Source: Collinsella sp. AF23-4AC (GTDB lineage: Bacteria > Actinomycetota > Coriobacteriia > Coriobacteriales > Coriobacteriaceae). From it: 64,000 nt of DNA. Positions 1 to 64,000 of the stretch are shown one piece after another. Under the pieces are notes generated by a model that saw nothing but the letters and a program-made list of their open reading frames with translations, was not told the origin of the DNA and did no database searches. Each line of letters begins with the position of its first letter. Position 1 is the first letter of the stretch. The position numbers and the translations under genes are program-made. Location: assembly GCF_003462685.1 (NCBI RefSeq), contig NZ_QRVE01000007.1, positions 1 to 64,000 on the forward strand. Direction: 5' to 3'.

Positions 1-53
1 TCACCAAGCACAACCTCAAGTACCGCCGCTACTACCACCAGTTCGACTACTAA
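1..53 (+). CDS. C-terminal end of an upstream gene (partial)
   Basis: The third forward frame is open from the window edge and stops at TAA 51-53, encoding a tail rich in aromatic and basic residues that ends YRRYYHQFDY. A terminator-like hairpin follows about 50 bases later, which fits the end of a transcription unit. Too little of the protein is visible to name it. Confidence 0.5.
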   Translation, partial: TKHNLKYRRYYHQFDY

Positions 54-104
54 GAGCTGGTCACGGGTCCGATATCTTGGCTGGTTGATATCTCGACCCT
101 GCAC

Positions 105-137
105 AAGGGCGTCCGCAATTGCGCGGGCGCCCTTTTT
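105..137 (+). terminator. Rho-independent terminator after the partial gene
   Basis: A GC-rich stem, AAGGGCG(T)CCGC pairing with GCG(C)GGGCGCCCTT around an AATT loop, runs into a T tract at 132-136. It separates the upstream gene from the histidine operon. Confidence 0.7.
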
Positions 138-234
138 GCGTTGTGACAAGAGACTGCTGCTAACCGCTTGCCCTATGTTTCCAAATGAATACGGTGTGAG
201 CCGAGGAGGACGATTCTCCCCGCAAACACTCTAG

Positions 235-277
235 TATGCTAAAGTACCCAGAAGACCGGCGGAGCTATGCCGGTCTT
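235..277 (+). promoter_or_regulatory. Candidate his operon promoter and leader hairpin
   Basis: TATGCT at 235-240 could be a -10 box; no convincing -35 box is visible. A 9-bp hairpin (AAGACCGGC at 252-260 with GCCGGTCTT at 269-277, then a T-rich run) would sit at the very start of the transcript, about 38 bases before the hisZG start codon. It could be a weak terminator, an attenuator or a 5' stabilising stem. No histidine-rich leader peptide or T-box was found. Confidence 0.35.
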
Positions 278-315
278 TCGTTCTATATGAAACACAGCAT
301 GAGGAGGCTCACCAG

Positions 316-2031
316 ATGACGGCCACACCGTGGGGATTCCGGGACATATTGCCCGAGGAGGCTCAGGCGCGCGAGGAGATCGCGCTGACGGTGAAGGGCT
401 GCTTTAGGGAGCATCATTACCTGCCGGTCGAGACGCCGCTACTCGAGGACAAGGGTTCGCTCGAGGAAGGCGGCCGCATCGCGGATACGCCGTTTAAGCT
501 CTTTGATGACGACGGTCGCCTGCTGGTGGTCCGTCCCGACAACACGCTGCCGATCGTTCGCCTGGTTTCGACCCGCATGCGCGCGGCCGACCTGCCCCTG
601 CGCCTGCGCTACGAGGCGCCGGTGGTTCGCGAGTGCCAGCGCAATGCCGGCGGCTCGCGTCAGTTTACGCAGCTGGGCTTTGAGCTCATCGGTGCGGGCG
701 ACGCCGCGGGCGATGTCGAGATTGTCTCGCTGGTAGCCGAGGCCGTGCGCAAGCTGGCGTTGCCCGATGCGCGCATTATCGCAGGTAGCGTGCGTCCTTT
801 TAAGGAGCTGCTCGCGGCGTGCGAGGATCGCGAGCTGGCTGCCGAGGCCCTGCGCTGCGTGCACGCCAATGACTTTGTGGGCCTCGATGCCCGCGTGGCG
901 GCAAGCGCCGAGTCCGAGGCCGTCAAGGCCGCCATTAGCGAGCTGCCGCGCTTGCACGGCGGTGCCGAGATACTCGACCGTGTGGATGCGCTGCTGGAAG
1001 CTGCCGGTATCGTCGCGCCGCTGACACGCGAGCTGCGTGCCCTGGTCGAGGGCCTGGCTCCCGAGGACGCCCAGGTGCTGTCCTTCGACTTCTCCATCAT
1101 GAACTCTTTTTATTACTACACGGGCCTGGTCTTTAAGGCCTATGCCGGTGGCCTGCCCGATCCGGTGGGTTCGGGCGGTCGCTACGACTCCATCTTTACC
1201 GGCGCGTTTGGCGATGGCATCGAGGTACCGGCGGCGGGATTTGCCTTTTCGCTCGAGCGTCTGGAGGCCGCGCACACTTCGGCTGAGGACGCCGCTTCCG
1301 ACGGCGACCACGCCGCGGGCCGTGGTGCCGAGGGTCCGCTGCGCATCGCCGTTCCCAAGGGCTCGCTTAAGGCCGACACGCTCGACGTGCTCGAGGCCGC
1401 GGGCCTGGACGTCTCCGAGCTGCGCGACCCCGGCCGTCACCTGATCGTGCGCGGTCGCGATACGCGTGCCGGCGAGGGCGCGGTCGGCGATATCGAGTTT
1501 GTCATCGTGCGCCCCAGCGATGCGCCCGCTTTTGTGGGCTGCGGTGGTGCCGATTGCGGCATCTGCGGCTGGGATTCGCTTATCGAGGCCGACCTCAACC
1601 TGCTGCAGCTGGTCGATTTGGGTTACGGCCTGTGCACCTTTATTGAGGCTGAGCCCGTTTGGCGCGCCGGTCAGGCCGAGCGCAACTATGCCCGCCGCGG
1701 TTCGCTTCGCGTGGCAACCAAGTACCCGCGCATCGCGAGTGCCTGGTATGCCAAGTGCGGCGTGAACGCCGACATTGTTTCGCTGCACGGCAACATCGAG
1801 CTGGGACCCATCGTCGGTATGACCGATCGCATCGTGGATATCACCGCCACGGGCGCCACGCTGCGCGACAACGACCTGGTCATCACCGGCCGCATTATGG
1901 ACTGCACGGCCCGCTTCTTCGTCAACCCGGGTGCCGCGCGCCTGGATCCGCGCGTTCGCAACCTGGCCGATCGCCTGGCGGCTGCCGTGAAGGACAAGCA
2001 TTTTGAGCCCGTCGCGGGCTCGGCACAATAG
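316..2031 (+). CDS. hisZG: HisZ-HisG fusion: ATP phosphoribosyltransferase with regulatory subunit
   Basis: This 571-residue protein joins two histidine enzymes that are normally separate. Residues 1 to about 320 look like HisZ, the catalytically dead class II histidyl-tRNA synthetase relative that regulates short-form HisG (GSGGRYDSIF and AAGFAFSLERLE are typical). A charged Ala/Gly linker (about 322-344) leads into short-form HisG starting at RIAVPKGSLK, with the phosphoribosyl-binding region DITATGATLRDNDL near 510-525. HisG condenses ATP and PRPP in the first step of histidine synthesis. The start has a GAGGAGG site 8 bases upstream. The gene heads the his operon, 105 bases before hisD. 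The HisG part carries an unusual Cys-rich stretch, GCGGADCGICG. The reading frame is continuous, so the fusion is not a track artefact. Confidence 0.93.
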   Translation: MTATPWGFRDILPEEAQAREEIALTVKGCFREHHYLPVETPLLEDKGSLEEGGRIADTPFKLFDDDGRLLVVRPDNTLPIVRLVSTRMRAADLPLRLRYEAPVVRECQRNAGGSRQFTQLGFELIGAGDAAGDVEIVSLVAEAVRKLALPDARIIAGSVRPFKELLAACEDRELAAEALRCVHANDFVGLDARVAASAESEAVKAAISELPRLHGGAEILDRVDALLEAAGIVAPLTRELRALVEGLAPEDAQVLSFDFSIMNSFYYYTGLVFKAYAGGLPDPVGSGGRYDSIFTGAFGDGIEVPAAGFAFSLERLEAAHTSAEDAASDGDHAAGRGAEGPLRIAVPKGSLKADTLDVLEAAGLDVSELRDPGRHLIVRGRDTRAGEGAVGDIEFVIVRPSDAPAFVGCGGADCGICGWDSLIEADLNLLQLVDLGYGLCTFIEAEPVWRAGQAERNYARRGSLRVATKYPRIASAWYAKCGVNADIVSLHGNIELGPIVGMTDRIVDITATGATLRDNDLVITGRIMDCTARFFVNPGAARLDPRVRNLADRLAAAVKDKHFEPVAGSAQ

Positions 2032-2136
2032 CGCGAGCGCGCACGGGCGCCCCCATATCCGGACTGCGGGCCGATTGGTGCCGCTGCCCGGCATCTCGTT
2101 TTCCAAACGCAACCTCGACCGATAGGGGATACCGAT

Positions 2137-3573
2137 ATGAAGACCATCAAGCTTGCTCCCGGTGAGCGCCTCGTTACCAACCAGCTCAACCGCAAGGGTG
2201 TGCTGCCGCAAAACATCGTCGACGCCGCCCGCGATATCGTGGCCAACGTGCGTGCCAACGGCGATGCTGCGGTGCGCGATTACTGCCAGCGTTTTGACGG
2301 TGTCGAGCTGCAAAGCTTTCGTCTGCCGCAAGAGCAGATCGATGCTGCGCTCGAAGGCCTCGACCCGGCCTTTGTCGCCGCGCTCGAGAAGGCTGCGCGC
2401 CAGATCCGTGAGTTTCACCAGCGCGAGGTCGAGCAGAGCTGGTTTACCACGCGCCCGGACGGCACGATGCTCGGCGTTAAGGTGACCCCGCTTGCCGCGG
2501 CCGGCATCTACGTGCCGGGCGGTCGCGCGCAGTATCCCTCCACCGTGCTCATGAACGCCATTCCTGCCAAGGTGGCCGGCGTTAAGCGCGTGGTCATGGT
2601 GACGCCGCCACAAAAGGACGGCCTGATCAGCCCCTATACGCTCGCCGCGGCCAAGCTCGGCGGCGTGGACGAGATCTATATGGTGGGCGGCGCCCAGGCC
2701 GTGGCCGCGCTGGCGTACGGTACCGAGACCATTCCGCGTGTCGACAAGATCACCGGACCGGGCAACGCCTTTGTCGCCGCAGCCAAGCAGATTGTCTCGG
2801 GCGACGTGGGCATCGACATGGTCGCCGGCCCCTCCGAGGTTTGCGTGCTGGCCGATGCCACGGCCAAACCCATGGTGGTCGCGGCCGACCTGATGGCCCA
2901 GGCCGAGCACGATCCGCTGGCCGCCTGCTATCTGGTGACCTGCGACGAGCAGTTTGCGCGCGAGGTCGAGGCGGGTATCGACATTCTGGTGGCGCAGTCG
3001 CCGCGTGCCGAGATTACGCGCGCCTCGCTCGACAACGAGGGCACCATCGTGGTGGCCGCCGATATGGCTGCCGCCGTCGAGGCCGTGAACACCGTGGCGC
3101 CCGAGCACCTGGAGCTGCACTGCAAGGATGCAATGGGCCTGCTTGGCGGCATTCGCAACGCCGGCGCCATCTTTGTGGGCGCTTGGAGCTCCGAGCCGCT
3201 CGGCGATTACGTTGCCGGCCCCAACCACACGCTGCCGACCGGCGGCACGGCCATGTTCTCCAACCCGCTTTCGGTGGAGGAGTTCGTTAAGCGCTCAAGC
3301 GTTATCTGCTATACGCCCGAGGGCCTGCTCTCCGACGCTCCCGCTACGCAGCGTTTGGCCGAGGCCGAGGGCCTGTGGGCGCACGCGCTTTCTGCCGCCC
3401 TGCGTCGTCGCGTGCTGGAACAGGGCGAGGATTCCGTGAGCGCCGAGTCGCTGGCGGCGGCCGACCTGACCAAGGTTGCCTGGCCGGGCGACGCCGCGGC
3501 GACGGTCGCCGAGGGTGTGGACTTGGCGGCTGCGGGCGCGGATGGCGCTAACGCGACCGGCGGGGAGGCCTAA
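2137..3573 (+). CDS. hisD: Histidinol dehydrogenase
   Basis: HisD oxidises L-histidinol to L-histidine in two NAD-dependent steps and is a zinc enzyme. The 478-residue protein contains the family signature around [19 protein letters not shown] (about residue 200-220), the zinc-ligand region AEHDPLA and the catalytic pair in VAPEHLELH. It is longer than the usual 430 residues because of an Ala/Gly-rich, low-complexity C-terminal tail (about 450-478) that is probably disordered. It starts 105 bases after hisZG and its stop lies one base before the hisC start codon, so it belongs to the same operon. Confidence 0.96.
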
Positions 3574-3574
3574 T

Positions 3575-4690
3575 ATGGCCGAGCTGACGCCTCGCATGAA
3601 GGAACTCGTCCAGCCCTACTTGGCCGGCATTGAGCCCTACGATCCCAACTTTACGCCCACGCGCATCAACCTTTCGGCCAACGAGAACACCTATCCCGTG
3701 CCGGCTGGCGTGCGCGAGGCGATCGACGCGGCACTCGCCGCCACGCCGCTCAACCGCTATCCCGACCCCATGTCCAACGAGCTGCGCGACGAGCTTGCCG
3801 CTTGGCATGGCGTGGCACGCGAGAACATCTGCGTGGGCAACGGCGGCGACGAGCTGCTCTATAACTACCTGCTGGCGTTTGGCGGCGCGGGGCGGACCCT
3901 GCTCAACTGCCCGCCATGCTTTAGCGAGTATGCGTTCTTTGCGTCGCTCTGCCAGACCGAGGTGCGCGACGTGTGGCGCGATCCGGTGACCTTTGAGCTC
4001 GATCAGGCTGCCGTGCTTGCGGCAGCGCCCGAGTGCAACCTGGCGATTGTGACCTCGCCCAACAATCCCACGGGCGACGTGGCGCCGCTCGACTTTATCG
4101 CGGCTCTGTGCGATGCGTGTCCCGGCATGGTGATGGTCGACGAGGCCTACGTGGAGTTTGCTGACGATTCGTTTGGCGCGGCCACCACGGCGCAAGGGCT
4201 TATCGCCGAGCATTCCAACCTGGTGATTCTGCATACGCTGTCCAAGGCGTTCGGCGCCGCCGGCACGCGTCTGGGCTATGTGATTGCGTCACCCGAGGTT
4301 ATTGACGTGTTCGCGGCGATTCGCCAGATCTATTCAGTCAGCGTGCTGAGCCAGGCCGCGGCGCTTGCCTGCGTGCGTGCCCGCGATGCGTACGCGCCCG
4401 TGGTGGCACAGGTTGTATCCGAGCGCGAGCGCGAGCTGTGCGCCCTGCGCGCAATGGCTGCCGAGGGCCTGCCCGTGGAGGCGTGGCCGAGCGCGGCGAA
4501 CTTTGTGCTCGTGCGCACGCCGCACGCCACGCGCGTGCGCGAGCGTCTGCGCGATGAGTATTCGATTTTGGTGCGTGACTTTAGCTACGCGCCGGGGCTT
4601 GCGGACTGTCTGCGCATTACCGTGGGTACCCCGCAGGAAAACGACGAGGTGCTGGCAGCGTTTGCCGCGCTGGTGAAGGAGGAGATGTAG
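3575..4690 (+). CDS. hisC: Histidinol-phosphate aminotransferase
   Basis: This class I/II PLP-dependent aminotransferase of 371 residues converts imidazole acetol-phosphate to histidinol-phosphate with glutamate as donor. The PLP lysine lies in LSKAFGAAGTRLGY, preceded by the conserved SPNNPTGD loop and the VDEAYVEF strand that positions the cofactor. The start chosen is ATG 3575 (MAELTPRMK), one base after the hisD stop and preceded by GGGGAGG; an upstream in-frame ATG at 3476 would lie deep inside hisD. The stop at 4688-4690 abuts the hisB start codon. Confidence 0.95.
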   Translation: MAELTPRMKELVQPYLAGIEPYDPNFTPTRINLSANENTYPVPAGVREAIDAALAATPLNRYPDPMSNELRDELAAWHGVARENICVGNGGDELLYNYLLAFGGAGRTLLNCPPCFSEYAFFASLCQTEVRDVWRDPVTFELDQAAVLAAAPECNLAIVTSPNNPTGDVAPLDFIAALCDACPGMVMVDEAYVEFADDSFGAATTAQGLIAEHSNLVILHTLSKAFGAAGTRLGYVIASPEVIDVFAAIRQIYSVSVLSQAAALACVRARDAYAPVVAQVVSERERELCALRAMAAEGLPVEAWPSAANFVLVRTPHATRVRERLRDEYSILVRDFSYAPGLADCLRITVGTPQENDEVLAAFAALVKEEM

Positions 4691-5278
4691 ATGGGCCGTT
4701 ATGTCGAGGTGACCCGCAAGACGGGCGAGACCGACATTGTCGTTAGGCTCGATCTGGACGGATCCGGCGTGTGCGATATCTCGACCGGCGTGCCGTTTTT
4801 CGACCACATGCTCAACGCCTTTGGCCGCCATGGCCTGTTCGATTTGACGGTACATGCGATGGGCGATGTGGAGGTCGACGCGCACCACACCGTCGAGGAC
4901 ACGGGCATTGTGCTGGGCGAGGCGTTTTGCCAGGCACTGGGTGACAAGGCGGGCATTACGCGCTTTGCCGATGCGGCGATTGCCATGGACGAGACGCTCG
5001 TGATGGCCGCCGTTGATATCTCGGGTCGCGGGCAGGCCTATTGCGATCTGCCCGTGCCGACCGAGCGCGTGGGCAGCTTTGATACCGAGCTGGCCGTCGA
5101 GTTCTTCTATGCCTTTGCGCGCGATGCTAAGCTCACGCTGCATGTGCGCGAGCTGGCGGGCGGCAACTCGCATCACATTATCGAGGCAGCCTTTAAGGCC
5201 GTGGGACGCACGATGCGCCACGCCTGCGAGCTTGATCCCCGCGTCCAAGGAATCCCCAGCACCAAGGGCTTACTGTAA
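4691..5278 (+). CDS. hisB: Imidazoleglycerol-phosphate dehydratase
   Basis: HisB dehydrates imidazole-glycerol phosphate to imidazole-acetol phosphate, using two manganese ions. The 195-residue length is that of the monofunctional enzyme, without the N-terminal phosphatase of enterobacterial HisB. Visible metal-binding signatures are FFDHMLNAFGRHG, DAHHTVEDTGI and NSHHIIEAAFKA. The start codon directly follows the hisC stop, which suggests translational coupling. Because this HisB lacks a phosphatase domain, histidinol-phosphate must be dephosphorylated elsewhere; the PHP protein at 8653-9564 is the obvious candidate. Confidence 0.97.
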   Translation: MGRYVEVTRKTGETDIVVRLDLDGSGVCDISTGVPFFDHMLNAFGRHGLFDLTVHAMGDVEVDAHHTVEDTGIVLGEAFCQALGDKAGITRFADAAIAMDETLVMAAVDISGRGQAYCDLPVPTERVGSFDTELAVEFFYAFARDAKLTLHVRELAGGNSHHIIEAAFKAVGRTMRHACELDPRVQGIPSTKGLL

Positions 5279-5293
5279 CCGCCATATAGGCAG

Positions 5294-5332
5294 AAACCAC
5301 CACAAAGGTGCCTGTCCCCTTTGTGGTGGTTT
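5294..5332. repeat. Perfect hairpin between hisB and hisH
   Basis: AAACCACCACAAAGG pairs perfectly with CCTTTGTGGTGGTTT around a loop of about 8 bases, ending in TTTT. It lies inside the his operon, between the hisB stop and the hisH Shine-Dalgarno site. It may act as an internal attenuator, an mRNA-stabilising stem, or simply be a dispersed palindromic repeat. Confidence 0.7.
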
Positions 5333-5357
5333 TGGATGATGGAAAAAGGAGGGTCGC

Positions 5358-6053
5358 GTGGGCGAACCGAAGATCGTGGTGGTCGACTACCACAAGGGCA
5401 ACTTGTCGAGCGTCGTGCGCGGGCTTGCGCGCGCCGGTGCCGCTGCCTGCACATCGGACGATCCGGAGCAGATCCGCAACGCCGACGGCTTGGTCATCCC
5501 GGGCGTGGGCGCGTTCTATGACGCGATCGCCTTTATGCGCCAGAGCGGCGAGGAGGCGGCCGTGCTTGACGCCGTTGCCGCCGGAACTCCTCTGCTCGGC
5601 ATCTGCTTGGGCCTTCAGCTGTTTTTTGAACGCGGCGACGAGGGCGTGCCGGCGGACGAGGGCGCGGACGACGATGCCTCCGAGCAGGCTGGCGGTCCCT
5701 GGGTCGATGGCCTGGGCATTATGCGCGGCTCGTGCACGCGCTTGGAATCGAGTCGCCTGAAGGTGCCGCACGTGGGCTGGGACCAGGTGCACATGACGCC
5801 CGCCGGCGCGGCCGATCCGTTGCTCGCCGGTTTTGCCGAGGGCGCCAACATGTACTTCACCCACAGCTATGCGGTGGCCGACGATGTCGATGCCGCCGAT
5901 GTTCTGGCGCGCACGCACTACACGCGGAGCTTCCCGTGCATCGTGCGTCACGGCAACGTGTGGGGCTGCCAGTTCCATCCCGAGAAATCCTCCGCGCTGG
6001 GACAGCGCATCCTTAAGAACTTCGTCAACATCGTCGAGGAGGCCGGCCGATGA
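5358..6053 (+). CDS. hisH: Imidazole glycerol phosphate synthase, glutaminase subunit
   Basis: HisH hydrolyses glutamine and channels ammonia to HisF. The class I glutamine amidotransferase triad is visible: the nucleophilic Cys83 in GICLGLQLFF and the His/Glu of CQFHPEKS near residue 198. The start is GTG 5358, preceded by AAAAAGGAGGG. At 231 residues it is longer than usual (about 200); an acidic insert near residues 95-113 (DEGVPADEGADDDASEQAGG) accounts for the difference. Its stop overlaps the hisA start by four bases (ATGA), a typical coupling arrangement. Confidence 0.95.
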   Translation: MGEPKIVVVDYHKGNLSSVVRGLARAGAAACTSDDPEQIRNADGLVIPGVGAFYDAIAFMRQSGEEAAVLDAVAAGTPLLGICLGLQLFFERGDEGVPADEGADDDASEQAGGPWVDGLGIMRGSCTRLESSRLKVPHVGWDQVHMTPAGAADPLLAGFAEGANMYFTHSYAVADDVDAADVLARTHYTRSFPCIVRHGNVWGCQFHPEKSSALGQRILKNFVNIVEEAGR

Positions 6054-6793
6054 TCCTGTTCCCCGCAATCGATCTGATCGGCGGCAAGGTCGTGCGCTTG
6101 GAGCGCGGCGATCGCAGCCGCTGCAAGGTATATTCCGACGACCCCGTGGCCGTTGCCCGCTCCTTTGCCGAGCAAGGTGCGAACTGGGTGCATGTCGTCG
6201 ACCTGTCCACTGCCTTTGGCGAGGACGAGGACGCATGCGCTGCCAACTCGACGGCGATCAAGGCTATCTGCGGCGTCGACGGTCTGTCCGTGGACGTGGG
6301 CGGCGGCGTCCGCTCGCTCGCACGCATCGACGAGCTGGCCGGCTATGGCGCGCGCCGTATTGCGCTGGGGACCGTGCTGGTGACCGAGCCGGGTTTTGCC
6401 GAGGTGGCAGCGCGCGGCTTTGGCGAGCTGCTGGTGGCAGACATCGCCGCCCGTGACGGCCAGGTCAAGGTGAACGGCTGGCGCGATGGCGCGGGCGTGG
6501 CGCTCGATGATGCGGTGGCGCAGCTTTCCGAGTTGGGCTTTAAGCATTTGGTGTACACCGACATCGCGCGCGATGGCATGCAGACGGGCATCGACGTGGC
6601 GGCGTATCGCCATGTGGCCGAGGTCGCGGGTTTTCCCGTCGTGGCTTCGGGTGGCATCTCGACACTCGACGATATCTGCGCGCTTGCCGCGGTGGGTGAG
6701 GATGCTATTGAGGGTGCGATCACCGGTCGCGCACTCTACGAGGGCAACTTTACGCTGGCACAGGCGCTGGCCGCCGCCCGAGGGGAGGAGTAA
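6050..6793 (+). CDS. hisA: ProFAR isomerase (phosphoribosylformimino-AICAR-P isomerase)
   Basis: HisA is a (beta-alpha)8 barrel that carries out the Amadori rearrangement of ProFAR to PRFAR. The 247-residue protein has the catalytic aspartates in FPAIDLIGGKVVRL near the start and VYTDIARDGMQTG near residue 170, plus two phosphate-binding glycine motifs (VGGGVRS and ASGGIS). It overlaps hisH by four bases and is followed after three bases by hisF. In actinobacteria some HisA homologues (PriA) also isomerise PRA in tryptophan synthesis; whether this one is bifunctional cannot be read from the sequence. Confidence 0.94.
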   Translation: MILFPAIDLIGGKVVRLERGDRSRCKVYSDDPVAVARSFAEQGANWVHVVDLSTAFGEDEDACAANSTAIKAICGVDGLSVDVGGGVRSLARIDELAGYGARRIALGTVLVTEPGFAEVAARGFGELLVADIAARDGQVKVNGWRDGAGVALDDAVAQLSELGFKHLVYTDIARDGMQTGIDVAAYRHVAEVAGFPVVASGGISTLDDICALAAVGEDAIEGAITGRALYEGNFTLAQALAAARGEE

Positions 6794-6796
6794 CCC

Positions 6797-7579
6797 ATGC
6801 TTACCAAGCGTGTGATTCCCTGTCTGGACGTTAAGGACGGCCGCGTGGTCAAGGGCGTCAACTTTGTGAGCCTGCGCGATGCGGGCGATCCGGTGGAGCT
6901 GGCGCGCGCCTACGACCGCGAGGGCGCGGACGAAGTCGTGTTCCTGGACATCACTGCGACGAGCGATAACCGTGCGACGACCATTGAGATGGCGGCGCAT
7001 GCGGCCGAGGAGCTGGCCATTCCCTATACCGTGGGCGGCGGTTTTCGTGACCTGGCGGGCATGCGAACCATGGTGGCTGCCGGTGCCGATAAGGTGTCGC
7101 TCAACTCTGCTGCCGTGCGCGATCCGTCGCTGGTCAGCCAAGCTGCCGCTGCATTTGGCAGCCAGGCCGTGGTCGTGGCGATCGATGCCAAGCGTGTTGG
7201 TTTGCCCGGTGAGCCGGGAGCCGACAAGTGGGAGGTCTTTACCGCGGGCGGCCGTAACGCCACGGGTATCGATGCGGTGGCGTGGGCCGAGGAAGCGGCT
7301 CGTCGCGGCGCCGGTGAGATCTTGCTCACCAGCATGGATCGCGACGGCACCAAGGCTGGCTTCGACCTGGCACTCACCCGCGCCGTGGCGCGCGCGGTGC
7401 CGATCCCGGTGATCGCAAGCGGCGGCGTGGGCACGCTCGAGCATTTCGCCGAGGGTGTGATCGAGGGCGAGGCCGATGCCGTGCTGGCGGCGAGCGTCTT
7501 TCACTTTGGAACCTTCAGCATTCGCCAGGTGAAGGAGTACATGGCCTCGCAGGGCATCCCTGTCAGGTTGGACTTCTAG
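6797..7579 (+). CDS. hisF: Imidazole glycerol phosphate synthase, cyclase subunit
   Basis: HisF is the barrel partner of HisH and makes imidazole-glycerol phosphate and AICAR from PRFAR and ammonia. The 260-residue protein shows the catalytic aspartates in [14 protein letters not shown] and [14 protein letters not shown] and the phosphate-binding IASGGVG motif. GGGGAGGAG precedes the start. The AICAR by-product feeds the purine pathway, where the purH gene at 33075 would use it. The stop codon is followed within six bases by a structured repeat (7585-7684), so hisI is separated from hisF by 147 bases. Confidence 0.96.
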
Positions 7580-7584
7580 CGCTG

Positions 7585-7684
7585 CGGCTTGCCCAGGCAC
7601 CGCATCTTGCCGCTCAAACCGTCGCTCGCGTACAAAGTACGCGTCGCTCCTCTTTCGCGGCAACCTGCGGCACCTGGACAACCC
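7585..7684. repeat. Structured intergenic repeat, copy 1 (after hisF)
   Basis: First of three related elements of about 100 nt (others at 34682-34783 and 44256-44354). The outer arms, starting CCCAGGCACCGCA and ending TGCGGCACCTGG, pair over about 21 positions. Inside lie a conserved left loop CTCAAACCGTCG, a small hairpin GCGTAC-AAA-GTACGC and a conserved right loop CTCCTCTTTC. All three copies begin within a few bases of a stop codon. The arms differ between copies but remain complementary. Confidence 0.8.
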
Positions 7685-7726
7685 TCGCCGACCTGTGGGG
7701 CTTACTGTTATTACTTGGGAGAAATG

Positions 7727-8068
7727 ATGACTGAGGTAGTAGAAGCTGCTGATCTTAAATACGACGCCCACGGGCTGATTCCTTGTGTGGTTCAGCAGTA
7801 TGACACTGGCGAGGTGCTTATGGTTGCTTGGATGAACGAGGAATCGGTGGGGCTGACGCTCAAGACCGGGACCACGTGGTTTTGGAGTCGCAGCCGTCAG
7901 GAGCTCTGGAACAAGGGCGCGACGAGTGGCAACATGCAGGAGGTCAAGGAGCTCTGGGCCGACTGCGATAGCGATACGCTGCTGGTCAAGGTGGACTCGC
8001 CGGGCCCGGCCTGCCATACCGGCAACCGTACCTGCTTCTTTAAGCGCGTAAAGGGGGGAACACGATGA
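7727..8068 (+). CDS. hisI: Phosphoribosyl-AMP cyclohydrolase
   Basis: HisI opens the adenine ring of phosphoribosyl-AMP in the third step of the pathway and needs zinc. The 113-residue protein has the family signatures [19 protein letters not shown] and [10 protein letters not shown], whose cysteines and histidine bind metal. The second of two adjacent ATG codons (7727) is chosen because GGGAG then sits 5 bases upstream; ATG 7724 would leave only 2. The protein is separate from HisE, unlike the HisIE fusion of enterics. The stop overlaps the next gene by four bases. Confidence 0.94.
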
Positions 8069-8292
8069 AGGTCGTGACGCCGTTCGAAGTCGCCGACTGC
8101 AACGCCGAACTCCTCCGCGCGGGCGTGCCGTGCCGCGTGCACCTGACCGATGCCTGCGGGGCGCAGTCGCTTTGGCTCGAGGCCGAGAAGGAAAGGCTCG
8201 ATGAGGCCCATGCCGTCATCGTTGAATTCTTTGGGAAAAAGGGCGCAAAGCTTCGGTTCGATGAGACCGGTACTTACTTTACGCTGCAGTAA
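8065..8292 (+). CDS. RDAC-family-like small protein in the his operon
   Basis: This 75-residue protein begins within the hisI stop (ATGA overlap) and lies 15 bases before hisE, so it is translated as part of the his operon. The sequence has a central [15 protein letters not shown] motif, resembling small proteins I recall being called the RDAC family after an Arg/Lys-Asp-Ala-Cys motif; here the residue before Asp is Thr. It also has one other Cys near residue 12. There is no signal peptide or membrane segment. The function is unknown; its position suggests a link with the HisI/HisE steps, but this is inference only. Confidence 0.75.
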
Positions 8293-8307
8293 CGAGAGGA
8301 AATAACC

Positions 8308-8625
8308 ATGGGAGTCAGAACAGCTAACGTGCAGCCGGGAAATATCGGCGAGACGCTGACGGGACTAGCCGAGGTGATTCACGGTCGTCGCGATGCGTCG
8401 CCACAGGAGAGCTACACCGCCCGTCTGCTGACCGACGTCGAGGACGAGCTGCTCAAGAAGCTTGCCGAGGAGGCGAGCGAGGTGATCATGGCCTGCAAGG
8501 ATAACGACCACGATCACATTCGCTACGAGGCCGGCGACCTGATCTACCACCTGCTCGTGACGCTCGAGCGCTACGGCATTACCCTCGACGAGCTGGCCGG
8601 CGAACTCAACGCCCGCCGCCACTAG
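8308..8625 (+). CDS. hisE: Phosphoribosyl-ATP pyrophosphatase
   Basis: HisE removes pyrophosphate from phosphoribosyl-ATP, the second step of histidine synthesis. The 105-residue all-alpha protein belongs to the MazG-like superfamily; the metal-binding acidic helices are visible as EDELLKKLAEEASEVIMA and YEAGDLIYHLLV. AGAGGAAAT precedes ATG 8308. It is the last gene of the his operon and is followed by a convergent gene on the minus strand. Confidence 0.95.
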   Translation: MGVRTANVQPGNIGETLTGLAEVIHGRRDASPQESYTARLLTDVEDELLKKLAEEASEVIMACKDNDHDHIRYEAGDLIYHLLVTLERYGITLDELAGELNARRH

Positions 8626-8631
8626 TTATTG

Positions 8632-8652
8632 GGGACGTTCTTAAACGACCAG
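8632..8652. repeat. Short dispersed sequence at a convergent junction
   Basis: The 21 bases beginning GGGACGTTCTT match 18 of 21 positions at 32120-32140. Both copies lie in gaps between convergent genes, here between hisE and the PHP phosphatase. The role is unknown. Confidence 0.45.
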
Positions 8653-9564
8653 TTAGGCGAGGGGCGTGGACTCCCATTCTCCGGTGAGGTGGGGGATGTC
8701 GAGGGTTCGATAACCGCAGTCGTAGGCGTGGGCCTGAGCCTCGCGAATGTTCCAGCAGATGTCGCAGGCGCGGTGCGCGTCCGAGCCAAAAGTGATCGGC
8801 ACCTCGGCGTGGACAAAGTGACGTAAAAGGCCGGTCGCGGGATAGTAGTCATCGAGGCCCTTGCGCGGTGCGGCCGTCGAGATCTCAACGCGGCGACCCG
8901 TATCGTGCGCGCACTCGGCCATCTGCTGCCAAAACGGCGCGGGGTCAAAGTCGGGCGCAAAGCCTTCCTTCGAAAAGCGCATGACTAGGTCGGGGTGAGC
9001 CATCACATCAAAGTTGAGCGGGCTCTCGCAGGCTCGGCACCAGTCATCGATATAGCGCTCCCACACGCCGCGTACGCCTAAGTTTTCCCAAACATGCAGG
9101 TTGGTATCGTCGTCGATCCAGCCACAAAGCGAATCGGGCGTATCGGGGCGCGCGACGCCCTCTGTCCCTGCCGTGCCCGCGGCACCTGCCGCAATGTCGC
9201 CCGGGTCGCCAATCCAATGCACGCTGCCCAAGCGCACCACGGCGCCCTGGGCCCAGCGCTCAACCAAGGGTTCGCAGCCCTCGTACCAATCGCATTCAAA
9301 ACCGTAGATAAAGGTGAGCTCCGGCGCAATCTGCGCGGCGAGTTTGCGGGCGTCCTCAAAGGCCAGACGATGTGCCGGCAAGTCGCCCTCGACGACCTGC
9401 ACCTCGCAGTTAGCATCCATGCTGGCGGGCAGGGTGAGGTGGTCGGTCGAGACCATGACGCGGCATCCGGCAGCGGTAGCGGCGCGGACGTTGTCCTCGA
9501 ACGAGGCGTGGCCGTCCGAAAACGAAGTATGGGTGTGGCAATCGACCAGCGGGCAGGCGGGCAT
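8653..9564 (-). CDS. PHP-domain histidinol-phosphatase candidate
   Basis: The 303-residue protein has the polymerase-and-histidinol-phosphatase fold: an N-terminal DCHTHTSFSDGH motif, VSTDHLTLP, a central EVxxxEC-like strand (FIYGFECDWYEG), MAHPDLV and a C-terminal ITFGSDAH. These histidines and aspartates form the trinuclear metal site of HisK/HisJ phosphatases. Since HisB here is monofunctional, this protein probably converts histidinol phosphate to histidinol. The start at 9564 (MPACPLVDCHTHTS) is chosen for its AAAGGAG site; the frame continues upstream without such a signal. It converges on hisE with only 27 bases between them. Confidence 0.8.
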   Translation of the reverse strand: MPACPLVDCHTHTSFSDGHASFEDNVRAATAAGCRVMVSTDHLTLPASMDANCEVQVVEGDLPAHRLAFEDARKLAAQIAPELTFIYGFECDWYEGCEPLVERWAQGAVVRLGSVHWIGDPGDIAAGAAGTAGTEGVARPDTPDSLCGWIDDDTNLHVWENLGVRGVWERYIDDWCRACESPLNFDVMAHPDLVMRFSKEGFAPDFDPAPFWQQMAECAHDTGRRVEISTAAPRKGLDDYYPATGLLRHFVHAEVPITFGSDAHRACDICWNIREAQAHAYDCGYRTLDIPHLTGEWESTPLA

Positions 9565-9683
9565 GGCGACTCCTTTGCATTTGGCGAATCCGTTCCATTG
9601 TAATGGCGCAGCCTCGGCGCGGCGGGAACGCTGCAGGTCGAAACCGACTGGAAAGGGCAGGCAGCGCGTGCCGGCGCCGGCGA

Positions 9684-10103
9684 CTACTTGCTTTGTGCCG
9701 CCACGCGTTTGGCCTGCACCGTTACCATCGCGTGCCGCACGGCGGTGATGGGGCGATAGCGGATCATACGCGGTCCCGACCAGCGCATGACCTTGCGGAT
9801 CTTCTCGCGCATGGCGGGCCGGTAACAATGCGAAGGACAGGCCGAGCAAAATGTCTTGGTGCCCATGTGCGGGCAGTGCTCAATGCGCGCGATGGCGTAT
9901 TTCTGCAGCTCGGCGCATTCGGGGCAGAGCGTAATGGTCCGAAGGCCTAGCTTCACGCGCACGGGCTCATCGTCGCCAGCCTGCTCGACCGCATGCCCGC
10001 CGCCATGATGCCCGCGGCACCACAGCGCAATCATCTGCGACACCATTTGGGCCTCGCGCTCGCGTTTGCGTGCCAGCTCCGGTGTGTCGACCGGGCGTGC
10101 CAT
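9684..10103 (-). CDS. YgbA-like (nitrous-oxide-stimulated promoter family) protein
   Basis: The 139-residue protein matches the small Cys-rich family that includes E. coli YgbA. Its cysteines lie in a pattern LCPECAEL ... HCPHMGTKTFCSACPSHCY followed by the basic segment RPAMREKIRKVMRWSGPRM. These cysteines probably bind a metal or an Fe-S cluster. In enterobacteria ygbA is controlled by the nitric-oxide sensor NsrR; whether that holds here is unknown. The start codon overlaps the stop of the ABC transporter by one base, so the two are one transcription unit. Confidence 0.8.
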   Translation of the reverse strand: MARPVDTPELARKREREAQMVSQMIALWCRGHHGGGHAVEQAGDDEPVRVKLGLRTITLCPECAELQKYAIARIEHCPHMGTKTFCSACPSHCYRPAMREKIRKVMRWSGPRMIRYRPITAVRHAMVTVQAKRVAAQSK

Positions 10104-13100
10104 TAGCTCAGCCTCCCGTGCTCGACCGAAAGCGAGAAATCGGCAAACGCGCAGGTGCTGGCACGGTGGCTTACGAGCACAATGGTCTTGCCGCGGCGCT
10201 TGAGCTCGTCAACGGCCTGCATTACGGCTGCCTCGTTGAGAGCGTCAAGTGCGCTGGTGGGCTCGTCGAGCAAGATGAAAGGCGCGTCGTTGAGGAAGAT
10301 GCGCGCAAGGCCGATGCGCTGGCGCTCGCCGCCCGAAAGCGAGTCGCCCAGCTCGGCAACGGGCGTGTCGAGACCCTGCGGCAGGCGGTCGATGAGGGCG
10401 GTAAGCGAAGCGGAGCGGCAAGCGTCGAGCAGCTCGGCATCGGTGGCGCTGGCGTGCGCAACCAGCAGATTCTCGCGTACGGTGCCGCAGAACAGATGTG
10501 TGTCCTGGGTCATATAGGCCTCGTGGCTGCGCAGGCTCGCCGTGTTGATGTGGCGGGCGTCGACGCCACTCACCGTGATGGTGCCAGCTGCGGGGTCCCA
10601 AAAACGCATGAGCAGCTTAAGCAGCGTCGACTTGCCCGAGCCCGAGCGCCCCATGATGCAGGTCATAGTGCCGGGCGCAAAGGTGCAGGTCACGTCGTCG
10701 AGGATGAGGCTCGAAGCGGGGTCGTTCGCGGCCTGCTCTGTGGCGTCGGCACCGCCCGCGTCCACGCCGCCCGCATAGCTAAAGCTCACATGCTCGGCTG
10801 CGGCGCCGGCAAACTCAACGTCCTGTCCGTCGGCGACCTCGGCGCACTGGGGTTGCTCGTCGAGCAAATCGAGCACGCGTGCGCTCGAGGCGAGCGTCTC
10901 CTGCAGTGAGGCGCCCAGGCGGCTCACGGCCATTACCGAGCCAAACGACGACACAAAGGTAAAGACGGCGACAAACGCTGCGGCAAAGTCAATCGTTCCC
11001 GCAGCCACCAGCTGCAGCGCACGCCCGAGCATCACCAAATTGGCCGCAAGAATAAGCGTATCGGCTACGGCCTCGCTGGCCGCCTGGCGGCGCTTGAGGC
11101 GCGCGTCCACGGCGCCGACTTGTTCGGTCAGCTTGCCCAGGGCACGGCTGCGATCGGCGCCACCGGCAAACTGGATAGTCTCGGACGCGCCGCGTAGACT
11201 GTCGAGCACAAAGGCACCCAGCTTACCGGCGCCCTCGCGGCTCTGGAGGCCGGTGGTGCCGCATGCCTTGGCCGAGGTCAGGGGCAGCAGCACGCCCAGG
11301 GCCGCGTAGGCCACGAGCGCGATGCCCGCGAGCTCGGGGCTCACAGCCAGCAAAAAACCCTCAAACACAACGGTGCAGACCAGAGCGATGGCAATGGGCG
11401 AGATGGTGTGCGCGTAGAAGACCTCGAGCAGTTCGATATCCGAGGTGACCAGGCTTACGAGCTCGCCCTTGCCGCGGCCCTCGAGCTTGGCGGGGGCGAG
11501 CTGGCGCAGGGCGCCAAACACCAGGTCGCGAATGTGCGCGAGCAGACGGAATGCGATGTAGTGGTTGCAGAGCTGCTCGCCGTAATGGAGCGGCCCGCGT
11601 GCGATGCCACAGACGGCGCAGGCCACGCATGCCGCGACAAGGCCCAGGCCCAGGGCATTGTGGCCCAGGGCCGACATAAGGCCAAGGGCGCCAAAGGCCG
11701 GCACGAACGCGGCGGTGAGCATGCCAATGCTGCCCAGCGCGACGGCTAGCACAAGCCAGCCGGCAAGCGGTCGGACGAGCCCCATCATGCGCCACATGAT
11801 GGACGGCGCCGAGCGACGGGCGCGGCCGGAGTCAGGCGCCGCGGTAGCGGAAGACGAGCCGGCACCGTTGAGGCCATCGGTACAGGCAGTACTGCCGCCA
11901 ACAGCCTCAACCGCGCCTGCATCCTCGGCATCATCCTCCGCATACGCATATGCCGAGAGCTGCTCCTGGCTGTTCCACATGCGCGCATAGGCGCCCGCGG
12001 TTGCCAAGAGCTCGCCGTGAGTCCCGTGCTCGACAATGCGACCGCGTTCCAGCACCAGAATCCGGTCGGCGTCCACGATCGTCGACAGGCGGTGTGCCAC
12101 CACAATTACAGTGTGCTCGCCGGCGAGCGACGCGATGACCTCGCCAATCGCGGCCTCGCTCGCGGCGTCCACATTGCTCGTCGCCTCGTCAAAGACATAG
12201 ATCGGCGAGTCGTGCAGCAGGGCGCGGGCCATGCATACGCGCTGGCGCTGGCCGCCCGAAAGGTTGGTGCCGCCCTCGTTAATCACCATGTCGAGCCCGC
12301 CGTTGGCCTGCACAAAGGCCGCCACGCGCGTGCGGTCGAGCGCGCGCAAAAGCTCGGCGTCGGTGGCGTCGGGCTGGGCAAGCAGCAGGTTGTCGCGCAG
12401 GGTGCCGGCAAACAGGTAGCCGTTGGTGGGCACCAGGGTGACGGCACGCATGAGTGAGGCAGCTGTGGCATCGCGCAGCTCGACGCCGCCAATGCGAACG
12501 CTGCCACGGTAGGCACCCTTGCGGCCCGCGATAATCCCCGCGAGCGTGGACTTGCCGCCGCCGCTTTCGCCCACGAGTGCCACGAGCGAGCCGTGCGCAA
12601 TGGTCACGCTGGCGCTGCCCAGCACCGTGCGGTCGCCGTATGCATAACTCACGCCCGCGAGCTCGATATCGCCGCGACCGTCAAGCTCAACATCGCCGCG
12701 CTCGGGCTCGGGTGTATCCAAAATGCCAAACATGCGGCGCGAGGCGGCCATGCCGTTCATGGCCGTGTGGAACAGCGATCCCAAGCGGCGCATAGGCAAA
12801 AAGAACTCCTGCGACAGAAAGACGATGAGGAAGGCAGCCTCAAAGCCAATCTTGCCCGTGGCGAGCTGCAGCGTGGCTACGATAATGCCGAGCGCGGCGC
12901 CCATATAGACGACCAGGTCCATAACGCAAATGGAGCGCAGCTGCATCACCAGCAGGCGCATGGTCGCTGTGCGGAAACGCTCGGACTCGGCGTTGATGCG
13001 CTCGTGCCAGCTGCGATCGGCCTGGTAGACCTTAAGGGTGGTGAGACCCTGCACGGCCTCCAGGAACATGCCGCCCAGATCGACATAGCTGCCCCAGTAC

Positions 13101-13669
13101 TCGGCACCGATCTTTTTGGCGTTGCGCATGACCATCATGATGGAGACGGGGATGACCGGAACGCAGGCGAGCAGCAGCGCGGCGGGAAGACCCGCCTGGC
13201 CCACGAGCAGTACAAACAGCGTGATGGGTGCCAAGCCGGCAAAGAAGAGCTGCGGCAGGTAACCGCCAAAGTACACCTGGAGTTGCGCGGCGCCCTCGAC
13301 GCTGGTCTGGACGGCCTCGGCGGTGGGGACGGTCTCGGTGTAGGAGGGGCCGAGTGCGGTGAGCTTGTCGTAGACGAGCGAGCGCACGCGGCGGACGGCC
13401 TCGAACGCGGCCTTGTCGCCGGCGCGTTGGGCCAGGTAGATGGAGGCGGCGCGCACGATGATGGCGGCGGCGAGCGGTAGGGCCGCCTGTGCGAGGGCAT
13501 CGACGGCGAGCGCGGCGGAAAGACCGTCCGTGACGATGCCGCCCAAGATGCGCGCAAGCACCCACATCACCGTGATGTTTGCCATGAGTGCGATCCACTT
13601 AAACAGGACACTTGCCATAATGTAGGGCGTTGCCTGCGGAACCAGGGAGAAGAGCCGCTTCTCGAACAT
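10103..13669 (-). CDS. Fused double ABC exporter, CydD-CydC-like
   Basis: At 1188 residues this is two complete ABC half-transporters in one chain. The first membrane domain (about 1-310) precedes an ATPase with Walker A GESGGGKSTLAG near residue 365, signature LSGGQRQR near 470 and Walker B YVFDEATS. After an Ala/Ser linker (about 575-620) a second membrane domain leads to Walker A GRSGSGKSTLLK near 1005, signature LSGGERQR near 1112 and FILLDEPTS. The arrangement resembles the heterodimeric thiol/heme exporter CydDC, needed for cytochrome bd assembly, but genes for cytochrome bd are not in the window. Alternative substrates such as peptides or drugs cannot be excluded. It is transcribed with the YgbA-like gene. 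Confidence 0.85.
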   Translation of the reverse strand: MFEKRLFSLVPQATPYIMASVLFKWIALMANITVMWVLARILGGIVTDGLSAALAVDALAQAALPLAAAIIVRAASIYLAQRAGDKAAFEAVRRVRSLVYDKLTALGPSYTETVPTAEAVQTSVEGAAQLQVYFGGYLPQLFFAGLAPITLFVLLVGQAGLPAALLLACVPVIPVSIMMVMRNAKKIGAEYWGSYVDLGGMFLEAVQGLTTLKVYQADRSWHERINAESERFRTATMRLLVMQLRSICVMDLVVYMGAALGIIVATLQLATGKIGFEAAFLIVFLSQEFFLPMRRLGSLFHTAMNGMAASRRMFGILDTPEPERGDVELDGRGDIELAGVSYAYGDRTVLGSASVTIAHGSLVALVGESGGGKSTLAGIIAGRKGAYRGSVRIGGVELRDATAASLMRAVTLVPTNGYLFAGTLRDNLLLAQPDATDAELLRALDRTRVAAFVQANGGLDMVINEGGTNLSGGQRQRVCMARALLHDSPIYVFDEATSNVDAASEAAIGEVIASLAGEHTVIVVAHRLSTIVDADRILVLERGRIVEHGTHGELLATAGAYARMWNSQEQLSAYAYAEDDAEDAGAVEAVGGSTACTDGLNGAGSSSATAAPDSGRARRSAPSIMWRMMGLVRPLAGWLVLAVALGSIGMLTAAFVPAFGALGLMSALGHNALGLGLVAACVACAVCGIARGPLHYGEQLCNHYIAFRLLAHIRDLVFGALRQLAPAKLEGRGKGELVSLVTSDIELLEVFYAHTISPIAIALVCTVVFEGFLLAVSPELAGIALVAYAALGVLLPLTSAKACGTTGLQSREGAGKLGAFVLDSLRGASETIQFAGGADRSRALGKLTEQVGAVDARLKRRQAASEAVADTLILAANLVMLGRALQLVAAGTIDFAAAFVAVFTFVSSFGSVMAVSRLGASLQETLASSARVLDLLDEQPQCAEVADGQDVEFAGAAAEHVSFSYAGGVDAGGADATEQAANDPASSLILDDVTCTFAPGTMTCIMGRSGSGKSTLLKLLMRFWDPAAGTITVSGVDARHINTASLRSHEAYMTQDTHLFCGTVRENLLVAHASATDAELLDACRSASLTALIDRLPQGLDTPVAELGDSLSGGERQRIGLARIFLNDAPFILLDEPTSALDALNEAAVMQAVDELKRRGKTIVLVSHRASTCAFADFSLSVEHGRLS

Positions 13670-14052
13670 GAAACCTCCTATGCCGTAACGGTGTCGGGCG
13701 GGGTCCTCGGCAGCCGCTTAGTTAGCCAAATGCAACTAGAGTAACATCGTGCAGCGGATAAGTATGCCGAGGGTAATTTTTAGCCGATGAACTGCGTAGA
13801 AAGTTCAAAATTGTTGAGTGCGGCGAACTTTGTGGTGGATGGAGTGCGGGCGCAATTCTGATCGTGTGCGGCCCCGCTTCAAAACGTGTACGTCAGCCTC
13901 CAAAACCGACAAAAAATGACATGTTTGGAGGCTGACGTACATGTTTGGATGAGGGCGAGGGTGACGACGGACGAAAGTCACGCCTGTGCCACGTCCGATG
14001 TGCTAGCGTTTGGGTGAACAAAACGAGCCCGTGCGGAAAGGATCCGGACCGT
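13670..14052. other. Divergent intergenic region
   Basis: This 383-base gap separates the divergent ABC exporter and LarC2 genes and must hold both promoters. Apart from the long inverted repeat at 13882-13946, I see no recognisable riboswitch or gene. An AAAGGA site at about 14038 serves larC2. Confidence 0.5.
13882..13946. repeat. 23-bp inverted repeat with 19-base loop
   Basis: The left arm (13882-13904, containing TGTACGTCAGCCTCCAAA) and the right arm (13924-13946) are complementary at 22 of 23 positions. There is no T tract after either arm, so it is not a normal terminator. It could be an operator for a dimeric regulator, a cruciform-forming site, or a dispersed palindrome. Confidence 0.75.
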
Positions 14053-14538
14053 ATGCAACGTGGAAGTACATCTCCGCTGTCCCGCGAGACCGATGCGCCC
14101 GAAACCATCGTCAAGCTGGAATGCGACATCGACGACGCGTCACCCGAGGTGCTCGCCTACGCCGCCGATCGCCTGCGCGAGGCGGGTGCGCGCGAGGTAC
14201 ACTGGCTGCCCCTCTACTGCAAGAAAGGCCGTCCCGGCTGGCAGCTGCAGGTGATCTGCTCGCATGAGGATATCGAGCGCCTGCAGACGATTATCTTTTT
14301 GGAAACCACGACTAATGGCATCCGGCGCCAGGTCATGGAGCGCGTTTGTCTGCCGCGTCGCTTTGAGCAGGTCGCAACGCCTTGGGGCGAGGTGTCCGTT
14401 AAGGTAGCCACCCTGCCCGATGGCAGCGAGCGCGCGGCGCCCGAGTACGAGGACTGCGCCCGCCTTGCCCGTGAGCACAACGTGCCGCTCCAACGCGTGA
14501 TGCAGACGGCCCAAGCCGCGGCACTGCGATTTGAGTAA
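14053..14538 (+). CDS. LarC2-like nickel-insertion protein (C-terminal half only)
   Basis: The 161-residue protein matches the C-terminal domain of LarC, which inserts nickel into the pyridinium dithiocarboxylic acid mononucleotide cofactor of lactate racemase and relatives. Recognisable pieces are KLECDIDDASPEVLAYA, YCKKGRPGWQLQVIC, LETTTNGIRRQVMER and PEYEDCARLAREHNVPL. Full-length LarC is about 400 residues, and no LarC1 part precedes it here. The start at 14053 has AAAGGA about 10 bases upstream; an in-frame ATG at 13945 lies in the inverted repeat and is unlikely. larA, larB and larE are not in the window. A nickel link is shared with hypAB at 61.4 kb. Confidence 0.8.
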   Translation: MQRGSTSPLSRETDAPETIVKLECDIDDASPEVLAYAADRLREAGAREVHWLPLYCKKGRPGWQLQVICSHEDIERLQTIIFLETTTNGIRRQVMERVCLPRRFEQVATPWGEVSVKVATLPDGSERAAPEYEDCARLAREHNVPLQRVMQTAQAAALRFE

Positions 14539-14594
14539 CGCGGCCGGTGGCACGCCACGCCCGGCCCCATCAACCCCACCCGAAAGGACTTCCC

Positions 14595-15143
14595 ATGAAA
14601 TGTCTCATCGCCTCCGACATCCACGGCTCGGCATATTGGGCCGAGCGCCTGTGCACTGCCATCGAGTCCGAGCAGCCCGACCGCATCGTGCTGCTGGGCG
14701 ACCTGCTCTATCACGGCCCGCGTAACGACCTGCCGCGCGATTACGCCCCCAAGCGCGTGATTCCGCTGCTCAACGCCCTGGCCGACCGCATCATCGCGGT
14801 GCGCGGCAACTGTGACGCCGAGGTTGACCAGATGGTGCTCGACTTTCCCGTCATGGCAGACTACGCCACGCTGTTCGACGAGGCCGGCCGCGAGCTGTTC
14901 CTGACGCATGGCCATGTCTTTGGCGCCGGCATGCACAACAGCGTCGACCACGCGCCTGCGCTGCCCGAGGGCTCCGCGCTCGTCTACGGTCACACGCATA
15001 TCAAGGTTAACGAGGCAAGCGAGGCGCACCCGGGCCTGTGGCTGTTCAATCCCGGCAGCGTGAGCATTCCCAAGGACGGTACGCACAGCTACGGTATCTA
15101 TGAGGGCGGCGCGTTCCGTCACGTGATCCTGGAGGAGGAATAA
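14595..15143 (+). CDS. yfcE: YfcE-family metallophosphodiesterase
   Basis: The 182-residue protein has the calcineurin-like metal-binding motifs in order: SDIHGS, GDLLYHGP, GNCD, THGHVFG and GHTHI. Length and motif spacing match E. coli YfcE (184 residues), a manganese-dependent phosphodiesterase of unknown natural substrate. GAAAGGACT precedes ATG 14595. It is 56 bases after larC2 and two bases before mazG, so it is probably co-transcribed with them. Confidence 0.9.
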   Translation: MKCLIASDIHGSAYWAERLCTAIESEQPDRIVLLGDLLYHGPRNDLPRDYAPKRVIPLLNALADRIIAVRGNCDAEVDQMVLDFPVMADYATLFDEAGRELFLTHGHVFGAGMHNSVDHAPALPEGSALVYGHTHIKVNEASEAHPGLWLFNPGSVSIPKDGTHSYGIYEGGAFRHVILEEE

Positions 15144-15145
15144 CC

Positions 15146-16006
15146 ATGGCGCAGCATATGGCTCAGCAAAATGCCGAGGGTTCGCGCGACCTGTCGACGC
15201 TGGTAGATGCGTCGGCCGAGCTGCAGCATCTGGTGCAGACCATCTGGCGCCTGCGTCAGCCCGATGGCTGCCCGTGGGACCGCGAACAGACGCATCAGAG
15301 CATCGGCAAGAACATGATCGAGGAAGCCTACGAGGCGCTCGACTGCATTGAGGCCGACGACGCGGCACACCTGCGTGAGGAGCTGGGCGATGTGCTCATG
15401 CAGGTCGTGCTGCATGCGCAGATTGCGGCGGACGCCGGTGAGTTTACGCTGGCCGATGTGGCACGCGATATCGACGCCAAACTCATCCGCCGCCACCCGC
15501 ACGTGTTTGGCGACGTGGATGCCGAGAACTCCGACGAGGTGCTCAAGATCTGGGACGAGGTCAAGCTTGCCGAGAAGGCCGTCAAGGACAAGGCCGTGGC
15601 AGCAGGCGAGGCGGTACCCGAGGGCCTGCTCGACGGCGTGCCCACGCATCTGCCGGCATTGATGCAGGCGCAGAAGGTGTCGCGCAAAGCAGCGGCCGTG
15701 GGCTTTGAGTGGGAGACGGTCCAGGATGTGTGGGACGAGGTTGCCGGGGAGCGTGCCGAGTTTGAGGCCGAGGAGCCCGGCTCGCCCGAGCGCGAGATGG
15801 AGTTTGGCGACCTGCTCTTTGCCCTGGTCAACGTTGCGCGCAAGGAGGGGATTGACGCCGAGAGTGCCCTGCGCGCCAGTACGGCAAAGTTCCGCCGCCG
15901 CTGGGCCGCGATGGAGCAGATGGCAGCCGACGTTCACGTGGATCTTGCCGAGCTTTCGACCCACGGCCTCAACGACCTCTGGGATGCCGCCAAGGCGGAG
16001 GAGTAA
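15146..16006 (+). CDS. mazG: Nucleoside triphosphate pyrophosphohydrolase MazG
   Basis: MazG hydrolyses non-canonical and canonical NTPs to NMPs and pyrophosphate. The 286-residue protein has the tandem MazG repeats: QPDGCPWDREQTHQSI and EEAYEALDCI with EELGDVLMQVVLHAQIA in the first, and EFGDLLFALVNVARKEG in the second, with the acidic EExxE and ExxD metal ligands. It starts two bases after yfcE with GGAGGAATAACC upstream. A dispensable N-terminal extension of about 25 residues precedes the domain. Confidence 0.95.
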   Translation: MAQHMAQQNAEGSRDLSTLVDASAELQHLVQTIWRLRQPDGCPWDREQTHQSIGKNMIEEAYEALDCIEADDAAHLREELGDVLMQVVLHAQIAADAGEFTLADVARDIDAKLIRRHPHVFGDVDAENSDEVLKIWDEVKLAEKAVKDKAVAAGEAVPEGLLDGVPTHLPALMQAQKVSRKAAAVGFEWETVQDVWDEVAGERAEFEAEEPGSPEREMEFGDLLFALVNVARKEGIDAESALRASTAKFRRRWAAMEQMAADVHVDLAELSTHGLNDLWDAAKAEE

Positions 16007-16066
16007 GACTGCGGGAACGACGGGCTGACATGCCTCATCGTTCCCGCTAAATAATTCGAAAAACAA

Positions 16067-16096
16067 TTGTATCCTTCGGCTAACTTAGGGCATAAT
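16067..16096 (+). promoter_or_regulatory. Probable eno promoter
   Basis: TTGTAT (16067-16072) and CATAAT (16091-16096) are separated by 18 bases, about 100 bases before the enolase start. A short direct repeat, CGGCTAACTTA, occurs inside the spacer and again about 30 bases downstream and might bind a regulator. Confidence 0.45.
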
Positions 16097-16181
16097 GCAA
16101 AAAGTGCGACGGCTAACTTACGGAGGCGCACCGACGGTGCGCAGTCGGCCAGTCGCTTGCATCCACTACGTTTCCAAGTGA

Positions 16182-17483
<1,302 letters not shown>

Positions 17484-17545
17484 ACAAGCGGTGCTCGCGG
17501 GGCGGGGTTGACTCGGCTCCGCTCCACTTCTGATGGCCGCCATTG

Positions 17546-17577
17546 GGCGCTGGGCCACACGGCTCAGCGCCTTTTTT
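17546..17577 (+). terminator. Rho-independent terminator of eno
   Basis: GGCGCTG(G)GCC pairs with GGC(T)CAGCGCC around an ACAC loop, followed by six T residues at 17572-17577. Confidence 0.9.
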
Positions 17578-17668
17578 ATGTCGAGCAAAGGCTGGCGAAG
17601 GCGGTGCGCATGCTCGTGCTATAACTAAAGGACTTAGCGCAAACAAACCTCAACCGCACAAGGCGCAC

Positions 17669-18433
17669 ATGGATCAGATTTACGACAACAGGCACTATTC
17701 CGCCGGTTCGCGCGAGCCGTCGCCTCGCCCTGCGCGCACGGTGCAGCTCGGTGGGTCCGCCTACGCCGGCGCCGACCGCTCCACGCAGCGCCCGACAAGT
17801 ATCTCGCGTCCCAATGCTCAAGTGAATACTTCGACAGATGGACCAGTACGTCCGACACGTTCGCCGCATTCGTCGCGTCCCTCGGCCCAGACGCACGACA
17901 AATCGAGCAGACCTTCGAGCCGTCTTTCGGGCGCGGACTTTATGCGCTACGCCAACGACAATGCGGTGGTCAAGGCGATCTATGACTTTACGCATGGCTC
18001 TCTGCGCCTGCTGTTTATCGGTATCGTGGTGGCGCTGGCGCTCGTGAGCCTGTATTTTCCCGTACGCGACCTGTACGTGGCTAAGCGTTCGAGTGATATC
18101 TTGGCCAAGCAGGTCGAAATTCGCGAGCAATATAACGACGAGCTGCAAAAAAGCGTCGACAAGCTGCTCTCGGAGGAGGGCATCAAGGATGCGGCGTCCG
18201 AGGACCTGGGCCTGGTAATGCCTGGCGAGACTAGGATTGATGTCTTGGGCCTGGATGGCGATTCGGACTCGTCGTCGGCTGAAAAGAAGTCGTCGAACGC
18301 CAAGAAGGCCAGCGAGGTGGCCAAGGAGATCGAAGAAGTCGGCAAGGACGCGCCGTGGTACATTCAGACGCTCGACATGCTGTTTGGATTTAACGGCGTC
18401 GAGGGTCAGACGGTCGCGTCCAGCGGCGAGTAG
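17669..18433 (+). CDS. DivIC/FtsB-like septum formation initiator
   Basis: The 254-residue protein has a long Ser/Pro/Arg-rich cytoplasmic N-terminus (about 1-100), one membrane segment (LLFIGIVVALALVSLYFPV, about 112-130), a short coiled-coil region (KQVEIREQYNDELQKSVDKL) and a Lys/Ser-rich tail. This layout matches the FtsB/DivIC family, which stabilises the division complex. Its place between eno and ppx is the usual actinobacterial position of such a gene. The start is the first Met with a weak AAGGCG site; an in-frame ATG at 17543 lies in the eno terminator and is not used. Confidence 0.8.
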   Translation: MDQIYDNRHYSAGSREPSPRPARTVQLGGSAYAGADRSTQRPTSISRPNAQVNTSTDGPVRPTRSPHSSRPSAQTHDKSSRPSSRLSGADFMRYANDNAVVKAIYDFTHGSLRLLFIGIVVALALVSLYFPVRDLYVAKRSSDILAKQVEIREQYNDELQKSVDKLLSEEGIKDAASEDLGLVMPGETRIDVLGLDGDSDSSSAEKKSSNAKKASEVAKEIEEVGKDAPWYIQTLDMLFGFNGVEGQTVASSGE

Positions 18434-18461
18434 GCGAGTAACGCCCGGAGGGGAGCCCGCA

Positions 18462-19463
18462 ATGGCAGAGTGCAAACGATATAAGGTGGCCGCGATCGAC
18501 CTGGGAACGGTGTCGTCGCGACTGGTGCTGGCGCAGGTCGAGGCCGGGGCGATCGTGGAATCGTCCAAGCATACCGAGATCACCGACTTGGGCGAGGGCG
18601 TGGACGCGACGGGGCGCTTTTGCGAGGCGGCCGTTGAGCGCGTGCTCGCTGCGTGCCGCATGTTTGTGGACGAAGCCCGTGCCTTTGGGGCCGTGCGCAT
18701 CTGCACCACATGCACGAGCGCCGCGCGTGATGCGTCCAACGCCGCCCTGCTGCTAGACGGCCTGCGCGAGCTGGGGCTCGAACCGCAGGTGATTCCGGGC
18801 GAGGTCGAGGCGCGCCTGACGTTTTTTGGCGTGGCACACGACTTTGCTGGCGAGCGCATCATCGTCGCCGATTCGGGCGGTGGCTCCACGGAGCTCGCGA
18901 CGGGCGTCTATGCGCCTGAGCGCGGGGTCTTTGCGCTGGAGGGAACGCGCTCACTGGACATCGGTTGCCGTCGCGTGACGGAGCGGTTTTTCTCGGCGCT
19001 GCCGCCTGCAGACGGCGAACTTGCGGTTGCCGCCGCGTGGGCGGGCGAGCAGTTCTCCTCCTATTTTGAGGGCCTGCCCAGCGACTTTGAACGTGCCGAG
19101 CGTCTCGTTGCGGTGGGCGGTACCGTCACCACGCTCGTGGCGCTGGTCCACGAGCTGGAGCCGTACGACTCGAGCTTTGTTCATCTGCGCGAGCTTTCGA
19201 TGGATCAGGTTTCGGCCGCCATCGAGCGCATGTCTGTGCTGGACGCAGAAGGCATCGCTGCGCTACCGGGCGTGCAGCCCAAGCGTGCGGGCGTGATTCT
19301 CGCTGGCGCCGTGGTGATTCGCGAACTCATGCGCGCCGGCGGCTACAGGGCGCTTACCGTGAGCGAGAACAGCCTCCTCGCCGGCATGGCAGCAACCATC
19401 AACGAGACTCTCGACGGCGCGACCCCCACCATCGCCTGGACCCCCACTCTCAGCACACTCTAA
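18462..19463 (+). CDS. Ppx/GppA-family exopolyphosphatase
   Basis: The 333-residue protein belongs to the ASKHA-fold phosphatases that degrade polyphosphate or pppGpp. Key motifs are AAIDLGTVSSRLVLA near the N-terminus, the catalytic region IPGEVEARLTFFG, the ATP/phosphate loop VADSGGGSTELATG and GGTVTTLVAL. GGAGGGGAG lies before ATG 18462. It is 28 bases after the divIC-like gene. The short form lacks the C-terminal HD domain of E. coli Ppx. Substrate preference cannot be decided from sequence. Confidence 0.88.
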   Translation: MAECKRYKVAAIDLGTVSSRLVLAQVEAGAIVESSKHTEITDLGEGVDATGRFCEAAVERVLAACRMFVDEARAFGAVRICTTCTSAARDASNAALLLDGLRELGLEPQVIPGEVEARLTFFGVAHDFAGERIIVADSGGGSTELATGVYAPERGVFALEGTRSLDIGCRRVTERFFSALPPADGELAVAAAWAGEQFSSYFEGLPSDFERAERLVAVGGTVTTLVALVHELEPYDSSFVHLRELSMDQVSAAIERMSVLDAEGIAALPGVQPKRAGVILAGAVVIRELMRAGGYRALTVSENSLLAGMAATINETLDGATPTIAWTPTLSTL

Positions 19464-19473
19464 AAGTAGTCTT

Positions 19474-19639
19474 TTTGGGACGGGGCTTTTTTAGCTACAT
19501 GGTCCGCCCGAGCCTTTCCGTGAATGAGTTTTCTGGGACGGGGATTAAAAAATCATTAGGTACACAATGATTTTTTAATCCCCGTCCCAGAAAACTCATT
19601 GGGTGGGCGGAAAAGTAGTCAAAAAAGCCCCGTCCCAAA
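19474..19639. repeat. Nested giant palindrome after ppx
   Basis: An inner perfect 35-bp inverted repeat (19523-19557 with 19566-19600, loop AGGTACAC) sits inside an outer 19-bp perfect repeat (19474-19492 with 19621-19639). Both levels carry GGGACGGGG followed by T-rich or A-rich runs. Transcribed from either side it would form a very long hairpin and may terminate ppx. A weaker relative is at 35651-35680. Confidence 0.85.
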
Positions 19640-19663
19640 TTAGCTGCCCTGCAGTTGACGGCA

Positions 19664-19706
19664 TCTAAAAGAAACGAGCCCGCATCCCAAAGGGACACGG
19701 GCTCGT
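19664..19706 (-). terminator. Terminator-like hairpin after the decayed tRNA copy
   Basis: On the minus strand ACGAGCCCG pairs with CGGGCTCGT and is followed by TTTCTTTT. It has the same design as the hairpin after the intact tRNA-Leu and follows a remnant of that tRNA. Confidence 0.7.
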
Positions 19707-19716
19707 AAACAATACG

Positions 19717-19734
19717 TGGTAGGGGCGGTGGGAC
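19717..19734 (-). pseudogene. Remnant of a duplicated tRNA-Leu 3' end
   Basis: These 18 bases are identical to the CCA end, acceptor strand and part of the T arm of the intact tRNA-Leu (19912-19929). The tRNA body that should follow is missing or scrambled, leaving only a few D-arm-like bases (CTGCGTAT). A similar minus-strand terminator follows, so a whole tRNA-plus-terminator unit was probably duplicated and then decayed. It could also be an attachment-site scar. Confidence 0.6.
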
Positions 19735-19862
19735 GTCTGCGTATTTGCTGTGCAAATCCGCACCGGCTTCGGCCGCCTGCCGGCGCCCTCGCCGGCTCGC
19801 TGCGGACGCTGCGCGTCCGCTTGACGCTCGCCCCCTCGCGGGTTCGAGCCCCACCGGCGTGC

Positions 19863-19902
19863 AAAAGAAACGGGCCCGCATCTCTGGGAGATACGGGCCC
19901 GT
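19863..19902 (-). terminator. Terminator of tRNA-Leu
   Basis: On the minus strand ACGGGCCCG pairs with CGGGCCCGT around a partly paired loop, followed by TTTCTTTT, about 10 bases after the tRNA CCA end. Confidence 0.8.
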
Positions 19903-19911
19903 AAAAGCCAA

Positions 19912-19996
19912 TGGTAGGGGCGGTGGGACTCGAACCCACAATCCTTGCGGCGAGAGATTTTAAGTCTCCTGCGTATGCCAATTCCGCCACGCCCCC
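19912..19996 (-). tRNA. tRNA-Leu (anticodon TAA)
   Basis: Read on the minus strand, GGGGGCG pairs with CGCCCCT, followed by A and an encoded CCA. The anticodon stem GGAGA/TCTCT encloses a loop CTTAAAA with TAA anticodon. A long variable arm (CGCCGCAAGGATTGTG region) marks it as a class II tRNA, and the T loop GGTTCGAGTCCC is standard. The anticodon reads UUA (and UUG by wobble). Confidence 0.93.
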
Positions 19997-20027
19997 GTGA
20001 GACTAGAAGTCTAGCACAAGCCGTCCG

Positions 20028-20651
20028 TTACGCGTTGACGGCCATCGAGTGTTGGCCCGACTTCTCCAGGAACTCCTGGAACTTGGCCTCGTCGCCCTTG
20101 TTCTTGTACTGCAGGGCCAGCAGGTACTCCAGGCGGCAGCGCTTGACCGGGTCGTCGCCGACATCCTCGAGCATGCGCTCCAGTTCGGGAATGTCGTTGT
20201 GGCGCTTGAGGATCATCGTGTCGTACATCAGCTGACACTCGTGCGCGACTGCCTCGGCCTGACCGCCCTCAAAGCCCTTGATCTCGTGCAGCAACTCCTT
20301 GGACTTTTTGCGGTCCTCCTGGCCAACGTAGTAGTTAAAGGCCTTAATTACCAGGTCGACGCGCTGCATCTTGGGCAGGTTGAGCCCCAGCAGCAGGTCG
20401 AACATTTCGCCAGCGCGCTCGTGGTCCTCGCGCAGCAGATAGGAGTTCAGGCGCAGGTAGTCGCGGTTGTAGCGCGGGTACAGCATGCTGGTGAGTTTGC
20501 CGTCGAGCAAACGATCGAACTCGTCCCACTGCTTGGCGGCCATAAGCTGCTGCAGGCGTTTAAACGTGGTGCGTTTTTTAACGCTAAAGAACACCGACAC
20601 GGCGATACAAATAATGACGACGGCGGTCCAGAGTGTGCGGGAATCGGGCAT
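20028..20651 (-). CDS. Membrane-anchored TPR-like protein of unknown function
   Basis: The 207-residue protein starts with a single membrane segment (LWTAVVIICIAVSVFFSV, about 7-24) followed by a helical, repeat-like region in which Asp/Glu, Leu and Tyr recur at spacings typical of tetratricopeptide repeats (for example WDEFDRLLDGKL, ERAGEMFDLLLGLNL and EAKFQEFLEKSG). Such proteins usually act as protein-protein adaptors at the inner membrane face. It lies alone on the minus strand upstream of tRNA-Leu. A TATAAT box on the minus strand (20707-20712) is placed about 55 bases before the start. Confidence 0.7.
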   Translation of the reverse strand: MPDSRTLWTAVVIICIAVSVFFSVKKRTTFKRLQQLMAAKQWDEFDRLLDGKLTSMLYPRYNRDYLRLNSYLLREDHERAGEMFDLLLGLNLPKMQRVDLVIKAFNYYVGQEDRKKSKELLHEIKGFEGGQAEAVAHECQLMYDTMILKRHNDIPELERMLEDVGDDPVKRCRLEYLLALQYKNKGDEAKFQEFLEKSGQHSMAVNA

Positions 20652-20814
20652 ATTGAGCTCCTCGGTCGCTCATAAAACAGGCGGTATGACAACACGTACT
20701 AGATGTATTATACGCAGCGCGCAGGCAAACTGGTACAAAAGTGCATCGAGGCCGAGCACCATCGCTCGCTGCGGTACACTTACCTAAAGTAAACCATGAA
20801 GGGAGACATTACCT

Positions 20815-21102
20815 ATGAAGAAGATCGTTTTGGCTTGCGGTGCTGGCGCTGCTACTTCCACGCTCGTTGCCCAGAAGGTCGCTACCATGCTCGACGCCAA
20901 CGGTTATGCCGGCAAGTATGAGATCGTGCAGTGCGCCATCTCCGAGGCCAAGGACGCTTGCGACGAAGGCGCCGACCTGCTGATCGCCACCACCGTTGCC
21001 CCCGAGGGCCTCACCTGCCCGTACGTGAGCGGCGTGCCCTTCATGACCGGCATGAACCGCGTTGCTGCCGAGAAGGCCGTTCTCGACGTCATGGCTCAGT
21101 AG
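20815..21102 (+). CDS. Orphan PTS IIB component (galactitol-type)
   Basis: The 95-residue protein begins MKKIVLACGAGAATSTLVA, the IIB phosphocysteine loop (Cys8 followed by Gly-Ala-Gly), and resembles GatB-type IIB proteins. IIB passes phosphate from IIA to the sugar bound by IIC. No IIA or IIC is nearby; the only neighbour is a VOC protein starting 11 bases downstream, so the two are probably co-transcribed. It may serve a IIC encoded elsewhere or act in regulation. GAAGGGAGACATT precedes the start. Confidence 0.85.
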   Translation: MKKIVLACGAGAATSTLVAQKVATMLDANGYAGKYEIVQCAISEAKDACDEGADLLIATTVAPEGLTCPYVSGVPFMTGMNRVAAEKAVLDVMAQ

Positions 21103-21113
21103 GCGCTGCCTGT

Positions 21114-21488
21114 ATGAATGAGCAGAACGCCAATCCGGTCGAGCTCTTTGGCATGCGCGTCGCCCATGTGGGCATCAACGCCGCCGACCCGGCAGACGCC
21201 TTGGAGATCGCGGAGCTGTTCTCGACGATGATGGGCTTGCCCGTTATCGAGACCCCGGTTTCGTACTTTAACGATTCGCTGGTCGAGGTCATGAAGCAGA
21301 ACGGTCGTGGCACCAAGGGCCACATCGGCTTTGCCGTCAACGACATCGATGCGGCCGAGAAGTGGTTTGCCGAGCGTGGGCTCGAGGTTAACGAGGAGTC
21401 GCGCGCGCTGCTGCCCGACGGTTCTACCAAGCTCGTGTACTTTAAGCGCGAGTTCGCCGGCTTCGCCGTGCATCTGTGTCGCGAGTAG
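21114..21488 (+). CDS. VOC-family (glyoxalase-like) protein
   Basis: The 124-residue protein has a single vicinal-oxygen-chelate module: MRVAHVGINAADPADALEIA, GHIGFAVNDIDAAEKWFAERG and a C-terminal FAVHLCRE. The histidines and glutamate could bind metal. The sequence recalls the VOC domain that is fused to some KDPG/KHG aldolases, which would fit sugar-acid metabolism and its co-location with a PTS IIB, but that is inference. The start ATG 21114 lies 11 bases after the IIB stop and lacks a strong Shine-Dalgarno site, suggesting coupling. Confidence 0.75.
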   Translation: MNEQNANPVELFGMRVAHVGINAADPADALEIAELFSTMMGLPVIETPVSYFNDSLVEVMKQNGRGTKGHIGFAVNDIDAAEKWFAERGLEVNEESRALLPDGSTKLVYFKREFAGFAVHLCRE

Positions 21489-21510
21489 CGCACAAACTGC
21501 CATAACGAAC

Positions 21511-21546
21511 AAAAGGGATAGGGCCGCATGGCCTTATCCCTTTTTT
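21511..21546. terminator. Bidirectional terminator
   Basis: AAAAGGGATA-G-GGCC pairs with GGCC-T-TATCCCTTTT around GCAT, with T runs on both strands. It separates the VOC gene from the convergent histidine kinase gene. Confidence 0.88.
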
Positions 21547-21561
21547 ACGCCGAGGGGCTTC

Positions 21562-22840
21562 CTATCGTGGCAGGCGAATCGTAAAGCGGCTGCCGACGCC
21601 TTCGACCGAGGTCACGCCAATAACGCCGCCATGGCTATCGACAATCCACTTGGCAATGGCAAGCCCCAGACCCGAGCCCTGCGCGCCGGCATCGCGTGCG
21701 TTGTCGGCGCGGTAGAACCGTTCAAACGCGTGAGCTGCGGATTCCTGATTCATGCCGATACCCTCGTCCTCAACACTTATGTCGATCGCGCCCGTGCCCG
21801 TATCCTGCGCTACGCCAAAGGTGATGGACGTGCCCGCGTCCGAATACTTGGCGGCGTTTTGCACGATCACGCGCAGGGCCTGCTTCACGAGCGCCACGTC
21901 GACAGAAGCATCGCAGCGCGGGTCGCTGGCGAGCGCAGTGTCGTACGCCAGCCGATACGTGTGCACAGCATCGATCATCTGCGATTCCTCGCATACCTCG
22001 CCGACCAGTGCGGCCAGGTTGGTATTCGCACGCCGCAGGACCGTGCGTCCGGCATCGCCGCGCGCCAAAAACAGCAGCTGCTCCACGAGCTCTTGCATGT
22101 GCTCGCTTTCGGCCTTGAGGGACGCGATGGATTCTGTCAGCACGTCCGGGTCGTCTTTGCCCCAGCGGTCGAGCATGTTCACGTAGCCCTGAATCACCGC
22201 GATGGGCGTGCGCAGCTCGTGGCTCGCATCGTTGACAAAGCGCATCTGCTGTAGCTTGGCCTCTTGCATCTGGCGCAGCAGGCGGTTGAGCGCGACCTCG
22301 ATGCTCGCCAGGTCGGCGTCGCCGGTGGTGACGCTCGGCGAGTCGACACTCGCGCGTTCGATTGCCTGCTCCAGCGTTTCCATCTTGCCGTCGGAGAGCT
22401 GCATGCGGCCGAGCTCGTCCACGCGCAGGGCCAGGTCGTTGAGCGGTGCCATGGTGCGGCGCACGCGGCGAGCGCCGCTGAGCATGTTGAGCACGCTGAT
22501 GACTTGCCCGCCCGCAACGACAAGATAGAGGGGCCACAGCGCGATGAGGTCCTGCGCGAGGGGGAAGGTCTTGGTGGTGCGCGCAAGCTCGACGGTATAG
22601 GTGAGCGTGGCCAGGTCCAAGCCGCGCGCGGGCGCAAACGACATGCCGTGAACGCTAGCGCCGGGGATCCATCCTGCGGTAAACGTGCCGTCGGGCAGTG
22701 TCTGGTTGTAGCCATAGACCAGAATCGCCGCCGCAACAACCAGCAGCCACAGATCGAGCCAGACGTAGCTCATCAGGCGGCGCCACATGTAGCTCCAGTT
22801 GATGGCGCGGGCAATGGAGGTGACGCGCTTGGTCTCGGCG

Positions 22841-22857
<17 letters not shown>
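21562..22857 (-). CDS. Sensor histidine kinase
   Basis: The 431-residue kinase has two membrane segments (about 31-48 and 105-128) enclosing an extracytoplasmic loop of some 55 residues, a HAMP-like linker, the phosphoacceptor box SHELRTPIAVIQGY near residue 212, the N box QNAAKYSDAG, and ATP-lid motifs DEGIGM and GSGLGLAIAK. It is paired with the OmpR-type regulator just upstream; the start at 22857 overlaps the regulator stop by 17 bases and has GGGCGTGGG upstream. A longer in-frame start at 22908 lies inside the regulator and is unlikely. The signal is unknown. Confidence 0.92.
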
Positions 22858-23620
<763 letters not shown>

Positions 23621-23638
23621 GCGTGCCCCCGTCTGCGA

Positions 23639-24181
23639 TTACTTGTCGTCGTTCAGATTTTGCTTGATATCGTCTGCGGCATCGGCGGCGTGATTCATCA
23701 GGTTGTTGATGCTGCCGGGCACGTCGCCGTCGCTATCGATGCGGTAACGCATGCCAAAGAACAGACCGATCAGCATCAGCCATATCGTGGCGCCCCAGGC
23801 AAACAAGGCGACGATGGGAATCAGGATGGGGATGTTAAGGATGATCGCATCGCGGCGCGTGGCGATAAACTTGGTGTCCAGGCTCAGGCGGAAGAGCTTT
23901 TTGAGGTACTCCCACACGCTGTCCATCTTCTTGGAGAAGTCGGTCTTTTCGCTCGACTTCTCGTAGGCGGCCTGCGCGGCGACCATCTCGGCCGAGGGCT
24001 CATCTACCGGCTCGGACTCGGTGGCGGCGTGCGCCGACGTGGTCTGGGTCTTGCCTTGCGACTCGAGCCAAATAATGGCGTCCAAAACGTTGCCGTCGGC
24101 GGCATCGAGTGCTGCCTTGGCATCGGTGTAACTCACGTTGCACTTGGTGCGGATGGTTTCAACTTTTTCGAGGTCGTCCAT
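23639..24181 (-). CDS. UBA-like and DUF4342-type membrane protein
   Basis: The 180-residue protein begins with a helical UBA-like module (LEKVETIRTKCNVSYTDAKAALDAADGNVLDAIIWLESQGK, about residues 4-44), a negatively charged linker, and a hydrophobic pair of segments (ILNIPILIPIVALFAWGATIWLMLIGLFFGM, about 115-145). This combination matches proteins annotated as DUF4342, whose function is unknown. GAAAGGACAGGTC precedes the start. It lies directly upstream of a two-component system on the same strand and could be its first operon gene. Confidence 0.75.
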   Translation of the reverse strand: MDDLEKVETIRTKCNVSYTDAKAALDAADGNVLDAIIWLESQGKTQTTSAHAATESEPVDEPSAEMVAAQAAYEKSSEKTDFSKKMDSVWEYLKKLFRLSLDTKFIATRRDAIILNIPILIPIVALFAWGATIWLMLIGLFFGMRYRIDSDGDVPGSINNLMNHAADAADDIKQNLNDDK

Positions 24182-24554
24182 GACCTGTCCTTTCGTTCGA
24201 TGGGCGCGACGCCGGGCGATTTGCCCGGGCGCGAGCGTTGCGTTCGGCGGCCTGCGTCGCGCGGCGCCGCCCCGCCCTTGGTCGAACTCTATAGTGCAGG
24301 TTATAGATTAAGCGATTCTTGAGCCAAGATTAATGTTGGATGAGTTTTTGGGTGACGCGGAGGCGGCCTTTGAGGCAAGCGCAGGCCGAGCGGCTAGAGC
24401 CCAAGGGTAAATTTGTGTCCGCACGGCGAGATATACTTATTGTCAACGTTGAGGGCGCGTCAGGGCAAAGCTGCCTAGCGCCCGCGAAATCAGAGGGGCC
24501 GCCGTGCCGCATGGCGCAAACGAGTGGGGTCCCGACGCAAACAGGGGGTCATAC
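24182..24554. other. 373-base divergent intergenic region
   Basis: This gap separates the DUF4342-like gene from a phosphoesterase. It contains TATACT at 24432-24437, a possible -10 box for the downstream gene, and a 13-base sequence TGTCCGCACGGCG (24416-24428) that recurs at 26483-26495. A 25-codon frame (24333-24410) looks like a coding remnant but has no ribosome site. Confidence 0.45.
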
Positions 24555-25316
24555 GTGCATATCTACGCTATGAGCGACATTCACGGGTGCTTGGACGCCT
24601 TTAAGGCATCGCTTTCCACCGTCGACCTCGATGCCGAGGATTCCAAGCTGGTTTTGCTTGGCGACTACTGCGACCGAGGCCCCGATTCACTCGGGGTCTT
24701 CGAGCTCGTCATGGACCTGCAAAAGCGCTACGGCGATCGCGTCGTGGCGCTGCGCGGCAACCACGAGGAGATGTTCCTCGAGTACATTGACGAGGTGGAC
24801 GATCCCAATTTTACGCAGGCATGGATACTTGCCGATAGTAATCTGGCAACGGCTAAGAGCTTCCTAGATGCCGAGGCGTTCAAGCACGTTAAGCACCTGT
24901 TGAGGCTCAGGAAGTTCGAGGAGGCCTACGCCTATACGGTTGAACGCATGAAGGTCGAACATGCGGACGTCATCGCGTGGGTTCGCAAGCTCCCTTACTT
25001 TTACGAGAGTCCCTTCGGCCAGGTCTTTGTGCATGCCGGCATTGACGAAGGTGCCGGGGAGTACTGGAAGCTCGGCACATCTGACGAGTCGTTTACTATG
25101 ACGCTGCCCGATTACGTGGGGCGTAAGTTCTATCTGGATGTTATCGCCGGGCACATCAATACCGAGGCGGTCTCGGGCATTGCGGGCTACCGCGGTATCT
25201 GGCATGACGGAGCCAGCCATTTCTACATCGACGGGAACGTAGTTCAGCACGGCGAGGTCGTCGTGCTGAACTACGACTCAGAGACAGGGAAGTACAGCGG
25301 ACAAGGGCTGGAGTAG
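24555..25316 (+). CDS. PPP-type metallophosphoesterase
   Basis: The 253-residue protein has the serine/threonine-phosphatase-like motif set SDIHGC, LLGDYCDRGPDS and LRGNHEEM, followed by conserved His residues in FVHAGID and GHIN. This matches bacterial PrpE/PphA-like enzymes, which act on phosphoproteins or diadenosine tetraphosphate; the substrate is not decidable here. GTG 24555 is chosen because AGGGGG sits 6 bases upstream; the in-frame ATG at 24504 has no such signal. The gene opens an accessory region with lower GC and mixed neighbours. Confidence 0.85.
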   Translation: MHIYAMSDIHGCLDAFKASLSTVDLDAEDSKLVLLGDYCDRGPDSLGVFELVMDLQKRYGDRVVALRGNHEEMFLEYIDEVDDPNFTQAWILADSNLATAKSFLDAEAFKHVKHLLRLRKFEEAYAYTVERMKVEHADVIAWVRKLPYFYESPFGQVFVHAGIDEGAGEYWKLGTSDESFTMTLPDYVGRKFYLDVIAGHINTEAVSGIAGYRGIWHDGASHFYIDGNVVQHGEVVVLNYDSETGKYSGQGLE

Positions 25317-25337
25317 GTTGGCGGGCGATTAGTTCTC

Positions 25338-26099
25338 CTACGGCCTACACAACGCTACTTTAAGCCATTCGTTCATCGCCGAAGAGGGCTGCCGTTGCCA
25401 TTTTTTACCCTTTGGTCTAAGTTGAAGTTCAATGGTGCCGGAGACATAACGGCTGAATCGCAGTTCCAGGGCGTTCAAGTCCCCTTTGTCCCAGTCTTTA
25501 ATGTGCTGGTATAGGCAATGGTATTCGTGCTGTTCGTTGCTTAAGGCGTGAGCGACATCAAGGTATGCGAGCAAGGAAATGAGCACGTGCCATTGCTGGT
25601 TGAGATTGTCGTGCGCGTTGTCGGTAAAGGGTTTAAAGGGGTCGATTCTTGCGATCGTATTGCCGCTATCATCAAACTGGTAGTGGTAATACCCCTGCTC
25701 ATCAGGGTGTTCCTTGAGTCTGAATTTGAGTGCGAAATAGAAGGCAACATTCTCTGGCAGCTCTTTTGCTAGCGTGTCTGATATCGTTCTTTGATTGTTT
25801 TTGAGTTTGGAGATAAGCTCGTCACAATCGAGGAGTTTGGAGCGCGCTTCTGAGCCATCGGTATCGTTGAGAATCTGTCTGAGGTTATCAAGAACGTCGC
25901 TGCCAAGTTCGTTAAGCGCGCATATGGTTTGACCTAGTCTGTAGGTTGGGTCACTAGTGCTGCTTTCGGGAATATACTCGCAAGGCTCGTTGCACCATCC
26001 AATGAAGTCCTTGACGTCTATCGACTCGACAGAAGGCCTGTTGACACGGGTGAAAAAGTCCTGGATTTCGTTCAAATCGGCGTGCTTGGCTTCGTTCAT
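25338..26099 (-). CDS. Unrecognised protein, low GC
   Basis: This 253-residue protein matches no family I know. It is rich in Asp, Glu, Asn and Leu, with a mostly helical look (HVLISLLAYLDVAHAL, ALNELGSDVLDNLRQIL) and a basic C-terminal part (LRPKGKKWQRQPSSAMNEWL). There is no signal peptide or clear membrane segment. Base composition is visibly lower in GC than surrounding genes, and it lies near a terminal-inverted-repeat element and a toxin-antitoxin pair, so recent transfer is likely. GAAAGGAATCCAGCT precedes the start. Confidence 0.65.
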   Translation of the reverse strand: MNEAKHADLNEIQDFFTRVNRPSVESIDVKDFIGWCNEPCEYIPESSTSDPTYRLGQTICALNELGSDVLDNLRQILNDTDGSEARSKLLDCDELISKLKNNQRTISDTLAKELPENVAFYFALKFRLKEHPDEQGYYHYQFDDSGNTIARIDPFKPFTDNAHDNLNQQWHVLISLLAYLDVAHALSNEQHEYHCLYQHIKDWDKGDLNALELRFSRYVSGTIELQLRPKGKKWQRQPSSAMNEWLKVALCRP

Positions 26100-26230
26100 A
26101 GCTGGATTCCTTTCTCATCAGGAAACATGTCTCATTATAGGCATACCTGCGGTCGTAGTGGCTAGGGGCGCCAGTGCTAGTGAGGGTTCCAGAGAAGGAA
26201 GCGGCGCACCCTCGGAACAGCCAGGAATCA

Positions 26231-26411
26231 AGGTCTAATACTTTTCCCGAGAAGTGAACGAGCTAAATCGGACCCCCGAAGCATCGACACTTTAGGAGTG
26301 CCGTTTCCTGCGGTTTCGGTACTGAGATCCTGCGATTTTGCCGTCGAAAAATGCGGATGTTTCAGGGGTTCAAAAACAGCCGTTCACTTCTCGGGAAAAA
26401 GTATTAGACCT
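26231..26411. mobile_element. 181-bp element with 30-bp terminal inverted repeats
   Basis: The ends (26231-26260, starting AGGTCTAATACTTTT, and 26381-26411) are inverted copies that differ by one extra T. Part of the interior also pairs (ACCCCCGAAGCATC with GGATGTTTCAGGGG), so the element folds into one long hairpin. It has no coding capacity. It resembles a MITE or another palindromic insertion; no target-site duplication is evident. Confidence 0.6.
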
Positions 26412-26573
26412 CGACAGCGGGGGATGGGGTGCCGGTGTAAAACGGCGTCAAGGGTTGGTCGAGCAGGCTGTTTCTCCATTGATGTCCGCACGGCGTGTGA
26501 CACTTACCCTGCCGCCCTGCTCTGCCGCGGCGGCATGTACCCGAACAGCGACCCTCTAAGGAGTTCGATATCG

Positions 26574-26813
26574 ATGAGTGATAACACCAAGCATCTCGCA
26601 AAGAAGTGCGTCAAGGACGCGGGGCCGTGCCTCGTGCTGTGCCTTGCCGGCGCAGCGGTCGCGCTGCTGGCTGTTCTGGGGCCGTTCGACGTGCTCCGAA
26701 GTGCCGTCTCTCTACACATTTGCATGGCTCTTGCCGGCGCCATGATGACCGGCGGCGCGCTCGATCTGGTTTTTTGGGTGCTTGACCCGTTTGGATGGAA
26801 GAACGAGGGGTAA
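26574..26813 (+). CDS. Small membrane protein
   Basis: This 79-residue protein starts at ATG 26574 after TAAGGAG. A short charged N-terminus is followed by two hydrophobic segments, CLVLCLAGAAVALLAVLGPF (about 19-38) and ICMALAGAMMTGGALDLVFWVL (about 50-71), with a GWKNEG tail. It has no recognised domain. It precedes the frameshifted phosphoesterase by 85 bases. Confidence 0.6.
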   Translation: MSDNTKHLAKKCVKDAGPCLVLCLAGAAVALLAVLGPFDVLRSAVSLHICMALAGAMMTGGALDLVFWVLDPFGWKNEG

Positions 26814-26898
26814 GCCCTAAGGGATGGAAGGGCTGGAACGATTGGCTTAGTGATCGTGCAGAATGCGGGCTAGCGACTTACAGGGAAGTGGTGATCCG

Positions 26899-27623
26899 AT
26901 GACGGTCTATGTGACGGGCGATATTCACGGCGGCGTCGACATGCAAAAGCTGCGCGACTGGGATCTTGGGGATAGTTTGACGAGCGACGACTATCTCATC
27001 ATCGCGGGCGACTTTGGCTTTCCGTGGGATTTCTCTGCCGAGGAATGCGCCGACATCGCTTGGCTGGAGTCGCGCCCCTATACCGTGCTGTTCATCGACG
27101 GCAACCACGAGCGTTTCGATCACTGGGCGGAGCGACCCATGGAGTTGTGGCACGGTGGGCTGACGCAGCGCCTGTCGGATACCTCTCCCGTACGGCGCCT
27201 GACGCGCGGCGAGGTTTTTGAACTCGATGGCTCAACGATCTTTACCATGGGCGGTGCCACGAGTGTTGACAAGGAATACTGCATACCGTATTCCAGCTGG
27301 TGGCCGCAGGAGCTGCCGGACGAGCGCAACTTTGAGGAGGCACGGACAAAGCTCGGCAGCGTGGGCTGGAAGGTCGACTACGTAATCACCCACACTGCTC
27401 CACGCGCATGCTTTCGTCCACGTTCTATCCGGCGTCCGGCTGGAATTACCCCGCCGTTGATCGGCTTACGGCATTTTTCGATGAGCTGGAAGATCGCTTG
27501 GACTACAAGCGCTGGTATTACGGGCATTTCCATCGGGATGCCAACCCGGCCGAGCGCCATACCGTGCTCTACGACTGCATCGTTCGCCTGGGCGACGAAC
27601 TCCAGCCCTGGGATGTTGCGTAG
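26899..27623 (+). pseudogene. Metallophosphoesterase broken by a frameshift
   Basis: The first part (26899 to about 27405) encodes VTGDIHGGVDMQ, IAGDFGFPW, DGNHERFDHW and VITHTAPR, a calcineurin-like phosphoesterase. The rest continues in another frame from about 27408 (MLSSTFYPASGWNYPAVD ... YYGHFHRDA), giving the missing GHxH metal ligand and a natural stop at 27623. Within CCACGCGCATG either two bases are extra or one is missing; the GC repeat is a likely slippage spot. The frame beginning at 26899 would otherwise run on to 27663 with meaningless sequence. A sequencing error is possible. Confidence 0.75.
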
Positions 27624-27745
27624 GGGTGGGAATAGCAAGAACTTCATACGATACCTTGGGTAGTTACCCTACATTTCAGTAGTAATCTTTATTTGTAGGG
27701 TAACTTAGGGCATGCTGGGAGCTGGAGGAGATGTCGCCCGACGAT

Positions 27746-28219
27746 CTAAAGTTTCAGCGCCATTCGGTTGGTGCCCGGTAGGGTGGCGAAGCCAAAATGT
27801 TCATAGAATGCTGCCGCCTCATCATCTACTGGATCGACAACTAAAGCTCGCGCTCCTGCTAGGGCAGAAATTTTCAAGGCGTTCTCGATGGCATCTTTAA
27901 GCAGTGAAGCTCCAAGACCAAGCCCCTTGAACTTCTCATCGACCCCCATCATTCCAAGCAGCACTGTGGGGACTTGGGAGGGGGAGTTTCGCACGAACCA
28001 TCCTCCATCAACATTTTCGCGAGCCACGGAGTGCGTGCACAACGTATAAGACCCAGCGACTGCGCCGTCGCAATACGATGCGTATATAACTGCTGATCCT
28101 CTTCTTCGCGCCGAGGCTGATCTGTTTTTAGCCCATCCGTCTACAAGAGTATTTCCGCAGTGGAAAGCCTCGATGCCTTGGCCAACGGGGAGTTGAACGG
28201 GCTTGGTAAATGTGCTCAT
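27746..28219 (-). CDS. TacT-like GNAT acetyltransferase toxin
   Basis: The 157-residue GNAT protein matches the TacT/AtaT toxin type that acetylates the amino group of charged tRNAs and stops translation. The acetyl-CoA loop is seen in VDEKFKGLGLGASLLKDAI, and the C-terminal AAAFYEHFGFATLPGTNRMAL has the conserved tyrosine. Its start overlaps the antitoxin stop (ATGA at 28216-28219), the classic layout of this TA type. Lower GC than neighbours suggests transfer. Confidence 0.88.
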   Translation of the reverse strand: MSTFTKPVQLPVGQGIEAFHCGNTLVDGWAKNRSASARRRGSAVIYASYCDGAVAGSYTLCTHSVARENVDGGWFVRNSPSQVPTVLLGMMGVDEKFKGLGLGASLLKDAIENALKISALAGARALVVDPVDDEAAAFYEHFGFATLPGTNRMALKL

Positions 28220-28482
28220 TCCCAAACTGCTTTACGGTCAAGCAGCGCTTTTGCGGCTTGGGGCATGGGGGAATCGAGCATTTCGCAAAATGCATCGAAA
28301 CCATCAGGAGAAAGATAGGTTGTTGATGCCTCGGCGATATCACGTGCGGAGCTCTCGTCAAGGTGGGCTGTGGCCCATTGGGTGAGAGTTTGCCCGCGCA
28401 AGGCCGCGGCGCGCTCGTAAGTAAGGCGTTGACGTTCGGTCAACCTTAGATCCATACGGCGTTGTTTCTCAATCGTTGGCAT
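28216..28482 (-). CDS. TacA-like DUF1778 antitoxin
   Basis: The 88-residue protein has an N-terminal ribbon-helix-helix module (MDLRLTERQRLTYERAAALRGQTLTQW), as in DUF1778 antitoxins, and a C-terminal tail that would wrap the toxin. The start at 28482 (MPTIEKQRR) follows AAAGGAGG. The complex of such antitoxins and toxins normally represses its own promoter; a perfect palindrome is found 24-44 bases upstream. The gene lies upstream of and overlaps tacT. Confidence 0.88.
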   Translation of the reverse strand: MPTIEKQRRMDLRLTERQRLTYERAAALRGQTLTQWATAHLDESSARDIAEASTTYLSPDGFDAFCEMLDSPMPQAAKALLDRKAVWE

Positions 28483-28505
28483 GGCAAAAACCTCCTTTGC
28501 ACAAT

Positions 28506-28526
28506 TGTACGGAATTATTCCGTACA
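28506..28526. promoter_or_regulatory. Palindromic operator of the TacA/TacT pair
   Basis: A perfect inverted repeat with 10-bp arms (TGTACGGAAT and ATTCCGTACA) and one central base lies between the probable promoter and the antitoxin ribosome site. This is the expected place for autorepression by a ribbon-helix-helix antitoxin. Confidence 0.7.
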
Positions 28527-28585
28527 TAACAAGACGCAGAATTATGTCCTCGTTGAGGGGGGGCGAGGGGGCGGGGCGTATTTGA

Positions 28586-29587
28586 CTACTCGGCCATTAC
28601 GGTGATGTTCTCGCGGTGTGCGCGGATGACGTCCCAGCTAAAGTGCTCGGCCAGCTGCTCGGCAGAGCGCGGTGTGGTGTCCGGCGCGATGCCCGTTTGC
28701 CCGGCGAGCCATCCCAGTAGTGCCTCGGGCGTGCCAAAGCGGGCGCGTAGTTCGCCTAGGTCCAGATCGCGGTCGCGCTTGGAAAGGCGGCGGCCATCCG
28801 GCGACATGAGCAGCGGAATGTGCGCGTAGTGCGGCGTGGGCAGTTCCAGCAGATGCTGCAGGTAAATCTGGCGGGGCGTGGAGCCCAGCAGATCGCATCC
28901 GCGCACGACCTCGGTGACGCCCATGGCGGCGTCGTCGACCACTACGGCTAGCTGATAGGCAAATACGCCGTCGCTGCGGCGCACCAAAAAGTCGCCGCAC
29001 TCGGTGGCGAGCGCCTCGCATTGGGCGCCGTACGTGCGGTCAACAAATTCGACCACGTCGTCGGCGAGGTCATCGACGGCGGGCACGCGCAGGCGTGTGG
29101 CCGGGGCGCGCAGAGCACTGCGGCGTGCAACTTCTTCGGCAGAAAGAGCGCGGCAGGCGCCGCGGTAGATGGGCGTGCCGTCGCTGGCGTGCGGCGCGCT
29201 TGCGGCGTGGAGCTCGGCGCGCGTGCAAAAACAGGGATAGGTGAGGCCGGCGTCTTGCAGCTGGCGCAAAGCGGCTTCGTACAGGTCTAGGCGATCGTGC
29301 TGATAGTAGGGGCCTTCGTCCCACTCGAGCCCCAGCCAGGCCAAGTCGTCAATTAGCTGAGCGGCAAGCTCCGGTCGCTTGCAGCGATCGTCGAGGTCCT
29401 CGATGCGCAACACGATGCTGCCGCCCTGGCTGCGGGCCGAAAGCCACGCGCACAAGCAACTGAACACGTTGCCCAGGTGCATGCGGCCCGAGGGCGACGG
29501 GGCAAAGCGGCCCACGACGGGGGTGGGCACTGCCGTTGCCGGTGCGTCCGCGGAGTGTGTTGCTATGTTGCGTGTGTTGATATCCAT
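28586..29587 (-). CDS. gluQ: Glutamyl-Q tRNA(Asp) synthetase
   Basis: The 333-residue protein has the Rossmann catalytic core of glutamyl-tRNA synthetase without the anticodon-binding domain, as in GluQRS, which glutamylates queuosine in tRNA-Asp. Visible are GRFAPSPSGRMHLGN (HIGH motif), the zinc region CFCTRAEL ... YRGACR and the KMSKS-like RRLSKRDRDLDLG. The start at ATG 29587 is chosen by homology; a longer frame reaches 29935. There is no Shine-Dalgarno site, but TATACT lies 9 bases upstream, which would give a leaderless mRNA. Confidence 0.87.
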   Translation of the reverse strand: MDINTRNIATHSADAPATAVPTPVVGRFAPSPSGRMHLGNVFSCLCAWLSARSQGGSIVLRIEDLDDRCKRPELAAQLIDDLAWLGLEWDEGPYYQHDRLDLYEAALRQLQDAGLTYPCFCTRAELHAASAPHASDGTPIYRGACRALSAEEVARRSALRAPATRLRVPAVDDLADDVVEFVDRTYGAQCEALATECGDFLVRRSDGVFAYQLAVVVDDAAMGVTEVVRGCDLLGSTPRQIYLQHLLELPTPHYAHIPLLMSPDGRRLSKRDRDLDLGELRARFGTPEALLGWLAGQTGIAPDTTPRSAEQLAEHFSWDVIRAHRENITVMAE

Positions 29588-30098
29588 GCGGACGAGTATA
29601 GCGCGGGGCGCGGTGGGGGAGACGTTGCCGTGGCCCGCAAGTTGCCGAGGCCGCGCGTTGCGCGTGTCGGACCACCGGCTCGACAGCTCGATCGCCGCCC
29701 GCCAGCCCAACCTCTCAAACGACAGAAACCCCGGCAGCTCTTCGCAACTGCCGGGGTTTCCGCGGAAAAGGGGGACATGATCCTCGAGCGAACGGGAAAG
29801 GGGCAACCGTTTTCGCTCAACTGCTTTATGCCCCTCGGTTGGCGGCTCAATCAGCACGTGCCGCGCCCACACAAAGCCGCTACACCTGTGACGGTGCTGT
29901 GAAGTGGGATCTATTGCTGGCGCGGGCCATGCCAAGGAGTGTCCCAGACTGCCGGCAGATAAGGAACGTCCCTAACTGCCGGGTGCGGGGAGGGTGACTT
30001 TCATCCCGTTTGGCGCTCCGGTTGCCGAGATGTTCGTCATGAGCGCCCGCAAACGTGGGACAATGACGCTACTGGTATCACAGACAAAGGATGTGCCT
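29588..30098. other. 511-base divergent intergenic region
   Basis: It holds TATACT (29596-29601, read on the minus strand) for gluQ, a bidirectional terminator-like hairpin at 29726-29759, and a 15-base near-direct repeat (29941-29955 and 29968-29982, GTCCC..ACTGCCGG). No gene or riboswitch was recognised. Confidence 0.5.
29726..29759. terminator. Symmetrical terminator-like hairpin
   Basis: AAACCCCGGCAG pairs perfectly with CTGCCGGGGTTT around a 10-base loop. It stands alone between divergent genes, so it may end an unannotated short transcript or be a dispersed palindrome. Confidence 0.6.
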
Positions 30099-32045
30099 AT
30101 GAACGCCCCCGTTGCCAAGACCTGTCGGCAGCGACACCTGTTTGCGCGATTCGCTTCCGTCTGCGCACTCGTCGCGCTTGCGTTGTTGCTGCTGCCTGCC
30201 GCCGCGCACGCCGACGGCTACTCCATGACCCAAACCTATATCGGTGCCACGGTTGAAGCCGATGGATCGCTGACCGTTGTCGAGGGACGCCAGTTTGATT
30301 TCGACGACGATATCAACGGCGTGTACTGGGATATCAATACGGGCTCCAACCAGCAGGGCGGCACGGCGGGCGTCGATGTGCTGAGCGTCGAGGAAGACGA
30401 CACCGCGTTTAACAAGGTCGACTATGCAAATAAGGGCGACAGCGGTGTCTATACGGTTGAGCAGTCCGAGGGCAGCGTAAGGATCAAGGTTTTCAGCCCC
30501 CACGAGAGCGACGACAGCGCGATCTATTACGTGAGCTACACCATGACCGGTGCGGTTATGAACTGGGCCGATACCGCTGAGCTCTACTGGAAGTTTGTGG
30601 GCGACGGCTGGTCCGCGGATTCCGACGATGTCGAGATGGAAGTGCACTTCGCAAATGCCGCTGCCGGGACGGCGGCCGTCAAGGGCGACAACTTCCGTGC
30701 GTGGGGCCACGGCCCACTGACGGGCGACGTATCGATCGATGCGGACGAACCCATGGTCACCTACACCATTCCGTGCGTGCACGAGGGCGAATTTGCCGAG
30801 GCGCGCATCGCCTTCCCCAGCGACTGGGTGCCAGGACTTTCCGCCTCGAGCGAGGAGCGCATGCCGACAATCCTGAGCGAGGAGAAGACATGGGCCGAGG
30901 AGGCCAACGCCCGCCGCGCCCGCGCCCGCATGATCGCAAATACGCTTGCCGCGGTAAGTGTTGTCGCGGCGGTGACCTTTACCGGCGTAATCGTCGTGCT
31001 CAAGCTGCGCCGTCGCAAGCCAAAGCCGCTTTTCCAAGATGAATACTTCCGCGACGTGCCCTCGGCAGATCATCCCGCCGTGCTCTCGGCCCTTATGAGC
31101 TGGAACGAGGTGCCCGATCAGGCATATATCGCCACGCTTATGAAGCTTACCGACGACCGCGTGATCAAGCTAGAAGAAACGACCGAGACCAAGAAGAAGG
31201 GTCTGCTCCGTCGCGAAAAAGAGGAGCAGACGTATCGCATCACAGTGACCGACGAGGCCTGGAAGGCTGCCAAGAAGGACGGCATCGATCGCGACGTGCT
31301 CAAGGTCTTCTTCGCTGGCGTTAAGCCCGATAAAGACGGCGTCCGTTCGCGCACGTTTAGCGAGCTGGAGGAATATGCCAGCGAGCGTACTGAATCTGTT
31401 GGCGACAAGCTCGAGGACTATCAGAACACCGTTAAGGGTGAGCTGGCCGATAGGGAGTATGTTGCCTCGGACGGCATTGTCGCCATGGTGTTTGGCCTGG
31501 TCCTGGGCATTTTGATCGCCTTTATTCCCGTGGGATCCATCTTCTTTACCGATGGCGCGCAGGCAAACATTATCGCCGCGATTGTCTCGGTACCCATCGT
31601 GCTTGTCGGCATTGGTGTGAGTCGCACCTTCCGTCGCTTTACGCCGGAGGGTGCCGAGGTGGCGGCTCGCTGCAAGGCGCTCAAGCATTGGCTCGAGGAT
31701 TTCACACGCCTTAAGGAAGCCGTTCCGGGCGATCTGGTGCTGTGGAACAAACTGCTGGTGATGGGCGTTGCGCTGGGCGTTTCGAAGGAAGTGCTGCGTC
31801 AACTTGCCGAGGCCGTGCCGCCCGAGGTACGCGAGGCCGATGGTTTCTACGACAATTATCCCTGCTACTGGTGGTATTACCATCATTACGGTACCGAGTC
31901 CCCGCTCGATTCGTTTAACGATGTGTATCACGAGAGCATTAGCGCGGTTGCGTCGAGTTCCGACAGCTCGGGCGGTGGCGGTGGTGGCGGCTTCTCGGTC
32001 GGCGGCGGAGGCGGCGCCGGCGGAGGCGGCGGCGGAACGTTCTAG
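30099..32045 (+). CDS. DUF2207-type membrane protein with Gly-rich tail
   Basis: The 648-residue protein has an N-terminal signal or anchor segment (about 18-37, ending AAAHADG), an extracellular beta-rich DUF2207 domain (about 40-270), a membrane helix (ANTLAAVSVVAAVTFTGVIVVLKL, about 279-302), a cytoplasmic region, two more helices (about 459-507) and a C-terminal run of Gly and Ser (about 624-648) ending in GGGGTF. This is the usual architecture of the family, whose function is unknown. ATG 30099 follows AAAGGATGTG; a longer frame from 29994 lacks such a signal. A terminator follows. Confidence 0.85.
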   Translation: MNAPVAKTCRQRHLFARFASVCALVALALLLLPAAAHADGYSMTQTYIGATVEADGSLTVVEGRQFDFDDDINGVYWDINTGSNQQGGTAGVDVLSVEEDDTAFNKVDYANKGDSGVYTVEQSEGSVRIKVFSPHESDDSAIYYVSYTMTGAVMNWADTAELYWKFVGDGWSADSDDVEMEVHFANAAAGTAAVKGDNFRAWGHGPLTGDVSIDADEPMVTYTIPCVHEGEFAEARIAFPSDWVPGLSASSEERMPTILSEEKTWAEEANARRARARMIANTLAAVSVVAAVTFTGVIVVLKLRRRKPKPLFQDEYFRDVPSADHPAVLSALMSWNEVPDQAYIATLMKLTDDRVIKLEETTETKKKGLLRREKEEQTYRITVTDEAWKAAKKDGIDRDVLKVFFAGVKPDKDGVRSRTFSELEEYASERTESVGDKLEDYQNTVKGELADREYVASDGIVAMVFGLVLGILIAFIPVGSIFFTDGAQANIIAAIVSVPIVLVGIGVSRTFRRFTPEGAEVAARCKALKHWLEDFTRLKEAVPGDLVLWNKLLVMGVALGVSKEVLRQLAEAVPPEVREADGFYDNYPCYWWYYHHYGTESPLDSFNDVYHESISAVASSSDSSGGGGGGGFSVGGGGGAGGGGGGTF

Positions 32046-32058
32046 CGGTCCTAAATTA

Positions 32059-32106
32059 CGGGATGGGCTTTTCTCGACAGCCGTCGGGGGAAGCCCGTCC
32101 CTTTCT
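32059..32106 (+). terminator. Terminator of the DUF2207 gene
   Basis: GGGATGGGCTT pairs (with one G-T pair) with AAGCCCGTCCC across a loop, followed by TTTCTT. Confidence 0.75.
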
Positions 32107-32119
32107 TATGTGTCGAGAT

Positions 32120-32140
32120 GGGACGTTCTTGAATGACTAG
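32120..32140. repeat. Second copy of the short dispersed sequence
   Basis: It matches 8632-8652 at 18 of 21 positions (GGGACGTTCTT then GAATGACTAG) and again lies in a convergent gap. Confidence 0.45.
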
Positions 32141-32155
32141 GTGTGGCTGCCGGGG

Positions 32156-32797
32156 TTAGGCTGTTAGGTCGAGTTCGTAGAGGAAGCTTTCGCGCGGCAT
32201 GTCGTGGCGGCGCTCTTCGCGGTTGGCGCGGTGCGTTGCCGTGCGCTTAAAGCCGTGCAGCTCGTAGAACTTCCACGAGCAGTTGGAGTCGGTGTACAGG
32301 TGCGCCCTCGTCGCTCCGCGCGAGGACAGGTGCGAGACCGCAGCATCGAGCAACACCGAGCCGACGCCCAAGCCATGGACATCGCGATCCACGGCAAGCA
32401 GCGTGACCTCGTTGTCGTGTGGCAGGGGGCTGCTTTCGAGCAAGCGGTTGTTGGTGCGGATGGTTGCGCGCACAAACGAGAGATACTCGGCGCAGGCATC
32501 GGGCTCCAGCTCGCGCATCTGCGATAGCAGCGCGCGCTCGGTATCCATCCAATGTTCCTTGACGGCGGCGCCGGAGCTTTGCCCCGCACGCGCGAGCGCA
32601 ATGCCGCGCGCCTGGCCGTCGATGACGGCAACCTGCGAAAACGTCGACGACGAAAGGCAATAGGCGAGGTCGCACGCGGCCTCGAGGCGGTTGTACTCAT
32701 CGTTATCCGAATTGTTATGCCAAAGCTGCTGCAGAATCAGCGCGATGGCGTCGAAGTCTTCGGTGTCAAACGGTCGGTAGAGAACCCGCGAGACCAT
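32156..32797 (-). CDS. GNAT N-acetyltransferase
   Basis: The 213-residue protein has one GNAT domain in the C-terminal half: strand LLAVDRDVHGLGVGSVLLDAAVSHL supplies the acetyl-CoA loop and SWKFYELHGFKRT the conserved C-terminal segment. An N-terminal extension of about 100 residues is of uncertain role. The substrate is unknown. It is a single gene converging on the DUF2207 gene, with a GC content like the chromosome. Confidence 0.85.
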   Translation of the reverse strand: MVSRVLYRPFDTEDFDAIALILQQLWHNNSDNDEYNRLEAACDLAYCLSSSTFSQVAVIDGQARGIALARAGQSSGAAVKEHWMDTERALLSQMRELEPDACAEYLSFVRATIRTNNRLLESSPLPHDNEVTLLAVDRDVHGLGVGSVLLDAAVSHLSSRGATRAHLYTDSNCSWKFYELHGFKRTATHRANREERRHDMPRESFLYELDLTA

Positions 32798-33074
32798 GGT
32801 GCCTCTTTCTTTTGCGGATGCATATCGAGCACAGTTCTACCACGCCATTGGCATCTAATTATGGTGCCCCTGTGTTCCATGAACTCACCGTGCCCGGCGC
32901 TGCGCCCACATCCTCCACTCGCAAGCTTTTTCTGCACATGCGACCGTTGCGGGGTGCATCGACGCGCTCGATGCGCTACATTAAATCAGTATTTTCAATG
33001 CCGCTGCGCGAGCGCTGCAGATCGACGTATCACCGACTCACAGAGCACGGCGGCGTACCAGACAGGAGGACTGC

Positions 33075-34682
33075 ATGGGATCTGATGTGAAGATCGCACG
33101 CGCGTTGATCTCGGTTACCGATAAGACGTGCGTCGTCGATTTCGCACGGACGCTGGTCGATGACTTTGGCGTCGAGATCATCTCTACGGGCGGTACGGCT
33201 CGTGCTATCGAGGATGCGGGCGTTCCCGTAACCCCCATCGAGGAGTTCACGGGTTATCCCGAGATGATGGACGGCCGCGTTAAGACCCTGCACCCCAAGG
33301 TTCACGGCGCGTTGCTGGCCCGCCGCGATTCCGAGCAGCACATGCAGGAGGCAGCTCAGCACGGCATTAAGCTGATCGACCTGGTCGTCGTCAACCTGTA
33401 CGAGTTCGAGAAGACCGTCGCCAACCCCGAGGTCACCTTTGCGGACGCCATCGAGCACATCGACATCGGCGGTCCCTCCATGCTGCGCTCCGCCGCCAAG
33501 AACGCCGCGAGCGTTACCGTCATCTCCGATCCGGCCGACTACGACGCCGTCCTGGCCGAGATGCGCGAGACCGGCGGTTGCACCACGCTTTCCACCCGTC
33601 GTCGTCTGCAGGTGAAGGTCTACCAGACCACTGCCGCCTACGACACGGCTATCTCCCGTTGGCTTGCCGCCCAGGCAGGCGACGTGGCGGACACTTCTGC
33701 CAGGCTCGAGGTTTCGCTCGAGAAGGTCGACGACCTGCGCTATGGCGAGAACCCGCAGCAAAAGGCCACGGTCTATCGCTTTGCCGAGGGCTGCGAGAAC
33801 ACCGCGAGCTCGCAGTTCCCGCTCGTTGGCTCCGAGCAGATTCAGGGCAAGCCGCTCAGCTACAACAACTATCTGGACGCCGACGCCGCTTGGAACCTGG
33901 TCCGCGAGTTCGACGAGCCTGCCTGTGTGATCCTCAAGCACCAGAACCCCTGCGGTTCCGCCGTTGCAGAGGACATCACGGCTGCCTACGACCGCGCTTT
34001 TGCCTGCGATCCCAAGAGCGCCTTTGGCGGCATCATCGCTTGCAACCGCGAGGTTCCCTTTGAGTTGGTTGAGCACTTTGCCGATCAGAACAAGCAGTTC
34101 GTTGAGGTCGTCATCGCCCCGAGTTACACCGCCGAGGCGCTCGAGCGCATGGCCAAGCGCCCCAACCTGCGCGTGCTGGCTACCGGCGGCGTGGACCACG
34201 GCGCCAAGGTGGAGCTGCGCTCCATCGACGGCGGCATGCTGGTGCAGGAGGTCGACCACGTGACCGAGGACCCCGCGACCTTTACGTTCCCCACCGACCG
34301 CAAGCCCACCGACGCCGAGATGGCCGAGCTCGAGTTTGCCTGGAAGGTCTGCAAGGGCGTTAAGTCCAACGCCATTCTGGTCTCCAAGGGCAAGGCCGGC
34401 ATTGGCATGGGCCCGGGTCAGCCCAACCGCGTTGACTCCGCGCTGCTTGCCTGCGAGCGCGCCGAGGACTTCTGCGAGCGCGAGGGCGTGGAGAAGGGCG
34501 GCTTTGCCTGCGCAAGCGATGCGTTCTTCCCGTTCCGCGACAACGTCGACGTGCTTGCCGCTCACGGCGTGACCTGCATCATCCAGCCCGGCGGCTCCAA
34601 GCGCGACGACGAGAGTATCCAGGCCTGCAACGAGCACGGCATCGCGATGGTCTTCACAGGTGCCAGGCATTTTAGGCACTAG
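33075..34682 (+). CDS. purH: AICAR transformylase / IMP cyclohydrolase
   Basis: PurH carries out the last two steps of IMP synthesis and also consumes the AICAR released by HisHF. The 535-residue protein has the N-terminal MGS-like cyclohydrolase domain ([18 protein letters not shown] ... [15 protein letters not shown], about 1-200) and a C-terminal transformylase with [11 protein letters not shown] and [25 protein letters not shown] precedes the start. It stands alone; its stop codon is followed at once by copy 2 of the structured repeat and then by a terminator. Confidence 0.96.
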
Positions 34683-34783
34683 GGCTTTCCCAAGCACCCG
34701 ACCTTGCCCCTCAAACCGTCGCTTGCGTACATTTAGTACGCGGCGCTCCTCTTTCGGGGCAATCTCGGGCACTTGGAAAACCC
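34682..34783. repeat. Structured intergenic repeat, copy 2 (after purH)
   Basis: The outer arms start GGGCTTTCCCAAGCACCCGA and end TCGGGCACTTGGAAAACCC and pair over about 29 positions. The inner loop CTCAAACCGTCG, small hairpin GCGTAC-ATTTA-GTACGC and loop CTCCTCTTTC match copy 1. The stem bases differ from copy 1 on both arms so that pairing is kept. Confidence 0.8.
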
Positions 34784-34852
34784 TTAATGGGATGTTGTTC
34801 TATCCCATTAAGCTGATCGGTCGCTTGGCCATATCGTCAAAATAATCTCTGC

Positions 34853-34888
34853 AAAAGACGGCCGCTCCGTTTGGAGGGCCGTCTTTTT
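34853..34888 (+). terminator. Terminator of purH
   Basis: AAAAGACGGCC pairs with GGCCGTCTTTT around a 13-base loop, ending in TTTTT. It lies 170 bases after the purH stop, beyond the structured repeat. Confidence 0.88.
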
Positions 34889-34904
34889 GGTATAAGAGGA
34901 CGGA

Positions 34905-35636
34905 ATGACTAACACGAAAGGGATGACCATGCCCCAGATTGATGATGCCGAGCTGTTTGGCAATGCCGAGGACCAGCGCGCGTACGAGGACTTTTGCGCC
35001 AATCAGGAGGCGGTTGAGAAGTTTACGCTCGACGAGCCCGCGCTCGTGTGCCGGTGGCGCATGTCCAACAAAAAGGTACCCATGCTCAACCGTCACATCC
35101 GTGCGCTGTCCGAGCGCTTGGTGCAGGGCGAGCCGCTCACCCATAACATGCTCAGCTGGGCAAAGCAGCACGTTGAGTGGTCGCTTGCCGAGGGCGATTA
35201 CACCGCGCACGACGGCGTGCTCATGCTAGTGATCGACGTCAACGGCAATGCCGCCATGACGGTGGGCGAGTACGAGCCGCTGGCCGATACTTCGGCCAAG
35301 GCGCTGCGTGCCCGCTCTGCCGAGGCCCGCTCCGAGGCCGACGAAACCGGCGTGGCGCCCGAGTTGCTCGCTTCCGTCAACGACGGAGAGCTGGCCTTTG
35401 TGGCGCCGGCGGACGAGTGCCTGTGCGGTACGGCGACGCTCATCGAGCAGCTGGCCCAGACCAAGGGCATCTCGGTCACGCGCGTAGACATTCCCGCGCA
35501 GCTCAAGGGTGCTTTGTTTCTGGTGAGCGACGAGCACGGCGTGGTTCCCGCTGCCGATGCCGACGCTGCCGAGGCGGACGCTGCTATGGTCACCTTCTTC
35601 GCCGACGGTTACGAAAAGCTCCGCGCCCGCCGCTAA
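34905..35636 (+). CDS. Conserved hypothetical protein
   Basis: The 243-residue protein is soluble and acidic, with no family that I recognise. It has a helical N-terminal half (NAEDQRAYEDFCANQEAVEKF, VPMLNRHIRALSERLVQG), a probable beta strand stretch GVLMLVIDVNGNAAMTVGEY and a C-terminal part rich in Ala, Asp and Glu. ATG 34905 has GAGGA upstream; ATG 34929 with AAAGGG is an equally good start. It stands between a terminator and a two-component system and has normal chromosomal codon use. Confidence 0.65.
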   Translation: MTNTKGMTMPQIDDAELFGNAEDQRAYEDFCANQEAVEKFTLDEPALVCRWRMSNKKVPMLNRHIRALSERLVQGEPLTHNMLSWAKQHVEWSLAEGDYTAHDGVLMLVIDVNGNAAMTVGEYEPLADTSAKALRARSAEARSEADETGVAPELLASVNDGELAFVAPADECLCGTATLIEQLAQTKGISVTRVDIPAQLKGALFLVSDEHGVVPAADADAAEADAAMVTFFADGYEKLRARR

Positions 35637-35650
35637 ATGATTTTTCTGGC

Positions 35651-35680
35651 GCGGGGATTTTATAATCATTTGATCCCCGC
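35651..35680. repeat. Small palindrome related to the ppx palindrome
   Basis: GCGGGGAT pairs with ATCCCCGC around a 14-base loop TTTATAATCATTTG. The core CGGGGAT with an AT-rich AATCATT loop resembles the inner palindrome at 19523-19600. Confidence 0.5.
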
Positions 35681-35812
35681 ACCCGTTGCGAGCGAGGGCG
35701 AGTCGAACCTTTCGTTCGCGAACAGTTCTGTCACCTTGTTGCCGCGCGAGGCGCGTGCCGGCGACTTCGCGGCAATAATGGCTGTAAGACAACTAAGAGG
35801 GGAGCGTAATCC

Positions 35813-36484
35813 ATGGCGCTGATCTATATCGTTGAGGACGACGAGCCCATTCGTCGCGAGCTCGCCGACATCCTTGCCCGTGCTGGTTTTGAGGTCGAGT
35901 CCTGCGAATCGTTTGAGCACGTCTCGCGCGATATTCTCGCTGCCGCGCCCGACCTGGTGCTGCTCGACCTCACGCTTCCTGTCAAAGACGGCCAGCACAT
36001 CTGCCACGAAGTCCGCCGCGAATCCGAGGTCCCCATCATCGTCCTTACGTCGCGCACGACCGAAATCGACGAGGTCATGGCCATGACACTCGGCGCGGAC
36101 GACTTTATTTCCAAGCCCTATAGCGCGCGCGTGCTCGTGGCGCGCATCAACGCGCTGCTGCGCCGCACCACGTCGGCAGGCGAGCGCAGCACCATGGTCC
36201 ACAAGGGGTTGGAGCTCGACCTTGCCCGCTCCACGGTCACCAATACGGCAACCGGTGACAGTACCGAGCTCACCAAAAACGAACTGCGCATTCTCTCGCT
36301 GCTCTTGGGTCGCGTGGGCAAGATTGTCTCGCGCTCGGCCATCATGCAGGACCTGTGGGATTCCGATGCCTTTGTGGACGACAACACGCTCACCGTCAAT
36401 ATCAATCGCTTGCGTGCGACGCTCGACAAGATCGGCGTCAAGGGGTACCTCACCACGCACCGCGGCCAAGGCTATTCGGTTTAG
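35813..36484 (+). CDS. OmpR-family response regulator (BceR/GraR-like)
   Basis: The 223-residue protein has acidic pocket VEDDEP, phosphoacceptor LVLLDLTLPVKDG, Lys in SKPYSARVL and a winged-helix output domain ending TLDKIGVKGYLTTHRGQGYSV. It forms a pair with the kinase starting 9 bases downstream. Partners of this kinase type usually answer to cell-wall antibiotics. GAGGGGAGC precedes the start. Confidence 0.92.
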   Translation: MALIYIVEDDEPIRRELADILARAGFEVESCESFEHVSRDILAAAPDLVLLDLTLPVKDGQHICHEVRRESEVPIIVLTSRTTEIDEVMAMTLGADDFISKPYSARVLVARINALLRRTTSAGERSTMVHKGLELDLARSTVTNTATGDSTELTKNELRILSLLLGRVGKIVSRSAIMQDLWDSDAFVDDNTLTVNINRLRATLDKIGVKGYLTTHRGQGYSV

Positions 36485-36493
36485 GGTCCGGCC

Positions 36494-37537
36494 ATGTCGT
36501 TTGGCAAGTTCTTTAAAGACGCGTTGCTGCCCGTTGCCGTGTGGACGTGCGGCGTGCTACTGAGCTGCTTTGTGCTGACGGTGGCCGGCGCCCCCGCATC
36601 CATCGTGATCGTGGCGGTTGGCGTGTCCTTTATCTTTGGCGTACTGGGTATCGTGATCGAATATGCGCGCCGTCGCCGCTTTCTGCACCAGCTGGAGCGT
36701 GCGGCCGAGGAGCTGGAGAGCCCCGCGTGGGTGCAGGAGATGGTGCAATGCCCAACCTATGCCGAGGGCGAGCTCGAGTACGAGGTTCTGCGCCGGGTGG
36801 GCAAAGCCGCTTGCGATGAGGTTGCCGAAGGCCGGCGTCAGACCGATGACTATCGCGACTATATCGAGAGCTGGGTCCACGAGGCCAAGCTGCCCCTGGC
36901 GGCAGCCCATCTGATTTTGGAAAACTTGGACGGCAGCGAAGACGACCTGTCGCGCGTGGATGACCTGGGCCGCGAGCTGACTCGCGTGGAACGCTATATC
37001 GACCAGGCGCTGTACTATGCGCGCTCGGAAGTCGTGGAGTGCGATTACCTGATTCGCCGCTGGGATCTTAAGACCTTGGTGGCGGGTGCGATTAAGGCCA
37101 ACGCGCGCGAGCTCATCGCGGCGCACGTGGCCCCAGTGTGCGAGAACCTCGACTTCGAGGTCTTTACCGACGAGAAGTGGCTCGAGTTTATCCTGGGCCA
37201 GCTCATTCAGAACAGCATTAAATATGCGCGCGAGGACGGCGCGAAGATCGTGTTTTCGGGCGCGTTGCTGGACGAGGGCTTGGCAAGCGAGCGCATTGAG
37301 CTTGCCGTCGCCGATAACGGCTGCGGCGTGTGTGCGGCAGACCTGCCACGCGTGTTCGAGAAGGGCTTTACCGGCGACAATGGCCGCACCACCAAGCGTG
37401 CAACGGGCATCGGCCTCTACCTGGTGGCGCGCCTGTGCTCCAAGATGGGCATCGACGTCACCGCAGCGTCCGACCCCGGCGAAGGTTTTGTCGTAACGTT
37501 TGCCTTCTCGACGAACAAGTTCCAATACTTTGAGTAG
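36494..37537 (+). CDS. Intramembrane-sensing histidine kinase (BceS/GraS-like)
   Basis: The 347-residue kinase has two close membrane segments (about 9-30 and 33-55) with almost no loop between them, the hallmark of intramembrane-sensing kinases. The phosphoacceptor region is ESWVHEAKLPLAA, the N box QNSIKYA and the ATP lid VFEKGFTGDNGR with ATGIGLYLVARLC. In Firmicutes such kinases rely on a BceAB-type ABC transporter as sensor. No transporter gene adjoins this pair, which is notable. The regulator gene is directly upstream. Confidence 0.9.
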   Translation: MSFGKFFKDALLPVAVWTCGVLLSCFVLTVAGAPASIVIVAVGVSFIFGVLGIVIEYARRRRFLHQLERAAEELESPAWVQEMVQCPTYAEGELEYEVLRRVGKAACDEVAEGRRQTDDYRDYIESWVHEAKLPLAAAHLILENLDGSEDDLSRVDDLGRELTRVERYIDQALYYARSEVVECDYLIRRWDLKTLVAGAIKANARELIAAHVAPVCENLDFEVFTDEKWLEFILGQLIQNSIKYAREDGAKIVFSGALLDEGLASERIELAVADNGCGVCAADLPRVFEKGFTGDNGRTTKRATGIGLYLVARLCSKMGIDVTAASDPGEGFVVTFAFSTNKFQYFE

Positions 37538-37603
37538 CCGGCCCGTATGGCGCGGCCGATCGGAATCTTCCCGTCTGGGAACAAATCGGGGGCTTTTAAC
37601 AAC

Positions 37604-37704
37604 TATATTCCTGAACGGGAACATTGCTAATGAAGTCGATACTATATTCTCGTACATGAACATAGCTTAGTTAGTTTTATACTGTGTTCACGAATAGGAA
37701 TATA
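37604..37704 (+). promoter_or_regulatory. HipB operator array with promoter
   Basis: Three 22-bp inverted repeats of form TATRTTC-N8-GAAYATA lie at 37604-37625, 37643-37664 and 37683-37704, with starts 39 and 40 bases apart, close to four helical turns. A -10 box TATACT (37678-37683) touches the third copy, and the ribosome site follows right after it. HipB dimers bound here would block transcription of hipBA. Confidence 0.75.
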
Positions 37705-37716
37705 GCTAGGAGCATC

Positions 37717-38007
37717 ATGAGAACAGTGACAACGATTAAAAAGCTGGATGGGCGCATCAAGCTCAAGCCGTCAGAAGCTGCTTTCTCGGAGCGCATGGTT
37801 TTCGATCCGGCCGAGATGGGGAAGGCCCTCAGGCTCAGAAGGCGTGAGCTTGGCTTAACTCAACGTGACGTCGCGACTATGACGGGTCGCAGCCTTCGTG
37901 TGATCGGTGATATCGAGCGGGGGCGGACAACGGTCGAAATTGGCGTCATTTTCGACTACGCCTCCATCGTGGATATCGATTTTATTCTGAAGGTGAGGGG
38001 AAAATAA
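37717..38007 (+). CDS. hipB: HipB-like antitoxin and repressor
   Basis: The 96-residue protein has an XRE-type helix-turn-helix (MGKALRLRRRELGLTQRDVATMTGRSLRVIGDIERGRTT split over about 36-75). It should bind the upstream operators and neutralise HipA. ATG 37717 follows AGGAGCATC; an in-frame ATG at 37684 lies within the third operator and is not expected to be used. The stop overlaps the hipA start by one base (TAATG). Confidence 0.88.
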   Translation: MRTVTTIKKLDGRIKLKPSEAAFSERMVFDPAEMGKALRLRRRELGLTQRDVATMTGRSLRVIGDIERGRTTVEIGVIFDYASIVDIDFILKVRGK

Positions 38008-39299
38008 TGGATGGCGCACTGTTCGTTCATCGTGAGTTTAATGGTTCCTACCAGCTGGTTGGCGTATTAGAGGAAAACGCCGGGCTTCCGATATTCGCCT
38101 ATGATCCCAAGTATCTCGAGAGTGCTGATGCGGCCCCGATTTCGGCCTCGCTGCCTTTGTCGGCCGAGGCGTTCAGCCCGGACGTAACGGGCTCCTTTTT
38201 CTCTGGCATCATTCCAGAGGGGCAGCTTAATAGGGACCTCGAGAAAAGGGCGCGAGCGGAACGCGGAGATTACTTTAAGGTGCTCGATTTGGTCCGCGAT
38301 GAACCCGTCGGCGCTCTTGTTTTGACGCGAGAGCCTTCGGCCGAGGGTCTCGAAATGGGCTATGAAGAGATAGATGGGGAGCGGCTAAGCAGGCTGGCAT
38401 ACGCACCGGCGGAGGTTGCTTTTGACTTAGCGCTAGAGAGTCGAATCTCCCTTGCGGGTGCTCAGGCGAAGGTTGGCCTTTACCATACGGGCGATGACCC
38501 GTGCGGCGGATGGTACCTGCCTCATGGAGCGGCTCCATCTACGCACATCCTCAAGGCGGGGTCGAAAACGTTTCCGGGCGAGACGGTGTGTGAAGCAATG
38601 TGCGTTAGAGCCGCATCTCTGATGGACCTATCGGCCGAAGAATGCTTTCTAATCCGGGTTGAGGACGCCGAGCCGATTATCGCTGTGAAGCGATTTGATC
38701 GAGTAACGTCGGATGACGGACGCTCGGTTGATGGATTGCCAATTCCATATCGTTTGCACCAGGAAGATGTTTGTCAGGCCAAGGGTATCTCGCGTGAGCT
38801 TAAATATGAGCCGACGGGCGTCAATTATCTGGGACTTATCGTCGATGCGGTGCGAAGGGTGTCGACTAATCAAATGGAGGATAGGTTCCTTATCGGCTAT
38901 AACCAGCTGTTCGATTATGCCGTAGGTAACTGCGATAACCATCTTAAGAACTGGTCGCTCGTGTGGGACGAAAGTTGGAAACAAGTGAGGTTGGCGCCGC
39001 TCTATGACGTGCTGTGCACAACGGTTTACCCCAGCCTTGTTCGCGAGATGGGCGTCTCGTTTGGTGGGAGCCGGAAGATCGACGATGTAACGCGCGGATC
39101 GGTGATGAACCAAATGATCGAGGCGGGTTTGCCCGCGGGAATCGTTGCCGGGATGATAGCCGACACCTGCAATGAGGTTCCAGACGCACTAAGAGACGCC
39201 GCGCGCGGTCTCAAAGAAGATGGTTTTCCCGAGGCGGAGGTAATGTTCGAGAAGATCATTCCAGAAGTACAAGCCCGTCTAAGCAGGATCGCCTCATAA
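38007..39299 (+). CDS. hipA: HipA-like serine/threonine kinase toxin
   Basis: The 430-residue protein has an N-terminal HipA-N1-like part (SFFSGIIPEGQLNRDLEK) and a kinase core: RISLAGAQAKVGL (ATP loop), IIAVKRFDR, catalytic VGNCDNHLKNWSLV and the metal-binding LAPLYDVLCT. E. coli HipA phosphorylates GltX and triggers persistence; the target here is unknown. All catalytic residues appear present. GC is somewhat below the neighbours, suggesting an acquired module. A terminator follows directly. Confidence 0.92.
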   Translation: MDGALFVHREFNGSYQLVGVLEENAGLPIFAYDPKYLESADAAPISASLPLSAEAFSPDVTGSFFSGIIPEGQLNRDLEKRARAERGDYFKVLDLVRDEPVGALVLTREPSAEGLEMGYEEIDGERLSRLAYAPAEVAFDLALESRISLAGAQAKVGLYHTGDDPCGGWYLPHGAAPSTHILKAGSKTFPGETVCEAMCVRAASLMDLSAEECFLIRVEDAEPIIAVKRFDRVTSDDGRSVDGLPIPYRLHQEDVCQAKGISRELKYEPTGVNYLGLIVDAVRRVSTNQMEDRFLIGYNQLFDYAVGNCDNHLKNWSLVWDESWKQVRLAPLYDVLCTTVYPSLVREMGVSFGGSRKIDDVTRGSVMNQMIEAGLPAGIVAGMIADTCNEVPDALRDAARGLKEDGFPEAEVMFEKIIPEVQARLSRIAS

Positions 39300-39304
39300 C
39301 AAAA

Positions 39305-39341
39305 CGCGCCGCCCCGATCGGGGTGGCGCGCCATCTTTCTT
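39305..39341 (+). terminator. Terminator of hipBA
   Basis: CGCGCC-G-CCCC pairs with GGGG-T-GGCGCG around GATC, then TCTTTCTT. It lies five bases after the hipA stop. Confidence 0.85.
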
Positions 39342-39397
39342 ATCAGCCAGCTCGCTGAAGTAAGGCTGCGAAGGCCCCGCGGCCGGTGGGAGCAACG

Positions 39398-39835
39398 CTA
39401 CTTCACGACCAGGATATCGCAGTCGGTGTTGCGTAGCAGGAACGTCGAAATCGAGCCCAGTAGCGCATACTTGATCGAGGACAGGCCGCGGGCGCCGCAG
39501 AGCACCAGGTCGGGCTTGACCACGTCGAGCATCTCGTCTTTGAGCGTCTCGCGAATACGACCGGCGCGAATCATGACCTCGACCTCGGGAATATCAGGAT
39601 TGGCCTTGGCCTCTTCGAGCTGCTTGGCGATGGAGTTGTTAAATGCCTCCTCCAGACCGTTGACCAGATCGACCGGATAGGAACCGGCGCTCTCGAGCGC
39701 CGTGGAATCGATAACGTGGCCGATAATCAGCTTAGCGCCGTTGTTCGCGGCGACCTTGATGGCGCGTGCGAGCACAAAATCCTGCTGCTCAGTACCGTCG
39801 AGTGAAACAAATACCTTGGTGTAGCCCTCGTTCAT
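39398..39835 (-). CDS. Universal stress protein UspA family
   Basis: The 145-residue protein has the single UspA fold: VFVSLDGTEQQDFVLARAI at the N-terminus, the ADIIVCGARG-like segment PDLVLCGARGLSSIKYALLGSISTFLLR split across the ATP-binding region (about 108-135) and the closing CDILVVK. The G-2x-G-9x-G(S/T) nucleotide motif is present in modified form. It is monocistronic and probably stress induced, but no regulatory site is apparent. AGGAGGAAACC precedes the start. Confidence 0.88.
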   Translation of the reverse strand: MNEGYTKVFVSLDGTEQQDFVLARAIKVAANNGAKLIIGHVIDSTALESAGSYPVDLVNGLEEAFNNSIAKQLEEAKANPDIPEVEVMIRAGRIRETLKDEMLDVVKPDLVLCGARGLSSIKYALLGSISTFLLRNTDCDILVVK

Positions 39836-40081
39836 GGTTTCCTCCTTGGTCTATCGCACGGGCGCGGGGCTCGTGCGTCGGGCGGGCGCGGATGCGTGGC
39901 CGCCGGACACTTTATCTTGTTGCAGTTATACCCAAGGATTTGGGTTTGACCGCTCGCAATTCTGTGAACGGGCGAGTTTTTTGGTAAGGGTAGGCGCAGA
40001 CGCGCCCGAACGGTTGATAATGGGACATCGCCCGCACCGTCCGCAGAATAATATCGGCGGGTGTCTAACGAGGGGGTTCCT

Positions 40082-41059
40082 TTGGATATCATCGAGCTTC
40101 TAAAATCTGCCTTCATGGGCCTGGTCGAGGGCATTACCGAATGGCTGCCCGTTTCGTCGACCGGTCACATGATCTTGGTGGACGAGTTCGTCAAGATGAA
40201 CGTGAGCGAGACGTTCTGGAATATGTTCCTGGTCGTGATCCAGCTTGGCGCCATTTTGGCCGTCTGCGTCCTGTTCTTCTACGACCTTAACCCGTTTTCT
40301 CCCAGCAAGGGCAAGGAGGGCCGTCGCGACACCTGGGTGCTGTGGGGCAAGATTGTGCTCGGCTGCATTCCCGCCGCGGCAATCGGTCTGCCGCTCAACG
40401 ACTGGATGGAGGAGCATTTCTACAATGCTCCCGTCGTGGCACTGGCGCTCATCGTATACGGCGTGCTGTTTATCGTGATCGAGAACTGGCGCGCGAACAA
40501 GCGCGAGCAGGCTGCTCTTGCCGGTTCGTTTGGTTCTCGTGCCGTGACGTCGGGTGGGCGTCCCGCTGGCGCACACTTTGCCGCACCCGCTGCGACTGCC
40601 GCTGCAGACGACGATGACGATAACCTGGACTTTGGTTCCATCGCTACGCTCGAGGACCTGAGCTGGAAGACCGCACTGGGCATCGGTTGCTTCCAGGTGC
40701 TCTCGCTGGTGCCTGGTACGTCTCGCTCCGGTTCTACCATCATCGGTGGCCTGCTTTTGGGCTGCACGCGTTCGGTGGCGTCCAAGTTTACGTTCTTCCT
40801 GGCCATCCCTGTCATGTTTGGCGCGAGTGCGCTCAAGCTGGTCAAGTACTTTATTAAGGGCGGTACGTTCGGTGCCAACGAGGTCGCTATCTTGGGCGTG
40901 GGCTGCGTTGTGGCCTTTGTGGTTTCGCTCATCGCCATCAAGTGGCTCATGGGCTTCGTTCGCCGTCACGACTTTAAGTGCTTCGGTGTTTACCGCATCA
41001 TCCTGGGCATCGTAGTGCTCGCATATTTCTTCGTTCTGGAGCCTATGCTCGGCCTGTAA
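40082..41059 (+). CDS. uppP: Undecaprenyl-diphosphatase UppP/BacA
   Basis: UppP recycles the lipid carrier of cell-wall synthesis and gives bacitracin resistance. The 325-residue integral membrane protein has both signature motifs, VEGITEWLPVSSTGHM and VPGTSRSGST, and about eight hydrophobic segments. TTG 40082 is the best start, with AGGGGG upstream and a normal N-terminus; GTG 40061 would place the ribosome site inside the gene. A charged, Ala-rich cytoplasmic insert (about residues 145-185, with a run of Asp) makes it longer than E. coli UppP (273). A strong terminator follows. Confidence 0.94.
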   Translation: MDIIELLKSAFMGLVEGITEWLPVSSTGHMILVDEFVKMNVSETFWNMFLVVIQLGAILAVCVLFFYDLNPFSPSKGKEGRRDTWVLWGKIVLGCIPAAAIGLPLNDWMEEHFYNAPVVALALIVYGVLFIVIENWRANKREQAALAGSFGSRAVTSGGRPAGAHFAAPAATAAADDDDDNLDFGSIATLEDLSWKTALGIGCFQVLSLVPGTSRSGSTIIGGLLLGCTRSVASKFTFFLAIPVMFGASALKLVKYFIKGGTFGANEVAILGVGCVVAFVVSLIAIKWLMGFVRRHDFKCFGVYRIILGIVVLAYFFVLEPMLGL

Positions 41060-41073
41060 CTTGGTTGACGCTG

Positions 41074-41174
41074 CGCGGCGGCCAGAGCGACAACTTGTCA
41101 TTCAAAGAGGGCGGCATGACCAAAAGGTCTATGCCGCCCTCTTTTCATGTCAATTTGTTCGCTCTGGCCGCCGC
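41074..41174. repeat. 100-base near-continuous hairpin after uppP
   Basis: The core terminator AAAGAGGGCGGCAT-ACC / GGT-ATGCCGCCCTCTTT (41104-41145) lies inside an outer pair GCGGCGGCCAGAGCGA (41074 onward) with TCGCTCTGGCCGCCGC (ending about 41174). The core shares GGCATGACC..AAGGTCTATGCC with copy 3 of the structured repeat. It terminates uppP and may be another palindromic insertion. Confidence 0.8.
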
Positions 41175-41352
41175 TCGCTACCGTTGCCGTGACATCGGTG
41201 GCTCCGTGATTGGTCCAATGGGGTCAGGTTTGGCGGCGGCGCACGGAGTCGTGGTGTGATTTGCGTCGGTGTCCGTGCGGCTCGGTATACTGGTACGGCT
41301 CAAACTATGGCGCTGCCCGCAGGCGCGCCGTCCGTCAGATGAGGAGTCGCCC

Positions 41353-44253
41353 ATGACCCAGCCCTTGCCCTGGGAAAAGAACACCGCGGTACCCGTGCCG
41401 CCCGCGCCGGAACCCGTGCCACTCGATGCATACGCCGCCCCCGCCGTGCCGGAACCCGAACTTGTCCCGCTCGACATCTACGACGCCCCCGCGCCGGCTC
41501 CTGCGCCCGCAAAGCCGCTTGTCGACATCGACAGCCTTAATCCCGCCCAGCGCGAGGCGGTCCTCACCACCGAGGGCCCGCTGCTGGTCCTTGCCGGCGC
41601 CGGCTCGGGTAAGACCCGCGTCCTGACCTTCCGCATCGCGCATATGCTCGGCGACCTGGGCGTTAAGCCTTGGCAGGTGCTTGCCATCACGTTTACCAAC
41701 AAGGCCGCGGCAGAGATGCGTGAGCGTCTGGCGGCGCTCATCCCCAGCGGCACCCGCGGCATGTGGGTATGCACCTTCCACGCCATGTGCGTGCGTATGC
41801 TGCGCGAGGACGCCGACCTGCTGGGCTACACCGGTCAGTTCACCATCTACGATGACGATGACTCAAAGCGCATGGTGCGCGATATTATGCAGGCGCTCGG
41901 CATCGAGCAAAAGCAGTTTCCCATTAACATGATCCGCAGCAAGATCAGCTCGGCCAAAAACGCCATGATCGGGCCCGAAGACATGCTCAAGTCCGCCGAT
42001 AGCCCCAACGACAAAAAGGCCGCGCAGGTCTACCTGGAGCTGGAGCGCCGCCTGCGTGCTGCCAACGCGATGGACTTCGACGACCTGCTCGTGCGCACGC
42101 TCGAGCTGCTGCGCACCCGCCCCGAGGTGCTCGACAAATACCAGGAGCGCTTCCGCTACATTAGCGTCGACGAGTATCAGGACACCAACCACGTCCAGTA
42201 CGAGATCGCCAACCTGCTGGCCGCCAAGTACCAAAACCTCATGGTCGTGGGCGACGACGACCAGTCCATTTACAGTTGGCGCGGCGCCGACATCACCAAC
42301 ATCCTGGACTTTGAGCAGGACTTTAAAAACTGCAAGACCGTTAAGTTGGAGCAAAACTACCGCTCCACGGGCCATATCCTGAGCGCCGCCAACGCCGTGG
42401 TGCGCCACAACTCGCAGCGAAAGGACAAGCGTCTGTTTACGGCCGAGGGCGATGGCGAGAAGATCCAAGCCTTCCAGGCGAGCGACGAGCGCGACGAGGG
42501 CCGCTGGATTGCCGGCGAGATTGAGAAGCTGCATGCCAAGGGCACGAGCTACGACGATATCGCCGTGTTCTACCGCACCAACGCCCAGTCGCGTATTCTC
42601 GAAGATATGTTCCTGCGTGCGGGCGTGCCCTACAAGATTGTCGGCGGCACGCGATTCTTCGACCGCGCCGAGATCCGCGATGTCATGGCTTACCTCAAGA
42701 TGATCGTGAACCCGGCCGACGAGATGAGCGTCAAGCGCGTCATCAACACGCCGCGTCGCGGCATCGGCTCCACTTCAATCCAAAAGATTGAGCAGCTGGC
42801 GCGCGACAACCGTTGCTCGTTCTTCCAGGCCTGCGAGATTGCGACAGCCGAGACGGGCATGTTTAGCGCCAAGGTGCGCAATGGCCTGTCGAGCTTTGTG
42901 GCGCTGGTGCGCGAGGGCCGTCGCATGGACGGCGAGCTCAAGGACGTCGTCGAGATGATCGTCGATAAGACGGGGTTGCTGCAGGCTTTTCGTGCCGAGG
43001 GCACTATGGAATCCGAGAGCCGCGCCGAGAACATCCAGGAATTCCTGGGTGTCGCCGCCGAATTTGAGGAGACACACGAGGATATCGAGGGCACGCTCGA
43101 GAGCTTGGAGGAGTTGCGCGCTGCCGGCGTTGCCGACGTGCCTGCCGGCGCCGAGCCCGAGCCCGTCGTGGTGAGTGCGCCCGCGCCCGAGCCGGGACCC
43201 TCCGCCCCGGCATCTTCGTTTGAAGTGCCCATCGGCGCACGTGACGCCGCGGGCACCAATCCGCTCGATAGCCTGGCCGCTCCGGCACTCTCGCCGCAGG
43301 ACGCCCTGGCCGCCGCCATCGCGGGCAACGCATATGCCGCGCCGACGGAGTTGCCGGCGGGTGCCGTGCATGCCGATGAGATTGAGCGCACCTACGGTCC
43401 GCTCACCTGTAAGGCGCTTCCCGCACTTATGGAGTGGCTGGCCCTGCGCTCCGACTTGGATTCCCTGGCCGGCGAGACGCATGCCATCACCATGATGACC
43501 ATCCACTCCGCCAAGGGCCTGGAGTTCCCGGCGGTGTTCGTGGCCGGCATGGAGGAGGGCATCTTCCCGCATGTGCACGACTTTAGCGGCAGCGATGACC
43601 CGGGCAAGCTCGAGGAGGAGCGTCGCCTGGCCTACGTCGCCATCACGCGTGCCCGTAAGCGCCTGTTCTTGACCTATGCGGCCACGCGCCGCACGCATGG
43701 CTCAACTTCTGCCAACCCGCGCTCGCGCTTCCTCAACGAGATTCCGTTTGAGGATATCGAGTTCAGCGGTATCGGTTCTGCCGGTTTTGAGGGCACGGGC
43801 TGGGAGAAGCGCGGCGACCGTCATGGCACCTTTGGCTCGGGTATGGGCTCGGATATGTACGGCGGCAAGGTGTTTGGCTCGCATACGCGCTCGACCGGCG
43901 GCTCCGCCTCGCGTGGCGGATCGAGCTTCGACGATTTCTTTGGCGGCAGCAGTTATGGGACCGAGCGTCATCGCGGGGTCTCGCCCGACGCCGGCCGTGT
44001 CGCCTCGACCTTTGGCTCGGGTGCATCGCGAGCCAAAAAGCCGTCGTCCAAGGTGTCGCCGACGGTGGAGCGCAAGGTCGATCGCGCGAGCGCGTCGCAG
44101 GACTTTGCCGCGGGCGATACCGTGAGCCACAAGACCTTTGGCACGGGTACCGTGATCTCGGTCGCCGGAGACATGATCGAGGTTCAATTCGAAAAGACCG
44201 GCCAGACCAAAAAGCTAATGAAGGGCTTTGCACCTATAGTGAAACTGACCTAG
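41353..44253 (+). CDS. pcrA: UvrD/PcrA-family DNA helicase
   Basis: The 966-residue superfamily 1A helicase unwinds DNA in repair and replication restart. Motifs in order are AGAGSGKTRVLTFRIAHML (Walker A, about 83), VDEYQDTN, GDDDQSIYSWRGAD, LEQNYRSTG, TIHSAKGLEFPAVFVAG and AITRARKRLFLTYA. The C-terminus ends with the PcrA-type RNA-polymerase-interaction module (HKTFGTGTVISVAGDMIEVQF). ATG 41353 follows GAGGAGTCGCCC. Two low-complexity Ala/Pro segments are unusual: an N-terminal one (about 9-55) and an insert near residues 589-683 in domain 2B. Copy 3 of the structured repeat follows the stop. Confidence 0.95.
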   Translation: MTQPLPWEKNTAVPVPPAPEPVPLDAYAAPAVPEPELVPLDIYDAPAPAPAPAKPLVDIDSLNPAQREAVLTTEGPLLVLAGAGSGKTRVLTFRIAHMLGDLGVKPWQVLAITFTNKAAAEMRERLAALIPSGTRGMWVCTFHAMCVRMLREDADLLGYTGQFTIYDDDDSKRMVRDIMQALGIEQKQFPINMIRSKISSAKNAMIGPEDMLKSADSPNDKKAAQVYLELERRLRAANAMDFDDLLVRTLELLRTRPEVLDKYQERFRYISVDEYQDTNHVQYEIANLLAAKYQNLMVVGDDDQSIYSWRGADITNILDFEQDFKNCKTVKLEQNYRSTGHILSAANAVVRHNSQRKDKRLFTAEGDGEKIQAFQASDERDEGRWIAGEIEKLHAKGTSYDDIAVFYRTNAQSRILEDMFLRAGVPYKIVGGTRFFDRAEIRDVMAYLKMIVNPADEMSVKRVINTPRRGIGSTSIQKIEQLARDNRCSFFQACEIATAETGMFSAKVRNGLSSFVALVREGRRMDGELKDVVEMIVDKTGLLQAFRAEGTMESESRAENIQEFLGVAAEFEETHEDIEGTLESLEELRAAGVADVPAGAEPEPVVVSAPAPEPGPSAPASSFEVPIGARDAAGTNPLDSLAAPALSPQDALAAAIAGNAYAAPTELPAGAVHADEIERTYGPLTCKALPALMEWLALRSDLDSLAGETHAITMMTIHSAKGLEFPAVFVAGMEEGIFPHVHDFSGSDDPGKLEEERRLAYVAITRARKRLFLTYAATRRTHGSTSANPRSRFLNEIPFEDIEFSGIGSAGFEGTGWEKRGDRHGTFGSGMGSDMYGGKVFGSHTRSTGGSASRGGSSFDDFFGGSSYGTERHRGVSPDAGRVASTFGSGASRAKKPSSKVSPTVERKVDRASASQDFAAGDTVSHKTFGTGTVISVAGDMIEVQFEKTGQTKKLMKGFAPIVKLT

Positions 44254-44255
44254 GC

Positions 44256-44354
44256 GGCTTTCCCAGGCACGGCACCTCGGCCTTCAATCGTCGGGCATGA
44301 CCTCAAGGTCTATGCCCTCCTCTTTCAGGCCGATCTGCCGCACCTGGAAAACCC
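44256..44354. repeat. Structured intergenic repeat, copy 3 (after pcrA)
   Basis: The outer arms begin GGCTTTCCCAGGCACGGCA and end TGCCGCACCTGGAAAACCC and pair. Inside are TTCAATCGTCG, the hairpin GGGCATGACC-TCAA-GGTCTATGCCC and CTCCTCTTTC. The inner hairpin is longer than in copies 1 and 2 but occupies the same place. Confidence 0.78.
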
Positions 44355-44384
44355 GTACATCCGGCTGGCGGGCACGCCGGGGGC

Positions 44385-44466
44385 TTTGGTCGCCTGCTCG
44401 GGCAGTCCTGCGCAAGACGGAGAGCACATTAAGTGCTCTCCGGCTCGTGCGGAACTCGCGATCGAC
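44385..44466. repeat. Flanking repeat R1, left copy
   Basis: It contains the palindrome GGAGAGCAC-ATTAA-GTGCTCTCC and extended sequence (TTTGGTCGCCTGCTCGGGCA ... GTGCGGAACTCGCGATCGAC) that reappears inverted at 46620-46699 on the other side of the AbiE-like gene pair. Confidence 0.75.
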
Positions 44467-44577
44467 GTTGTCCATGGCGCCTGTCCGGGGCCTTGGGTAG
44501 CGTTGCTTGCGAGCGTCGCTCTGCTTGTTCGCTTTTTGGCCTGGAGAGCCGGGTGGGCTGATATATAGATATGAGTA

Positions 44578-44625
44578 GGGGCTCTCCCGTACATGGACGG
44601 GGGAGCCCCTTGTTGCGTTTTTTTG
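44578..44625 (+). terminator. Flanking hairpin R2, left copy
   Basis: GGGGCTCTCCCGT pairs with ACGGGGGAGCCCC around ACATGG and is followed by TTGTTGCGTTTTTTT. It is a good terminator and is duplicated in the same orientation at 46529. Confidence 0.8.
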
Positions 44626-44649
44626 GACTCTTTCTTATGACTTTAGGGA

Positions 44650-44677
44650 TTGAGCGTTTTATACGATTCAGTATAAT
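44650..44677 (+). promoter_or_regulatory. Promoter of the AbiE-like pair
   Basis: TTGAGC (44650-44655) and TATAAT (44672-44677) are spaced by 16 bases in an AT-rich stretch, about 48 bases before the first gene. Confidence 0.6.
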
Positions 44678-44724
44678 TTCAGATAGACGCTAAAATGTAA
44701 ACGAAATGAAAACGGTGATTGTAC

Positions 44725-45747
44725 ATGCTGCTAAACTGCCTCCCAAAAAGACTCTTCTCTTTAGAGCTCGCCATCGACCCGGAGCCAGTTGAGATGCAGA
44801 TTCCTCGCATGTATCTTGAGCGGTATTCGCTTCGCTTGGCACGGCTCGGCATGTCTGAGCAGGGCCGTTTTATTGTTGCGGAACCAAAAGAACCGCCCAG
44901 TGTCATCTCGGCGCGAAATCTCGTCAATGCAGTGTGCAAGATAGATGTTCGCCCGGTGGCAATTTGCTGGGATGCCATGGATTTAGGCTTTATGCGCGCG
45001 CTTTCCTCGGAGGGAATCGCATATATCCGAGATGAGCGAAATGCGTTTCTGCCGTTTATCGGAGCCATTATTTCCGATGAGGTGCTGGGTGCTTCTCCCG
45101 CTGCTCCGCTTTCGCCCCAATCTCAACGAATCGTTTTAAATCTCATCGCGGGACGATGGGTTGACTGCTCCGCCGGCGACCTAGCGCGTCTGTGTGGTAA
45201 AAGCGCAGCAAGCGTAAGCGGCTATCTTTCGGAAATCGCCGCTATAGCTCCTGGGCTAATCGCGCGGGAAGGCAAAAAGCGTATATTGTGCGACGCCGGG
45301 TTGTCGACCGAGACGTTGCTGGATGGGTTTGAGGACTATCTTCGCACGCCAGTTATAGAACGCATTCGGCTTAAGGGGACAATCGACAGGGTAGATTTGC
45401 GTGCCGTTGATGCGCTGCTTTCCGGTGTGTCTGCCCTTAGCTATATGTCCGACCTTGCTCATGAAGACTCTGCTCCAACCATTGCTCTCGAAAAGTATCA
45501 GCTAGAGGCCTTAAAAGAGCATATGGGCGACAAATGGCTGGAGGCCCAGTGGTACGAACCGGCTGCTATCGAGATTGAGGTCTGGTCGTATCCCGTGGAC
45601 GAGCCGTCTGATGTTAGTTTTGACACGACGGGTTTGCAATGTGTCGACCCGTTCTCCTTATACGTTGCCTGCGCAAAATCGAATTACAAAGACGACCGTC
45701 TGCTCGATGCGGTCGAACAGCTCAGGAGGGCGATATGCCAAAAGTGA
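44725..45747 (+). CDS. AbiEi-like antitoxin candidate (partner of a nucleotidyltransferase)
   Basis: This 340-residue protein is not clearly recognised. Its middle has a winged-helix-like stretch (GDLARLCGKSAASVSGYLSEIAAIAPGLIAREGKKRILCD split around residues 151-193), and its C-terminal part ends with VDPFSLYVACAKSNYKDDRLLDAVEQLRR-like sequence. It overlaps the downstream nucleotidyltransferase gene by 13 bases. This gene order and DNA-binding look fit the antitoxin of an AbiE-type (type IV) toxin-antitoxin or phage-defence pair. The start is ATG 44725 (TTG 44719 is possible); the ribosome site is weak. GC is clearly below the chromosomal average. Confidence 0.6.
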   Translation: MLLNCLPKRLFSLELAIDPEPVEMQIPRMYLERYSLRLARLGMSEQGRFIVAEPKEPPSVISARNLVNAVCKIDVRPVAICWDAMDLGFMRALSSEGIAYIRDERNAFLPFIGAIISDEVLGASPAAPLSPQSQRIVLNLIAGRWVDCSAGDLARLCGKSAASVSGYLSEIAAIAPGLIAREGKKRILCDAGLSTETLLDGFEDYLRTPVIERIRLKGTIDRVDLRAVDALLSGVSALSYMSDLAHEDSAPTIALEKYQLEALKEHMGDKWLEAQWYEPAAIEIEVWSYPVDEPSDVSFDTTGLQCVDPFSLYVACAKSNYKDDRLLDAVEQLRRAICQK

Positions 45748-46502
45748 GGGGAATAGAGCGATTTGCCGACGCCATGAGCAGTTGCAAAGGTGGTTACGTC
45801 CTTATTGGTGGAGGGGCCTGCAGCGTTCTATTTGACAGCGAAGGTGATTCGTTTAGGGCAACCGAAGATTTGGATGTCGTCGTAATTGTTGATGGGGAAG
45901 GCGTTGAATTCGCCACTGCATTGTGGGCATTTATCAAAGCAGCTGGATACGAGGTTGGAAAGGTCGGCGATGGAAAGTGCACTTACTATCGGTTCTGTTT
46001 GCCCAAAGGATCAAGGCGAGCCCTAGACTATCCCGGTCAAATCGAGTTGTTTGCCCGACATCCTGATTTTGTGCTCGAAGACGAAATGAGCGAGGTAGCT
46101 CCTCTTTCCTTTGACGGGGCGATATCGAGTCTTTCCGCCATTATTCTCGACGATGGCTACTACGAATTTATTCGCGACAACGCAACGAACGTAGAGGGCA
46201 TCACGGTGCTCGATGCGCTCCATATCATCCCCCTCAAGATGCGTGCGCACATTGATATCAACAGGAGCTATGAAGAAGGGCGTCATTGCAACGATAAAGA
46301 TCGACGAAAGCATCGCTCGGATATTGTTCGACTTGCGGGTTTGTTGCCGCCTTCGGCTCGCTTGGAGCTAATAGAGCAAATGAGGGCTGATGCCGGAGAC
46401 TTCTTTGCGGACTTTTCTTCTTATGTAAATCGGCAGACTGATCGTAAAGAGAGAGCGCGTCTTCAGGACACACTATCGTTTCTCGAAAAGGTCTACCTAT
46501 AG
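45735..46502 (+). CDS. AbiEii-like nucleotidyltransferase (toxin candidate)
   Basis: The 255-residue protein has the minimal nucleotidyltransferase signature: GGGACSVLF followed by RATEDLDVVVIV (the Asp pair binds metal), and a later basic HIIPLKMRAHIDINRSYEEG helix with catalytic-type Lys. This pattern occurs in AbiEii/AbiGii-type toxins, some of which nucleotidylate tRNA. AGGAGGGCGAT precedes ATG 45735, inside the end of the partner gene. Activity and target are inferred. The gene pair is bracketed by duplicated hairpins, suggesting a cassette insertion. Confidence 0.72.
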   Translation: MPKVRGIERFADAMSSCKGGYVLIGGGACSVLFDSEGDSFRATEDLDVVVIVDGEGVEFATALWAFIKAAGYEVGKVGDGKCTYYRFCLPKGSRRALDYPGQIELFARHPDFVLEDEMSEVAPLSFDGAISSLSAIILDDGYYEFIRDNATNVEGITVLDALHIIPLKMRAHIDINRSYEEGRHCNDKDRRKHRSDIVRLAGLLPPSARLELIEQMRADAGDFFADFSSYVNRQTDRKERARLQDTLSFLEKVYL

Positions 46503-46528
46503 GCACCTTGATTCGTTATGTATGGCGA

Positions 46529-46575
46529 GGGGCTCTCCCGTTTGATGAGCGGGGGAGCCCCTTGTTGCTTTTGAT
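46529..46575 (+). terminator. Flanking hairpin R2, right copy
   Basis: GGGGCTCTCCCG pairs with CGGGGGAGCCCC and is followed by TTGTTGCTTTT. It terminates the AbiE-like pair and duplicates the hairpin at 44578. Confidence 0.8.
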
Positions 46576-46593
46576 TGTCGTAGCTAGCCAGAG

Positions 46594-46722
46594 GCTCGCC
46601 GGGATGGGCGCGGGGTTTGGTCGATCGCGAGTTCCGCACGAGCCGGAGAGCACTTAATGTGCTCTCCGTGCGAGCAGGACTGCCCGAGCAGGCGACCAAA
46701 CCCCGCGCCCATCCCGGCGAGC
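46594..46722. repeat. Long palindrome containing R1, right copy
   Basis: Perfect 30-bp arms (46594-46623, GCTCGCCGGGATGGGCG onward, and 46693-46722) enclose R1 with its core GGAGAGCAC-TTAAT-GTGCTCTCC (46645-46667). The R1 core is inverted relative to the left copy at 44385-44466. Confidence 0.85.
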
Positions 46723-46739
46723 GCTTTGGGACCGGTGGC

Positions 46740-47672
46740 TTACAGGTGCGAGATGATCAGTTCCATCTTGCCTTCGAGGTCGATGGAGGTGACGGTGCTG
46801 GGGGCTAGCAGGTGGCTTCCCTTGTGGACGGGGTCGCCGCAGACGGTGCCTTCGCCGTCGATGACCGACAGGCACATGAAGGGCCAGCGCTGCTCCAAGG
46901 TCTTGCTGCCGTTGACGCGCACGCGATCGACGGTGTAGCAGGGGTTGGACTCGAGCTCGGTCACGCCGTCGATCTCGGGTGCGGTCACGGTGCCGTCGGT
47001 CGGAGCCTGGACATCAAAATCGATGCAGTCGAGGCTCTGCTCAATGTGCAGAGGGCGAAGCTTGCCGTCGGTGCCGGGGCGGTCGTAGTCGTACAGGCGA
47101 TAGGTCACATCGCTCGACTGCTGCGTCTCCAAAATGAGCGTGCCGGTCTTGATGGCGTGCACGGTACCGGAGTCAATCTGGAAAAAGTCGCCCTTGCGGA
47201 TCGGCAGCATGTTGAGCATGTCGTCCCAGCGGCCGTCCTTGATCATCTGTGCGGCCTCGGCGCGATCCTTGGCGCGCTGCCCGACGATAATCGTGGCGCC
47301 GGGCTCGCAGTCCAGGACATACCAACACTCGGTTTTGCCCAGGCTGCCGTTCTCGTGCTCGGCGGCGTACTCGTCGTTGGGATGAATCTGGATCGAAAGA
47401 TCGTCCTTGGCGTCCAGGATTTTAATGAGCAGCGGGAACTCCTTGCCCTCGCAGTTGCCAAAGAGCTCACGGTGCTCGGCCCACAGCCACGACAGCGTGT
47501 GTCCGGCATACGGGCCCTCCGCAATCTGGCAGTCGCCGTTGGGGTGGGCCGAGATGGCCCAGCACTCACCGATGGGACCCTCGGGAATGTCGTAACCAAA
47601 TACGGTTTCGAGCTGGCGGCCGCCCCAGATCTTCTCGTGGAAGATCGGCGTGAGTTTAATCAAATCGGACAT
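46740..47672 (-). CDS. manA: Mannose-6-phosphate isomerase, class I
   Basis: ManA interconverts mannose-6-phosphate and fructose-6-phosphate. The 310-residue cupin enzyme shows IWGGRQLETVFGYDIP, WAISAHPNGDCQI, the zinc ligands in IQIHPNDEYA and ECWYVLDC, and DSGTVHAI. ATG 47672 (MSDLIKLTP) is chosen, with GGGAG 8 bases upstream. It lies 72 bases after the GntR regulator on the same strand and may be co-transcribed, linking sugar isomerisation with the beta-glucoside locus. Confidence 0.92.
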   Translation of the reverse strand: MSDLIKLTPIFHEKIWGGRQLETVFGYDIPEGPIGECWAISAHPNGDCQIAEGPYAGHTLSWLWAEHRELFGNCEGKEFPLLIKILDAKDDLSIQIHPNDEYAAEHENGSLGKTECWYVLDCEPGATIIVGQRAKDRAEAAQMIKDGRWDDMLNMLPIRKGDFFQIDSGTVHAIKTGTLILETQQSSDVTYRLYDYDRPGTDGKLRPLHIEQSLDCIDFDVQAPTDGTVTAPEIDGVTELESNPCYTVDRVRVNGSKTLEQRWPFMCLSVIDGEGTVCGDPVHKGSHLLAPSTVTSIDLEGKMELIISHL

Positions 47673-47744
47673 GTGCATACTCCCATAAGGTTGTGCGGGT
47701 GCCGCGTAAGACAGCTCAAAACGAGCACCCACCGGATTACAAAA

Positions 47745-48464
47745 CTAGGCCAGCGTTACGTTGTGTAGCTCAAAGCGGTCGCCTACGTTGTGCGAGATAG
47801 AATATTCAAACGCGGTGCCGCTATCCAAGAAGCCAATCTGGTTGAGTTCGAGCAGGGGAGAGCCGGGTTTGGTATCTAGGCGCTCAGCCTCTTCCTCAGT
47901 TGCCGCGACAGCGCGAATGGTGCGATGGAAGCTCGAAATCTTCAGCCCGCATTGCTCGCGGATAAAGCCGTAGACCGATCCGTACAGGTCCTTCTTTTTA
48001 AGGCCACCGATCAGTTCGAGCGGCATATAGGTGTACTCGATGACGATGGGCTTCTCGTCGACCTGGCGCACGCGCACGATGTGATAGGCGAAGTCATCCT
48101 CGGCCATTCCCAGCTGGGTCGCAACCTCTGCCGGCGGATTGACGATCGAGAAATCGTAGACCACCGAGGTCACCTTTTCCCCGCGGTGCTCATACGAAAA
48201 GCCCTGGGCACGGTCGTTCTTGCCTTGAAAAAACACCTGGCCGGGAAGTCCCGCCGTGTCCTTGACGTAGGTACCCGATCCGCGCCGGCTGGTAATAAGG
48301 CCTTCTTCGGTAATCTGCTCAATCGCTCGTTTGACGGTGATTTTGGAAACGCCATAGAGCTCACAGAACTCAACGACGGTGGGCAACTTATCGCCCGGTT
48401 TAAGTGCGCCGTCCTCGATGCTTCGACGGATATCTGCAGCTATCGCCTCGTATTTGGGAATCAT
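47745..48464 (-). CDS. GntR-family regulator with UTRA domain
   Basis: The 239-residue protein has an N-terminal GntR winged helix (IPKYEAIAADIRRSIEDG, GDKLPTVVEFCELYGVSKITVKRAIEQI split) and a C-terminal UTRA ligand domain from about residue 85 (YHIVRVRQVDEKPIVIEYTYMP). Proteins of this kind sense phosphorylated sugars; it is divergent from the beta-glucoside operon, so it probably controls it. Adjacent palindromes CCATATGG and CTTTCATGAAAG in the shared upstream region are candidate operators. A minus-strand TATACT (48501-48506) lies 37 bases before the start. Confidence 0.9.
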   Translation of the reverse strand: MIPKYEAIAADIRRSIEDGALKPGDKLPTVVEFCELYGVSKITVKRAIEQITEEGLITSRRGSGTYVKDTAGLPGQVFFQGKNDRAQGFSYEHRGEKVTSVVYDFSIVNPPAEVATQLGMAEDDFAYHIVRVRQVDEKPIVIEYTYMPLELIGGLKKKDLYGSVYGFIREQCGLKISSFHRTIRAVAATEEEAERLDTKPGSPLLELNQIGFLDSGTAFEYSISHNVGDRFELHNVTLA

Positions 48465-48500
48465 GCAATCCTCCCTTCAAATTTGCGTCGATATATAGAA

Positions 48501-48600
48501 AGTATACCTACTTAAAAAGCATCCATATGGCTTTCATGAAAGAAGTTCGATAAAGAAAAATGAAAAAGACGCTTTACATAGAAAATTAGAGCGCTATAGT
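48501..48600 (+). promoter_or_regulatory. Promoter and operators of the beta-glucoside operon
   Basis: TTTACA (48573-48578) and TATAGT (48595-48600) are spaced by 16 bases, a strong promoter for 48766. Upstream lie the palindromes CCATATGG (48523-48530) and CTTTCATGAAAG (48531-48542), likely GntR or catabolite-control sites, and TATACT on the minus strand (48501-48506) for the regulator gene. Confidence 0.65.
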
Positions 48601-48765
48601 TACAGACAACAAGCGAGATGCATTGGCGTTTCCTTGTACTGTTTGGGGACGGCTTTGTTTTGGCGGGTCGGATATCCGGAAAACCGGTGCGCGCCCGCGC
48701 CGGATTGCCTGCCAAAGCAAACCCGTCTCCAACCGAAAGCTCTAGATACGAAAGCGAGGACTTTG

Positions 48766-50166
48766 ATGGCTCAGTATCAGCTGCCCAGCGACTTCTTCTT
48801 TGGCGCCGCTATGTCCGGCCCGCAGACTGAGGGTCAGTGGAACCGGGGAGGCAAGCTCGAGAACCTGTGGGACACCTGGTCCATCCAGGATCTGGGGTCG
48901 TTCTATAACTGCGTTGGCTCTTATGCCGGCAATGACTTTATGGCCAAGTACCAGGAAGACTTTCGCATTTTGAAGGACTTGGGCCTGAATACCTATCGCA
49001 CTTCCATCCAGTGGAGCCGTCTGCTCGATGCCGACGGCAATCTTAATGAGGAGGGCGCTGCGTGGTATCACGAGCTGTTCCGCGCCTCTCGCGAGGCCGG
49101 CCTGGAGCCGTTTGTCAACTTGTACCACTTTGACATGCCCACCTACCTCTTTAACCGTGGTGGCTGGGAGAGCCGTGAGGTCGTCGAGGCTTACGCGCAT
49201 TACGCCGACGTCGCCTTCCACGAGTTTGGCCAGGAGATTAAGTACTGGTTCACCTTTAACGAGCCCATCGTCGAGCCCGAACAGCGCTATCAGGAGGGCG
49301 TGTGGTTCCCGCAGCTCCACGACTTTAGCCGCGCCCGCACCGTGCAGTATCACATTTCACTGGCACATGCGCTGGCCGTGGGCAACTATCGTCGCGCCTA
49401 TGACGAGGGCGCCGTTCGCAGGGATGCCAAGATCGGCATGATCAACTGCTTTACCCCGGTCTACACCAAGAATAACCCCAGCGAGGCAGACCTCGAGGCC
49501 GTGCGTATGACCAGCGGCATCAATAACCGCTGGTGGCTCGACCTCATTACCAAGGGCGAGCTCCCTGCCGACGTGCTCGACAGCCTGGCCGAGGGCGGCG
49601 TTAAGCTCCCGTTCCGTGCTGGAGACCAAGAGATTCTCAAGCAGGGTGTTGTCGACTGGCTCGGTTGCAACTACTACCACCCCACGCGTGTTCAGGCGCC
49701 GGCGAGCAAGGTCGACCAGTACGGCCTGCCGCACTTTGCCGACGAGTACGTATGGCCCGACGCCGTTATGAACGAGAGCCGCGGCTGGGAGATCTACCCG
49801 CAGGGCCTCTACGACTTTGGCATGGACTGCGCCAAGAACTACCCCGATCTTGAGTGGTTCGTTTCCGAGAACGGCATCGGCATCATGGACGAATACAAGA
49901 ACCGTGACGCCGAAGGAACCATTCAGGATGACTACCGTGTCGACTTTGTACGTCAGCACCTGGAGTGGGTGGCCAAGGCCATCGACGAGGGCGCCAAGTG
50001 CCGCGGATACCATTACTGGGCCGTCATCGATAACTGGTCTTGGGCTAATGCCTTTAAGAACCGTTACGGTTTTGTCGAGGTTGACCTTATGGACGGCTAC
50101 AAGCGCCGCCTTAAGAAGTCGGCGGCCTGGCTCAAACAGGTCGCCACGACCCACGTGGTTGATTAG
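48766..50166 (+). CDS. 6-phospho-beta-glucosidase, GH1
   Basis: The 466-residue GH1 enzyme hydrolyses phosphorylated beta-glucosides brought in by the PTS. The acid/base Glu lies in YWFTFNEPIVEPEQ (TFNEP) and the nucleophile Glu in LEWFVSENGIGI (ENG). The N-terminal LPSDFFFGAAMSGPQTEG is typical, and the Ser/Lys/Tyr phosphate-binding residues near the C-terminus are compatible with a 6-phospho specificity, but this was not checked by alignment. ATG 48766 follows GAGGACTTTG; a longer frame from 48634 has no such site. It is the first gene of the PTS operon. Confidence 0.9.
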   Translation: MAQYQLPSDFFFGAAMSGPQTEGQWNRGGKLENLWDTWSIQDLGSFYNCVGSYAGNDFMAKYQEDFRILKDLGLNTYRTSIQWSRLLDADGNLNEEGAAWYHELFRASREAGLEPFVNLYHFDMPTYLFNRGGWESREVVEAYAHYADVAFHEFGQEIKYWFTFNEPIVEPEQRYQEGVWFPQLHDFSRARTVQYHISLAHALAVGNYRRAYDEGAVRRDAKIGMINCFTPVYTKNNPSEADLEAVRMTSGINNRWWLDLITKGELPADVLDSLAEGGVKLPFRAGDQEILKQGVVDWLGCNYYHPTRVQAPASKVDQYGLPHFADEYVWPDAVMNESRGWEIYPQGLYDFGMDCAKNYPDLEWFVSENGIGIMDEYKNRDAEGTIQDDYRVDFVRQHLEWVAKAIDEGAKCRGYHYWAVIDNWSWANAFKNRYGFVEVDLMDGYKRRLKKSAAWLKQVATTHVVD

Positions 50167-50286
50167 CGACCGAGCGAACGCCCAGACCGCGCGCCGCCGC
50201 GCGCAACACATGGCACATCTGGTGGCAGAGGGCGAAAGGCCACCGTGCGCATAGGAAAAGGCCGGATTTGAAAGTTAGGAGCAATC

Positions 50287-51630
50287 ATGGCCAGTGACAA
50301 CGGAAAGAGCTTCCTCGACAAGTTTGCCGAGGTCTCTGCGAAGGTGGGAAACCAGGTTCACCTGCGTTCCCTGCGTGACGCCTTCGCGACCATCACGCCG
50401 CTCTATATCCTTGCGGGTATCGCGGTTCTTATTAACAACGTCGTGTTCCCCCTGTTCCCGCTCGATGCGGCGGGTCTTGCCAACCTTCAGACGTGGGGTT
50501 CGGCAATTACGCTGGGCACCCTCAACGTCTCTGCCATTATCTTGGCCGGATTGATTGGCTACAGCCTCGCTAAGAACAAGCGTTTCGATAACCCGCTCGC
50601 TTGCGTGGTCGTCGCTATCTCTGCTTTCGTCATCATGATGCCGCAGCAGGTCACCGCCACGCTTGCCGCCACGAGCCCGCTGCTCACCGACAAGATCACC
50701 TCCGCCGAGGTCACGGGCGCCCTTTCGACTACCAACACCGGCACCAACGGTCTGTTCTCGGCTATTATCATCGCCCTGCTCTCCGTCTCGCTCTTCATCA
50801 GGATTTCTGGCGTCGAGAAGCTCAAGGTTAAGCTGGGCGAGGGCGTGCCTCCCGCGGTCTCCAACTCCTTCAACGTCATGATCCCGATGCTGCTCAACCT
50901 CGCGATCTTCGCTCTTGCCGCAGCCCTGCTCGCCGTGTGCGCCGGCACCGATCTGTGCACCATCATCTCCACGTGCATCTCCAACCCGCTCAAGAGCATC
51001 ATGAACGCCGGTCCGTGGGCTGTTATCCTCATCTACACCCTTGCTAACCTGCTGTTCTGCGTCGGTATTCACCAGTCCACCATCTCTGGCGCTACCGTCG
51101 AGCCGATCCTGACCATGCTCATCGTCGACAACATGGCTACCTTTGCCGCCGGTGGCACCATCCAGCCCGATCACTACATGAACATGCAGATCGTTAACAG
51201 CTTCGCCCTCATCGGCGGCTCGGGCTGCACCCTCATGCTCCTGCTCGACACGCTCCTGTTCTCCAAGAACAAGGCTTCCGAGACCGTTTCCAAGATGGCT
51301 ATCCTGCCTGGTCTGTTCAACATCAACGAGCCGGTTATCTACGGTTACCCCATCGTGTACAACCTGCCGCTCATGATCCCGTTCGTCCTTCTTCCCGACC
51401 TGTTCATCGGCATCACCTATGGCCTTACCTGCGCAGGCATCATTAGCCCCTGCATCGCCCAGGTGCCCTGGACTATGCCTCCCGTCATCAATGCCCTGCT
51501 CGCTACGGGCTTTGACTGGCGCGCCGGCGTGTGGCAGGCTCTCGAGATTGTCATTGGCATGGCCGTCTACCTGCCCTTTATGAAGATTTCCGAGAAGGCA
51601 ATCGCCAAGCAGGAGGCTCTCGCCGAGTAG
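50287..51630 (+). CDS. celB: PTS lactose/cellobiose-type IIC permease
   Basis: The 447-residue membrane protein has about ten hydrophobic segments and the CelB-type elements PLYILAGIAVLINNVVFPLF, GIHQSTISGATVEP (substrate site) and FNINEPVIYGYPIVYN. It transports and phosphorylates a beta-glucoside together with the IIB and IIA proteins downstream. AGGAGCAATC precedes the start. A GC-rich hairpin without a good T tract follows the stop (51660-51690). Confidence 0.92.
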   Translation: MASDNGKSFLDKFAEVSAKVGNQVHLRSLRDAFATITPLYILAGIAVLINNVVFPLFPLDAAGLANLQTWGSAITLGTLNVSAIILAGLIGYSLAKNKRFDNPLACVVVAISAFVIMMPQQVTATLAATSPLLTDKITSAEVTGALSTTNTGTNGLFSAIIIALLSVSLFIRISGVEKLKVKLGEGVPPAVSNSFNVMIPMLLNLAIFALAAALLAVCAGTDLCTIISTCISNPLKSIMNAGPWAVILIYTLANLLFCVGIHQSTISGATVEPILTMLIVDNMATFAAGGTIQPDHYMNMQIVNSFALIGGSGCTLMLLLDTLLFSKNKASETVSKMAILPGLFNINEPVIYGYPIVYNLPLMIPFVLLPDLFIGITYGLTCAGIISPCIAQVPWTMPPVINALLATGFDWRAGVWQALEIVIGMAVYLPFMKISEKAIAKQEALAE

Positions 51631-51659
51631 AACGCCTAACGTTCGTCCCTTTCACCGTT

Positions 51660-51690
51660 GCGGGCACCGGTACGCGGTGCCGGTGCCCGC
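51660..51690 (+). repeat. GC-rich hairpin between IIC and IIB
   Basis: GCGGGCACCGG pairs with CCGGTGCCCGC with a 9-base loop. Without a clear T tract it may be an mRNA-stabilising or partial-termination stem that sets the ratio of IIC to the soluble subunits. Confidence 0.6.
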
Positions 51691-51790
51691 GGCTCTCTCC
51701 CTTGTGTAAAGATGCAGGGGGTGGGCACAATAGCCGCAAGGAATAAAACCAGTCGTCGTCTGCGCGCCGCGCAGTTATAAGGAGGAAACC

Positions 51791-52093
51791 ATGAAGAAGA
51801 TCATGCTCTGCTGCAATGCCGGTATGTCCACGAGCCTGCTGGTCCAGAAGATGCAGGCCGAGGTTGCAAACCGTGGTCTGGATATTGAGGTCGAGGCTCG
51901 TCCCATGAACGAGGCCCACGATCACCTGGGCGAGTGCGACATGTTGCTGCTTGGCCCGCAGATCGGCTACACCAAGGGCGATTTTGAGAAGGAGGCCGCC
52001 GGTCGTTTCCCGGTCGAGGTCATCAACATGGTCGACTACGGCCGCATGAACGCTGCCGGCATCATCGACCACTGCGTCAGCGTGATGGGCTAG
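51791..52093 (+). CDS. celA: PTS cellobiose-type IIB component
   Basis: The 100-residue protein begins MKKIMLCCNAGMSTSLLVQKM; the phosphocysteine is in the CxxGMSTS loop (Cys8). It passes phosphate from the IIA protein encoded 9 bases downstream to the sugar. AAGGAGGAAACC precedes the start. It resembles the second IIB at 53254-53562 closely, suggesting a local duplication. Confidence 0.93.
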   Translation: MKKIMLCCNAGMSTSLLVQKMQAEVANRGLDIEVEARPMNEAHDHLGECDMLLLGPQIGYTKGDFEKEAAGRFPVEVINMVDYGRMNAAGIIDHCVSVMG

Positions 52094-52102
52094 GTGCTCC
52101 GC

Positions 52103-52435
52103 ATGGAGGATATGAACGAACTGCAGATGACCTGCTTTGAGATCATCAGCTACGTCGGTACCGCCAAGAGCATGTACATCAATGCCGTGCAAAAGGCCAA
52201 GGAGGGCGATTTTGACGCCGCCGAGGAGCTTATCAAGCAGGGCGACGAGGCATATAACGGTGGCCACGATGTTCACATGGGGCTTCTGAAGAAGGAGGCC
52301 AACGGCGAGCGTAACGGTGAGGCTCCGTTGATTCTGCTGCATGCCGAGGACCAGATGGCCGGCACCGAGACCATGCGCGTCATGGCGACGGAGCTCATCG
52401 AGGTTCACAAGCAGCTGCAGGCACTTCAGGCCTAG
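52103..52435 (+). CDS. celC: PTS lactose/cellobiose-type IIA component
   Basis: The 110-residue helical protein carries the phosphohistidine in PLILLHAEDQMAGTET and the conserved Asp of the trimer core (HAEDQ). It accepts phosphate from HPr. ATG 52103 is taken as start (AGGTG upstream); ATG 52112 with a closer GGAG site is possible. It lies directly after IIB, and a terminator follows at 52495-52529. Confidence 0.92.
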   Translation: MEDMNELQMTCFEIISYVGTAKSMYINAVQKAKEGDFDAAEELIKQGDEAYNGGHDVHMGLLKKEANGERNGEAPLILLHAEDQMAGTETMRVMATELIEVHKQLQALQA

Positions 52436-52494
52436 TCGGCGTTATCGCCGCGACGGACCGTGCGGTCCAACAGACAACACAGTCCCTTTGACGG

Positions 52495-52529
52495 GCGCCG
52501 GGAGTCTCCGCCTCCCGGCGCTATTTTTC
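52495..52529 (+). terminator. Terminator after PTS IIA
   Basis: GCGCCGGGAG pairs with CTCCCGGCGC around TCTCCGC, followed by TATTTTTCT. Confidence 0.85.
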
Positions 52530-52560
52530 TATCAAGATTCAGATATAGGGGAGGTCGATA

Positions 52561-53244
52561 GTGAGACGGGGAATGGAGTACAACCCGCGTTATTACCAGA
52601 TGCGCGAGTTTCAGCTCGAGCGCATGCTTGCAATCGTACGCGCGAACCAGAACGCTAAGCCGGGTGGCGTGGTGTTCTTTGGCGATTCGCTGACGGAGTT
52701 TTGCGATGTAGAGCGCTGGTATCCCGGTATTGGCGCCTATAACTGCGGCATCGGCGGCGGCACCTCTCAGGAGCTTTTGTGGATGGTCGACGAGGGCGTG
52801 GTCAAGTATCGCCCGCGCGCCGTGGTAATTATGGCGGGCACCAACGACATGGGCAATACCCTCATGGGCTCGCCCAAAGACATAGCCTTCAACATTCGCG
52901 AGATCGTGGAAATGATTTTGGGCTGTCTGCCGGCATGCCGCGTGCTTGTGTGCTCGCCCACACCCTGCATCGAGCGCCTGGAAGGCAGGGCGAGCGGCAA
53001 GGATGTGCTGCGCTCTAATGACCTGCTGGGTCGGGTTTTACCGCAGTGTCGCGATATGATTCGCGATGAACGGGTGGCTTTTGTTGACGTGACGCCTGCG
53101 TTTTTTGACGAGGATGGGCGTCAGCGCGAGGAATTGTACCGAGAGGGCGACGGCCTTCATATCAACGATGATGGCTATCGCGCGCTGACGGGGATTGTGC
53201 GTCCCGCGCTCACCGAACTGCTGACAAAGACGGATATGGACTAG
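52561..53244 (+). CDS. SGNH/GDSL hydrolase
   Basis: The 227-residue protein has all SGNH blocks: FFGDSLTEF (catalytic Ser), CGIGGGTS (Gly), MAGTNDMG (Asn) and EGDGLHINDDGYRAL (Asp/His). It lacks a signal peptide, so it acts in the cytoplasm, probably as an acyl-ester hydrolase or deacetylase. GTG 52561 is chosen for the GGGGAGG site; ATG 52573 is possible. It sits between PTS IIA and a second IIB gene, which suggests a role in removing acetyl groups from imported sugar phosphates; this is inference. Confidence 0.88.
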   Translation: MRRGMEYNPRYYQMREFQLERMLAIVRANQNAKPGGVVFFGDSLTEFCDVERWYPGIGAYNCGIGGGTSQELLWMVDEGVVKYRPRAVVIMAGTNDMGNTLMGSPKDIAFNIREIVEMILGCLPACRVLVCSPTPCIERLEGRASGKDVLRSNDLLGRVLPQCRDMIRDERVAFVDVTPAFFDEDGRQREELYREGDGLHINDDGYRALTGIVRPALTELLTKTDMD

Positions 53245-53253
53245 GAGATAGCT

Positions 53254-53562
53254 ATGAAGAACATTTTGCTTTGTTGCGGCGGCGGCATGTCGACGAGCCT
53301 GCTGGTGCAAAAGATGCAGCACGAGGCAGAGGGCCGCGGTTTGAAGATCGATATCGAGGCGCTGCCGGTGAGCGAGGCATCAGATCATCTGGACGGCGTG
53401 GGCGTTCTGCTGCTTGCCCCGCAGGTAGCGTATGCGTGCGTGAATATCGAGGGCGATCTGGAGCGCGCGGGCGTGAAACTCGTGATGCTCGACATGCTCG
53501 ATTTTGGTCGCATGAATGCGCCTAAGATCCTTGATCAAGCCATTGCTGCGATGGAGGGATAA
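53254..53562 (+). CDS. Second PTS cellobiose-type IIB component
   Basis: The 102-residue protein starts MKNILLCCGGGMSTSLLVQKM, with the phosphocysteine loop CxxGMSTS. It follows the SGNH gene by 9 bases. It is about half identical to the IIB at 51791 by eye, with the same C-terminal ending LDFGRMNAP versus VDYGRMNAA. It has no IIC of its own nearby, so it either serves the same permease or another one. A strong terminator follows. Confidence 0.9.
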   Translation: MKNILLCCGGGMSTSLLVQKMQHEAEGRGLKIDIEALPVSEASDHLDGVGVLLLAPQVAYACVNIEGDLERAGVKLVMLDMLDFGRMNAPKILDQAIAAMEG

Positions 53563-53570
53563 CGCCCCGG

Positions 53571-53613
53571 AACGGCCCGTGCGCGGATGATGAACGCGCG
53601 CGGGCCGTTTTTT
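53571..53613 (+). terminator. Terminator of the beta-glucoside locus
   Basis: AACGGCCCG-TGCGCG pairs with CGCGCG-CGGGCCGTT around GATGATGAA, then TTTTTT. Confidence 0.9.
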
Positions 53614-53750
53614 ATACGAAAGTTGTTTAAACACTTACTAAAAATGTGCAAGCTTGGCGGCGCGTTTTGTATGCGCGAGCGGTACCATACAGGCAATGTG
53701 CGTGTCCGCGATTCTATGCTGCGGACCCAATCCTCGAAAGGTGGGCTCCC

Positions 53751-54704
53751 ATGGAACCTAAGCAGTATTACATCGGCATTGACGTCGGCGGCACTTCGGT
53801 TAAGGAGGGCCTGTTCGACGAGGACGGTAACCTGCTGGCCAAGGCAAGCGTACCCACGCCGCCCATCGTTGACGCTGCGGGCTTTGCCGCGGTGACCGAG
53901 GCTATCGACCAGGTGGTCGCCAAGGCCCAGATTCCGCGCGCCTTTGTGGCGGGCATTGGCCTGGCAGTTCCGTGCCCCATCCCGGCATCGGGCGATGCCA
54001 AGGTCAAGGCCAACATTGCCATTAACCTGCCCGAGCTAAGAGTCGCCATTCAGGAGCACTGCCCCGACGCGGTTGTTAAATACGAGAACGATGCCAACGC
54101 CGCTGCCATGGGCGAGGCTTGGCTCGGTTCCGCCAAGGGCGTACAGAACGTGGTGATGGTCACCATTGGTACCGGCGTGGGCGGCGGCGTCATCGTTAAC
54201 GGCGACGTGGTGTCGGGCGTTGTGGGCGCCGGCGGCGAGATTGGCCACATGTGCCTGAACCCGGCTGAGGAGCGCACCTGCGGCTGTGGCGGCCATGGCC
54301 ATCTGGAGCAGTATTCCAGCGCCACCGGCGTGGTGAGCAACTACCTTGCCGAGTGCAAGAAGGCGGGTGTCGAGCCCATCGAGCTCACCGGCCCCTCCGA
54401 TTCCAAGGACGTGTTCCAGGCCTGCCGCGAGGGCGACAAGCTCGCGCTGGCAGCTGCCGATACCATGGCCGACTATCTCGGCCGCGCCCTGGCGCTCATT
54501 GCCAACGTGGTCGACCCCGAGATGTTCCTGATCGGCGGCGGCGCCTCCGCCTCGGCCGATGTCTACCTCGACAAGGTTCGCGAGCACTTTAAGCAGTACG
54601 CGCTTTCCGCCTCGCGCGAGACGCCCATTAAGGTCGCTTCGCTCGGCAACGACGCCGGCATCATCGGTGCCGCCTACGTAGCCCTGCGCGCCGCCGGTAA
54701 ATAG
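53751..54704 (+). CDS. ROK-family glucokinase
   Basis: The 317-residue ROK kinase would phosphorylate the glucose released by the GH1 enzyme. It has the ATP-binding GIDVGGTSVKEGLFD, catalytic region ENDANAAAMGEAW, TIGTGVGGGVIVNG and the metal-site segment GGEIGHMCL ... CGCGGHGHLEQYSS. The usual ROK zinc motif CxCGxxGCxE is altered to CxCGxxGHxE, so the third Cys is His here. ATG 53751 (MEPKQYYIG) follows AAAGGTGGGC. Substrate assignment as glucose is by similarity and context. Confidence 0.88.
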   Translation: MEPKQYYIGIDVGGTSVKEGLFDEDGNLLAKASVPTPPIVDAAGFAAVTEAIDQVVAKAQIPRAFVAGIGLAVPCPIPASGDAKVKANIAINLPELRVAIQEHCPDAVVKYENDANAAAMGEAWLGSAKGVQNVVMVTIGTGVGGGVIVNGDVVSGVVGAGGEIGHMCLNPAEERTCGCGGHGHLEQYSSATGVVSNYLAECKKAGVEPIELTGPSDSKDVFQACREGDKLALAAADTMADYLGRALALIANVVDPEMFLIGGGASASADVYLDKVREHFKQYALSASRETPIKVASLGNDAGIIGAAYVALRAAGK

Positions 54705-54831
54705 CTGGTGCAATGTAACCTGTCCCCCGTGCCTGCCCCAAAATATGCCGTGCTCCTTCCGTCTGCGAAGGCTCGGCATCGGCGTGCTACCATAGCTACG
54801 TCCAAGTACACATATCAAGTGGAGGATATCC

Positions 54832-55755
54832 ATGGCAAACGTTCTTGTCTTTGGTCACCAGAACCCCGATAACGACGCCATCATGAGCGCCGTCGTCCTG
54901 TCCCAGCTGCTCAACCAGGTTGAGTATGCCGGCAACACCTACGAGGCCTGCGCCCTTGGTCAGCTTCCGGCAGAGTCCGCCAAGCTGCTTGCCGACGCCG
55001 GCATCGCCGAGCCCCGCGTGATTGAGTCCGTCGAGGCCGGTCAGCTCGTCGTCCTCACCGACCACAACGAGTCTGCCCAGTCCGTTGCCGGTCTTAAGGA
55101 CGCCACGGTCTTTGGTGTCGTCGATCATCACCGCATCGGCGACTTCGAGACCGCCGGCCCGCTGCACTACATCTGCCTGCCCTGGGGCTCCAGCTGCACC
55201 ATCGTCACCAAGCTCGCCGGCGTGCTCGGCGTTGAGCTTTCCGACGTCCAGGCTAAGCTGCTGCTCTCGGCCATGATGACCGATACGCTCATGCTCAAGA
55301 GCCCCACCACCACCGATGTCGACCGCACCGTTGCCGCCAAGCTCGGCGAGCAGGTGGGCGTCGACCCGGTCAAGTTTGGCATGGAGGTCTTCCTCACCCG
55401 TCCGTCCGGCTCCTTCACTGCAGCCGAGATGGTCGGCAACGACATCAAGATGTTCGAGCCCGCTGGCAAGAAGCTGCTCATTGGCCAGTACGAGACCGTC
55501 GACAAGAGCCGCGCGCTCGGCATGATCGACGAGATCCGCGAGGCCATGCGCGCCTACGCCGCCGAGAAGGGTGCCGACGGCATCGTCCTGTGCATCACCG
55601 ACATCATGGAGGAGGGCTCGCAGGTCCTGCTCGAGGGCGAGACCGAGGCTGCTCAGAAGGGCCTGGGCATTGCCGACGAGCACGACGGCGTCTGGATGCC
55701 GGGCGTCCTCTCCCGCAAAAAGCAGGTCGCTGCCCCCATCATGGCCGCCTGCTAG
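54832..55755 (+). CDS. ppaC: Manganese-dependent inorganic pyrophosphatase (family II)
   Basis: The 307-residue DHH-superfamily enzyme hydrolyses pyrophosphate, which is produced by PRPP-using steps such as those of his and pur synthesis. Motifs are VFGHQNPDNDAIMSA (metal), VVDHHRIGDFETAG (DHH), MMTDTLMLKSPTTT and the C-terminal substrate-binding SRKKQVAAP. There are no CBS or DRTGG regulatory domains. GTGGAGGATATCC precedes the start; a terminator follows. Confidence 0.96.
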   Translation: MANVLVFGHQNPDNDAIMSAVVLSQLLNQVEYAGNTYEACALGQLPAESAKLLADAGIAEPRVIESVEAGQLVVLTDHNESAQSVAGLKDATVFGVVDHHRIGDFETAGPLHYICLPWGSSCTIVTKLAGVLGVELSDVQAKLLLSAMMTDTLMLKSPTTTDVDRTVAAKLGEQVGVDPVKFGMEVFLTRPSGSFTAAEMVGNDIKMFEPAGKKLLIGQYETVDKSRALGMIDEIREAMRAYAAEKGADGIVLCITDIMEEGSQVLLEGETEAAQKGLGIADEHDGVWMPGVLSRKKQVAAPIMAAC

Positions 55756-55774
55756 GTTTAGTTGACCGAACGCC

Positions 55775-55814
55775 ACGACCGGATCGCGGACGCCCCGCGC
55801 TCCGGTCGTTTTTT
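55775..55814 (+). terminator. Terminator of ppaC
   Basis: ACGACCGGA pairs with TCCGGTCGT, with a GC-rich inner region and six T residues. Confidence 0.85.
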
Positions 55815-55953
55815 GTGCACGACGCTGCGTCGTCTCTTGGGCAGGCGCGCCCGTGCCGTTGAGCAAATAATGTTCAACCTGTGGTTCCGCTTTTCGGCCA
55901 CGCCTGCGTGCTTGTCGTGCAGGGTAGGCTAGATGCAAGCGTAATACGTTAGA

Positions 55954-55989
55954 GCGCGGCGCCGCCACTTGGGCGGGCCGTGCTTTTTT
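55954..55989 (+). terminator. Terminator in the nhaA leader
   Basis: GCGCGGC-(G)-CCGCC pairs with GGCGG-GCCGTGC (one bulge, one G-T pair) around ACTTG, followed by six T residues. It lies 34 bases before the nhaA start, so it either ends a short upstream transcript or controls read-through into nhaA. Confidence 0.8.
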
Positions 55990-56022
55990 AAGACGGGAGC
56001 CTTCCCGTGAAAGGAGCCGCCC

Positions 56023-57381
56023 ATGGCAGCAACTGAGCAGCTGTTCAACGTTCGTGAGCGCAAGCGCTTTGAACGTCACGACATTTGGGAGCGCATCGCC
56101 GAGAACGGCACGATTTCCGCCGCCGTCATGGTCTTCGCCGCTATCGCCGCCGTCATCTGCGCCAACACCGATGCCTACGAGGCCATCCATCACTTTTTGG
56201 AGACCCCGCTGTATGTGGGCTTGGGCAACCTTACGGCCGGTCTCACCGTTGAGCTTTTCGTCAACGACTTCCTCATGGCGATTTTCTTTTTGTTGGTGGG
56301 CATTGAGCTTAAGTACGAGATGACGGTCGGCGAGCTCAAGAATCCGCGTCAGGCCATGCTTCCCATGCTGGCGGCCGTGGGCGGCGTCGTCGTTCCCGCC
56401 TGCATCTACCTGATCTTTAACCATGCCGGTGCCCGCAACGGTTGGGCCATTCCCATGGCAACCGATATTGCCTTTGCGCTGGGCGTGCTGTCGCTTTTGG
56501 GCAATCGCGTGCCCAACGGCGTGCGCGTGTTCTTCTCGACGCTCGCTATTGCCGACGACCTGATTTCCATCGCCGCCATCGCCATTTTCTACGGTCAGAG
56601 CCCCAATCCGTTTTGGTTGGGCGCCGCCGCGCTTGTGACCTGCGCGCTCGTGTGGCTTAACAAGACGCAGCATTACCGCCTTGCCCCGTATTCGGTACTG
56701 GGTCTGCTGTTGTGGTTCTGCATGTTCAAGAGCGGCGTGCACGCTACGCTTGCCGGCGTCATCCTGGCCTTCACCATTCCGGCCAAGTGCGGCGTCAAGC
56801 TCGATAGCCTTACCGATTGGCTGGGCGAGTGCCTGCCGTTGCTCGATGACCGCTACGACGACGAGGCGCACATCCTGGGCCAGCATGACTTTACCGTCTC
56901 GACAACCAAGGTCGAGCGCGTCATGCACCGCGTGACCCCGCCGCTTATCCGCATGGAGCGTCTGATCTCCACGCCGGTCAACTTTGTGATCCTGCCGATC
57001 TTTGCGTTCGTGAACGCGCAGGTTCGTCTGGTGGGCGTGGACATGAGCACGCTGCTCACCGACCCGGTGACGCTCGGCGTGTACTTTGGCATGCTGCTGG
57101 GCAAGCCGATCGGCATCTTTGGTATGACGTTTGCCCTGGTTAAGCTTAAGGCCTGCGAGCTGCCGCACAATGTCAACTGGCACATGATTGCCGGCGTGGG
57201 CATTCTGGGCGGTATCGGCTTTACCATGTCGATCCTCATCAGCGGCCTCGCCTTCCCGACGGCCCAGTTTGAGGTTCTGGCTGCCAAGGCCGCTATTCTC
57301 GCCGGTTCGGTCACCGCTGCCGTGCTCGGCATGATCTACATGAGCGTGGTCTGCAAGCACCCCGCGCCCAAAGACGAGTAA
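56023..57381 (+). CDS. nhaA: Na+/H+ antiporter NhaA
   Basis: The 452-residue protein has about twelve membrane segments and the NhaA ion-binding residues: MATDIAFALGVLSLLGNRVP (Asp of the unwound helix) and STLAIADDLISIAAI (the Asp pair of the transport site). It exchanges sodium or lithium for protons for pH and salt balance. It is longer than E. coli NhaA (388), mainly from a central hydrophilic loop (about residues 250-300, LLDDRYDDEAHILGQHDF). GAAAGGAGCCGCCC precedes the start; a terminator-like hairpin stands in the leader. Confidence 0.94.
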   Translation: MAATEQLFNVRERKRFERHDIWERIAENGTISAAVMVFAAIAAVICANTDAYEAIHHFLETPLYVGLGNLTAGLTVELFVNDFLMAIFFLLVGIELKYEMTVGELKNPRQAMLPMLAAVGGVVVPACIYLIFNHAGARNGWAIPMATDIAFALGVLSLLGNRVPNGVRVFFSTLAIADDLISIAAIAIFYGQSPNPFWLGAAALVTCALVWLNKTQHYRLAPYSVLGLLLWFCMFKSGVHATLAGVILAFTIPAKCGVKLDSLTDWLGECLPLLDDRYDDEAHILGQHDFTVSTTKVERVMHRVTPPLIRMERLISTPVNFVILPIFAFVNAQVRLVGVDMSTLLTDPVTLGVYFGMLLGKPIGIFGMTFALVKLKACELPHNVNWHMIAGVGILGGIGFTMSILISGLAFPTAQFEVLAAKAAILAGSVTAAVLGMIYMSVVCKHPAPKDE

Positions 57382-57754
57382 GAGCGCGAAAACCGGCTCC
57401 AGAACCGATTCGGGCGCGTTCAAAATGCGGATTCGGGCGGTGCTTGCCGCCTGCCAGACACGCCAGTGGTCAAAAAACGCCGTTTGTGAGTACTGTCACA
57501 AACGGCGTATCATTTTAGGTGCGGAAAATAATGAACAAAGTTATAAGAACTGTACGTTAATGAGTGACCATCGACTTCCAATTTGGCGCTAGCTGACGGT
57601 GATTAGGAAGTTTCAAGTCGAGTTTTGCCGATTTCGACCAAGAATCGCTGCTACTAAAAAGGTAACAGTACTCATATTTGCCTTTTTTTGGCCACAAGCC
57701 CTAAAACAAGCCTCGCCAAGGTCGGGAAGCGGGCCAAATCGCCGGCCTCGAGGC
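57382..57754. other. 373-base convergent intergenic region
   Basis: Apart from the hairpin at 57477-57508, this lower-GC gap shows no gene. A short AT-rich segment (about 57525-57690) might hold a small RNA, but nothing definite can be claimed. Confidence 0.4.
57477..57508 (-). terminator. Hairpin, better terminator on the minus strand
   Basis: A perfect 13-bp stem, ACGCCGTTTGTGA with TCACAAACGGCGT, encloses GTACTG. On the minus strand TTTTTTG follows, so it mainly terminates leftward transcription, although it may also end nhaA. Confidence 0.75.
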
Positions 57755-58009
57755 TTATTCCACCGTTCCGTAGACGGCGCCCCAGCCGTGGGCGGCCAAG
57801 GCGGAGTTGAGCTGGTCGCACAGCGACTGGCGGTCGTAATAGCCGGGCGGTAGCAGGTTGACGATTTCCATGAGGTCGGGCGCCAGGTCCAAGATTTCGG
57901 CCTGTACGATCAGATCCAGGCGGTCGATGGCGTGGCGGTCGTAAAACAGTCCGTCGACCAGGCGCTGCAGGTCGCCGAATTCCTCGGCCCTAAACGATCC
58001 GTACTCCAT
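57755..58009 (-). CDS. Small conserved hypothetical protein
   Basis: The 84-residue soluble protein (MEYGSFRAEEFGDLQRL...) is acidic and helical with no family that I recognise; it includes FYDRHAIDRLDLIVQAEILDL and LPPGYYDRQSLCDQL. ATG 58009 has AAGGAGG 5 bases upstream; a frame from 58039 lacks this. It is divergent from the aspartate aminotransferase gene. Confidence 0.65.
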   Translation of the reverse strand: MEYGSFRAEEFGDLQRLVDGLFYDRHAIDRLDLIVQAEILDLAPDLMEIVNLLPPGYYDRQSLCDQLNSALAAHGWGAVYGTVE

Positions 58010-58158
58010 AGTGCCTCCTTGGGCGCCCCACGCCGGCATGCGCGGCGATTCGTAATTTATTGCGATGAACTTAATCTATCACGGCTTCATAACGTTGCGG
58101 CGGTGGCGGTCTATACTTAGACGAACTGCAACGTACCGCTTCGCGAAAGGTCGCACCC

Positions 58159-59463
58159 ATGCAGACGATCTACCAGAAGATGGAAACCACCGAACTCGAT
58201 GTCGCCATCGAGGCGCTCAAAGCCGAGGTCGCCGAGGTCAAGGCCAAGGGCCTGGCGCTCGACATGGCCCGCGGCAAGCCGTCGCCCTCCCAGGTGGACA
58301 TCTCGCGCCCCATGCTCGATATCCTTAACGCCGACGCCGATCTGCACGACGGCAACGTCGACTGCTCCAACTACGGCTGCTTTGAGGGCATTCCCTCGGC
58401 ACGCAAGTTGGCAGGGGAGTTCCTGGGCTGCCCCGCCGAGCAGACGCTCGTGCTGGGCTCGTCGAGCCTCCTGATCGAGCATGACATCGCCGGCATGTTC
58501 TGGCGCTGCGGCTCGTGCGGCAGCGAGCCCTGGGACGCCTACGAGGCCGCGCACGACGGCAAGAAGGTCAAGTTCCTGTGCCCCGTTCCCGGCTACGATC
58601 GCCACTTTGGCATCACCGCCGATCTGGGTATCGAGAATGTCCCCGTTGCGATGACCGACAACGGCCCCGACATGGACGAGGTCGAGCGCCTGGTTGCTGC
58701 CGACGACTCCATCAAGGGTATCTGGTGCGTGCCCAAGTATTCCAACCCCACGGGCATCACCTTTAGCGAGGACACCGTGCGCCGCCTAGTCGAGATGCCC
58801 ACGGCCGCGCCCGATTTTCGCATCTTCTGGGACAACGCCTACTGCGTGCACGACCTGTACGACGAGACCGACGAGCTCGCAAACATCTTTGACCTCGCTC
58901 GCACGGCGGGCACCGAGGACCGTGTGGTGGCCTTTGCCTCGACGTCCAAGATCACCTTTCCGGGCGCCGGCATCGGCTTTATTGGTGCGAGCCCCGCGGT
59001 TATTGCCGAGTTCTCCAAGCGCCTGAAGGCCGGCCTCATCAGCGCCGACAAGCTCAACCAGCTGCGTCACGTGCGCTTCCTTCCCACCATCGAGGCGGTC
59101 AAGGAGCACATGAAAAAGCATGCCGAGTTCCTGCGCCCGCGCTTTGAGGCCGTCGAGCGCAAGCTCACCGAGGGCTTGGGCGACACGGGCTGCGCCACTT
59201 GGACGCACCCCCGCGGCGGCTACTTTGTAAGCTTCGATGGTCCCGAGGGCTCGGCCCAAAAGGTCGCCGCGCTTTGCGCCGACCTGGGCGTCAAGCTCAC
59301 GCCGGCCGGTGCCACCTGGCCCTATGGCAAGGACCCGCGCGACACCAACATCCGCATCGCGCCGAGCTATCCCACGGTCGAGGACCTGGAGGCCGCGCTC
59401 GATGTGCTGGTGCTGGCCGTTAAGCTTGTCGCTGCCGAGCTTGCGCGTGCCGAGCGCGCCTAA
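58159..59463 (+). CDS. Aspartate aminotransferase (Rv3722c type)
   Basis: The 434-residue PLP enzyme closely resembles mycobacterial Rv3722c, a major aspartate aminotransferase, in GLALDMARGKPSPSQVDISRPM, KFLCPVPGYDRHFGITADLG, KYSNPTGITFSEDTVRRLVEMPTAAPDFRIFWDNAY split, and the PLP-lysine region FASTSKITFPGAGIGF. The C-terminus ends KDPRDTNIRIAPSYP. It would supply aspartate from oxaloacetate and glutamate. The sequence is of the class I fold but a separate subgroup from E. coli AspC. A TATACT box (58112-58117) lies about 40 bases upstream. Confidence 0.9.
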   Translation: MQTIYQKMETTELDVAIEALKAEVAEVKAKGLALDMARGKPSPSQVDISRPMLDILNADADLHDGNVDCSNYGCFEGIPSARKLAGEFLGCPAEQTLVLGSSSLLIEHDIAGMFWRCGSCGSEPWDAYEAAHDGKKVKFLCPVPGYDRHFGITADLGIENVPVAMTDNGPDMDEVERLVAADDSIKGIWCVPKYSNPTGITFSEDTVRRLVEMPTAAPDFRIFWDNAYCVHDLYDETDELANIFDLARTAGTEDRVVAFASTSKITFPGAGIGFIGASPAVIAEFSKRLKAGLISADKLNQLRHVRFLPTIEAVKEHMKKHAEFLRPRFEAVERKLTEGLGDTGCATWTHPRGGYFVSFDGPEGSAQKVAALCADLGVKLTPAGATWPYGKDPRDTNIRIAPSYPTVEDLEAALDVLVLAVKLVAAELARAERA

Positions 59464-59514
59464 CGCGCGGCTTCCCGTACTATCCGCACTTTCGATACGT
59501 AAAGGAGCGTATAC

Positions 59515-59829
59515 ATGGATTTGGGTATTTCCACCAACCCCACGCCGGAGATCTACACCATTAAGGTAACCGGCGAGATCGATATCTCTAACGCCGACAG
59601 TCTGCGTAACGCCATCGACCTGGCGCTCGAGCAGCCCACCGATGCCGTTGAGCTCGATTTTGCCCAGGTGAGCTACATCGATTCGACGGGCATTGGCGTG
59701 CTCGTGGGCGCCGCGCACCACGCGGGCGACCACGGCAAGCGCTTTAGCTGCACCAATGTGCAGCCCCAGGTGATGCGCGTGGTTCAGCTGTTGGGTGTCG
59801 ACCAGGAGATTTCGATCACCGCTGCATAA
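59515..59829 (+). CDS. STAS-domain anti-sigma factor antagonist
   Basis: The 104-residue protein has one STAS domain with the conserved Ser in SYIDSTGIGVLVGAAHHA, the phosphorylation site in SpoIIAA/RsbV-type proteins. The initial part (PEIYTIKVTGEIDISNADSLRNAI) is typical. It would bind an anti-sigma kinase when unphosphorylated, releasing a sigma factor. No anti-sigma or sigma gene is adjacent. It lies 51 bases after the aminotransferase gene and has AAAGGAGCG upstream. Confidence 0.9.
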   Translation: MDLGISTNPTPEIYTIKVTGEIDISNADSLRNAIDLALEQPTDAVELDFAQVSYIDSTGIGVLVGAAHHAGDHGKRFSCTNVQPQVMRVVQLLGVDQEISITAA

Positions 59830-59982
59830 TCTTTGCCCCCAAAAGGGCGTGCCGTTTGGCATATGTTTGTGATGCGCTCGGACGTTTTGGCGTCCGGGCG
59901 CTATACTTGACCGAATGAATAGACGAGTTCCGGCCGAATGGCGCGGTGCGGGCTCGACTCACATCGAGCCTTGGAGGTATGT

Positions 59983-60576
59983 GTGTTTGGTATTGGAGAG
60001 GGTGAGCTCGCGATCATCGTGGTCTTCGGCTTTTTGCTGTTTGGCCCGGATAAGCTCCCGCAGATGGGCCGCACGATCGGCCGTGCCATCCGTCAGTTCC
60101 GCGAGACGCAGGAAAAGATGACGGCTGTTGTTCAGTCCGAGATTATCGATCCGGTGAGCGAGGCCGCGTCGGCCCCGGTCAAGCCCAAGAAGGCTGCTGC
60201 GACCGACGACGATTCCGATGCGGACGAGGATGCCGCCGAGAAGGCAGCACCCGCCAAGAAGGAGACCTTTGCCGAGCGTCGCGCCCGTCTTGCTGCCGAG
60301 AAGGCCGCAAGCGAGGGTGCTGCTGAGGGCGAGAATGCTGCCGAGGAGCCTGCGACCGAGGGCGTCGAGCCCGCAGGTGCCGAGTCCGAGGCCACAGCCG
60401 CTGTCGAGCCCGAGCCTGTTGCAGACCCCGAGCCCGAGCCGGCAGAGCCCACGACGGCTGACCTCTACGCCCGTCGTCCCCGCAAGCGCAAAGCCGTCGT
60501 CGACCAGCTCGCTCGCGAGCTCGAGGCCGAGGACGACGCTGCTGCCGCCGACGCCCCGAAGGGAGGCGATGAGTAA
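59983..60576 (+). CDS. tatA: Twin-arginine translocase TatA/TatE
   Basis: The 197-residue protein starts VFGIGEGELAIIVVFGFLLFGPDKLPQMGRTIG, the TatA/TatB transmembrane helix and hinge (FGPDKLP), then an amphipathic helix (RAIRQFRETQEKM) and a long charged Glu/Ala-rich cytoplasmic tail of about 150 residues, far longer than normal TatA (about 90). GTG 59983 has TTGGAGGTATGT upstream. The stop overlaps the tatC start (TAATG). A TatB-like role cannot be excluded since no separate tatB is near. Confidence 0.9.
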   Translation: MFGIGEGELAIIVVFGFLLFGPDKLPQMGRTIGRAIRQFRETQEKMTAVVQSEIIDPVSEAASAPVKPKKAAATDDDSDADEDAAEKAAPAKKETFAERRARLAAEKAASEGAAEGENAAEEPATEGVEPAGAESEATAAVEPEPVADPEPEPAEPTTADLYARRPRKRKAVVDQLARELEAEDDAAAADAPKGGDE

Positions 60577-61367
60577 TGCCTATCGGACCTGCGCGTATGC
60601 CGCTCTTCGATCACCTGGGAGAGCTTCGTCGCCGCCTGACCATCGTGGTCGTATCGGTGTTTGCCGCCGCTATCGTGCTGTATTTCGCCACGCCCGTGGT
60701 TCTCGACATCTTGGAAGACCCCATCCGCTCCTTTGTGCCGGACGGTAAGTTTTACATCACCACCACGCTCGGCGGCTTTGGCCTGCGCTTCTCGCTTGCC
60801 ATCAAGATGGCCGTGGTCATGTGCACGCCCATGATCATCTGGCAGATCCTGGCATTTTTCCTGCCGGCGCTGCGCCCCAACGAGCGCAAGTGGGTCGTGC
60901 CCACGGTGCTCGCCTCGACGGTGCTGTTCTTCCTGGGTGCCATCTTCTGCTATTTCATCATCATCCCGGCGGGCTTTGAGTGGCTCATCGGCGAGACCTC
61001 GGCCGTCGCTACGGCGCTGCCCGACCTGGAGAACTACGTCAACATGGAGCTGCTCTTTATGATCGGCTTTGGTGTGGCGTTTGAGCTGCCGCTCATCATC
61101 TTCTATCTGTCCGTCTTTCACATCGTGTCCTATGCGGCCTTCCGCAGCGCCTGGCGCTACGTGTACGTAGGCCTGCTTGTGGGCTCGGCTGTGATTACGC
61201 CCGACGGCTCGCCCGTTACGCTGGGTCTCATGTATGGCGCCCTGCTCTCGCTCTACGAGATTTCGCTCGCCATTGCTCGCGTGGTCATTACCGCGCGCGA
61301 GGGCAAGGAGGGCCTGTTCGTGAGCCGTCTGGACCTGTTCTCGGACGACGAGGACGACGAGGAGTAA
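60576..61367 (+). CDS. tatC: Sec-independent protein translocase TatC
   Basis: The 263-residue protein has six predicted membrane segments and the TatC signature FDHLGELRRRLTIVVVSVFAA, with FELPLIIFYLSVF and PDGSPVTLGLMYG further on. TatC binds twin-arginine signal peptides and forms the translocon with TatA. A basic/acidic tail (SRLDLFSDDEDDEE) ends the protein. It is translationally coupled to tatA and followed after 6 bases by hypA, which fits export of folded metalloproteins such as hydrogenases. Confidence 0.95.
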   Translation: MPIGPARMPLFDHLGELRRRLTIVVVSVFAAAIVLYFATPVVLDILEDPIRSFVPDGKFYITTTLGGFGLRFSLAIKMAVVMCTPMIIWQILAFFLPALRPNERKWVVPTVLASTVLFFLGAIFCYFIIIPAGFEWLIGETSAVATALPDLENYVNMELLFMIGFGVAFELPLIIFYLSVFHIVSYAAFRSAWRYVYVGLLVGSAVITPDGSPVTLGLMYGALLSLYEISLAIARVVITAREGKEGLFVSRLDLFSDDEDDEE

Positions 61368-61373
61368 ATCGGT

Positions 61374-61730
61374 ATGCACGAGGTTGGCATTGTCAACGGC
61401 ATACTCGATACAGTGATTCGCGCGGCGCGTGGGGCGGGGGCCTCGCGCGCCGTTTTGGTAACGCTGCGTATCGGGGATATGACCGAGGTCGTGCGCGAGG
61501 CGCTTGACTTTGCGTGGGAGACGTTTCGCGACGAGGACTCGCTCACGCGCGGCTGCGAGCTTGCCGTGGAGGAAGTCCATCCACAAAGCGAGTGTCTGGA
61601 CTGCGGTGAGGTCTTTGAGCACGACCGTTTCCATTGCCGTTGTCCCCAATGTGGCGGTGCCAACGTGCGTCTGCTGCATGGCCGCGAACTCGACATCGCA
61701 AGTATCGAGATCGAGACCCCCGACGATTAG
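61374..61730 (+). CDS. hypA: Hydrogenase nickel metallochaperone HypA
   Basis: HypA delivers nickel to the [NiFe]-hydrogenase precursor. The 118-residue protein begins MHEVGIVNGILDTVIRAA (the N-terminal Met-His-Glu nickel site) and has a zinc hairpin ECLDCGEVFEHDRFHCRCPQCGG. It follows tatC by six bases and precedes hypB by 55, so it is probably in the same operon. No hydrogenase structural genes are in the window. Confidence 0.93.
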   Translation: MHEVGIVNGILDTVIRAARGAGASRAVLVTLRIGDMTEVVREALDFAWETFRDEDSLTRGCELAVEEVHPQSECLDCGEVFEHDRFHCRCPQCGGANVRLLHGRELDIASIEIETPDD

Positions 61731-61785
61731 CACGCTCGCCATCTAGCGATGGGGTATAAAAGGGCCAAAGTAAGGAGCGCTAAGT

Positions 61786-62469
61786 ATGGCCGAGAAAACG
61801 ATTGATATCGCGTCGCCGATTCTGTCGCGCAACGAGCGCCTGGCAGATCAGCTGCGTCAGCGATTTAATGAGACAAACACCTACGTGATCAATGTGCTGT
61901 CGAGCCCCGGCTCGGGTAAGACCACCACGATTCTGGGCACCAACGAGCGCCTGCGTGACAAAGCCGGCCTGCGCTGTGCCGTCATCGAGGGCGATATCGC
62001 CTCGGATGTCGACGCCATCACCATGAAGGAAGCCGGCATGCCCGCCATCCAGATCAACACGGGCGGCCTGTGCCACCTCGAGGGCAACATGATCATGGAG
62101 GCCGTCGACGCCTTCGACCAGGCCGTCGGTCTGGAGAACATCGATGTCATCTTTATCGAAAACGTGGGTAACCTGGTCTGCCCGGTCGACTTTGACCTGG
62201 GCGAGAACCTGTCCATCATGATTCTCTCGGTGTCCGAGGGCGACGACAAGCCCATCAAGTACCCGGGCATCTTCCAACACGCCGGCGCGCAGCTGCTCAA
62301 CAAGGTCGACGTGGCTCCGGCTTTCGATTTTGACATGGATAGGTATACTAAGACACTCGATGACCTCAATCCGCAAGCGCCGCGGTTTGCCGTGAGCGCG
62401 CGCAAGGGCGAGGGCATGGATGCCTGGTGCGATTGGCTCATCGGGCAGATTGAGCAAGCAAGGGCGTAA
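61786..62469 (+). CDS. hypB: Hydrogenase maturation GTPase HypB
   Basis: HypB is a GTP-dependent nickel-insertion factor working with HypA. The 227-residue protein has the P-loop SSPGSGKTTT, the metal-binding GGLCHLEGNM, ENVGNLVCPVDFD and the GTPase base-specificity region LLNKVDVAPAF. It lacks the long His-rich N-terminus of some HypB. GTAAGGAGCGCTAAGT precedes the start, with a GTATAAAAG stretch upstream. Confidence 0.95.
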   Translation: MAEKTIDIASPILSRNERLADQLRQRFNETNTYVINVLSSPGSGKTTTILGTNERLRDKAGLRCAVIEGDIASDVDAITMKEAGMPAIQINTGGLCHLEGNMIMEAVDAFDQAVGLENIDVIFIENVGNLVCPVDFDLGENLSIMILSVSEGDDKPIKYPGIFQHAGAQLLNKVDVAPAFDFDMDRYTKTLDDLNPQAPRFAVSARKGEGMDAWCDWLIGQIEQARA

Positions 62470-62523
62470 GTCGGCCGCCATACGGGCGGGCGTAGCCGCA
62501 GAGATACGAGATAGGAGCCTCTT

Positions 62524-64000
62524 TTGAAGCTCATCATCGCCGAGAAAAACGACGCCGCGCGTCAGATCGCCGAGCGTCTGTCCACGGGCAAACCCAAAAA
62601 GGACAAGGTGTACAACACTGCCATCTACCGTTTTGAGTGGAAGGGCGAGGAGTGCGTGACCATCGGCCTTGCCGGTCACATCCTGGCGCCCGATTTTTGC
62701 GACAGCGTGCTGTTCGATAAAAAGCTGGGCTGGTATTCGGTCACGGAGGACGGCGAAATGCTGCCGGCCGACATGCCCGATGGCCTGGCTCGTCCGCCCT
62801 ACGACACCAAGCGCAAGCCGTTTCTTGCCGACGGTATCTCCATCAAGGGCTGGAAGCTCGAGAGCCTGCCCTATCTCACCTGGGCGCCCGTCATTAAGCT
62901 GCCGGCCGAGAAAGAACTCATTCGTTCGCTCAAGAACCTCGCTAAAAAGTCCGACAGCGTCATCATTGCCACGGACTTCGATCGCGAGGGCGAGCTGATT
63001 GGCTCGGACGCTCTCAACAAGGTGCGCGAGGTGGCGCCCGACTTGCCGGTCGCCCGCGCCCAGTATTCTTCGTTTACCAAGGCCGAGATCACGCAGGCCT
63101 TCGATAATCTTGTCTCGCTCGACCAGAATCTGGCCGACGCCGGCGAGAGCCGCCAGCACATCGACCTCATTTGGGGTGCGGTGCTCACGCGCTACCTGAC
63201 GCTCGCCAAGTTTGGCGGCTTTGGCAACGTGCGCTCCGCCGGCCGCGTGCAGACGCCGACGCTCGCCCTGGTGGTCGAGCGCGAACGCGAACGCATGGCG
63301 TTTGTGCCTGAGGACTATTGGCAGATTCGCGGCATGGGTGCCGCTCAGGGTGCTGCCGAGGACGATCGCTTTAAGATCGCGCACAAGACGGCGCGTTTTA
63401 CCGACAAAGATGCTGCCGAGACGGCGTACGGCCACGTTGACGGCGCTACGACGGCAACCGTCGCCGCGGTGACCAAGCGCTCCCGCAAGCAGCAGCCGCC
63501 CACGCCGTTTGCGACGACCTCGCTGCAGGCCGCCGCCGCGGCCGAGGGCATCTCGCCTGCGCGTACGATGCGCATCGCCGAGTCCCTCTACATGGCGGGC
63601 CTCATCAGCTATCCGCGTGTCGACAACACCGTGTACCCTGCGACACTCGATCTGGGCGCCGTGGTGAGCGACCTGGCAAAGATCAACCCGGCGCTGGCGC
63701 CCGTGTGCAAAAAGGTGCTCGCCGGCCCCATGAAGCCCACGCGCGGCAAAGTCGAGACCACCGACCACCCGCCCATCTACCCCACGGGCGAGGGCGATCC
63801 GTCCACGCTCGACGGCGGCCAGCGCAAGCTCTACGACCTCATCGCCCGCCGCTTCCTGGCGACGCTCATGGGTCCCGCGACCATCGAGAACACCAAGCTC
63901 GAGCTCGACGTGAACGGTGAGCCGTTCGTGGCTTCGGGCGATGTGCTCGTGACCCCGGGTTTCCGCGAGGCGTACCCGTACGGACTCAAACGCGACGAGC
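62524..64000 (+). CDS. topB: Type IA DNA topoisomerase (partial, runs off the window)
   Basis: The visible 492 residues start at TTG 62524 with AGGAG 5 bases upstream, and reach the window edge without a stop. They contain the Toprim metal-binding TDFDREGELIG, the SAGRVQTPTLALVVERE region and the catalytic tyrosine motif MAGLISYPRVDNTVYP. The order is that of topoisomerase III or an archaeal-type topoisomerase I, which relax negative supercoils through a single-strand break. The unusual start means ATG-only gene finders could miss the N-terminus. The gene symbol is provisional. Confidence 0.85.
   Translation, partial: MKLIIAEKNDAARQIAERLSTGKPKKDKVYNTAIYRFEWKGEECVTIGLAGHILAPDFCDSVLFDKKLGWYSVTEDGEMLPADMPDGLARPPYDTKRKPFLADGISIKGWKLESLPYLTWAPVIKLPAEKELIRSLKNLAKKSDSVIIATDFDREGELIGSDALNKVREVAPDLPVARAQYSSFTKAEITQAFDNLVSLDQNLADAGESRQHIDLIWGAVLTRYLTLAKFGGFGNVRSAGRVQTPTLALVVERERERMAFVPEDYWQIRGMGAAQGAAEDDRFKIAHKTARFTDKDAAETAYGHVDGATTATVAAVTKRSRKQQPPTPFATTSLQAAAAAEGISPARTMRIAESLYMAGLISYPRVDNTVYPATLDLGAVVSDLAKINPALAPVCKKVLAGPMKPTRGKVETTDHPPIYPTGEGDPSTLDGGQRKLYDLIARRFLATLMGPATIENTKLELDVNGEPFVASGDVLVTPGFREAYPYGLKRDE

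Follow-up and report, generated by a model that had tools for sequence, protein, structure and literature searches.

We have identified a family of palindromic DNA elements in the 64,000-nt stretch of Collinsella sp. AF23-4AC analysed here (the window) and in its relatives. It is probably a new non-autonomous mobile element, similar in kind to REP sequences and Rickettsia palindromic elements (RPE), that is distributed across the bacterial order containing Collinsella, Eggerthella and their kin. The initial annotation had offered a 3′-end processing or protection element, a regulator-binding RNA and a REP-like element as possible identities; the mobile palindrome is the best-supported of these, since the copies are dispersed, orthologous sites are variably occupied and some copies lie in frame within unrelated genes.

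The window carries three copies that align to one another end to end, all folding better on the minus strand and all at the edge of a plus-strand TAG stop codon. The first, at 7585..7684 (R1 112.6 bits), lies in the hisF/hisI intergenic region behind the hisF stop (7577..7579); the second, at 34682..34783 (R1 109.1 bits), abuts the purH stop (34680..34682); the third, at 44256..44354 (R1 90.6 bits), follows the pcrA stop (44251..44253). The model matches begin at +6, 0 and +2 nt from these stops, respectively. Reading the sequence thus bore out the coordinates and stop adjacency first given for the three hairpins of ~100 nt. Among the neighbouring genes, NCBIfam places hisF and purH above cut-off, with hisI downstream of the first copy, while pcrA is the best family for the gene before the third copy at a score below cut-off. 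The initial count of three was correct for these copies but missed a fourth, more diverged one behind the uppP stop codon (41057-41059), at 41060..41185 on the minus strand (model match 41075-41174; R1 39.5 bits, E 1.6e-6). It combines the outer sequences GACGCTGCGCGGC / GCCGCTCGCT with an inner hairpin of the type seen in the third copy, which differs there from the other copies (GGCATGACC..GGTCTATGCC).

On both strands, the first three copies each fold more stably than all 200 shuffled sequences (z from -4.6 to -9.8). Minus-strand folds of copies 1, 2 and 3 reach -69.4, -63.5 and -72.2 kcal/mol, versus -48.2, -49.6 and -54.7 kcal/mol on the plus strand. No T run follows these copies, so the GC hairpin plus U run of an intrinsic terminator is absent. 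A terminator pattern scan reported none near the second copy; the same scan also missed a hairpin-plus-T run at ~34854-34888 and therefore carries little weight.

A covariance model was built from ten copies, read on the minus strand. The nearest genome compared contains 21 copies under strict filters and 25 with E up to 1. The initial annotation had named the lack of further copies in related genomes as one observation that would count against it; matches were found in 39 of the 43 genus genomes (20-33 copies in 25 of the 43), in 53 of 65 genomes and five of six genera of the family, and in 144 of 297 genomes and 45 of 107 genera of the order. Twelve of the 65 family genomes gave no match. 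Copies per genome in the order-wide scan, which scored few candidates per genome, are floors. An 18-base core pattern occurs in at least 120 stretches of named genomes; among the 80 matches listed, most are from Collinsella, with Atopobiaceae, Coriobacteriaceae and Olsenella records also present, and two matches from other phyla were left out of the count. We made no use of a match in a Paracaedibacteraceae MAG (L197:3279-3376, E 4.5e-5), located right after a TAG stop and weak in its outer stem; it may be due to chance, as a few chance matches to an 18-base pattern are expected in 257 Gb. A Bdellovibrionales MAG (L174) contains the 18-base pattern and yet has no model match. Much of what follows concerns a sister family of the host bacteria, taken as Eggerthellaceae from the homolog names of one host gene.

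Membership in an Rfam family, with Collinsella-1 suggested as a candidate, was not borne out. At gathering thresholds the window and 20 loci yielded one tRNA each and nothing at the element; below threshold, four matches fell around the second copy, Collinsella-1 not among them. We found no account of the element family in the open-licence literature, a collection outside which most subscription journals lie. One study lists 3161 candidate human-microbiome RNAs, 20 of them palindromic and without a predicted terminator (PMC8040213, seen in part). It is possible that the element is among these unnamed candidates, as the absence from the literature concerns main texts and does not extend to supplementary tables.

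The fuller form of the element is that of the sister family, where all 30 aligned copies have it. In gene sense it consists of a short 5′ hairpin, CGACGCTGCG, a long quasi-palindrome, CTCGCTGAC and GACCTGCG. The Collinsella copies mostly comprise the long quasi-palindrome only, which has two mismatch sites and a core hairpin. The conserved core and the mismatch sites are common to the different families. One mismatch site is a tandem T.G/G.T on the minus strand, equivalent to C.A/A.C on the sense strand, and occurs in 55 and 58 of 79 Collinsella-type rows and in 56/86 and 47/85 rows of the sister family; a small internal loop lies five pairs inward of it. Conservation of the loops, as first described, holds for most copies; in L009, L012, L014 and the copy at 41075 the outer stem is kept and the core is changed. 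The claim that arm changes are paired so that the stem persists was confirmed, with both-side changes at 29 of 33 modelled pairs among 85 distinct copies. The covariation score for these copies was 0.471 versus 0.156 after shuffling, a value that none of 500 shuffles reached and that pairings slid out of register (0.065-0.112) did not approach; the figure is not a probability, because the copies share ancestry and were aligned by fitting them to the model.

The two strands are not equivalent with respect to wobble pairs. We summed by hand the stem columns outside the core, without the two columns of conserved wobbles. Over the 80 distinct rows of the Collinsella-type set, G.T pairs on the minus strand outnumber A.C pairs by 87 to 40, though by only 42 to 37 when columns 6 and 7 are also removed; over the 87 distinct rows of the sister family the figures are 100 and 29. 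The known cytosine deamination bias of the leading, coding strand would act in the opposite direction. If one strand is selected for folding, it is the antisense one, whether in DNA or in some antisense transcript so far unseen; alternatively, selection may act against stable hairpins in the sense strand. The notion of a structure acting as gene-sense RNA is thus unsupported, and a role of the sense RNA is doubtful, because folding is more stable on the antisense strand.

Placement at stop codons is strict. From the 97 matches in named loci and the window we obtained 89 distinct upstream flanks; many are still orthologous, so the sites are not independent. A stop codon was assigned in 83 of them (38 TAA, 37 TAG and 8 TGA). 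Relative to the stop, 50 elements start at -10..+7 nt, 14 at 10-23 nt, 12 at 41-66 nt and seven farther away, three of the last being second copies of tandems. At the 12 sites with 41-66 nt, the interval between the stop and the element contains, by eye, a further small hairpin and a stretch resembling GACGCTGC. For the 22 best copies of genome G001, whose gene contexts rest on an older gene caller, the gene on the upstream side runs toward the element in 19; L057 and L065 follow no sense gene, and L063 lies within a called ORF. Eight of 18 copies in this genome (L057, L063, L065 and L067 left out) start within 7 nt of a stop, against 1.3 expected from even placement in their own gaps. In one G001 gene the last codons and the stop are supplied by the element.

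In the sister family we examined the contexts of 81 of the 89 matches in three genomes. A first codon model was discarded because it predicted spurious ORFs opposite the true genes in this GC-rich DNA; the retrained model called SecY and PurC, named from their translations, on the right strand. No ORF spans 71 of the 81 copies, and the upstream gene is in the same sense in 69 of these 71; of the other two, one has an upstream gene of opposite sense and one has no called gene. The initial statement that copies are in the sense of the preceding gene is a strong rule, though not without exception: L143/L151/L172 and L153/L179/L184/L188 are flipped. Distances from the stop to the outer stem of the 69 copies cluster at 25-26 nt (12 copies) and 39-48 nt (43 copies), the other 14 being scattered from 10 to 903 nt. 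In six copies read at 25-26 nt the stop codon lies in the loop of the first hairpin, which makes the left arm of this hairpin coding. At L325 the gene end VVYTPI-stop is encoded by the left arm of the 5′ hairpin, and 120 of 120 homologs listed (of 1762) end in FLAxV[YH][TE]P plus one residue. Judged from these protein ends (the flanks of the homologs being unseen), the gene end likely predates the hairpin; as the coding end looks native, the right arm probably mirrors the host sequence.

Occupancy of orthologous sites varies. Among 30 hisF-hisI loci, eight have a window-type element, eight a core variant, one a distant relative (by eye) and six are empty without a spacer; the other seven hold other sequences, several of them other palindromes. 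The purH site of ten genomes has the window type in five, another variant in two and no element in three; in the three without it the stop codon is TAA, compared with TAG in the window. At the pcrA site the element was seen in two of 30 loci, one locus being cut after 47 nt. By contrast with these sites, the uppP site (41075) is filled in ten of ten syntenic genomes, with an altered 3′ half in two. Target duplication was not seen at the hisF and purH sites, and no exact empty/filled junction was obtained there. At these two sites the filled alleles have ~40-55 nt more flanking sequence, and deletion may therefore account for some of the 'empty' ones. Occupancy differs between close species, and either direction of change is compatible with the data.

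Other palindromes occur in the same regions. The hisF-hisI spacer of L100 is a ~220-nt near-perfect palindrome right after the hisF stop, and different palindromes occupy this spot in other relatives, which gives it the look of a hot spot for insertion. A long quasi-palindrome with a GGAGAGCACATTAAGTGCTCTCC core is present in the window as two inverted copies ~2.2 kb apart (44369-44500 and 46594-46722) with a 50-bp perfect inverted repeat; in about 20 close relatives a palindrome of this type, with paired core changes, lies behind the pcrA stop. These palindromes make a second element family. The window also has a 35-bp perfect inverted repeat with an 8-nt loop (19523-19600) and a 32-nt 88% inverted repeat with a 19-nt loop (13873-13955). 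An Ala/Asp-rich extra loop of ~45 residues in UppP (window 40508-40640) was considered and is not a palindrome of this family.

An ORF runs across ten of the 81 sister-family copies. In nine, representing eight kinds of gene, the element is in sense and in frame and adds ~55 residues; the tenth (L315) has an antisense, unconvincing ORF and was excluded from the in-frame count. By Pfam and NCBIfam names, the insert is internal to the protein in RecQ (twice), RsmA, MurD and HypF; in CarA, the indolepyruvate oxidoreductase alpha subunit, a fumarate hydratase and a YqeG phosphatase it lies at the C-terminus or close to it. The zinc-loop pattern of RecQ was read in 16 of 30 loci, the 14 that did not fit being left unjudged: two contain the element (G114 and the query's own G135), another six have just 5-9 residues at the insert spot and the remainder have longer unrelated stretches. 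The recQ zinc loop of G120 (L517) holds an unrelated in-frame palindrome at this same spot. The insert frame is open in 9/9 in-gene copies and in 38 of 66 others, where the other five frames are open in 24-47; a conserved open frame was thus ruled out as the cause of orientation.

The sense strand of the element coincides with the leading strand of replication in 33/34 (G123), 33/34 (G114), 21/21 (G135) and 37/39 (G120) copies. The strand on which copies lie changes along the chromosome. Independently of the element, the switches were placed by GC skew, sampled in each genome at 20 segments of 12 kb, with some noisy points. The total, 124 of 128 copies versus 494 of 700 sampled genes (p 1.5e-14), was added by hand, and the test treats copies as independent and compares them with all sampled genes, not with core genes; a hand count in G001 gave 18 of 22. 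Core genes are leading-strand biased anyway. With that bias uncontrolled and copies treated as independent, a separate role of replication in the orientation of the element is suggested only.

The search for a mobilising enzyme covered Y1 transposases. Among family genomes (64 of 65, G036 left out), Y1 genes are present in 47 of 52 with copies and five of 12 without (Fisher p 7e-4, kinship ignored). Despite this co-occurrence we rejected RAYT/Y1 as the mobiliser: none of the 32 Y1 loci of the family carries the element within ~1.5 kb flanks, and eight of 13 copy-rich sister-family genomes have no Y1. Seven sister-family Y1 loci showed no clear element, with two weak matches (E 0.0065 and 0.068). 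Palindromes, most of them with GGGAC, lie near the Y1 genes of L277, L281, L289, L294, L295, L296 and L303; the two are possibly a true REP-RAYT pair of this order.

Compared with known systems, the element shares traits with several. Integron attC sites are imperfect hairpins after a stop codon, in gene sense, whose bottom strand folds. The element resembles them in all these respects, whereas it is scattered behind housekeeping genes and an R-box consensus is not evident by eye. Of the features of a MITE, inverted arms are present, target duplication was unseen and a parent transposon was sought among Y1 genes only. RPE are palindromic repeats of ~150 bp, many of them in frame within unrelated genes (PMC10969869, seen in part). 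Our nine in-frame copies show the same property, a likeness at the level of class that involves no sequence comparison with any RPE; the element differs in that its copies are mainly found behind genes, in their sense and at the stop codon, that its hosts belong to another phylum and that it has no conserved open frame (38/66 outside genes). REPs of the GTAG and CGTC super-families are, in the part of the survey available to us, dispersed palindromes of 20-40 bp, mostly downstream of coding regions, that carry an unpaired GTAG or CGTC at one of their ends (PMC3733652; Di Nocera 2013). According to the same source, the CGTC type has an 8-9 bp stem with AT in the first two pairs and mostly a CCA-like tail and has no dedicated transposase. 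REPs also include intragenic units and units embedded within longer palindromes; the main text of that source never mentions Actinobacteria by that word. Our element is ~100-190 nt long, composite and largely in one orientation. Its CGTC lies in the core loop (AAACCGTCG), by eye without AT-AT pairs or a CCA tail, and none of the Y1 loci examined is clearly flanked by the element, as in REP with RAYT.

If the element is mobile, copies would arise by insertion, likely as a single-stranded hairpin and perhaps near replication forks, with an enzyme acting in trans, and would persist where harmless: at stop codons, in protein loops and at C-termini in an open frame. Homogenisation of the palindrome at the DNA level by template switching, together with selection for a hairpin opposite to the mRNA, would produce the paired arm changes, and any influence on mRNA ends would be incidental. 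Fork-coupled single-strand movement could explain the polarity, as in IS200/IS605, where orientation follows the direction of replication (PMC5371812, seen in part). The element differs from IS200/IS605 in having no attached Y1 gene; moreover, its better-folding strand, in the observed orientation, would be opposite to the one expected from a peeled lagging-strand template. Alternatively, polarity may reflect survival of copies whose strong hairpin stays unexposed on the lagging-strand template. A more specific scheme, which we regard as speculative and rather unlikely, has a fork-coupled single-strand hairpin target stop codons at the 3′ end of leading-strand genes; the 5′ hairpin would be rebuilt on the last codons of the host gene, with the stop ending in the loop, and a host replication, repair or recombination enzyme would suffice without a dedicated transposase.

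Several observations speak against mobility. Gene sense and abutment to stop codons are stricter than random insertion followed by purifying selection easily gives, the 41075 site is filled in 10/10 genomes as expected of a functional element, and the search gave neither an enzyme among Y1 transposases nor a clean target duplication. These same facts of placement and occupancy, along with the conserved internal mismatches and strong covariation, would fit a selected gene-sense 3′-UTR RNA for 3′-end processing or protection, such as an RNase III-type hairpin or an exonuclease barrier. We consider this improbable, as the wobble pairs favour the other strand (87 vs 40, or 42 vs 37 without two columns, and 100 vs 29), nine copies are within coding sequence and close relatives do without the element at hisF, purH and pcrA.

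There is even less to recommend a replication-polar chromosome element (a KOPS-like or skewed architecture site) kept on the leading strand for a job in replication or segregation, which we hold to be very unlikely. The leading-strand excess by GC skew, 124/128 against 494/700, speaks for it; yet Collinsella G001 has only 18/22, the copies also follow the sense of genes that are leading-biased anyway, and 12/65 family genomes have no match. Least probable of all is that the elements are old, decaying palindromes at gene ends whose arms stay complementary through template switching only, with neither selection nor mobility. The mirrored coding arm at L325 fits such a process, as does the near strand-symmetry of Collinsella-type mismatches outside columns 6, 7, 13 and 14 (42 vs 37), but the core and mismatch sites are conserved across families, copies are in frame in unrelated genes and the wobble asymmetry of the sister family is left unexplained. 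A mobile palindrome remains our preferred reading.

How REP and RPE families move when no transposase is known for them, and why they favour gene ends, are long-standing questions. The present elements can be aligned across a whole order, are composite in structure, and show strict gene sense and strong replication polarity. With orthologous sites that are filled or unfilled among close species and with in-frame copies in genes such as murD and rsmA, they allow direct tests, in gut bacteria that can be cultured, of whether the element moves, which strand it uses and how far proteins tolerate it. What we describe appears to be a new family of very small mobile DNA elements whose placement is unusually strict.
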